This document shows positions 1 through 37,519 of a DNA stretch of 37,519 nucleotides, piece after piece. Every line of letters starts with the position of its first letter. The first letter of the stretch is position 1. The notes beneath the pieces are model-generated. The model saw nothing but the letters and a program-made list of their open reading frames with translations. It ran no database searches and had not been told where the DNA came from. Both the position numbers and the translations under genes were made by a program. The stretch covers positions 1 through 37,519 of the forward strand of contig JAITMK010000130.1 in assembly GCA_031277415.1 (NCBI GenBank), read 5' to 3'. Origin of the DNA: Azoarcus sp. (GTDB taxonomy: Bacteria > Pseudomonadota > Gammaproteobacteria > Burkholderiales > Rhodocyclaceae).

Positions 1-330
1 CTTCGTGCTCGTTTTGCGCAGAACTCCGCCGAAAAGGTTTTTGCCGGCGCCCGTGAAATCGCCGAAATTGCCAGCAAGGCTCAAGGCCAGATCGGCAAAC
101 TCGTAGGCGAACAATTCACCAACAGCAGCAAGGAAATTCTCGGAGCCATTCATAACATGTTTCAGGGAATGTCCATCTCCGACGAAAATACGCTGGGGGT
201 CATCCAGAACACCTTGAACACTACCCGCAGTGCCGTAGAACAGCTTACTCGTGCGTCATCCGAAGCCTTGCAGGCTTTTTCGCAGGCAAAGGTCTCTGCC
301 ACGACGGGAAAGAGCCGTTCCAGCAAGTAA
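1..330 (+). CDS. phasin family protein, 3' end (5' truncated by window)
   Basis: Frame 1 open from base 1 to TAA at 328-330: LRARFAQNSAEKVFAGAREIAEIASKAQGQIGKLV...SSK; Ala-rich amphipathic phasin-like C-terminus. Confidence 0.7.
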   Translation, partial: LRARFAQNSAEKVFAGAREIAEIASKAQGQIGKLVGEQFTNSSKEILGAIHNMFQGMSISDENTLGVIQNTLNTTRSAVEQLTRASSEALQAFSQAKVSATTGKSRSSK

Positions 331-361
331 ATACGGAAAGCGAACCTGCCGAACCTGCAAT

Positions 362-396
362 AAAAAACAACGGCGCTTGATGCGCCGTTGTTTTTT
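362..396. terminator. bidirectional Rho-independent terminator between convergent phasin and cheA
   Basis: AAAAAACAACGGCGC-TTGA-TGCGCCGTTGTTTTTT: long perfect stem with A-run and T-run. Confidence 0.85.
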
Positions 397-441
397 ATTG
401 CCCTGCCTTCCACTCAGCCGGACTTCATGTGCGCGAACGGT

Positions 442-2385
442 TCAAGCTTCTACCGACGCTTCCAGTTCGGGCCGGGTTTTATCCGCCGCCGATTTGACCA
501 GCATGGCTCTTGGCACGCCGCGTTGTTCGCCCGCTGTGCCGATAAGTTCCTTCATATCAAGGATCAACACGATCTGGCCGTTCGAGAGTGTGGTAACCCC
601 GGCTACGCCTTTCGGGCGGAAATCATCGAGCGATTTAATGACGGCGTCCTCGCGTCCGGCGAAGCTGTCAATGGCGAGGATGTACGATAACTCGGCCATT
701 TGCATCAACACGCCATATTCGGGTGTATTTTCCTGTTCCCATCCAAGCAGTTTGCACAGAGGAAGGATTGGCAGGACTTCGCCTCGCACCACCATCGTGG
801 CGCGCCCACCGACCTCCTTCACTTCATCCGGGTCGATAGGCAATATCTCGCGCACCATCGACAAGGGCACGGCAAACGGCTGGGTATCCAGTTTGACCAA
901 CAGCACCGGCAGGATGGCCAGAGTCAGGGGCAGACTGATGATGAAGGTCGTGCCCTTGCCCTGCACCGAATGAATATCGATTGTTCCGTTGAGTTTCTGG
1001 ATATTGGTGCGCACGACATCCATGCCCACTCCACGGCCAGAGACATCCGAAACTTTTGAAGCCAACGAGAACCCCGGCAGAAAAACCAGGTTGAAACTCT
1101 GCCGTTCGTCCATCGTGTTGGCCTCTTCGTCGGAGATGAGGCCCCTTTCGATTGCCTTGGCACGCAGTTTCTCGGCATTCATGCCATTCCCGTCGTCGGC
1201 GACGAAAATGATGATATGGTCGCCTTCCTGACGCGCTTCCAGCCGCACGTCCGCCTTTTCCGGCTTGCCTGCAATGCGGCGCTCTTCGGCACTTTCGACA
1301 CCGTGGTCGACGGCATTGCGGATCAGATGGATGATCGGATCGGATAAATCCTCGATCATTGTCTTGTCGATTTCGGTTTCCTCTCCGGTCAACACCAATT
1401 CGACATCCTTGCCGAGACTTCTGGCGAGGTCGCGCGCAATACGCGGGTATTTCTGGAAAAGTCGCCCAATGGGTTGCATGCGCGTCTTCATGACGGCGTT
1501 CTGCAAATCGGAGACCAGCAGATCGAGTTGGCTGACTGCCGTATCGAGTGCATGAAGCGTCTCGGTATCATTGCGTCCATTGAGAATGTCGCTGCGCAAC
1601 GCGTTGAGACGGTTCTTGGTCAGGCCGATTTCACCCGAAAGGTTGAGCACCTGATCGAGACGTGCAGTGTCGACCCGGATCGATGTATCACGTTGACGTT
1701 CATCGATGCGCCGTCCGATCGGAGCACTTACTCCCGGCTTGTCGGTAGCCCGTCGGCCAAGCGCGTTCTTGATGATGTCATCAGCATCATCGGATGTAGC
1801 AGACGTTGCTGCCGGAACGACCGTCGTGGGTGAATGCTTTTCATCTTGTGGGGATGCGGGAACCAGGGCTGTCGCACCGGTGACGGCAGCATGTAATTCA
1901 TTCCAGTCGGGAGTATTGTCCTGCCCTGCCGCAGCCTGCGGCGTACCCGAACCAACCGGAGTTGCAGATGCGGCCGGTGCAGAGGGGACGGCAGCTTCGC
2001 TTTGGATCTCCTTGAGCGAAGCAAGAACATCAGGATCAGCCGGAGACGGCAATATCCCCTGCGACAGTTGATTGAACATGTTGCGCACCCCGGCGGTTGC
2101 GGCCAGTATGACATCCATGATTTCGGAAGTCACGGCAAGTTCGCCGTTGCGCAATTTGTCGAACAGGCTCTCGGTAAAATGACAGAGCGTCACCAACTCG
2201 GTGGCATTCAGAAATCCTGCTCCACCCTTGATAGTATGAAACCCCCGGAAAATGTCGTTGAGCAAACCCCGATCATCCGGACTGCGTTCAAGGTCGACCA
2301 GTTTATTATCGACACCCGATAACAGGTCTTCCGCCTCAGTGAGGAAATCCTCCAGCAGGTCTTCCATTCCGGCAAAATCACTCAT
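442..2385 (-). CDS. cheA: chemotaxis histidine kinase CheA
   Basis: 647 aa; Hpt HTIKGGAGF, HATPase motifs (NAVDHGVE, DDGNGMN, GRGVGMDVV), C-terminal CheW-like domain; low-complexity linker in place of a recognisable P2. Confidence 0.95.
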   Translation of the reverse strand: MSDFAGMEDLLEDFLTEAEDLLSGVDNKLVDLERSPDDRGLLNDIFRGFHTIKGGAGFLNATELVTLCHFTESLFDKLRNGELAVTSEIMDVILAATAGVRNMFNQLSQGILPSPADPDVLASLKEIQSEAAVPSAPAASATPVGSGTPQAAAGQDNTPDWNELHAAVTGATALVPASPQDEKHSPTTVVPAATSATSDDADDIIKNALGRRATDKPGVSAPIGRRIDERQRDTSIRVDTARLDQVLNLSGEIGLTKNRLNALRSDILNGRNDTETLHALDTAVSQLDLLVSDLQNAVMKTRMQPIGRLFQKYPRIARDLARSLGKDVELVLTGEETEIDKTMIEDLSDPIIHLIRNAVDHGVESAEERRIAGKPEKADVRLEARQEGDHIIIFVADDGNGMNAEKLRAKAIERGLISDEEANTMDERQSFNLVFLPGFSLASKVSDVSGRGVGMDVVRTNIQKLNGTIDIHSVQGKGTTFIISLPLTLAILPVLLVKLDTQPFAVPLSMVREILPIDPDEVKEVGGRATMVVRGEVLPILPLCKLLGWEQENTPEYGVLMQMAELSYILAIDSFAGREDAVIKSLDDFRPKGVAGVTTLSNGQIVLILDMKELIGTAGEQRGVPRAMLVKSAADKTRPELEASVEA

Positions 2386-2405
2386 TGTTCACTCCCATCG
2401 GCGCG

Positions 2406-3278
2406 CTAGAAACCCAGGCTCGCAAGTAGATCGTCAACCTGCCCCTGGCTGGTCACGACATCATCACGGCCTTTGCCGTCAATGACCGGCCCATTGAGCA
2501 GGGTACCTGTTTTCTCGGAACGCATTTCTTCCGGCGCAGACTCGATGAGGATGCCAAGCAATTGGGATTCGAGCGCCTGCGCAATTTCAAGAACTTTCTT
2601 GATAACCTGTCCGGTCAAATCCTGAAAATCCTGAGCCATGATGATTTCGAGCAATTGAGCATCGATCACATGACCGTTCCCGGCAGCCGATCCGAGAAAC
2701 GCGCGTGTATCGATGGACAATGCCTTGAATTCTTCGACTGAGAGCTGGTTATCGAACAACTTATCCCAACTCGCGCACAGGGCCTCGGATTCCGTCTGTA
2801 TTTTCACAGCCAGCGGCTTGGCAATATCCGTCGCGTTGAGTACCTTGCTGGCTGCCTGTTCCGTCATCTGCGCAACATAGGTCAAACGCTGACGGGCATC
2901 GGGTACTGAATCGGCGACTGCCTGCAATTTGCCGTCCAATCCAAGTTCGATCAGCATGTCGTGCAACTTGCGCGTCATCTTGCCGATGCGATTGAATATC
3001 ATGCTGTCGCGATCATCCGACTCTTCTTCGGCCTCCGCGCCATCGGTTTCCGGGGGGGCGTACTTGCCAGCCTCCGAGTCAAACAAGGACTGGAGTTCGT
3101 CATTGTCATCCCCGTTGTTCGCACTTGAAACAGCCTTTGGCGCTGACGCCGGAATCGGAGGAACCGGCGCTGATTCAACTGGCGCTGATTCTTCCGGATT
3201 CCCGCCCGCCGCAATATTGTCGAACAAGGACTGGAGTTCGTCCGTGTCTTCTGTTTCGTCGATTTTCCGTTTCACCAC
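2406..3278 (-). CDS. cheZ: protein phosphatase CheZ (extended N-terminus)
   Basis: IIMAQDFQDLTGQVIKKV active-site segment and C-terminal CheY-binding-like QVDDLLASLGF; between cheY and cheA. Confidence 0.92.
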   Translation of the reverse strand: MVKRKIDETEDTDELQSLFDNIAAGGNPEESAPVESAPVPPIPASAPKAVSSANNGDDNDELQSLFDSEAGKYAPPETDGAEAEEESDDRDSMIFNRIGKMTRKLHDMLIELGLDGKLQAVADSVPDARQRLTYVAQMTEQAASKVLNATDIAKPLAVKIQTESEALCASWDKLFDNQLSVEEFKALSIDTRAFLGSAAGNGHVIDAQLLEIIMAQDFQDLTGQVIKKVLEIAQALESQLLGILIESAPEEMRSEKTGTLLNGPVIDGKGRDDVVTSQGQVDDLLASLGF

Positions 3279-3341
3279 CTTCGGCTCCCGTCACTTTCCG
3301 TGTTCGTTCAGGTTTCCGTTATCTTTCATCAGTCATCAGGC

Positions 3342-3740
3342 TCAGGCAGCTTTCATTTTTTCGAATATTTTTTCCAGCTTCTCCGCCAGGGTTGCCGCCG
3401 TAAACGGCTTGACGATGTATCCGCTTGCCCCGGCCTGCGCAGCGGCAATGATGTTTTCCTTTTTGGCCTCGGCTGTAATCATCAGCACCGGCAAATGTTT
3501 GAGTTGCGGCGAACTGCGAATCTTTTGCAACAATGTAAGCCCGTCCATGTTGGGCATGTTCCAGTCTGAAACGACGAAATTGTATTCCGACGGCATTGTC
3601 TCCAGTTTTTGAAAGGCCACCACGCCATCCTCGGCTTCGTCCGCATTGGTGTACCCCAGCTCTTTGAGCAGGTTGCGGACGATGCGCCGCATCGTCGAGA
3701 AGTCATCCACAATCAGAAATTTCGTTTTGGGATCGCCCAT
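3342..3740 (-). CDS. cheY: chemotaxis response regulator CheY
   Basis: 132 aa single receiver: [45 protein letters not shown]. Confidence 0.95.
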
Positions 3741-3780
3741 TTGTTTTCTCCGGTCTCTCTCTCAGGGACGTATCGCCGTT

Positions 3781-4758
3781 TTACCCCTGATGCCCTCTTT
3801 GGAGGAGCGGACGCAAAGTTTGCGCAAGCACCTCGGCATCAAATTTCGCCACATAGGCATCCACGCCAACACGCTTACCCATCGCCCGGTTGGCCTCGGA
3901 GGATAGCGACGAATGCATGACCACGGGAATACCGTTGAAACGGTCATCGCCTTTGATGTTTCGCGTCAGCACATAACCGTCCATCTCCGGCATCTCGGCA
4001 TCGACCAGAATAAGATCGATTTCATCCGAGACATGCCGACCGGTCTGCTGCGCATGGCTGGCTATCCCTTCGAGACGAGTCCATGCCTCCAGTCCGTTCA
4101 TGGCGTGTTTGTGGTGCACACCGAGTTTGTCGAGCACTTCGCTGATCTTGCGCCGCGCCACGGAGGAATCGTCGACGAAGAACACGTTGTAAGCATTGCC
4201 GCCATGCAGAGGATCGATATTGCCGACGACCGCTTCTCCGAACGTGCTGGCAAGGATGGTTTCGACATCGAGAATGGATACCAGTCTGCCGTTGGGCAGT
4301 TCCGTAATTGCAGTGATGTAGCTATGCATATTGCTCGAAACATTTTCCGGCGCGCGTACCTTGTCCCATTCCACGCGGATGATGCGGTCGACCTCCTCAA
4401 CGATGAAAGCCAGGGTACGCTGGCTGTATTCCGTCACCATCATCGCGCCGCCAAGCGGCGCATCGGTTTTCGCCAGACCCAGAACCTTGGCAAGCGAAAG
4501 CACCGGGATCACATTACCACGCAAGGAAATCAGCCCTTCCACACCGCGCGGCATGTTGGGGGTTTTGGTAATGAAAGGTCTGGCCGAAACTTCCCTTACC
4601 TTGAATACATTGATGCCGAACGTCTCATTCGTTCCCAGCGAGAACAGGAGGATTTCCATGAGATTCGATCCGGCGAGCATGGTTCGCCCGTCGACTGCTT
4701 CAAACAGCGCCTGATCGGTTTTGACTGCAACGTCGTTTTTTAACTCCGAATTCGACAT
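3781..4758 (-). CDS. cheV: chemotaxis protein CheV (CheW-REC), copy 1
   Basis: CheW-like domain (ISLRGNVIPVLSLAKVLGL) plus receiver (VFFVDDSSVARRKI, LVDAEMPEMDGY). Confidence 0.92.
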   Translation of the reverse strand: MSNSELKNDVAVKTDQALFEAVDGRTMLAGSNLMEILLFSLGTNETFGINVFKVREVSARPFITKTPNMPRGVEGLISLRGNVIPVLSLAKVLGLAKTDAPLGGAMMVTEYSQRTLAFIVEEVDRIIRVEWDKVRAPENVSSNMHSYITAITELPNGRLVSILDVETILASTFGEAVVGNIDPLHGGNAYNVFFVDDSSVARRKISEVLDKLGVHHKHAMNGLEAWTRLEGIASHAQQTGRHVSDEIDLILVDAEMPEMDGYVLTRNIKGDDRFNGIPVVMHSSLSSEANRAMGKRVGVDAYVAKFDAEVLAQTLRPLLQRGHQG

Positions 4759-4779
4759 AACCTCACCTCATTCCTGCTA

Positions 4780-5790
4780 TTACCCTGCTGGAATATCTTC
4801 GGATTGCTCAGAATCGCCAAGAATCAAGCGCCGCAGGGTTTGTGACAAACGTAACGGCTCAAACTTGGGAACGTATTCGTCCACGCCAACCGAAAGACCG
4901 AGTTGCTGGTTCGACATTCCCGACAACGAGGAATGCATGACCACCGGCACACCTGCAAAGCGCGAATCGGATTTGATATGGCGGGTCAGGATGTAACCGT
5001 CCATTTCCGGCATTTCGACATCGGTCAGTACCAGGCTGAGCACATCGGACACCTTCTGCCCGGCGGAGGCGGCTGAATCAGCGATTTTCTTCAGTTCTTC
5101 CCAGGCTTTGCGGCCATTGATCGCACCGATATATCTCACTCCCATCGTGTCGAGCGTTTGCATGATTTGTTTGCGGGCTATCGAAGAATCGTCGGCAAAC
5201 ACCACCATGCAATTTTCGGCGTCGTCAATCGGCTTGATTTCCTTGTAAATCAACATATCTTCGTCATAGCGCGTAGTTTCTGAAAGCACTTTTTCGACAT
5301 CGAGCAGCATGACGAGCCGGTTATCCGCCAATTCAGTCACCGCCGTGACCAAACCACCCATGTGCGCAACCAGCATATCCGGCGGCACCCGCATCTGCGA
5401 CCAGTCGAGCCTGAGAATGGTATCGACCGCTTCAACCAGGAACCCCTGGGTATGGCCGTTGTATTCGGTCACGATCATGATGTCGCGCGCCGACTCCTCC
5501 CCTATCCCGGCGTACTTTGCCAGATCAACCACGGGAACCAGCACGCCGCGCAGGCTGACCATGCCCTTGACTGCATCAGGCATTTCGGGCGCGGCGGTAA
5601 TTTCGGGCGTGCGCATGACTTCACGCACTTTGAACACATTGATTCCAAATGTTTCGCGCCGTCCACTCCGATGATCCTCGCCCAACGTGAATAGCAGTAT
5701 TTCAAGCTTGTTCGTCCCCGCAAGCCTGGTACGGGCATCGATATTCTTCAGCAAATCGGACATTTTGCATTCTCCGCCGAAAGCGCCCAT
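4780..5790 (-). CDS. cheV: chemotaxis protein CheV (CheW-REC), copy 2
   Basis: CheW-like domain plus receiver (VFADDSSIARKQIMQTL, VLTDVEMPEMDGY); paralogue of the adjacent gene. The start may be downstream at MSDLLKNIDARTRLAGTNKLE (about 5763). Confidence 0.92.
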   Translation of the reverse strand: MGAFGGECKMSDLLKNIDARTRLAGTNKLEILLFTLGEDHRSGRRETFGINVFKVREVMRTPEITAAPEMPDAVKGMVSLRGVLVPVVDLAKYAGIGEESARDIMIVTEYNGHTQGFLVEAVDTILRLDWSQMRVPPDMLVAHMGGLVTAVTELADNRLVMLLDVEKVLSETTRYDEDMLIYKEIKPIDDAENCMVVFADDSSIARKQIMQTLDTMGVRYIGAINGRKAWEELKKIADSAASAGQKVSDVLSLVLTDVEMPEMDGYILTRHIKSDSRFAGVPVVMHSSLSGMSNQQLGLSVGVDEYVPKFEPLRLSQTLRRLILGDSEQSEDIPAG

Positions 5791-5936
5791 GCACCTGGTC
5801 AGCGTGACCAGTTGCAGTGGCTTGCATTTTTTTGTTTCTGAACAACCCGTTTTCGAAAATATTGATTAAAAATTTTCATCCGATCATGCGGGAGAAAACA
5901 CAACGACATTACCAATCAGGAATAGACTCCTCGCGA

Positions 5937-6650
5937 TCATACGCGCTGACACTCAGCATGACTGTGAAATCCGCCTCCCAATCGGTGCAATACACGCGCG
6001 GCAATTTCGGTAATTGGCGCAACTTCCTTCAATGCGCCAAGCAATGCCGCTTCACGCGGCATTCCATAGACGACGCATGTCGCCTGATCCTGCCCTATCG
6101 TCCAGGCTCCCATCTGCATCATATGCAGCAAGCCGACAGCGCCATCCTTGCCCATGCCGGTGAGGATGACACCAATCGCGGCACGCCCGACCTGTTCCGC
6201 CGCAGAATGAAACAGCACATCGACCGACGGCCGATGATGATTGACGGGGTCTGAGCGAGACAATTCACATTGATAACCGCCGGAGGAGACTTTTTTTATC
6301 AGCAGATGTGAATGTCCGGGGGCCAGATAAGCCACACCAGGCTCAATCATCTCGCCCCGGACGGCTTCTTTCACATTTATGTGGCTCAACAGATCGAGGC
6401 GGCGCGCGAACGATCCGGTGAACATTTCCGGCATGTGCTGCGCCATGAGAATCGGTGGAATGTCTGTCGGCAACCGGGTCAGTACCTCACGGATAGCTTC
6501 GGTTCCGCCCGTCGAGGCGCCAATGAAGATGATAGTGCCCGAATAGGGAACGATCCGCGGACGCGGCGTATTTGTCTCCGTCGAGGAATCTCGCCAAGCC
6601 TGGGGCAGATTCAGTATCGTTTTGCCTGGCAAGTTCGGCTCCCGGATCAA
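5937..6650 (-). CDS. cheB: CheB-type protein-glutamate methylesterase, catalytic domain only (no receiver)
   Basis: [12 protein letters not shown] (Ser), [10 protein letters not shown] (His), [10 protein letters not shown] (Asp). Likely TTG start overlapping the cheR stop (TTGA). Confidence 0.88.
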
Positions 6651-7618
6651 TTCAATGGTGAATCCAACCGCACATATACCGTGCGGCCGATGGACCGCAA
6701 CAAATCGGTTGCGTGCATGAAACTCTCTGAATGCCCGGCGTAGAGCCGCCCATCCTGCCGCAATAGCGGAACAAAGCGTTTCAAAATGCCGTATTGCGTT
6801 GGCCTGTCAAAATAAATCATGACATTTCGGCAGAAAATCGCGTCGAACGGCCCCTGAACCGGCCACGCAGGAGACAGCAAATTGATACGCCGAAAGCGGA
6901 TGAGCCGCTGCAATTCGGTCCGCACCGTATAGGAACCATCTCTGCCGGGAGCAGGAATGAAATATTGTGATAAATGCCTGGACTCCATACGATCCAGGCG
7001 GTCGCGCCGGTAGACGCCTTTTTCAGCCTGCGCGAGCACCTCGGTATCGATGTCACTGCCAATGATTTCCACCGGCGGGGTCAGGGATGAAAAAACATCG
7101 CAGGCCGTAATCGCCAATGAATACGGCTCTTCTCCTGTCGATGAGGCGCAGCACCATATCCTGATAGGTCGTTTTTCTTTTATCTCCTTGATCTGATTGG
7201 TTAAAATCTGAAAATGGTGCGATTCACGGAAAAATGAAGTCAGGTTAGTTGTCAACGAGTTGATGAAAGTTTCCCACTCGTTGCGATCCTGTTCGAGCCG
7301 TCGCAAGTACTGGGCGAAGGTTCGGTCGCCGCATGTTCGCAACCTCCGCGCCAACCGGCTGTAAACCATGTCCTGCTTGGAAGGTGACAGGGCAATCCCC
7401 GCATTTTCATGCAGCAAAGCACGGACACGCTCGAAATCGGCATTGGTAAATTCGAATTCACGTCCATGACCCGGCAGCGCGGCGCCAACAGACTTCATGG
7501 GTTCGGCGTCGGCAGCACGGGTTCCCGGAAGAATGACGGATGACCTGGATTGAGAATTCTCCGGCCCGGAGCGTAGCCCTGGGCTTGGGAAATCGCGGGA
7601 AGACGGAGTAAATGCCAT
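6647..7618 (-). CDS. cheR: chemotaxis protein methyltransferase CheR
   Basis: 323 aa; [22 protein letters not shown]-binding motif, [20 protein letters not shown]. Confidence 0.95.
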
Positions 7619-7628
7619 GACAAAACCT

Positions 7629-8633
7629 TCACGGTGCAGGAGTTATGCCGGGCACTGAATTCATCCCGTTCTCGACGTCACGGTTCAATTCCATCGCTGC
7701 CGGAACCGTTTCCACCGGAGTTTCTGGCGATTGACCGATCAATTTACTGCGGATGGCCTCTTCGGATTCCTTGTTCAGCACGATGATGCTGATACGCCGG
7801 TTGATCGGACTCATTGGGTCGTCGTTATCCAGATGGACGGTATCGGCCAATCCCACCACGCGCACCACCTTGTTCAAGGTCAGGCCACCGGCAATCAACT
7901 CACGCCGTGCCGCGTTGGCGCGATTTGCCGAAAGTTCCCAATTTGAAAAGCCCCGCTCACCGCCCGCATACTGTGCCGAATCGGTATGGCCCGAAAGGCT
8001 GATGCTGTTATCGAACCCATTGAGCGTCTGGCCGATGGTACGTAGCAGTTCCCTGCTATACGGGCGCAATGTATCACTTGAGATGTCGAACATCGGACGG
8101 TTCTTTTCATCGACGATCTGAATGCGCAGACCTTCCGAGATGATGTCGATCAGTATCTGGTTTCTGAGCATGCGCAACTGGGTATCGGCTCCGATAAGCG
8201 CGTCGATCCTTCCTTTAAGATCGATCAGCCGGACCTGCTCACGCTGCTTTTCCAGTTCCTGCCCTTCAGGACTGCCTCCGCCTTTCTGCCTCTGGCGCGC
8301 GGCATCGAGATTGATTGTCCGCGTCGAGGGTGTATCGCCGCGCCGTACCTGCCCCAGCTTGCGGGACAAATCATCGCCCCCCCCCTGGATGATGCTCGAA
8401 CTGTCGCCCGAACCTTGTCCGCCCTGCATCGCCAACTTCAGCGGACTCCTGAAATATTCGGCGATACCTTTGAGATCTCCCTGGGCAGTTGAGCCAAGCA
8501 GCCACATCATCAGAAAAAACGCCATCATCGCGGTCACAAAGTCGGCATAGGCGATTTTCCATGCCCCTCCGTGCGATTGGTCAGCGGTTTTCTTGACGCG
8601 TTTGACAATGATGGGCTGCTGAGGGTCGGTCAT
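7629..8633 (-). CDS. motB: flagellar motor protein MotB
   Basis: HGGAWKIAYADFVTAMMAFFLMMWLLGST plug/TM; OmpA-like peptidoglycan-binding domain (LSGHTDSAQY, NWELSANRANAARREL). Confidence 0.95.
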   Translation of the reverse strand: MTDPQQPIIVKRVKKTADQSHGGAWKIAYADFVTAMMAFFLMMWLLGSTAQGDLKGIAEYFRSPLKLAMQGGQGSGDSSSIIQGGGDDLSRKLGQVRRGDTPSTRTINLDAARQRQKGGGSPEGQELEKQREQVRLIDLKGRIDALIGADTQLRMLRNQILIDIISEGLRIQIVDEKNRPMFDISSDTLRPYSRELLRTIGQTLNGFDNSISLSGHTDSAQYAGGERGFSNWELSANRANAARRELIAGGLTLNKVVRVVGLADTVHLDNDDPMSPINRRISIIVLNKESEEAIRSKLIGQSPETPVETVPAAMELNRDVENGMNSVPGITPAP

Positions 8634-8646
8634 CGTTCATCTCCCG

Positions 8647-9501
8647 TCAGCCTTTGCGGTTCTTGAGTTCCCGTTCGAGTTCCAGGAAAGTGGGCCGGTC
8701 ATTGGCATACAGCACCTTGCGGCCAAACTCCACTGCAACCTGCGGGGCATAGCCATTCATGCTCGCCAGCAGCACTACCTTTATCACCTGGAAGATCTTG
8801 CCGCTTTCTTCTACCTTTTGTTTGATCTGAGTTGCCAGCGGACAAATGAACCCGTATGAAAGAAGGATACCCAGGAAAGTACCCACCAGCGCCCCGGCAA
8901 TCATTTTGCCCAGCACGGCAGGCGGCTCCCCTACCGCGCCCATCGTATTGACGACCCCCATTACACAAACCACGATACCGAAGGCCGGCATCGCCTGCCC
9001 GATTTCGTCAATTGCATGCGGAGCCTGATGCGCTTCCCGGTGATGGGTTTCGATCTCCATGTCCATCAGGTTTTCGATCTCGAACGCATTGAGATTTCCG
9101 CCCACCATCATGCGCAGATAGTCGCATGTAAATTCGACGACATGATGATCGGAGGCTATGCGCGGATATTTCGAAAAAATGGGGCTGGAGTCCGGTGTCT
9201 CGACATCACTTTCTATCGACATCAAGCCTTCCTTGCGTACCTTGGCGAGCAACTCGTAAAGCAACGAGAGCAGATCGACATAAAGGTCGCGGTTGTACTT
9301 CGAGCCTTTGAACGGAAGCCCTATCGCCCTGACAGAAGATTTAATTACCTTGGAACCATTGCTGGCAACGAAGCCGCCAATGAACAGCCCAAAGATGGCT
9401 GCGTACTCGGACGGCACCCAAAGCGCAATGACACTGCCATGCATCGCGAACGGCACCAGCACGGAAGCAAGGACAATGACGTAACCAATGAGCAGATACA
9501 C
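8647..9501 (-). CDS. motA: flagellar motor stator protein MotA
   Basis: 284 aa; SVIALWVPSEYAAIFGLFIGGFVASN, MPAFGIVVCVMGVVNTMGAV, ALVGTFLGILLSYGFICPLA. Confidence 0.95.
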   Translation of the reverse strand: MYLLIGYVIVLASVLVPFAMHGSVIALWVPSEYAAIFGLFIGGFVASNGSKVIKSSVRAIGLPFKGSKYNRDLYVDLLSLLYELLAKVRKEGLMSIESDVETPDSSPIFSKYPRIASDHHVVEFTCDYLRMMVGGNLNAFEIENLMDMEIETHHREAHQAPHAIDEIGQAMPAFGIVVCVMGVVNTMGAVGEPPAVLGKMIAGALVGTFLGILLSYGFICPLATQIKQKVEESGKIFQVIKVVLLASMNGYAPQVAVEFGRKVLYANDRPTFLELERELKNRKG

Positions 9502-9663
9502 GGGTTACTCCAAAATACGGCATGTGAAGCCATACAATGCACGAGTTTGCGCAGGCTCGCCGTGAAAACTTGAAGCTGGAATATAAAAAGCTGCCTTCAC
9601 GACCACGTACCGGATCTCATCCCCGCCATTTACGGCAGTACTAAACAACCAGGATTACCCCGC

Positions 9664-10242
9664 TCAGAATGCCGCCAGTTCCAGGGAGCGCGTCTTGCGC
9701 ACCGCAGCCTGCCGCGTCTTGCCTGCGCGCGAGGGCATATTGCATAGCCCGCACACATAGCTGTGCTTCGGATCATGGGCGTGTGCGACAAAACTCCCAC
9801 CGCAGTTGCGACACTCGGACAGTTGCAGGAGATCGGCGGCAAAAAACCGCACCAGCGTCCAGGCCCGGGTCAGGCTCAATACCGGCTCCACCTTTCCGGC
9901 CTCGATCTGATCGAGATAAAGATGGTATGCCTTGATGATTGCGTCCAGGCCGCTCAATCCCTCGAAGCACTCAAAATAGCGGTAATACCCCATGAAAAGC
10001 GAGGAATGCACATTCGGCTGCCAGGTCATGAACCAGTCAGTCGAAAACGGCAGCATGCCTTTCGGGGGGGAAACGCCACGGACTTCCTTATAGATCTTGA
10101 GCAGTTTTTCACGGCTCAGCCGGGTTTCAGATTCAAGCATCTGCATCCGGGCGCCAAGCCGTACCATTTCAGCGGCACGATGAATATCTTCCGCCTCGTC
10201 GATTATTCGTCTGTTTTTCATTTGCTCTCTCTCCAGGAGCAT
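9664..10242 (-). CDS. flhC: flagellar transcriptional activator FlhC
   Basis: CxxC...CxxC zinc site (CRNCGG...CGLCNMP), LPFSTDWFMTWQPNVHSSLF; downstream of flhD. Start may be at MKNRR (10221). Confidence 0.93.
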   Translation of the reverse strand: MLLEREQMKNRRIIDEAEDIHRAAEMVRLGARMQMLESETRLSREKLLKIYKEVRGVSPPKGMLPFSTDWFMTWQPNVHSSLFMGYYRYFECFEGLSGLDAIIKAYHLYLDQIEAGKVEPVLSLTRAWTLVRFFAADLLQLSECRNCGGSFVAHAHDPKHSYVCGLCNMPSRAGKTRQAAVRKTRSLELAAF

Positions 10243-10254
10243 TTCGCAGCTTTT

Positions 10255-10572
10255 TTACATGGCCTCTTCGGTCGAGCGGTTGGCTGCGATGATGGCCGCG
10301 TGCAATGTGGAGGCTGTTTCGTCCCGGCCCTCCCCGGTCATCAGGCGGGCAATCTGTTCATCATCAAAACGAAAACGTGGAATCAATACCGGGTTGTCAG
10401 CCATCTTGACCAATCTGGCCGCTGACAGATTCTCGATGAAATCCGCCAACGCCTTGCCGATCCCCAGTCGAAACATGCCTGTCTCCCGATCACAGCGCAG
10501 CATTTTTTGCGCGAGCATCAGGTAGGCAATATTCAACTCCCGAATTTCGGCCTGAAAGTTTGGATGACTCAT
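10255..10572 (-). CDS. flhD: flagellar transcriptional regulator FlhD
   Basis: MSHPNFQAEIRELNIAYLMLAQKMLRCDRETGMFRLGI; start trimmed to the internal Met of ORF 10255..10593. Confidence 0.92.
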   Translation of the reverse strand: MSHPNFQAEIRELNIAYLMLAQKMLRCDRETGMFRLGIGKALADFIENLSAARLVKMADNPVLIPRFRFDDEQIARLMTGEGRDETASTLHAAIIAANRSTEEAM

Positions 10573-10779
10573 TGGAAAACTCACACATTTCAAAGAACTG
10601 ACACATGCAAGCTAAAGTAGCCTCTCAACACTCACAAGCCGAATAATTCACGCTCCCGTCCCGTTATTAAAGCCAGTACATATTTCCCGGATTACATCGT
10701 CAAATACGGCACAGCCATGGTAAAAAAGTTGCCCGGAAACGATATTGATATTTAATCGTTCTTGCATTGCAGGAGCTAA

Positions 10780-10909
10780 AGATTCTCTGCAAAACCCCTC
10801 CCGTCATTCTGCGCGCAGCGAAGCGAAGTCGCAGAATCCAGACGCTGCGTGGATCCTGCGGAATCAAGCAGGATGACAAGTCGTGAAAATGGGGTAATGC
10901 AGATGTTCC
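10780..10909. mobile_element. MITE-like element A (130 bp), flanked by CTAA
   Basis: Ends AGATTCTCTGCAAAACCCC ... GGGGTAATGCAGATGTTCC (imperfect inverted repeats); CTAA at 10776-10779 and 10910-10913; homologous in inverse orientation to 28257-28386. Confidence 0.75.
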
Positions 10910-10940
10910 CTAAACGCGCGTCTAACGAATCAATTTTTTG

Positions 10941-12914
10941 TCATTTTTCCGGCATATCCCCGGAAGGTTTTTTCACGCCAAATTCCGACACGACCTGATT
11001 ACGTCCCTGTCGCTTCGCCATGAGCGCGGCGCGGTCGGCTTTCTTGATGAGGTCGCTGATATTGGACAGGGACTTATCGCGTACTGCCACGCCAACGCTG
11101 ATCGACAACCGTATTACTTCGTCTTCGTTGGGGATCGCCAGACATTCGATTTTCTTGCGCAGCCGCTCGCCGCAGGCAATCACTTCATCCTGCGAAGTTT
11201 CCGGGCAGATCACCAGAAATTCGTCGCCGCCCGTGCGGCAAATCACGTCCTGGCTGCGCAACACCCGGCGCAGGGTTTCTGAAATCAGCCGCAGCGCCAT
11301 GTCTCCAACGTCATGTCCATTGATGTCATTGATCTGTTTGAAATTATCGAGATCGATGACCATGCACGCCAGGGAACCCGAACTGCGATGCGATGCTGCC
11401 CATTCCTGTTGCATACGCTCAAGCGCGTAGCGGCGATTGGGCAAACCCGTCAGCGCATCGGTAAGCGCGGCTTCCTGCAGGGAACGGTTGGAAATGGCCA
11501 GTTCGGCAGCGAAGTGTCGCAACTCCTCGCGCTCGTGTTCCAGTTCATGCTGTAACATCACGACCCGCCGGGCCATGCCCAATCGTGCCAGCAGTATCCT
11601 GTCCTCGGAGGTTTTGACAAAAAAATCGTCTGCCCCGGCGTCAGCGGCAGCAATGCATTCCTTATCGCCAGAGGGCAATAACAGCAAAACGAACATACCC
11701 CGCCCGAAACGCGAAGTACGCAGAATACGCAACAGGCTGATGGTGTGCGCCACATCATCTTCCACGTCCAGCACCAGCATCTGCGGTTGCACGTCAAAGA
11801 TATGCTCCATGAGGCCGTTCAGGCAGGGATATTCCGAGGTTTCGATATCCGTCTCGCCCAATGCCTTCAGCAATTTCTTGCGCGTGACGGCATCACTTGT
11901 GACAAGCACCGCCCGTACACTCGACATGCTTTCCATATCGGGCGTGCCGGGCACGGCCTTATCGCCGGATTCACTCACCGCCCCCCTGGATTCCGCCGCA
12001 CCACCCCCGATACCGCTCAGTGCCTCGAACGATGGGCACTTCACATCACCAAGTTGCAACAATTTGCTCCACTCGGGCCATTGGCGGGCAACCTCGTTGC
12101 AATCGCCGATGAAATTTTCGCGCGCGCATCCCAGATGCGCCGCCAGACGCACGGCTTTTTCGGTCAGTCCACATTGTTCGCGCGGTTCCCCCAGGCAGAT
12201 GTCGGCCACACACCTGGCGATAGTCAGGCATTGCATAACCTGCATTTCACGCCCGTCGGCAGCAAAAGGCGCTTCCTGTGGGCATTCGAAATAACGTACT
12301 GCGTTGGTAAACACGGAGGGGATCCCCCAGTCTGCGAGCATCGCCGTACCCAGGTCCGCATGAGTCATCGAGAATGTCTGTTGTTCCCGCGTCAACAGAT
12401 CAGCATCCGGTTTGTCCGCTACGAGCAATTGCCCGTATTTGGCCGGATAAACAGTCGCCAGCGCCAGTTCGCCAATCCTCGCCAGAAGACCGATACTGAA
12501 AAATTCGTCGGCAGCAACCGTGTGCAATCGAATCGCCAACCTCTGCATGGTCAATGCCATGATGATCGACGACGACCAGAACCGCATGTAATCGAATCCC
12601 TGGCAAACCCCCTTGCGATAATTCGACAACAGCGAAAAACCGAGCGCCAGCGCGCGCACCGCCGGTATTCCCAGCACCATCAAGGCTTCCTGTACCGAAA
12701 CGATTGCGCGCTGCCGGAAAAGCGCGCCGTTGGCCGCCTTGATGAGCCTGCCAACGAACGCAGGGTCTCCCTTGATTACCCGTGCCAACTCAGCAATCGA
12801 ACTCTTCTCATCATCCAGTGTTCGCATGATCGCCAGCGCAACCCCGCGAGGAGATGGAAGATGCCCGGTTGCCTTGATCTGGGCGAAACGATTTAGATCA
12901 ATCGATGTTGTCAT
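10941..12914 (-). CDS. HDOD - receiver - GGDEF (diguanylate cyclase) regulator
   Basis: N-terminal HDOD domain; central receiver-like segment (MLVLDVEDD, DDFFVKTSE); GGDEF domain DALTGLPNRRYALERM and RTGGDEFLVI. Start placed at MTTSIDLNRF. Confidence 0.88.
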   Translation of the reverse strand: MTTSIDLNRFAQIKATGHLPSPRGVALAIMRTLDDEKSSIAELARVIKGDPAFVGRLIKAANGALFRQRAIVSVQEALMVLGIPAVRALALGFSLLSNYRKGVCQGFDYMRFWSSSIIMALTMQRLAIRLHTVAADEFFSIGLLARIGELALATVYPAKYGQLLVADKPDADLLTREQQTFSMTHADLGTAMLADWGIPSVFTNAVRYFECPQEAPFAADGREMQVMQCLTIARCVADICLGEPREQCGLTEKAVRLAAHLGCARENFIGDCNEVARQWPEWSKLLQLGDVKCPSFEALSGIGGGAAESRGAVSESGDKAVPGTPDMESMSSVRAVLVTSDAVTRKKLLKALGETDIETSEYPCLNGLMEHIFDVQPQMLVLDVEDDVAHTISLLRILRTSRFGRGMFVLLLLPSGDKECIAAADAGADDFFVKTSEDRILLARLGMARRVVMLQHELEHEREELRHFAAELAISNRSLQEAALTDALTGLPNRRYALERMQQEWAASHRSSGSLACMVIDLDNFKQINDINGHDVGDMALRLISETLRRVLRSQDVICRTGGDEFLVICPETSQDEVIACGERLRKKIECLAIPNEDEVIRLSISVGVAVRDKSLSNISDLIKKADRAALMAKRQGRNQVVSEFGVKKPSGDMPEK

Positions 12915-13216
12915 AGCAAAAACGCTGAAAAACAACCCGAAACGATGAACTGACCATGATCTGTATCATCATATTCGCATTGGAGTATGATAAGGAAATG
13001 TCTTTCTCACTTCCCATGAACGGCGGCGAGAATGACGCTCAACACTTTTTTGCACTTTAAAAATGTCTCCCATGCTTTACCAGTGTAGTTTTACTCAGTA
13101 TTTCATATATATTTACGGGGAGTTACACGGTATCTCCTGCTCCGTTTCAAGCATGCACCAAATACAGTCCTTGCAAAAACTGATGAAGCAGCTCAAAAAC
13201 AGGTATTGACTCCGTC

Positions 13217-13780
13217 ATGAACTACTGTTCAGAGTGTGGCGCGCCCATCGCCATGATGACGCCTTCCGGCGACACTCGACCTCGTCATGTCTGCATGAGT
13301 TGCGGCATGGTTCACTATCGAAATCCCAAACTGGTCGTTGGAACCATTCCGGAATGGGAAAACGGCATCCTGTTGTGTCGGCGTGCCATTGAACCCAGGT
13401 ATGACAAATGGACGCTCCCTGCCGGTTTCATGGAAACGTCGGAAACCACCGCCGAGGCCGCCGCGCGGGAAACACTGGAAGAAGCCTGCGCGCGGGTCGA
13501 AATGGGAGAGATGTTCTCCCTCATCGACGTCCCCGCCATTAGCCAGGTACACATTTTTTACCGCGCCCGGCTGCTCGATGCCGATTTTTGTCCCGGCGAG
13601 GAAACGCTTGAAACCGCAATCTTTTCCGAAGCCGAGATTCCCTGGGATGAAATCGCTTTCCGCACCGTTTTCCTGACTTTGCGGCAATACTTTTCAGACC
13701 GCCGCAATGGTAGTTGGCAGTTCCACATGATGACCCTTCCTATGCCGTATTCCTCTGGCGATGTGTCATCGCAAAGATAA
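13217..13780 (+). CDS. Nudix hydrolase with N-terminal zinc ribbon
   Basis: CSECG...CMSCG ribbon; Nudix box GFMETSETTAEAAARETLEEACARV. Confidence 0.92.
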   Translation: MNYCSECGAPIAMMTPSGDTRPRHVCMSCGMVHYRNPKLVVGTIPEWENGILLCRRAIEPRYDKWTLPAGFMETSETTAEAAARETLEEACARVEMGEMFSLIDVPAISQVHIFYRARLLDADFCPGEETLETAIFSEAEIPWDEIAFRTVFLTLRQYFSDRRNGSWQFHMMTLPMPYSSGDVSSQR

Positions 13781-13846
13781 AATGCCCCGAATAGTAGTCA
13801 CCACTCTGAAAAAATCAGAGAAATCGTCATATAGGAGTATTCGATC

Positions 13847-14212
13847 ATGAATTCATCGAATCAAACCGCAACACAGCCGCGCATCCTCAGTCTGGCAGAA
13901 GGCCGTGCCTTGCTCGCGCTCTACGAAGCAATGGTCGAAACGGCGCGCACGCACGACTGGGACCGGTTGACCGAAATCGAGCGGCAAGCCGCAGAACTGC
14001 GCGATATGGCCATTTCTCGCCCACCTGCATCCAATGACGTGGAAGATGTAAAAGAATTGTCGGTGTTGCTTACCCAGATCCAGCGTCTCGATCATGAAAT
14101 ACGCAATCAGGTGGAACCGGCGTGCGAGCAGGCGCGTCAGCAACTCTCCGTCGAAGTCAGGGATCGTACCGTGCGCAAGGCTTACAGCAACCCGGACGCC
14201 CCTGGAGGCTGA
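13847..14212 (+). CDS. fliT: FliT-like flagellar protein
   Basis: 121 aa helical protein (LSLAEGRALLALYEAMVETARTHDWDRLTEIERQAAELRDM) immediately upstream of fliK. Confidence 0.65.
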   Translation: MNSSNQTATQPRILSLAEGRALLALYEAMVETARTHDWDRLTEIERQAAELRDMAISRPPASNDVEDVKELSVLLTQIQRLDHEIRNQVEPACEQARQQLSVEVRDRTVRKAYSNPDAPGG

Positions 14213-14239
14213 AAATAACAGGGATTGGGAGTCTGAAAC

Positions 14240-15613
14240 ATGATCCCTTCTGATCTCGCCGCCCGTTTGCGTTTTTTGCACGAAGCCAGTCTTTTCGAGA
14301 CTTCCCCCCCCGTCGCCGGGCTGCACCGGTCGCGCGAACTCCAGGCCCAATTGCAGGAACTGGTTCCGGGGCAACGCTTTCTTGCCACCCTGCAACGCAC
14401 CTTGCCCGACGGCACTTTCCGCGCCCTGGTCGCCGGACAGCAGGTCACTCTCGCGCTGAACACTGCGGCAAAACCGGGCGATACGCTTGAACTGGTCGCC
14501 ACGAATGTTTCTTCCAAGGTGGTGCTTTCCAGGCTGGCGACAGCGGCGGACGGAGCAAACATCGGTTCAGCACGCCCCAATCTGAGTCCGACCGGACAAC
14601 TCATCAGCTTTCTGCTCACAGGCCAGCCCGCCGCAAAACCTGCCGTACTGTTGAATAATCAGCCCTTGTTCCAGACCCCTCCTCCGGCTCCCGGCGCCTC
14701 GGCCGCAAATGCCGCCGGTACGCAGCCCGTGATTGCACAAACTGTCGGCGCACAGGTTGCAGGCGCCATCAATCCTCAACCCGGCACTGCCGCCAATGCG
14801 CAACTCGCCGCCATCGCCACTCAACTCGCCCCCGGCACACAACTGACCGCCGTCAGCACTCAATTTGCCTCCGTCAGCGCGCAATTGGTTCCCCTGCTGC
14901 GTCAGGCGCTATCGCAAAGCGGCCTGTTCTATGAAGCGCATCAGGCTCAATGGCTGGCAGGAAAAATCGATCTCGCCACGCTGCTGCGTGAACCACAGGC
15001 GCAAACCCCCGGCCAACCTCCGTCTTCCGCCACACCCGGCTCCTCTCCGTCTCCATCTTCTCCCGGCACAGGCGCCATGGCAAGCGCAGCGAACACCGGA
15101 ACCGCTCTCCGTACCGGAAATGTGGCAGCGACTCCGGGCAATGCCGCCGCGCAGGCGCTGGGACGCACCGAAGCGCCCGTTGCCCAGGTGCGGGAGGTCA
15201 CCACCCGGCAAGCCGAGAACATCATACGCAACAACCCGGTTGCCGAACGTCTGCTGCCCATTGTGCACCAGCAACTCGAATCCCTTGCCAGCCAGCAATA
15301 CATCTGGCATGGCACGGCATGGCCGGGCCAGATGTTCGAGTGGATCATCGAAGACCCCCGAGGCGAAGGACACGCGGAAGGCGAAGATACCGACGGGCAA
15401 TGGGATACCACCTTGCGATTGACGCTGCCCCGCCTTGGCGGAGTCGAAGCGCGCATACAGTTGCGCACGAACGGCGTGGCACTGCGGTTGCAGGTCGAAG
15501 ACAAGCCTGCCGCAGCCAGACTCGAAGCCCGCCGCAACGAGTTGGCCGAAGCCCTGGAAGCCGCCGGGGTGACATTGACCGGCATGGCCGTGGAGCATCG
15601 AGATGAATCCTGA
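14240..15613 (+). CDS. fliK: flagellar hook-length control protein FliK
   Basis: 457 aa; Ala/Pro/Thr-rich centre; C-terminal domain LRLTLPRLGGVEARIQLRTNGVALRLQVEDKPAAARLEARRNELAEALEAAGVTLTGMAV. Confidence 0.85.
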   Translation: MIPSDLAARLRFLHEASLFETSPPVAGLHRSRELQAQLQELVPGQRFLATLQRTLPDGTFRALVAGQQVTLALNTAAKPGDTLELVATNVSSKVVLSRLATAADGANIGSARPNLSPTGQLISFLLTGQPAAKPAVLLNNQPLFQTPPPAPGASAANAAGTQPVIAQTVGAQVAGAINPQPGTAANAQLAAIATQLAPGTQLTAVSTQFASVSAQLVPLLRQALSQSGLFYEAHQAQWLAGKIDLATLLREPQAQTPGQPPSSATPGSSPSPSSPGTGAMASAANTGTALRTGNVAATPGNAAAQALGRTEAPVAQVREVTTRQAENIIRNNPVAERLLPIVHQQLESLASQQYIWHGTAWPGQMFEWIIEDPRGEGHAEGEDTDGQWDTTLRLTLPRLGGVEARIQLRTNGVALRLQVEDKPAAARLEARRNELAEALEAAGVTLTGMAVEHRDES

Positions 15614-15911
15614 CGATTTTTCACCGCGTGATGAAGCCGTTGCCCTCACCTACACGCCCGGCGACAGCGCGCCGCAGGTCGTTGCCAAAGGCCGTGGGCT
15701 GCTCGCACAGGAAATCATTTCCCGCGCCCGCGAGGCCGGTGTGTATGTGCATGAGTCACCGGAACTCGTCTCTCTGCTCATGCAGGTTGACCTCGATGCC
15801 CATATTCCGCCGCAGCTCTATACCGTGGTTGCCGAATTGCTGGCCTGGCTTTACCGCGTCGAAGCAGGTGTTTCCACGCCGCCTCCCACTGCTCTTTCCG
15901 GTTCAGGATAA
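15603..15911 (+). CDS. FlhB C-terminal-like protein (FhlB / EscU-YscU-HrcU family)
   Basis: 102 aa: AVALTYTPGDSAPQVVAKGRGLLAQEIISRAREAGVYVHESPELVSLLMQVDLDAHIPPQLYTVVAELLAWLYRVE; overlaps the fliK 3' end. Confidence 0.85.
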   Translation: MNPDDFSPRDEAVALTYTPGDSAPQVVAKGRGLLAQEIISRAREAGVYVHESPELVSLLMQVDLDAHIPPQLYTVVAELLAWLYRVEAGVSTPPPTALSGSG

Positions 15912-16009
15912 TAAGTTGCACGACTTGTTTCACGCCCCTATGGTAGAAATCGATGATCTGGCTGTAAGGACCGTCTCATAAAAGTATTCCATCAAAACGG
16001 AAAAAGAAA

Positions 16010-16786
16010 ATGTCACCTCAAACCAACGACAGACTACTTGTTTCCTTGCAGGAAGACGGGCTGGAAGAATTCCTTTTACGCGGAAATCGCCAGGTTCGAC
16101 AATTACTCCAGGAACTGGTCAGAAACCATTCCCTCATCAGCGTTCATCTACTTCCGGGCAGCCTCTCCTTCCTGAGCACCATCCTCACCCTTTCCGATGA
16201 CGAAGAATGGATTTTTCTCGACCCCAGCCCAAACGAGACCATTTACCGCCGCAGCCTGAAAGCCGAACGGCTGCTTTGCATCACCCAACTCAACAAGATT
16301 CGCATTCAGTTCCGGCTGCACAACGTCGTGGAAATTCCAGTCGGGAACCATCCCGCCCTGGCCGCGCCCGTTCCCAACGAGGTGTTGCGTCTGCAACGCC
16401 GTGACGCTTTCCGTTTACAGGTTCCGCTTTCCCATAATCTGAAATGTGTCCTGCCAGAGCAGGAAAACGAACACGCAGAGTTTCGGAAAAAAGGCATCGA
16501 GGTTTCCGTGATCGACATCAGCGCCGGTGGCCTGTCGATGGAGCTTCCGATCAGCAAAACCTCACCCTCCGTAGGTGACAGGATCATCGGTTGCCACCTG
16601 AAGCTGCCCGACCACCTCATCAAACTCGACCTTGAAGTCCGCAATCACGGTCTGCGCATCCTCGCCAACGGCAAGCAAATGCTGCGCCTCGGTTGCAGCT
16701 TCATTTCTCTGCCTACCCAGAGCGCAAACCAGATTCAACGCTACATCTACCAGATCGAACGCGAAATGCGCGCAAACGGAACATGA
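16010..16786 (+). CDS. ycgR: flagellar brake protein YcgR (PilZ domain)
   Basis: N-terminal YcgR domain; PilZ motif RRDAFRLQVP...VIDISAGGLSMELP. Confidence 0.88.
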   Translation: MSPQTNDRLLVSLQEDGLEEFLLRGNRQVRQLLQELVRNHSLISVHLLPGSLSFLSTILTLSDDEEWIFLDPSPNETIYRRSLKAERLLCITQLNKIRIQFRLHNVVEIPVGNHPALAAPVPNEVLRLQRRDAFRLQVPLSHNLKCVLPEQENEHAEFRKKGIEVSVIDISAGGLSMELPISKTSPSVGDRIIGCHLKLPDHLIKLDLEVRNHGLRILANGKQMLRLGCSFISLPTQSANQIQRYIYQIEREMRANGT

Positions 16787-16844
16787 CCGGTTTTATTCCG
16801 TTTGGCCGGATTTTCCTGAATCCCCGCTCATCAAGGGGACGATG

Positions 16845-16926
16845 GTAGGGGCGTTGCGTGCAACGCCCTCTGCAAACCCCCACCACATGTTGATGGATGC
16901 AAGGGCGTTGCACGCAACGCCCCTAC
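16845..16926. repeat. GTAGGGGC-family repeat: two self-palindromic arms in perfect 25-bp inverted arrangement
   Basis: GTAGGGGCGTTGCGTGCAACGCCCT ... AGGGCGTTGCACGCAACGCCCCTAC. Confidence 0.9.
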
Positions 16927-16930
16927 AAAC

Positions 16931-16984
16931 CCTATTCCTCCGCCCGATTCGTAACAGGCTTGATCACGACCTTGTAGCACGCAA
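16931..16984 (-). pseudogene. remnant copy of the ppiD 3' end (about 50 bp)
   Basis: CCTATTCCTCCGCCCGATTCGTAACAGGCTTGATCACGACCTTGTAGCACGCA versus 19146-19205 CCTATTCCTCCTCCGCCTGACTCGTAACAGGCTTGATCACGACCTTGTAGCGATCACGCA: two 3-nt gaps and two mismatches. Confidence 0.8.
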
Positions 16985-17022
16985 AATAAATACTTTTGCG
17001 TCGGCAAAAATATATACTTTTG
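16979..17022. promoter_or_regulatory. paired operator-like motifs upstream of the vWA gene
   Basis: ACGCAAAA-TAAATAC-TTTTGCGT (16979-17001) and CAAAAATATATACTTTTG (17005-17022): two related copies about 23 bp apart. Confidence 0.45.
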
Positions 17023-17139
17023 GGTTTCTGCCACGCAAACATTTATCGCAAGAAGAACATACGTAGTCGGCCGTGTTCTTCAAAAACATTCAGCACTTTT
17101 CAAGAGGAACCACCTCATTTTTTCACCGGGAGATTTTTC

Positions 17140-18864
17140 ATGAGCATCCTGCATTGCAGATCAGATTTGCCCGTATCTTCGTTTCGCTTCGCGCCATTCG
17201 CCTTTCTTTTGTTTATTTTGATACTGTCTTTGAGCGGATGCTACAACACGCATCCGAGCGTGTCCCACGATGGTATGTCCGCTGATGCCCCGAGCGATCA
17301 GGAAATACCGCAGCTCACAGTCGCGCCCAGCACGATCACCGTTGAAAGCTCCCGCCGGGTCACCGTTACACGCCGCCCCCTCCAGGCGACAAATGAGTTG
17401 GCTGATCCGTATTACCAGGATGAACAGCGCGAACAATACGAAACGCTGTCCGAAAGCGAAATCAAGCTCGTTGCCAGCGAACCCGTGTCGACGTTTAGTA
17501 TCGACATCGATACCGGCGCTTATGCCAACGTTCGGCGATTCCTCAACGGTGGGCAGTTGCCGCCGCACGGTGCGGTGCGTATCGAGGAATTGATCAATTA
17601 TTTTACGTACCAGTATGCGCTGCCGACGCCGGTTAACGGCAAACTGCCGCCGTTCGGTGTCACAACAGAAATCGCACCGAGCCCGTGGAACGCGCACACC
17701 AAACTGATTCGCATTGGCATCAAGGCGTCTGATGTCGCCGTGGAAGATCTGCCTCCGGCCAATCTGGTGTTTCTGGTCGATGTTTCCGGCTCGATGGATC
17801 GGCCCACAGGCTTGCCGCTGGTTAAAAACACACTGAAATTGCTCATCGACCAGCTTCGTCCGCAGGACAAAGTATCGCTCGTCACCTATGCCAGCGGAAC
17901 CCAGATCGTACTGGAGCCGACTCCCGGTAACGAAAAGGCGAAAATATCCGCCGCAATCGAACAGTTGCGCGCGGGCGGCAGCACTGCCGGTGCTTCGGGC
18001 ATCATGCTGGCGTATCAAATGGCGCAACAAGGATTCATTTCCAAAGGGATCAACCGCATCCTGCTTGCTACCGACGGCGATTTCAACGTCGGCATCACCA
18101 ATTTCGAGCAATTGAAGGAACTGGTTGCCGAAAAGAAGAAAAGCGGCATTTCGTTGACGACGCTCGGCTATGCTTCCGGCAACTACAACGAGCGCCTGAT
18201 GAAGGATTTGGCTATTGCCGGTGAGGGCAATTATTCCTATATCGATACGTTGCAGGAAGCGCGCAAGGTGTTGGTCGAACAATTGAGCTCAACGCTTTCG
18301 GTCGTTGCTAGCGATGTCAAAATACAAGTCGAATTCAACCCGGAAAAGGTCAGTGAATATCGTCTGATCGGCTATGAAAAACGCGAACTGAAACGCGAAG
18401 ATTTTGCCAACGACAAGGTCGACGCTGGCGATATCGGTTCCGGCCATACAGTCACGGCACTCTACGAAATCGTGCTGAAAGGCCAGCAAGGCTGGCTCGA
18501 ACCCCTGCGCTATCAGCCTGCACCCGCTGCCAAAAAGCCGCATTCAGCCGAGTTGGCGTTTCTGCGCATCCGCTACAAAGAACCGGGCGCGGAGCAAAGC
18601 AAGCTCACGGAATTCCCGATCAGTGCACGCCAGATCAAACCCTCGTTCAACGCCGCCAGCAACGACTTTCAATTCGCCGCCGCCGTTGCCGCCTATGGAC
18701 AGATTCTGAAAAACGGCAAGTACACCGGCACGTTCAGCCTTGCCGACGTTGCCGAACTGGCTCAAAACGCCAAAGGCAACGACCGCTTCGGACTGCGCGC
18801 AGAATTCGTGCAACTGGTCGATCTGGCAAAGAGTTTGCAGACGAAAAAACCGCCGCAAAACTGA
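17140..18864 (+). CDS. YfbK-like von Willebrand factor type A lipoprotein
   Basis: ATG at 17140 with GGGAG upstream; lipobox LSLSGC; MIDAS DVSGSM; TFSIDIDTGAYANVRRFLNGGQLPPHGAVRIEELINYF; C-terminal domain as in YfbK-type proteins. Confidence 0.9.
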   Translation: MSILHCRSDLPVSSFRFAPFAFLLFILILSLSGCYNTHPSVSHDGMSADAPSDQEIPQLTVAPSTITVESSRRVTVTRRPLQATNELADPYYQDEQREQYETLSESEIKLVASEPVSTFSIDIDTGAYANVRRFLNGGQLPPHGAVRIEELINYFTYQYALPTPVNGKLPPFGVTTEIAPSPWNAHTKLIRIGIKASDVAVEDLPPANLVFLVDVSGSMDRPTGLPLVKNTLKLLIDQLRPQDKVSLVTYASGTQIVLEPTPGNEKAKISAAIEQLRAGGSTAGASGIMLAYQMAQQGFISKGINRILLATDGDFNVGITNFEQLKELVAEKKKSGISLTTLGYASGNYNERLMKDLAIAGEGNYSYIDTLQEARKVLVEQLSSTLSVVASDVKIQVEFNPEKVSEYRLIGYEKRELKREDFANDKVDAGDIGSGHTVTALYEIVLKGQQGWLEPLRYQPAPAAKKPHSAELAFLRIRYKEPGAEQSKLTEFPISARQIKPSFNAASNDFQFAAAVAAYGQILKNGKYTGTFSLADVAELAQNAKGNDRFGLRAEFVQLVDLAKSLQTKKPPQN

Positions 18865-18872
18865 TGTTTCAA

Positions 18873-18903
18873 ATGTAGGGGCAGGCCTTGTGCCTGCCCA
18901 TGC
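18873..18903. repeat. dispersed GTAGGGGC hairpin repeat (31 bp)
   Basis: ATGTAGGGGCAGGCCTTGTGCCTGCCCATGC; exact reverse complement at 27566-27596. Confidence 0.9.
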
Positions 18904-18925
18904 ACCAATAGGGTAAATCGAAACA

Positions 18926-18976
18926 GGGCAACCACAAGGGTTACCCCTACACCCGGCAATTGGAATGGGGTTTTGC
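18926..18976. repeat. GTAGGGG hairpin plus conserved flank
   Basis: Reverse complement GCAAAACCCCATTCCAATTGCCGGGTGTAGGGGTAACCCTTGTGGTTGCCC matches 28410-28450 GCAAAACCCCATTCCAATTGCCGAGCGTAGGGGCGACCTGTGGTCGCCC. Confidence 0.85.
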
Positions 18977-19030
18977 TACACCAAGGCTGGGCGCGGCGGT
19001 GGCACCCATGCTTTGATTCACACCTGAACT

Positions 19031-19058
19031 GTAGGGGCAAATAATTATTTGCCCCTAC
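19031..19058. repeat. 28-bp perfect palindrome of the GTAGGGGC family
   Basis: GTAGGGGCAAATAATTATTTGCCCCTAC. Confidence 0.9.
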
Positions 19059-19146
19059 ATCCTCTGGGTGTCGCCTGCCGCCTGAATGACCGGCACCGTG
19101 TTGCCCTGGCGACCGCTTGCGGGAGAGGGAGAGGGAAGAGGTTCCC

Positions 19147-21051
19147 CTATTCCTCCTCCGCCTGACTCGTAACAGGCTTGATCACGACCTTGTAGCGATC
19201 ACGCAGGGATAGGAGGAAAAACTCTAAATCACTCTCTCCGAGCCACATCCCGTACTTCATTGTTATGTCAGCAATGCGTTGATCATCATCGTCGATGGAC
19301 GGACGCGTGACCGAATCAACCTGGTAAATTACATAGGCGTCATCGGGCAACATCACTGCCACGCGCGACGGCAGATGCGACAACGAAGCAGCGAACACGG
19401 CTTTCGCCGCCTCGAGCGGCAAATCCGGAGTGGGTTCCTCTAAAGATCTGTCGCGCTGGAAAGAGCGCGGGGTGCTCCAGGCGTTGTTGACCGCCTCGCC
19501 CCGGTCGAGAGCTTCCAACGCTGCATTGCCTTCTTCCCGTGCCATGCGCATCGCTTCCTCGCGGCGCAATTTTGCCTCGATTCCTCCGCGAGCATCTTCG
19601 AACGGCACGAGCCGCGCGGCTTCGTGTTCGAGCACGCGCGCCGACACCAGCGTGTTGGTTCCAACATCGATAGCCTGCGTGTTGTGGTGCTGCTTGAGCG
19701 CGTCATCTTCAAACAGACTCGCTACCAACCGTTCATTACGAAATCCGCCCAGGGTATCCGTTCCCCGATTGATCCAGTCGGTACGACGGATTTCCAGCCC
19801 GAAAGCTTCCGCCGCCGGTTGCAGGCTATCAAACGCTTCGTTGTAAACCATATCGGAGAACTTCGAGGTCTTTTCGTTGAAATCCCGCTTGAGCGCCTGC
19901 CTACGTAGCCGTTCGACGATTTCATCACGTACTTCGTCGAGTGGCCGTTTCTTGGTAGCGGTCACCTGGATGATATGGAAACCGTATTTGGTGTGCACCG
20001 GGTCGCTGATTTCGCCCTGTTTCAGCGTAAAGACCGCTTCCTCGAACGCCGAGTCCATCGTCCCGTGCGCAACATAACCAAGATCCCCTCCCACGTCGCT
20101 TGAACCAGGATCTTTCGATTTTTCCCTGGCGAGATCCTGGAAGCGGTCGGGTTCACTGCGCAGGATCGCGGCAATTTCTTCCGCTTCTTTCCTGGCTGCC
20201 TCCATCGCGGCCTCATCGGAGGCGGGAAAAGACTCGATCAGGATATGGCGCACACGCCGTTCTTCCGGCCACCCCTGGTAAACCTTCTGAATGTCCGTTT
20301 CGCCAATCTCGATTTTGTTTGCCAAAGCCTCTTCGCTGAAGACGAGATACTCGGCCTTGATCCGCTCCGGAAGTTGGAACTGTGCCGGATTGTCATCGTA
20401 GAATTTCCGGATCACCGCATCATCTACCTTGATATTGGTCAGATGAGGGGCAACCGGGAAACGCATCTCGCGCACTGCCCGTTTTTCCAGTTCTGCTGCA
20501 AGAACACGAAGCGCCGAACTACGCGCAACCGGCGGCAAGAAGATTCTCCAGTCCATCAACTGCTGATTGAGCAAATCCTGTGCAACTTGTTTCTCGTAGA
20601 CCGCCGGGGTCATCCTGTTTTCTCCCAGCCACTTCTGGTAACTTTCCAGCGAAAACCGGCCGTTCTCCTGGAAAGCCTCGATTCCGGCCAAAGCTTGCTG
20701 CAATTGCCCGCCGAAGATCGTCAGGCGCATATCCTTGGCATAAAGCTCCAGCACCCGGCGGATCACGAGTCGATCAAGCACCGACCGCCGCAGTTTCTCG
20801 GAGTCGAGCATAGCCGGGGACACCTCTTCGCCGAATTGTTCCCGCCGTTCCCGCAAATAGCGACGCTGCTCTTCTTCCAGGGCATTGTTGAAGTCGGTCT
20901 GGTAAATGGGCGTGCCGCCCACCGTCGCAATTTCTCCGCCCCCCGGCCCTCCTCCGAAATAGGAGTCGATCCCGAAAGCGGCAAAAGGAATGATGAGAAC
21001 CGCCAGGATGACCTGGGCGACCCGTTTGTTGTTGCGAATAGCCTCGAACAT
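19147..21051 (-). CDS. ppiD: PpiD-like membrane-anchored periplasmic peptidyl-prolyl isomerase (SurA_N + PpiC)
   Basis: MFEAIRNNKRVAQVILAVLIIPFAAFGIDSYF N-terminal anchor; parvulin RVRHILIESFPAS...GGDLGYVAHGTMDSAFEEAVFTLKQGEISDPVHTKYGFHIIQV. Start trimmed to MFEAIR. Confidence 0.92.
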   Translation of the reverse strand: MFEAIRNNKRVAQVILAVLIIPFAAFGIDSYFGGGPGGGEIATVGGTPIYQTDFNNALEEEQRRYLRERREQFGEEVSPAMLDSEKLRRSVLDRLVIRRVLELYAKDMRLTIFGGQLQQALAGIEAFQENGRFSLESYQKWLGENRMTPAVYEKQVAQDLLNQQLMDWRIFLPPVARSSALRVLAAELEKRAVREMRFPVAPHLTNIKVDDAVIRKFYDDNPAQFQLPERIKAEYLVFSEEALANKIEIGETDIQKVYQGWPEERRVRHILIESFPASDEAAMEAARKEAEEIAAILRSEPDRFQDLAREKSKDPGSSDVGGDLGYVAHGTMDSAFEEAVFTLKQGEISDPVHTKYGFHIIQVTATKKRPLDEVRDEIVERLRRQALKRDFNEKTSKFSDMVYNEAFDSLQPAAEAFGLEIRRTDWINRGTDTLGGFRNERLVASLFEDDALKQHHNTQAIDVGTNTLVSARVLEHEAARLVPFEDARGGIEAKLRREEAMRMAREEGNAALEALDRGEAVNNAWSTPRSFQRDRSLEEPTPDLPLEAAKAVFAASLSHLPSRVAVMLPDDAYVIYQVDSVTRPSIDDDDQRIADITMKYGMWLGESDLEFFLLSLRDRYKVVIKPVTSQAEEE

Positions 21052-21283
21052 CTCGTTTTCCGTGCTTTGAAAAGTGCCCACAGACAGGGAGAACCCCTGT
21101 CAAACAAAGGGTGGAATTTTAGCGCATTCGGCTCTTCCGTGGATGTTGCTTTCTTTCGCGCTTGCGGCTTTCTTCAAAGCGATGCTATCGTCCATCGATG
21201 TGCGGGAAAAATTCTCTCGCACGGGGCAAAACCAAAAAATCCTTCATTTGCTCCCATCAATCTGCATCCATCAGAGTCGCCAT

Positions 21284-22402
21284 ATGAGTCATTCCTCTCC
21301 TGCTTCCAACCCTTCCCTTCAAACAGCCCTGCACGGCGCCCACCTCGCTGCCGGTGCGCGTATGGTCGATTTCGCCGGCTGGCACATGCCGGTCAACTAT
21401 GGCTCCCAGATCGACGAGCATCACGCCGTGCGGCGCGACGCGGGCATGTTCGACGTCTCGCACATGCTTGCGCTCGATCTCGAAGGGTTCGACTCCACCG
21501 TCTGGCTGCGCGCTTTGCTGGCCAACGACGTTGTCCGGCTCGCCCGCGCGAACGTCCCCGGCAAGGCGCTCTATTCCTGCATGTTGCGTGAAGACGGCGG
21601 CGTGATCGACGATCTCATCGTCTACCGGTTCGACGACAGCCGCTACCGGATCGTGGTCAACGCAGGCACGGCGGCAAAGGACGTGGCCTGGATGCGCAAG
21701 CATATCGCCGGTCATGGTTTCAACGTCAGCCTCACCGAACGGCGCGACCTTGCCATGCTCGCCGTGCAGGGCCCGAAGGCACGGGAAAAAACCTGGCTGG
21801 CCCTCCCCGGGTTGAAAACCGGCAGCGAAGCACTGCTTCCGTTCTCCGGCGCGCAAATCGGCGACATTTTCATTGGCCGCACCGGTTACACCGGCGAAGA
21901 CGGCTTTGAACTCACCCTGCCTGCCGCGCAGGCCACGGCGCTCTGGAACGATCTCCTGAACGCAGGGGTGCGGCCCTGCGGTCTGGGCGCACGCGATACC
22001 CTGCGCCTCGAAGCCGGAATGAACCTGTACGGGCAGGACATGGACGAAACCGTCTCGCCTCTCGACTCGGGACTTGCCTGGACGGTCGACTTCAGCGACC
22101 CGGACCGCGCCTTCAGCGGGCGCGCCGCCCTCGAAGCCCATCCTGCCACCCACAAATTGCTCGGTGTCGTGCTTGAAGAACGCGGCGTGTTGCGCGCCCA
22201 CATGCCGGTGTTTACCTCCGGCGGCACAGGTGAAACCACCAGTGGCAGTTTTTCGCCCACGCTGGAAAAATCCATCGCCTTCGCCCGATTGCCGCTGCAC
22301 ACCCACGACGGCGAAAAAATCGAAGTTGAAATCCGGGGCAAACGCCTGCCCGCGCGCACGGTCAAATTGCCTTTCGTGCGTCATGGCAAGGCGCTTGTCT
22401 GA
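21284..22402 (+). CDS. gcvT: glycine cleavage system T protein (aminomethyltransferase)
   Basis: [57 protein letters not shown]; followed by gcvH and gcvP. Confidence 0.97.
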
Positions 22403-22457
22403 AAACATGCGCCGGTTCCCTACACGTTTTTTTTCCCCGTTTCTGCCGGAGAATCAC

Positions 22458-22844
22458 ATGAGCAAAGTTCCCTCAGAACTGAAGTACACCGACACCCACG
22501 AATGGGTACGCCTCGAAGATGACGGCACCTTGACGGTTGGCATTACCGATCACGCCCAGGAAGCCCTGGGTGACATCGTTTTCGTCGAACTGCCCGAAAC
22601 AGGCCGCAAACTGGCGGACAAGGAAGGCTGCGCGACCATCGAGTCGGTCAAGGCCGCTTCCGATGTTTACACCCCGTTCGCGGGCGAAGTGATTGCCGTC
22701 AACCAGGCCATGGCCGACGCTCCCGAGAGCATCAATGCCGACGCCTATGCGGCATGGCTTTTCAAACTGCGCCCTGCCGCCAATGCCGATACGGCAGCCC
22801 TGCTGGATGCCGCAGCCTATCAATCCGCGATTGCTGAAGAATAA
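22458..22844 (+). CDS. gcvH: glycine cleavage system H protein
   Basis: [39 protein letters not shown]...[17 protein letters not shown] (lipoyl-lysine motif). Confidence 0.97.
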
Positions 22845-22848
22845 ATCC

Positions 22849-25737
22849 ATGACCTCCCTGGCCGAACTCATCCGCCACAACGACTTCGCTTCCCGTCACC
22901 TGGGTTCCTCCCCCGATGAAATCGCCCGCCTTTGTGCCGCGATTGGCGTTGCCAATATCGACGAACTCATCGGGCAAACCATGCCGCAGGCCATCCGCCT
23001 GCCCAAGCCCCCGGAACTCGCCCCTCCCCTCGACGAACAGCAGGCGCTCCAGCGCCTGCGCAACATGGCTGCGAAGAACGTCTCGCGCAAATCGATGCTC
23101 GGCCTCGGCTATCACGGCACCCACACCCCAGCGGTCATCCTGCGCAACGTGCTGGAAAACCCCGGCTGGTACACCTCCTATACGCCCTACCAGGCCGAAA
23201 TTGCCCAGGGCCGCCTCGAAGCCCTGCTCACCTTCCAGCAACTGATTACCGACCTCACCGGGCTGGATATTGCCAACGCCTCGCTCCTCGACGAGGCGAC
23301 TGCCGCCGCCGAAGCAATGACGATGGCGCGCCGGGTATCGAAATCCGCCTCGAACGCATTCTTCGTCGATGAGGCTTGCCTGCCGCAGACGCTCGACGTG
23401 CTGCGCACCCGCGCGCAAGGCTTCGGCTTCGAGATCATCACCGGCAAAGCGGAAGATGCCGCCCGGCGCGAAGTCTTCGGCGCACTGCTGCAATACCCGG
23501 ACGTATACGGCGAAATCAAAGAACTCGACCACATCATCCTCGATCTCAGAACGCGCAACGCGGTCGTCGCCATAGCGGCCGATCCGATGGCGCTCGTGCT
23601 GCTCAAAAGCCCCGGCGCACTCGGGGCCGACATTGCCCTGGGCTCGATGCAGCGCTTCGGCATTCCGATGGGCTACGGTGGCCCGCACGCGGCTTACTTT
23701 GCCGTGCGCGCTGTCCACGTCCGGTCGATGCCGGGCCGCATCATCGGCATCTCGAAAGACGCGCGCGGCAAGCGCGCCTACCGTATGTGCCTGCAAACGC
23801 GCGAACAGCACATCCGACGCGAAAAAGCCAATTCCAACATTTGCACCTCGCAGGCACTGCTTGCCAACATGGCCGCGTTCTACGCCGTCTGGCACGGCCC
23901 GCACGGCCTCAAAGCCATTGCCGGGCGCATTCACCGCCTGGCGGCAGTCCTCGCCCTGGCGCTGCGCGCCTCGGGACGTCAGGTGCGCGAACAGGTGTTC
24001 TTCGACACCGTGGCAGTCACCTTCCCCACCGCCAGCCTGGCAAAAAACGTTTTCACCGCCGCTGCCGAGGCAGGGTACGACTTGCGCCGGTTCGACGATG
24101 TCACTCTGGGCATCGTGCTGGACGAAACCACTACCCGCGCCGACCTCATCGCGCTGGTTCGCGCTTTCGGCGCTTTTATCGACGAAGCCAAGCTCGACGC
24201 GCTCGACCGCCGCGCCGAAACTCTCGAATTCATCCCGGCGGCGCTGCTGCGCGACGACTCCTTCCTCACCCATGCCGTGTTCAACTCTCACCATACCGAA
24301 CACGCAATGCTGCGTTACCTCAAGCGGCTGCAAAACCGCGACCTTGCGCTCGATCACTCGATGATTCCGCTCGGCTCCTGCACGATGAAACTCAACCCGG
24401 CAGCCGCCATGATGCCGATCACCTGGCCGGAATTCGCCTCGACCCACCCGTTCGTCCCGGCTGACAAGGCCGCAGGCACGGTGGAAATGATTCGCTCTCT
24501 GGCCTCATGGCTATGCGCAATCACCGGCTTCCCCGCCGTCTGCATGCAGCCGAATTCCGGCGCGCAGGGCGAATACGCCGGACTGGCCGTCATCGCGCGC
24601 TATCACGCCAGCCGTGGGCAAGCATACCGGCGCATATGCCTGATTCCCCAATCGGCGCACGGAACCAACCCGGCTTCCGCCCAAATGGCAGGCATGAAAG
24701 TGGTCACGGTGGACTGCGACAGCGATGGCAACGTCGACCTCGGCGACCTGAAAGCCAAGGCCGTCATGCACACTCACGAGCTTGCGGCGCTGATGGTGAC
24801 CTACCCCTCCACCCACGGCGTTTTTGAACAAGGCATCCGCGAAATCTGCCAGATCGTCCACGACCACGGCGGGCAGGTCTACATGGACGGCGCAAACCTC
24901 AATGCCCTGGTCGGCCTCACTTCCCCTGCCTTCATCGGCGCCGATGTCACGCACATGAACCTGCACAAGACCTTCGCCATCCCGCACGGAGGAGGCGGGC
25001 CGGGCATGGGGCCGATCGGTCTGGCCGCGCACCTCGTGCCCTTTGCGCCGGATCATGTGTTCATGCCGGAAGACGCGGCAAACCGCCAGCGGCCCAATCG
25101 CGGGCAGAGCGCAGTCAGCGCCTCCCCCTACGGTTCCGCCAGCATTCTGCCGATTTCGTGGATGTACATCGCCATGATGGGCAGTGAAGGACTCAAACGG
25201 GCAACCGAACTCGCCATCCTCAACGCCAATTATGTCGCCCACCGTCTCGCGCCCCATTACCCGGTGCTTTATACCGGCGGGCACGGGCGTGTGGCGCACG
25301 AATGTCTTCTGGACATTCGCCCCATCAAGGCCGTCACCGGCATCGGCGAGATCGACATTGCCAAACGGCTCATGGACTACGGCTTTCACGCCCCCACCGT
25401 CTCCTTCCCCGTCGCGGGCACGATGATGGTCGAGCCCACCGAATCGGAACCCCTCCCCGAACTCGACCGCTTCATCGAGGCCATGATTTCCATCCGCGAC
25501 GAAATTCGCCGTATCGAACTCGGCGAATGGGACGCCACCGACAACCCGCTCAAGAACGCGCCTCACACCCAGGCCGACCTCATGGGCGAGTGGAACCATG
25601 CCTACAGCCGCGAGCAGGCGGTTTTCCCGCTTCCCTGGATTGCGGAAAACAAATTCTGGCCGAGCGTAAACCGGATCGACGATGTATGGGGCGACCGGAA
25701 TCTGTGCTGCACGCTGGAGAGGCCCGATTCCAACTGA
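22849..25737 (+). CDS. gcvP: glycine dehydrogenase (decarboxylating), single-chain P protein
   Basis: [75 protein letters not shown] site [21 protein letters not shown]. Confidence 0.97.
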
Positions 25738-25755
25738 CTTTCCGTTGCCCCTTCC

Positions 25756-27369
25756 ATGCTCCTCAAACGTTCGATCTGGGCGGCGCTTGCGCTCGTTCAC
25801 CTCGCCATCCTTGCCGCGCTCCTGAGTTGGGTCGTCACCCAAACCCGGCCCGAGGAGATGCCCGGCCTGGAACTGGCTCATGGCGAGAAGCTGCGCTGCA
25901 TCTCCTACGCTCCTTTCCATCGCCCCGGGCAAACGCCTTTCGATGAAAAACTGGTTATCCCGCGCCAGCAGATCGAAGAAGACCTGCGCGCAATCTCCGC
26001 GATTGCCGGTTGTGTACGAATTTACTCGACCGACAGGGGGCTGGATCAGGTGCCCGGAGTTGCCCACGAATTGGGGCTGAAGGTACTGCTCGGCGCATGG
26101 ATCGGCTACCTGCCGAAGAAAAGCGCCCTCGAACTCGAACGCGCCATCGCGCTTGCCGACGCCTATCGCGACACCGTGCGGGCAATCATCGTCGGCAATG
26201 AAGTCCTGCTCCGCCGGGAACGCACGCCCGCAGAGATGCGCGCCCTGCTCGATTCGGTACGCGCAAAAAGCCCCGTGCCCGTCACCTACGCCGACGTGTG
26301 GGAATTCTGGCTCAAGAACACCGAACTGGCTGCGCATGTCGACTTCATTACCGTGCACATCTTGCCTTTCTGGGAGGACGATCCGGTCGACATCGGGCGC
26401 GCGCTGGCCCATGTCGCCGAAACTCACGAGAAAATCAGTGCGGTTTTTCCCGGCAAACCCATCCTGATCGGCGAAACCGGTTGGCCGAGCGCCGGTCTCC
26501 GGCGCGGAGATTCGCTGCCCTCGAAGGTCGCCCAGGCACGCTACATTCGGGAATTCGTGCGCCGGGCGCACGACTCGGACTGGGATTACAACCTCATCGA
26601 AGCCATCGACCAGCCGTGGAAACGCTCGCTCGAAGGCACTGTCGGCGGCTACTGGGGAATGCTCGATGCCAACACCCTGCAAACAAAATTCCCGCTGACC
26701 GGCCCCGTCTCCGAACGAACCGGCATCACCGCGCCGTTGATCGGAACCGGCCTGGGAACCCTCCTCGCCCTGCTCCTTGCTCTCGCCGGACGCGCCGGAA
26801 CGTCCCTCCGGCAACCGGCACGCCTCGCCGCCATTACCCTCATCGGCGCAACGACCGGCCTGATCGCCGTCCTGCACGCCGAACACGCCCAATTGGCCTA
26901 CGCCAGCCTGACCGACTGGGTCGCTCTGGGAACAGTCGCCCTCGCCGCCCCCCTCCTCTGCGCAACGCTGACGCGCTGGCACGCCGACCCGCTCGTACCA
27001 GCCGACATTGCCTGGCAACGAATACGAGGCGCAAGGCTGCGCTTCAGCGCCACCGACGCATTGTCCGCATTGCGCGGATTTCTCCTTTTCGCCGCCGCCA
27101 TCGCAGCCTTGCTGCTGCTCATCACCTCGCGCTACCGCGACTTTCCAAGCCTGCTCTACCTGACCCCGGCAGCAATTTACGGCGTCATCGGCTGGCTGCG
27201 CGGCAACGAATTTTCTCGCGCCGAACGCATCTGCGCCGCCCTCATCGCCGTGTGCGCCCTCGGCCGCTGGCTGCCCGAACCCACCAACCCGCAGGCCATT
27301 GGCTGGCTACTCGTCTGCCTCGCCCTGGCCCTGCCCGTGCTCATATCTCGCCGACAGAGCAGAAAATGA
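25756..27369 (+). CDS. membrane-anchored glycoside hydrolase family 17 protein (exo-beta-1,3-glucanase/transglycosylase-like) with C-terminal multi-TM region
   Basis: GH17 signatures AIIVGNEVLLRRE (acid/base Glu) and ILIGETGWPSAG (nucleophile Glu); N-terminal TM; several hydrophobic segments after about residue 320. Confidence 0.82.
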   Translation: MLLKRSIWAALALVHLAILAALLSWVVTQTRPEEMPGLELAHGEKLRCISYAPFHRPGQTPFDEKLVIPRQQIEEDLRAISAIAGCVRIYSTDRGLDQVPGVAHELGLKVLLGAWIGYLPKKSALELERAIALADAYRDTVRAIIVGNEVLLRRERTPAEMRALLDSVRAKSPVPVTYADVWEFWLKNTELAAHVDFITVHILPFWEDDPVDIGRALAHVAETHEKISAVFPGKPILIGETGWPSAGLRRGDSLPSKVAQARYIREFVRRAHDSDWDYNLIEAIDQPWKRSLEGTVGGYWGMLDANTLQTKFPLTGPVSERTGITAPLIGTGLGTLLALLLALAGRAGTSLRQPARLAAITLIGATTGLIAVLHAEHAQLAYASLTDWVALGTVALAAPLLCATLTRWHADPLVPADIAWQRIRGARLRFSATDALSALRGFLLFAAAIAALLLLITSRYRDFPSLLYLTPAAIYGVIGWLRGNEFSRAERICAALIAVCALGRWLPEPTNPQAIGWLLVCLALALPVLISRRQSRK

Positions 27370-27416
27370 AATGAAGGCGCGCCTGCACAAGAGTTGGTGT
27401 CCTAGAGTAGAACTGC

Positions 27417-27560
27417 GACTCCCTCCGTCACGCGCTCCGCGCGGGTAAGGGTGGCAAGGGGTTGCAATGAGTCGCTTCTCTTCTCCGATGCGAAGCATCG
27501 CAAACTCTATAGCCTCCCTCCCGAGGGAGGTGGCACGCCGCAGGCGTGACGGAGGGAGTC
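27417..27560. repeat. 17-bp perfect inverted repeat GACTCCCTCCGTCACGC / GCGTGACGGAGGGAGTC
   Basis: 27417-27433 and 27544-27560 are exact reverse complements. Confidence 0.9.
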
Positions 27561-27565
27561 AAAAC

Positions 27566-27596
27566 GCATGGGCAGGCACAAGGCCTGCCCCTACAT
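27566..27596. repeat. dispersed GTAGGGGC hairpin repeat (31 bp)
   Basis: GCATGGGCAGGCACAAGGCCTGCCCCTACAT, exact reverse complement of 18873-18903. Confidence 0.9.
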
Positions 27597-27630
27597 TATT
27601 ACGCGGGATACTGGGTAATGCAGGCATTCC

Positions 27631-27930
27631 CTAATGCAGCACGCTCGGAGGAGGGCTTGCATCAGGGAGCGGACGCGTCATACGCATGATTTCGACAGAA
27701 TTACGAAGCGCTTTTATGACTGAAGCGACACCCGCCACATAGGCTTCCGGTTTATCCTGGTCGATCACTTGAGCGTTGTATTTTGTGAGGCCATCCAGAA
27801 TGTGCTGCCAGTCCAGACGATGCGCAAGCAGCGTGCCGCATACGGACATGAGAACATTCATCTGAGCTTGCTGCATTACCAGCAAATTTTTTAGGTTGGT
27901 TTCATCATCATTCATTTCATTTCCCGCCAC
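27631..27930 (-). CDS. hypothetical protein, 99 aa
   Basis: ORF MAGNEMNDDETNLKNLLVMQQAQMNVLMSVCGTLLAHRLDWQHIL...; plausible coding, no family recognised; stop lies in the CTAA flank of element D. Confidence 0.5.
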   Translation of the reverse strand: MAGNEMNDDETNLKNLLVMQQAQMNVLMSVCGTLLAHRLDWQHILDGLTKYNAQVIDQDKPEAYVAGVASVIKALRNSVEIMRMTRPLPDASPPPSVLH

Positions 27931-28256
27931 GATCTACATGAAAACGTAATATATCGCCCATACACCCTTATATTAGATATTTTTTTTGTATTTTTTAGTG
28001 TGGAAATCCCTTAGCACAAATGGACAGGTGAAAATAAATCCATATGTATTTTTTCTATCATCATTAACTACGACATTTCGATACGAGAGCTTTTCGCGGG
28101 AAATGTGTGCCATTTTTTTTGGCGTCAATAAACAAGGCGAAGAAACGTTGTATAAAAAATATATTTTGGAATGGCTATGATGATTAGAGCGGTTTTTGTT
28201 TAGTCGTGCACAAATCATGTGTGTACAAACCCATGGACAACAGGCTGTCACTCTAA

Positions 28257-28386
28257 GGAACCTCTGCATTACCCTATATCCACCGTTTGTCATCCTGCGC
28301 GAAGTCGCAGGATCCATGCGGCGTCTGGATTCTGCGACTTCGCTTCGCTGCGCGCAGAATGACAGGAGGGGTTTTGCAGATGTTCC
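28257..28386. mobile_element. MITE-like element B (130 bp), flanked by CTAA
   Basis: GGAACCTCTGCATTACCC ... GGGGTTTTGCAGATGTTCC; CTAA at 28253-28256 and 28387-28390; reverse complement closely matches element A. Confidence 0.8.
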
Positions 28387-28390
28387 CTAA

Positions 28391-28498
28391 GGATTCTCTG
28401 CAAAACCCCATTCCAATTGCCGAGCGTAGGGGCGACCTGTGGTCGCCCGGTGAATTGCGTGAATGAATGTGCAACAGGAGGAGTAATGCAGACCTTCC
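28391..28498. mobile_element. MITE-like element C (108 bp), shares a CTAA with element B
   Basis: GGATTCTCTGCAAAACCCC ... GAGTAATGCAGACCTTCC; CTAA at 28387-28390 and 28499-28502; contains GTAGGGGCGACCTGTGGTCGCCC. Confidence 0.75.
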
Positions 28499-28584
28499 CT
28501 AACGCAATAAGCTACCTGGCGTGCCGTAGGTACTGTTATCGGCGTCAAGTTCCTTGCATAGTTAGCGACAAAAACATTCGCTGC

Positions 28585-30297
28585 TTATTGCAGGGTTGTC
28601 TCATCACGTTTCATACAATCAGGTTTGGAACCTGAAACTACAGGGTAATTATTGCAGATTTCGTTACTCCGTTTCACGTATGCTTCTAAAAGACAATCTT
28701 TGTTATCTTTACATTCGTCGCGACGTTTGAACCATTCGATTTGGTCACGGACTAATTTGTTTTGCAACCCACCAATGTCAGAGCCCATAAAGGCATCGTA
28801 GTTATCAGCCAGGATATTCCTCCAACTACTAAGGAGACCGCCAGCTTTACAAACTGTCTGCTCGGCAAGACTAAATTTTTCTGCGTCATAGCAATTATAA
28901 TCAGGTCTATGACAAATAGGTCCTGGGCCGGAAACTACAGGGTAAATATTGCAGATTTCGTAATTCCGCATCATGTATGCTTCTAAAAGACAATCCTCGT
29001 TATCTTTGCATTCGTTGCGACGTTTTACCCATTCGACTTGGTCATGGATCAATTTGTTTTGCAGTCCATCAATGTCAGAATTTTGAAAAGCTTCGTAGTT
29101 TTGACCGAGGGTAAGGTCCCAGCTATAAAGAAGACCTTTGTCATTACAAATTGTCTGTTCAGCAAGATTAATATTACTTGAGTCATGACGGTTATAACAA
29201 TAAACCATTGGGTAAGTAACAGCATTTCTACAATAAGGTTTGGGGCCGGAAACTACCGGGTAGTTATTGCAGAGGTCACTAATCCGTTCGCCGTACATAT
29301 AAGAAAGGCATCCAGAGCTGTCTTTGCATTTATTACGGCGTTTTAGCCATTCGTCCTGATCACGGATCAATTTGTTACGCAATTCACCAATGTCAGCGGC
29401 CAGAAGGGCTTTGTAGTTTCTGGCGAGGGTTGAGTCATAACCTGAAAGTCTTTCAGACCTGCAAATTGTTTGCTCAGTAAAATCAAGAATTTCTGGATTA
29501 GAGCAATCGAAACTGGCGAAAGGCTTAGGATTGCTGCAATAAGGTTCAAAACCGGAAACTACCGGATAGTTATTGCAGACCTCGTCAGTCCGCTCCCTGT
29601 ATGCACGAAAAAGACAATCTTCATTATCTTTGCATTCATTGCGGCGTTTTATCCATTCTCGCTGGTCGCTAGTTAATTTGTCGCGCAAATTGCCAATATT
29701 AGCGGAACGAAGGGCTTTGTAGTTCGAAGCAAGGGTTAAGTCCCAACTAGAAAGCAAATAATTATTACAAATTATCTGCTCAGTTTGATTTAACTTTTTT
29801 GGATTAGAGCAATCAAAGTTAGGGAAAAAACGGCCATGGCAGTCAAATGGCTCTTTTTTTCTGCCAGAATAACTCACCGAGCACTCGCTAGGAGATAGAT
29901 AACCTGTTTTATCCGCCTTGTAAATAATTATTGTCTCACTTTGTTCCCTAGGGTACCAACTGGACGCTACTATTTGAACTAGCTCTCCTTTATCGGAATA
30001 AGACACGGATGTTTCATCTGCGCTAAAGTCAGCTATAAGACAGTACTTTCCAGTTTTCTCCTTTTTATAATACGATCTACCCCAATCTTTGGGTGGTGTG
30101 CGATCAATTACGTACACATAAGCTCCATAATCTATTACTTGTATATTTTCATCATCCTCCAGTTTCACTAATTCGTCATAAGAAGGGAAGCAAAATTTTT
30201 GATACTCCCCTACAGCCCCGTCATCGGCATAAGATGACGCTGCCAAGTAAAGCATTAGAAGGGGTGTGCAGAACACTTTACGGACGTTAAAAATCAT
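28585..30297 (-). CDS. secreted/periplasmic protein with four tandem LprI (DUF1311)-like Cys-rich repeats
   Basis: Signal peptide MIFNVRKVFCTPLLMLYLAASSYADD; repeats of about 100 aa, each with EQxxC, LxxNYxAxxxxxIxxLxxKLxxDQxEWxKRRxxCKDxxxCL, CNxYPVVSG, C. Start trimmed to ATG at 30295-30297. Confidence 0.85.
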   Translation of the reverse strand: MIFNVRKVFCTPLLMLYLAASSYADDGAVGEYQKFCFPSYDELVKLEDDENIQVIDYGAYVYVIDRTPPKDWGRSYYKKEKTGKYCLIADFSADETSVSYSDKGELVQIVASSWYPREQSETIIIYKADKTGYLSPSECSVSYSGRKKEPFDCHGRFFPNFDCSNPKKLNQTEQIICNNYLLSSWDLTLASNYKALRSANIGNLRDKLTSDQREWIKRRNECKDNEDCLFRAYRERTDEVCNNYPVVSGFEPYCSNPKPFASFDCSNPEILDFTEQTICRSERLSGYDSTLARNYKALLAADIGELRNKLIRDQDEWLKRRNKCKDSSGCLSYMYGERISDLCNNYPVVSGPKPYCRNAVTYPMVYCYNRHDSSNINLAEQTICNDKGLLYSWDLTLGQNYEAFQNSDIDGLQNKLIHDQVEWVKRRNECKDNEDCLLEAYMMRNYEICNIYPVVSGPGPICHRPDYNCYDAEKFSLAEQTVCKAGGLLSSWRNILADNYDAFMGSDIGGLQNKLVRDQIEWFKRRDECKDNKDCLLEAYVKRSNEICNNYPVVSGSKPDCMKRDETTLQ

Positions 30298-30496
30298 AGT
30301 GCACCCTAGCCATCTTGACAGGAGAAAGTGAAGCATTATAGTCCGTCGGAAACGTACTTCTGGTCGGCCCGGAATAGTCAATGTTCGCGGCCTTCATAGA
30401 GAGGTTGCCGGGGCAGTCGATGTTGCCATCTTTGAGCCGGATATACGCGCCGCAGCAGGCTTCCGGGTTCATGCCGCGCCCATGCTGGGCGCGCAT
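30287..30496 (-). pseudogene. VgrG C-terminal (DUF2345-like) remnant
   Basis: CCGAYIRLKDGNIDCPGNLSMKAANIDYSGPTRSTFPTDYN resembles the VgrG tail pattern (YIRLxxGNIxxxxPGxxxxKAAxxxxxGP). Only the tail remains; an in-frame TGA and the pccA terminator lie upstream. Confidence 0.6.
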
Positions 30497-30499
30497 GCA

Positions 30500-30531
30500 A
30501 CAAGGGCAGCCAGTAAACTGGCTGCCCTTGT
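30500..30531 (-). terminator. hairpin downstream of the pcc operon
   Basis: ACAAGGGCAGCCAG-TAAA-CTGGCTGCCCTTGT: 14-bp perfect stem about 26 bp after the biotin carboxylase stop; weak T-run. Confidence 0.6.
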
Positions 30532-30556
30532 ATCGACTTCAGAGAACTGTTCGAGA

Positions 30557-32551
30557 TTACTCGAATTCGATGATGACTTCGTCTACCGACAGGCTTGCGC
30601 CTGGCTGGACAACGATCTTTTTCACTTTGACATCGTGCTCGGCTCTGAGGATGTTTTCCATCTTCATGGCTTCGATGACGACGAGTTTTTCGCCCGCCTT
30701 GACTTCCTGGCCTTCGACCGCCGCAACCTCACGCAGTAGTCCCGGCATCGGGGAGATGAGGAATTTGGAGAGGTCTGGCGGCGCTTTTTCGGGCATGAGC
30801 GAGAGCAGGTGCGCCGCGCGCGGCGTCATCACGATGGGCGCGATTTGCAGGCCGAAGTGGGAGATGCGGTAGGTGATGCCCTGCCGTTCGACTTGCAGGC
30901 AGATCGGCTGGCCGTTGACGGTTCCGGAGAAAAGCTGGTCGCCAAAGCTCCAATCGGAAACGATGTCGTAGCTCTTGTCGCCGTGGGTGATGGTCATGCC
31001 GCCCTTGGTTTGCGAAGCGACGAGCGGGTAGTGTTTGCCGTTTATCACGGCAACCCAGTCGCTTGTTATCTTGCGGCCAAAGCCCGGATGCTGGCCGCCG
31101 ATTTTCATGACGCGGTAGATGTAACGCAGGCGTGCAAAGGCGGCTATTGCGGCAAGCAGGGCAGGATCATCGTGCGGAACCATCGAGGAGTCGAAGCCGT
31201 CGGCGTACTCTTCGGCAATGAAGCCGGTGTTGAAAACGCCGGACATGAAGCGCGGGTGCTGCATCAGGGCGGCCTGGAACGGGATGTTGCTGCTGATGCC
31301 GCGAATGACGAAGCCGTTGAGCGCATCGCCCATCCGCTCGATGGCCTGCTTGCGGGTGGCGCCGTGGACGATGAGCTTGGCAATCATCGAGTCGTAGTAC
31401 ATCGAAATTTCGCCGCCTTCATAGACGCCGGTGTCGACCCGCACGGATTTGCTTTCGGCGTCCGGCGCGCGGAATTTGACGAGGCGACCCGTAGAGGGAA
31501 GGAAGCCCCGGAATGGGTCTTCCGCGTTGATCCGGCATTCCATCGCCCATCCGTTGATCTTGACGTCTTTTTGGGTGATGCCGAGTTTTTCTCCGGCAGC
31601 GATGCGGATCATCTGTTCGACGAGATCGAGGCCGGTGATGCACTCGGTGACGGGGTGTTCTACCTGGAGACGGGTGTTCATTTCCAGGAAGTAGAAGCCT
31701 TTGTCCGCGCCGACGACGAATTCCACCGTACCGGCGGATTCGTATTGCACGGAGCGGGCAAGCGCCACTGCCTGTTCTCCCATTGCCTTGCGGGTGGCTG
31801 CGTCGATGAATGGCGAGGGCGCTTCTTCGACGACTTTCTGATGACGGCGCTGGATCGAGCATTCGCGCTCGTTGAGATGAACGTAGTTGCCGTGGGAGTC
31901 GCCGAGGATCTGAATTTCGATATGACGCGGTTCCTGGACGAATTTTTCGATGAAAACACGGTCGTCGCCAAAGGAATTCTTGGCCTCATTGACGCAGGAG
32001 GCGAAGCCTTCGTGGGCTTCCTTGTCGTTCCAGGCAACGCGCAGACCCTTGCCGCCGCCCCCGGCGGAGGCTTTTATCATGACGGGGTAGCCGATTTTTT
32101 TAGCGATTTTCACCGCTTCATCGGGGCCGGAAATGGGTTCGTTATGGCCGGGAATGATGTTGACGCCCGCTTCGTGCGCAAGTTTTTTCGACGCGATCTT
32201 GTCGCCCATCTTGGCGATGGAGTAGTGTTTCGGCCCGATGAACTTGATGCCTTCTTCTTCGATGCGGCGGGCAAATTCTTCGTTTTCTGACAAGAATCCG
32301 TAGCCGGGATGAACCGCTTCCGCGCCGGTTTCCTTGCAGGCGGCGATGATTTTGTCCATGACCAGATAGGACTCTTTGGAGGGCGAGGGGCCGATAAAGA
32401 CGGCTTCATCGGCCAGCTTGACGTGGAGCGAACGATGATCGGCCTCGGAATAGACGGCCACGGTCTTGATGCCCATGCGGCTGGCGGTCTTGATGACGCG
32501 GCATGCTATTTCACCGCGATTCGCAATCAGGATTTTTTTGAACATTTGCAT
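30557..32551 (-). CDS. pccA: acetyl/propionyl-CoA carboxylase alpha subunit (biotin carboxylase + BCCP)
   Basis: KILIANRGEIACRVIKTA; biotin carboxylase motifs (SAGGGGKGLRV, FLEMNTRLQVEHPVTE); C-terminal VIEAMKMEN biotinylation site. Confidence 0.95.
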   Translation of the reverse strand: MQMFKKILIANRGEIACRVIKTASRMGIKTVAVYSEADHRSLHVKLADEAVFIGPSPSKESYLVMDKIIAACKETGAEAVHPGYGFLSENEEFARRIEEEGIKFIGPKHYSIAKMGDKIASKKLAHEAGVNIIPGHNEPISGPDEAVKIAKKIGYPVMIKASAGGGGKGLRVAWNDKEAHEGFASCVNEAKNSFGDDRVFIEKFVQEPRHIEIQILGDSHGNYVHLNERECSIQRRHQKVVEEAPSPFIDAATRKAMGEQAVALARSVQYESAGTVEFVVGADKGFYFLEMNTRLQVEHPVTECITGLDLVEQMIRIAAGEKLGITQKDVKINGWAMECRINAEDPFRGFLPSTGRLVKFRAPDAESKSVRVDTGVYEGGEISMYYDSMIAKLIVHGATRKQAIERMGDALNGFVIRGISSNIPFQAALMQHPRFMSGVFNTGFIAEEYADGFDSSMVPHDDPALLAAIAAFARLRYIYRVMKIGGQHPGFGRKITSDWVAVINGKHYPLVASQTKGGMTITHGDKSYDIVSDWSFGDQLFSGTVNGQPICLQVERQGITYRISHFGLQIAPIVMTPRAAHLLSLMPEKAPPDLSKFLISPMPGLLREVAAVEGQEVKAGEKLVVIEAMKMENILRAEHDVKVKKIVVQPGASLSVDEVIIEFE

Positions 32552-32564
32552 TTTCTCCCTGGCA

Positions 32565-34121
32565 TCAGAGCGGAATGTTGCCGTGCTTGCGCCACGGATT
32601 TTCCAGTTTCTTGTTCTTGAGCATCGTCAGCGAGCGGCAGATGCGAACGCGTGTTTCATTCGGCATGATGACGTCGTCGATGAATCCGCGGGCGCCCGCC
32701 ACGAACGGATTGGCGAAACGGGATTTGTATTCGGCCTCTCGGGCGGCGAGTTTTTCCGGGCAGTTTTTTTCTTCGCGGAAGATGATTTCCACTGCGCCCT
32801 TGGCGCCCATGACCGCGATTTCGGCGGATGGCCAGGCAAAGTTGACGTCGCCGCGCAGGTGCTTGGAAGACATCACGTCATACGCCCCGCCATAGGCTTT
32901 GCGGGTAATGACCGTCACCTTGGGAACCGTGCACTCAGCGAAGGCGTAGAGGAGCTTGGCGCCATGCTTGATGATGCCGCCGTATTCCTGCGCGGTTCCG
33001 GGCAGGAAGCCGGGAACGTCCACGAAGGTAATGACGGGGATGTTGAAGGCATCGCAGAAGCGCACGAAGCGCGCGGCCTTGACCGAGGATCTGATGTCCA
33101 GGCAACCGGCCAGCACCATCGGCTGGTTGGCGACGATGCCGACGGGCGAACCTTCCATGCGGGCAAAGCCGATGATGATGTTCTTGGCGTAATCGGGTTG
33201 CAGTTCGAAGAAATCGCCATCGTCGATGATCTTGACGATGAGCTCTTTCATGTCGTAGGGCAGATTGGGATTGTCCGGTACGAGGGTGTCGAGCGAGTAG
33301 TCCAGCCGGTTTGGCGGATCGGTCACCGGCAGCAGGGGAAGCGGTTCGCGGTTGGACGAGGGGATGAAGCCGATCAGGCGCCGGATCATCATGAGCGCCT
33401 CGACGTCGTTCTCGAAGGCCAGGTCGGCCACGCCGGACTTGCTAGTGTGTGTGATCGCGCCGCCCAGTTCTTCGGCAGTGACTTCTTCATGGGTCACGGT
33501 CTTCACCACATCCGGGCCGGTGACGAACATATAGGAGGAATCTTTCACCATGAAGATGAAGTCGGTCATTGCCGGGCTATAGACCGCGCCACCGGCGCAT
33601 GGCCCCATGATGACCGAAACTTGCGGAATCACGCCGGAGGCGAGGACGTTGCGCTGGAAGATATCGGCGTAACCGGCCAGCGATGCCACGCCTTCCTGGA
33701 TGCGCGCGCCGCCCGAGTCGTTGAGGCCGACGACGGGCGCGCCGACTTTCATCGCGTGATCCATGATCTTGCAGATTTTCTCTGCGTAGGCTTCGGAGAG
33801 CGAGCCGCCGAAGACGGTGAAGTCCTGCGAGAAGACAAATATCAGGCGGCCATTGACCGTTCCGTAGCCGGTCACAACACCGTCGCCGGGAATCTTCTCG
33901 GCTTCGTCCATGCCGAATTCGGTGCAGCGGTGTTCCTTGAAGGTGTCCCATTCTTCGAAACTGCCTTCGTCGAGGAACAGCTCAATCCGTTCGCGGGCGG
34001 TGAGCTTGCCTCTTTTGTGTTGGGCGTCGATTCGTTTTTTCCCGCCGCCAAGGTATGCCTGGGCACGTTTCTCGTCCAACTGGCTGATAATGTCCTGCAT
34101 AGGAAATCTCCTTGATTTCAA
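32565..34121 (-). CDS. pccB: propionyl-CoA carboxylase beta subunit (carboxyl transferase)
   Basis: 518 aa; [92 protein letters not shown]. Confidence 0.95.
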
Positions 34122-34169
34122 AACTTTTCGAAGCAGCGTTTCTGCCTTACTGCCGAGTTGTGTGCATAC

Positions 34170-35177
34170 TCATTCATTCAAAAAACTCAATAATTCGCGC
34201 GCCGCAGCCGATGGCGTCACCCGGCCTTCTTCCACCGCCTCGACAAACCCCGGCAGTGCTGCCGTAACTCGCGGATGCTGACGGAAACGCTGTTTGAGGC
34301 CGGCATCGATGAGTTCCCACATCCAGGTTGCGGCCTGATGCTTGCGGCGGGCAGCAAACTCGCCGCTGGCGGTCAGGGTGTCGCGGTAGCGTTTGGCGGT
34401 GTCCCAGAATTCGGCGATACCCTCTTTTCTGAGCGCCGACATGGTGAGCACGGGAACCGGCCAGTTGGGGCTCATCGGACGCAACATGTGTAACGCGGTC
34501 TTGATCTGCGCGCGCGCGGTGCGCGCGGCGACCGGGTTGATGTCGGCCTTGTTGATGACGATGAGGTCGGCCAGTTCCATGACGCCTTTTTTGATGGCCT
34601 GTAATTCGTCGCCCGCATTGGGCAATTGAAGCAGGCAAAAAAGATCGGTCATGCCCGCCACGGCAATTTCGGACTGCCCGACGCCAACGGTCTCGACCAC
34701 GATCACGTCGAATCCCGATGCTTCGCACACCAGCATGACTTCGCGCGTTTTTTCGGCGACGCCGCCCAGGCTGCACGCCGAAGGGCTTGGCCGGATGAAG
34801 GCAGCGGGCTCGCGCGAAAGGAGTTCCATCCGGGTCTTGTCGCCGAGGATCGAGCCGCCGCTGAGGGTGGACGAAGGATCGACTGCCAATACCGCGACCC
34901 GCAAACCCTGTTCGATGAGATACAGACCGAAGGCTTCGATAAAGGTGGATTTGCCCACGCCGGGCACGCCCGAAATGCCGATGCGCATTGCGCCTCCGGT
35001 ATGGGGCAGCAGGGCTTCCAGCAGTACGCGGGCGCGAGCGCGGTGGTCTTCGCGCTGCGATTCGATGAGCGTGATGGCCTTGGCAAGCGGACGCAACTGG
35101 CGTGCCAGCACACCGTCGAGCAGGGTGTGGTCGACGGGTTCCATGTGCGGAGCGTGCAGGCGTTCGCTTTTATTCAA
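34170..35177 (-). CDS. meaB: MeaB/ArgK G3E-family GTPase, methylmalonyl-CoA mutase chaperone
   Basis: GISGVPGVGKSTFIEAFG Walker A, VLAVDPSSTLSGGSILGDKTRM, VVETVGVGQSE, VINKAD. Confidence 0.95.
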   Translation of the reverse strand: MNKSERLHAPHMEPVDHTLLDGVLARQLRPLAKAITLIESQREDHRARARVLLEALLPHTGGAMRIGISGVPGVGKSTFIEAFGLYLIEQGLRVAVLAVDPSSTLSGGSILGDKTRMELLSREPAAFIRPSPSACSLGGVAEKTREVMLVCEASGFDVIVVETVGVGQSEIAVAGMTDLFCLLQLPNAGDELQAIKKGVMELADLIVINKADINPVAARTARAQIKTALHMLRPMSPNWPVPVLTMSALRKEGIAEFWDTAKRYRDTLTASGEFAARRKHQAATWMWELIDAGLKQRFRQHPRVTAALPGFVEAVEEGRVTPSAAARELLSFLNE

Positions 35178-35221
35178 TTTCCACCTTGCCGGTATCGGCC
35201 AGAGGCAACCGGGCTGTCGTT

Positions 35222-37390
<2,169 letters not shown>

Positions 37391-37519
37391 GCGAACCTCA
37401 CTCTTGAACCCGCCATAAAGAGCAAAAACAACCGCCTGCGCGGCCTCTTCCTGCATCCCCAGACGGAAAGATGACTTATATAAGACTTTAAAAAGCCATT
37501 AATGATACTCTGCGCGCAA

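Follow-up and report, generated by a model that had tools for sequence, protein, structure and literature searches.

A candidate orphan polyimmunity protein built from four tandem LprI domains in an Azoarcus genome

The analysed stretch of DNA (hereafter the window) comprises positions 1 to 37,519, 37,519 nucleotides, of contig JAITMK010000130.1 from the betaproteobacterial host Azoarcus sp. (assembly GCA_031277415.1). A single open frame on the minus strand at positions 28585–30297 encodes a protein of 570 amino acids. The gene has an AGGG motif upstream of its ATG, a GC content of 41% and a GC3 of 38%. The protein starts with an apparent Sec-type signal peptide without a lipobox (MIFNVRKVFCTPLLMLYLAASSYA, followed by DD), which was read by eye as SPI type and occupies residues 1–24 (30226–30297). 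It is followed by an N-terminal domain (N-domain) of approximately 130 residues (residues 25–156; 29830–30225), which contains four cysteines and matches no Pfam family, and then by four tandem units of approximately 100 residues each: unit 1 (29524–29829), unit 2 (29221–29520), unit 3 (28906–29214) and unit 4 (28588–28905), all on the minus strand. This layout agrees with an earlier annotation made from the letters alone (the sequence-only reading), which had described a signal peptide, an N-terminal region of about 130 residues without a known family and four tandem repeats; the new unit bounds differ from the earlier ones by no more than a few residues. As judged from its sequence, the protein is probably exported to the periplasm.

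The repeat is evident at both the DNA and protein levels. DNA repeats among the units show 71–81% identity over 190 nt. Pairwise local protein scores between units range from 230 to 330, whereas shuffled sequences yield means of 27–30 and a highest score of 64 in 500 shuffles; the repeat thus lies far beyond chance, and a chance repeat was rejected. Each unit contains exactly six cysteines at equivalent positions (7, 21, 66, 72, 85 and 98 in unit 1), in register in all four units, where about six per unit had been proposed. The motifs KRR..CKD..C and YPVVSG..P.C are kept in every unit, and Glu17, Cys21, Trp59, Arg63, Cys66 and Cys72 are invariant across 24 aligned units. The proposed assignment to LprI/DUF1311 is borne out by the Pfam LprI model (PF07007, formerly DUF1311; curated cut-off of 22 bits), against which the whole protein scores 45.3 bits; searched singly, only units 1 and 2 pass (29.4 and 24.8 bits), and units 3 and 4 give no match. 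Units 3 and 4 score 119.8 and 122.8 bits with a family profile that itself includes them. The protein shares the conserved cysteines and the Q..W..R core of PF07007 and differs from that family in having four tandem units with six cysteines each. A Pfam search of the protein found no MliC domain, and a search against an anti-phage defence library gave no match.

An AlphaFold2 model of unit 1, computed with the 24 aligned units as input, shows four helices (pLDDT 91, pTM 0.81). The full-length model predicts four separate helical units, mostly of usable confidence, in line with the four domains expected from the repeats. Its N-domain is unreliable, and a fold assignment for this region was dropped on account of the low confidence. 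A PDB fold search with the unit model returned no significant match among solved structures; among PDB sequences, a profile search retrieved only 6ar7, as a weak two-part match.

In a 79-row tree, the four units form one clade (support 100/98), which indicates that the fourfold array arose in this lineage. The branching order is (unit 2,(unit 1,(unit 3, unit 4))), with units 3 and 4 as sisters (100/98). The synonymous divergence (dS) between units 3 and 4 is 0.48, while all other pairs fall between 0.84 and 1.29. The sequence-only reading had proposed a stepwise duplication in which units 1–2 and 3–4 are the closest pairs; the second pair stands, but units 1 and 2 form no clade, and their dS of 0.93 is not below that of units 1 and 4 (0.84). 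The dN/dS ratios between units (0.21–0.48) show purifying selection on all four. The duplications within the gene are old, and all copies have been kept. Purifying selection on four units with the same motifs would lend indirect support to the multivalent function that had been suggested. In a genome of the same genus (G021), three tandem genes each encode a related N-domain and one LprI unit, with 29–31% identity over the aligned proteins. This combination of one N-domain and one LprI unit is plausibly the ancestral form of the four-unit protein.

The sampled genomes comprise 150 relatives, 22 members of the genus and 387 of the class, which overlap and amount to roughly 530 in all. Within them, the present gene is the only one with four units in a single frame; the search for further tetra-LprI architectures yielded none elsewhere in this sample. 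Nearly all sampled LprI relatives are single-unit proteins, and the few with two units are found in Thiomargarita sp. (L109), in a gammaproteobacterial protein (L121) and possibly in G375. The family profile detects unit relatives in 7 of the 22 genus genomes. A scan of 85,488 species with a two-motif pattern (A2), which reaches only close relatives and may have left out the Azoarcus genome itself, found no unit relative, and a looser pattern (A3) matched 25 distant loci in genome contigs, none of which has four LprI units by profile. Neither pattern matched viral contigs. Phage records gave no tblastn match, and plasmids gave 12 weak single-unit matches.

The gene lies in a low-GC island (27700–30400; about 35–53% GC, with the gene at about 41%) in DNA of approximately 60% GC, beside a propionyl-CoA carboxylase alpha gene. 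The island is probably a horizontal insertion. In relatives with sufficient contig sequence, the equivalent site varies from one genome to the next. In the genus, this variable site downstream of the carboxylase gene (approximately 28.2–30.5 kb of the window; L134, L139) is occupied by an amidase-like gene of the C92 family in G009 and by RHS/DUF6531 genes in G018, and it is possibly a hotspot for warfare genes. Inverted repeats at 28299–28343, 28368–28409 and 28254–28501 flank the 3′ side of the four-unit gene; ATRSEVAE-type repeat ORFs similar to them occur elsewhere in the same genome (C59), and these repeats are likely dispersed elements. No toxin gene adjoins the four-unit gene in the window, and in the low-GC flanks tblastn detected neither a remnant toxin nor another LprI gene. 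Since no cognate effector adjoins the gene, we term its product immunity-like and orphan rather than a proven member of type VI secretion system (T6SS) immunity.

The neighbourhoods of single-unit relatives lend support, by analogy, to the earlier suggestion of an immunity factor against muramidases. LprI genes directly follow GH19-type muramidase genes at three loci, two of which also contain VgrG. In G020 (L028; G020:C9, 6712–15753), VgrG is followed in turn by a 1069-aa effector, an LprI gene, a 270-aa orphan GH19 tip, a second LprI gene and a gene encoding WG repeats with LprI, an arrangement well known from polymorphic toxin cassettes. The C-terminus of the effector resembles GH19-like endolysins (phrog_181, E-value 2.8e-23; PDB 9ms7 endolysin, 1.5e-8), and the orphan tip is 50% identical to it. 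In the protein encoded by the last gene of the cassette, 12 WG repeats precede a terminal LprI unit, which is an unusual design for an immunity protein. At the second locus (G014), the gene for a GH19-like protein overlaps the LprI gene by 16 bp; the third (G147, from another family of the same order) reads GH19 effector, LprI, VgrG. Five LprI genes, at three loci, lie no more than 3 kb away from GH19, where 0.036 would be expected by chance; as sequences from those LprI loci went into the GH19 profile, this count is biased. The N-domains differ among the GH19-linked LprI proteins, and the LprI unit is constant. Against the immunity reading, the relatives also contain GH19 genes, long effector-like ones among them, that lack an adjacent LprI gene, and many LprI genes have no recognised toxin anywhere near them. 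In Citrobacter, an LprI gene is situated between tssM (IcmF) and tssF. In Acidithiobacillus sulfuriphilus (L117, 5911–7134), a gene beside further LprI genes encodes a fusion of LprI with a pesticin-type lysozyme domain, so that antidote and enzyme fold reside in one chain.

The Azoarcus genome itself encodes the T6SS sheath proteins TssB and TssC (C85). Despite their presence, the VgrG C-terminal family PF13296 was not found in this genome. Searches of the genome for GH19 with Pfam PF00182, the G020 effector and the A8 profile were also negative, although the PF00182 result says little because that model matched no control genome either. Contig C59 carries a LysM/LprI pair (L103, 4257–5422) whose genes, encoding a 248-aa LysM protein and a 144-aa LprI protein without any other domain, overlap by 13 bp. 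This pair is of a similar type to SED_RS06235/SED_RS06230 of Salmonella Dublin SPI-19, a LysM effector and its LprI immunity protein, which form a module that contributes in competition assays (PMC8867033). By the same analogy, it would also favour the immunity reading. Elsewhere in the genome (L104; G000:C15, 1953–3305), an LprI domain is followed by a C-terminal domain of approximately 300 residues without a family, in a gene that, as read by eye, follows a phosphoribosylamine-glycine ligase-like gene.

LprI as T6SS immunity and polyimmunity proteins are each already known, and the window protein combines both kinds. The Salmonella Dublin LprI protein is exported, acts as immunity protein against a T6SS effector that targets peptidoglycan, has one domain and is encoded with its effector, whereas the window protein has four units and is an orphan. 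DUF1311/LprI genes are also described as flanking WHIX-class T6SS effectors, which bear GH19, chitinase-like or pesticin lysozyme-like domains, among others, as their toxic part; the available part of that report mentions no multi-LprI protein (PMC12135965). Polyimmunity proteins, defined in 2012, combine several immunity domains (SUKH, SuFu and Imm) in a single chain and usually have no toxin gene linked to them; they are built from other domains, and LprI is not named in the text of that paper (PMC3482391). The window protein has four LprI units, if LprI counts as an immunity domain, and no toxin gene in its operon.

Considering these analogies, we regard the protein, with moderate confidence, as an orphan periplasmic LprI polyimmunity protein directed against T6SS-delivered peptidoglycan glycosidases. 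It would be an exported, disulfide-stabilised chain of one N-domain and four LprI domains. Each four-helix unit would bind and block a peptidoglycan-cutting glycosidase (GH19 or another lysozyme-like toxin) that reaches the periplasm through the T6SS of a neighbouring bacterium. The gene would have been gained by horizontal transfer without its toxin, and tandem duplication would have raised the number of its LprI units from one to four. The four units would then provide more binding sites per molecule, or different units would recognise variant toxins. The architecture, the family, the duplication within this lineage, the purifying selection, the foreign composition and the toxin neighbours of single-unit relatives are observed; from them we infer the export, the inhibition, the target and what is gained by having four units. 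Since the KRR..CKD..C and YPVVSG..P.C motifs are conserved in all units, a shared unit function (avidity or capacity) is favoured over strongly split specificities. A broader proposal would place the protein in a periplasmic class of polyimmunity proteins with an amplified LprI-like domain, whose units split roles such that one orphan protein would act as a polyvalent antidote to several different peptidoglycan glycosidases of the T6SS; this we consider rather unlikely.

An alternative is that the protein inhibits the lysozyme of a gut animal host, with four LprI heads binding the enzyme and shielding the envelope. The family name and the report on M. tuberculosis LprI, as cited in PMC8867033 and PMC7933661, favour this function, and one genome of the same genus (G009, Nt197P3bin56) is of termite-gut origin (PMC7024585). 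The window protein nevertheless lacks MliC, the part described as proven sufficient for lysozyme resistance (PMC7933661), and the GH19-like toxin neighbours of the single-unit relatives indicate bacterial toxins. The LprI protein ScwA of Salmonella Typhimurium has no role in lysozyme resistance and alters the levels of endogenous hydrolases (PMC7933661). By analogy with ScwA, a classical lysozyme-inhibitor role for LprI appears doubtful, and host lysozyme is an improbable target. ScwA itself offers another model, in which the window protein would regulate its own peptidoglycan hydrolases rather than foreign toxins. ScwA controls MltD and other hydrolases, requires its disulfides and, like the window protein, has an unrelated N-terminal region ahead of a C-terminal LprI domain; it is periplasmic, and its disulfides are structurally important (PMC7933661). 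It differs in having a single LprI unit and four conserved cysteines in all, and in acting on endogenous hydrolases. The window gene is sporadic, foreign in composition and located at a variable site, with unit relatives in less than a third of the genus genomes. Such a gene is unlike a housekeeping regulator, and a homeostatic role seems slightly less probable still.

In a further model, the N-domain would be the toxin-specific inhibitor, and the LprI units would merely tether the protein in the periplasm or stabilise it there. The N-domains do vary widely among LprI proteins, with two types within the one G020 cluster, as expected of a specificity module. In the window protein, however, duplication has affected the LprI part and left one N-domain, all three GH19 loci have the LprI unit in common, and some LprI proteins, such as the 144-aa protein of this genome, have no other domain; we give this model only about one chance in ten. 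LprI duplication is also seen in the two-unit protein of Thiomargarita sp., which would fit a neutral by-product of duplication without added function. This we consider least probable, since at a dS of 0.5–1.3 between units any neutral decay should be visible by now, yet all four units keep their six cysteines and motifs at a dN/dS of 0.2–0.5.

If the immunity interpretation is correct, polyimmunity proteins would extend to periplasmic toxins directed against the cell wall, and the four-unit protein would provide a natural case in which to test whether immunity domains multiply for dose (avidity) or for breadth. The GH19–LprI pairs at three loci would strengthen the connection of the loosely named "lysozyme inhibitor LprI" family with interbacterial warfare, and the mechanism of LprI would become testable with small domains.

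What the first reader, a model, noticed from the sequence alone, without database searches (positions are those of the whole stretch)
30287..30540. Apparent VgrG C-terminal remnant translationally overlapping the tetra-LprI gene
Directly upstream of the LprI-repeat gene, same strand, is a frame encoding CCGAYIRLKDGNIDCPGNLSMKAANIDYSGPTRSTFPTDYN..., which matches my knowledge of the DUF2345/VgrG tail of type VI secretion spikes. Its TAA (30287-30289) lies inside the LprI gene whose ATG is 30295-30297 (TATGATTTTTAA), a typical coupled arrangement. VgrG loci commonly carry effector and immunity genes downstream, so the LprI protein may be VgrG-island cargo left after deletion of the vgrG body and any effector. 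The upstream break falls at the pccA terminator, and no other T6SS gene is visible in the window.
Basis: partly seen in the sequence, partly recalled or inferred. Interest (0 to 1): 0.75.

Follow-up and report, generated by a model that had tools for sequence, protein, structure and literature searches.

The report
VgrG scar beside orphan immunity gene
A short leftover of the tip protein of a bacterial weapon (the type VI secretion spike) sits just in front of a gene for a secreted protein with four lysozyme-inhibitor domains, most likely an antidote kept after the weapon gene and its toxin were lost; it is a clear new example of a process already described in other bacteria.

Summary
Frame and coordinates are right: TAA 30289-30287, LprI ATG 30297-30295, 11-nt overlap. 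Residues encoded at about 30460-30365 are the C-terminal tip of a VgrG DUF2345 domain. A profile of 13 VgrG tails from the same genus scores the frame 41.5 bits (E=5.8e-12); the next best of 760 window frames scores 3.5 and the best of 2000 shuffles 6.1. The piece is about 31 residues, lacks two residues present in all 13 intact copies, and sits directly behind the pccA terminator: a scar, not a working gene. The genome has a T6SS cluster and another VgrG, but no other DUF2345. On seven of about 15 LprI contigs in the genus, LprI genes adjoin or closely follow peptidoglycan-hydrolase-type effector genes, overlapping them by 13-25 nt in four cases. Best reading: an orphan T6SS immunity gene (signal peptide, N-terminal domain, four LprI domains) left by an eroded vgrG-effector-immunity island, as in Vibrio cholerae orphan immunity arrays. 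The four-LprI architecture is the unusual part. Inhibition itself is inferred.

The parts
30557..32551 (-). pccA (biotin-dependent acyl-CoA carboxylase alpha subunit), intact host gene upstream of the scar
   Evidence: 664-aa ORF; found in most congeners at 82-94% identity, each with a different downstream sequence
30500..30531 (-). inverted repeat behind pccA, 15-bp perfect stem, probable terminator
   Evidence: the repeat finder I7. The consensus terminator scan did not list it; the T run after it is weak
30365..30460 (-). VgrG DUF2345 C-terminal remnant (corresponds to aa 870-902 of the 929-aa VgrG of G004:C9), with a two-residue in-frame deletion
   Evidence: tblastn 72.7% identity, E about 2e-8; congener-tail HMM 41.5 bits; Pfam DUF2345 E=0.00097
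30287..30364 (-). continuation of the same frame: about 25 residues without similarity, ending in TAA inside the LprI gene; origin unknown (VgrG tail, effector tip or former intergenic DNA)
28585..30297 (-). gene for a 570-aa secreted protein: signal-peptide-like start, N-terminal domain, four LprI-type repeats; putative orphan T6SS immunity protein
   Evidence: Pfam LprI 1.2e-11, two scored stretches; four DNA repeats of ~300 nt spacing; repeat dN/dS 0.27-0.54; relatives beside T6SS effectors
29527..29826 (-). LprI repeat 1
29221..29520 (-). LprI repeat 2
28900..29217 (-). LprI repeat 3 (start of the repeat diverged)
28603..28896 (-). LprI repeat 4

Best explanation
This is the eroded end of a vgrG-effector-immunity island. 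The vgrG body and the effector gene are gone; about 31 codons of the VgrG tip remain as a scar, and the immunity gene is retained. The LprI protein is exported to the periplasm (signal peptide read from the sequence), where its LprI domains most likely bind and block peptidoglycan-cleaving effectors (lysozyme/endolysin type) injected by the T6SS of kin that still carry such an island (inferred). The stop/start overlap is either the old effector-immunity junction or a by-product of the deletion. The scar itself is not expected to make a functional product.
For: Remnant identity. Intact counterpart: G004:C9 has vgrG (929 aa; GPD, OB, T6SS_Vgr, DUF2345), then a 1069-aa effector with a PWe2-endolysin-like C-terminus (E=1.5e-8; TseP C-domain 8XCL E=0.009), then an N-domain+LprI gene, a 270-aa duplicate effector C-terminus (58% identity) and two more LprI-type genes. 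G007:C121: a related effector overlaps an N-domain+LprI gene by 16 nt. Further effector-LprI neighbours: G004:C42 (Hcp-vgrG-Phage_lysozyme effector-LprI), G004:C64, G013:C143 (Pesticin-domain protein overlapping LprI), G016:C59 (Hcp-LysM protein-LprI), G000:C59 (LysM protein overlapping LprI). Own genome: T6SS cluster present, no other DUF2345, no relative of the G004:C9 effector. LprI repeats under purifying constraint.
Against: Identity of the window protein to its relatives is low (21-31% overall, 35-41% in LprI), and only about half of the LprI contigs of the genus carry effectors; LprI genes outside the genus showed no vgrG or endolysin-like effector nearby, so LprI alone does not prove immunity. 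The intact G004 island is not shown to be at the same chromosomal site. The window is from a draft assembly; reads could not be inspected. The fold prediction was unusable.
Confidence: 0.78

Rival explanations
1. The cassette arrived already truncated: a vgrG tail plus LprI fragment was captured behind pccA by recombination (acquired defence), rather than an in situ island eroding. The protein would work the same way; only the history differs.
For: AT-rich LprI gene (41% GC against 58% for pccA); pccA downstream sequence differs in every congener examined; G004:C9 carries a 128-bp pccA fragment beside its vgrG that is closer to pccA of other congeners (up to 89.7%) than to G004's own (83.6%), so DNA moves between pccA and vgrG regions.
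Against: No integrase or terminal repeats were found around the cassette. The two histories give the same present structure.
Confidence: 0.35
2. The LprI protein is a general periplasmic or envelope protein (or a host-lysozyme inhibitor), and the VgrG scar beside it is incidental.
For: LprI is widespread outside T6SS; family-level LprI loci lack vgrG or endolysin-like effector neighbours. LprI of M. tuberculosis inhibits lysozyme (cited in PMC12135965).
Against: In this genus N-domain+LprI proteins lie beside lysozyme-type effectors (G004, G007), often overlapping them, and here a VgrG scar lies directly upstream.
Confidence: 0.15
3. The 69-aa frame is a functional leader whose translation couples expression of the LprI gene.
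For: 11-nt stop/start overlap.
Against: No conserved stand-alone relatives; in-frame deletion against 13 homologues; no clear promoter ahead of the frame.
Confidence: 0.05
4. Assembly chimera: a vgrG repeat end joined wrongly to pccA.
For: Many vgrG copies lie at contig ends in these draft genomes.
Against: The scar is interior to a 37.5-kb contig, has private changes, and no other DUF2345 copy exists in the assembly.
Confidence: 0.05

Closest known systems
Orphan immunity gene arrays left by sequential displacement of T6SS effector genes in Vibrio cholerae (PMC5361080)
   Same: Immunity genes kept after loss of the effector, next to vgrG-type genes
   Different: Here no effector or spike gene is left at the site, only a ~31-codon VgrG scar, and the locus is outside any T6SS cluster
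Salmonella Dublin LysM/LysMI pair (SED_RS06235/SED_RS06230; PMC8867033)
   Same: Peptidoglycan-hydrolase effector paired with a periplasmic LprI-domain immunity candidate; the own-genome C59 pair (LysM protein + LprI) looks like the same type
   Different: 146-aa single-LprI protein with its effector present; the window has four LprI domains plus an N-domain and no effector
TseP lysozyme/amidase T6SS effector (PMC11893102, PDB 8XCL)
   Same: The C-terminus of the G004:C9 effector is a weak sequence match (E=0.009); related effectors in G007 and G004:C42 carry an EF-hand-like match, as TseP does
   Different: Different immunity protein (TsiP); the effector is absent from the window
WHIX effectors with DUF1311/LprI neighbours (PMC12135965)
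   Same: LprI-domain genes reported as likely immunity genes flanking T6SS effectors
   Different: The WHIX domain was not tested here

Membership tests
VgrG (TssI) spike protein, DUF2345 class | Sequence match to the DUF2345 C-terminus | tested here: met
   (weak Pfam)
VgrG (TssI) spike protein, DUF2345 class | GPD, OB and needle core domains | tested here: not met
   Absent; homology begins just behind the pccA terminator and the frame is 69 aa. It is a remnant, not a VgrG
LprI (PF07007) family | Pfam score above gathering threshold | tested here: met
   45.3 bits against 22
T6SS immunity protein | Encoded next to a cognate effector | tested here: not met
   No effector in the window and no relative of the G004:C9 effector in the genome; relatives in G004 and G007 do meet it. 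Hence 'orphan'
T6SS immunity protein | Export to the compartment of the toxin target (periplasm) | tested here: inconclusive
   N-terminus MIFNVRKVFCTPLLMLYLAASSYADD reads as a signal peptide by eye; no predictor was run
T6SS immunity protein | Binds and neutralises the effector | not testable with these tools
   needs co-expression or binding assay
Orphan immunity locus (V. cholerae type) | Effector lost, immunity gene retained intact, remnant of the upstream genes | tested here: met
   that the retained gene is an immunity gene is itself inferred

The most novel reading that the evidence does not exclude
The tetra-LprI protein is a multivalent or multi-specific orphan immunity protein: internal duplication of the LprI domain after loss of the cognate effector widened protection to several different lysozyme-type T6SS effectors of competitors.
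Probability: 0.15. Interest if true: 0.6.

Novelty: new variant of a known kind. Interest (0 to 1): 0.4.

Why it matters
It adds a case, with an identifiable molecular scar, of a T6SS island shrinking to its immunity gene in a little-studied betaproteobacterial genus, and it shows that in this genus LprI-domain proteins repeatedly lie beside T6SS lysozyme/LysM-type effectors. The four-LprI architecture gives a testable question: does repeat duplication broaden or strengthen immunity?

Tried and rejected
Pfam alone was too weak to decide the VgrG match, so a genus-specific profile was built. Looking for the intact island directly behind pccA in 15 congeners found no vgrG, effector or LprI gene there, though several contigs end within about 600 nt. 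Family-level LprI loci showed no vgrG or endolysin-like effector link. Single-sequence AlphaFold2 of the 570-aa protein: pLDDT 42, not used. A first tblastn of the loci failed silently because of a malformed query and was repeated. The promoter scan gave no convincing sigma-70 site for the LprI gene and no more sites than shuffles. Comparing the unexplained ~24-residue tail by eye with effector C-termini showed no resemblance.

Full report
What is in the sequence. On the minus strand the order is pccB, pccA (32551-30557), a perfect 15-bp inverted repeat (30531-30500), a short open frame, and a 570-codon gene (30297-28585). The short frame ends ...GTG CAC TAT GAT TTT TAA (TAA 30289-30287), and the ATG of the long gene is at 30297-30295, so the two overlap by 11 nt in different frames.

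Is the VgrG match real? Pfam's DUF2345 model scores the frame at 19.4 bits, E=0.00097, below its cut-off. In the 22 genomes of the genus, strong matches to the peptide are C-termini of VgrG proteins; the best is 69% identical over 35 residues (G004:C9, E=7e-10). A profile of 13 congener VgrG tails gives 41.5 bits (E=5.8e-12); the next best of 760 stop-to-stop frames in the window gets 3.5 bits and the best of 2000 shuffles of the peptide 6.1 bits. Homology covers aa 870-902 of a 929-residue VgrG, window 30460-30365. The remnant lacks two residues (in the position of 'IH') that all 13 homologues have, and its last ~24 residues match nothing. It is a decaying scar.

The genome. The window is contig C116 of a 2.63-Mb draft genome. 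Named pccA relatives are Rhodocyclaceae, Zoogloeaceae and neighbours, the best only 76% identical. The genome has a T6SS: TssB/TssC on C85, TssK, TssM, TssF and a ClpV-like ATPase on C144, and a VgrG of another class with a C-terminal extension on C143. It has no other DUF2345 domain and no relative of the G004:C9 effector. A second vgrG fragment lies at the end of C149.

Intact counterparts. G004:C9 carries vgrG (GPD, OB, T6SS_Vgr, DUF2345), a 1069-aa protein whose C-terminus matches endolysins (PWe2 endolysin 1.5e-8; [quoted passage not shown] 8XCL identified in PMC11893102). In G007:C121 a related effector overlaps an N-domain+LprI gene by 16 nt. Other LprI genes of the genus: G004:C42 (Hcp-vgrG-effector with Phage_lysozyme domain-small ORF-LprI), G004:C64 (vgrG tail-effector-three genes-LprI), G013:C143 (Pesticin-domain protein overlapping LprI), G016:C59 (Hcp-LysM protein-LprI-LysM fragment-LprI), and G000:C59 in the window's own genome (LysM protein overlapping LprI). 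The overlaps in G007:C121, G013:C143, G016:C59 and G000:C59 are 13-25 nt, so a short stop/start overlap in front of an LprI gene is the usual layout of an effector-immunity junction here, and the window's 11 nt fits it. The other LprI contigs (about seven besides the window) have no detected effector neighbour; some start at a contig end, and G013:C180 is a run of three LprI genes without an effector, which looks like a further orphan array. Outside the genus, family-level LprI genes showed no vgrG or endolysin-like effector nearby.

The long gene. Its product has a signal-peptide-like start, an N-terminal domain (shared at about 30% with G013 proteins) and four LprI repeats of ~100 residues; Pfam LprI 1.2e-11. 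Relatives found in the genus have one LprI domain each. Repeats differ from each other with dN/dS 0.27-0.54, so they were kept as protein. The gene is AT-rich (41% GC, pccA 58%), as is common for acquired immunity genes (general knowledge).

Interpretation. The most economical reading is that a vgrG-effector-immunity island stood here, or arrived here in pieces, and lost the vgrG body and the effector, keeping the immunity gene. Retention of immunity genes after effector displacement is described in Vibrio cholerae (PMC5361080), and LprI-domain proteins have been proposed as immunity proteins of T6SS peptidoglycan effectors in Salmonella Dublin (PMC8867033) and beside WHIX effectors (PMC12135965). 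Shown: scar identity, intact loci in relatives, absence of the effector, an intact LprI gene. Inferred: periplasmic location, inhibition of lysozyme-type effectors, protection from kin. Whether erosion was in situ or before arrival is open; a 128-bp pccA fragment beside vgrG in G004:C9, closer to other congeners' pccA than to G004's own, hints at exchange between pccA and vgrG regions but is not proof of a shared site.

Verdict. It is a new variant of a known kind of locus; the tetra-LprI architecture is the part worth an experiment.

Noticed in passing
L049 (G004:C9) 13903-14030: 128-bp pccA fragment (aa 574-616) about 500 bp upstream of vgrG; closer to pccA of G020 and G015 (89.7%, 87.5%) than to G004's own pccA (83.6%), suggesting acquisition with the island.
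   Followed up: partly
L103 (G000:C149) 8428-8684: Second vgrG fragment in the window's own genome (aa 217-302, about 70% identity, broken frame) at a contig end, behind two paralogous ~340-aa genes with signal-peptide-like starts.
   Followed up: partly
L102 (G000:C143) 2448-6536: VgrG with a C-terminal extension followed by two 80%-identical genes, with a copy of the last ~35 residues of that VgrG between them: another displacement-like duplication.
   Followed up: partly
L050 (G013:C180) 3860-6906: Three tandem N-domain+LprI genes with no effector nearby; looks like an orphan immunity array.
   Followed up: partly
L240 (G000:C59) 4257-5425: LysM-domain protein overlapping an LprI gene by 13 nt in the window's own genome: candidate intact effector-immunity pair of the Salmonella LysM/LprI type.
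   Followed up: partly
window 30315-30342 (+): 11-of-12 sigma-70-like site (TTGACA-16-TATAGT) on the opposite strand at the scar, pointing towards the pccA 3' end; the scan found no more sites than shuffles, so probably chance.
   Followed up: no
window 27601-28513: Short interspersed repeats (GTAATGCAG..TTCCCTAA type and a near-palindrome at 28299-28343) downstream of the LprI gene.
   Followed up: no
window 27631-27930 (-): 99-aa ORF without Pfam match between the repeats downstream of the LprI gene.
   Followed up: no
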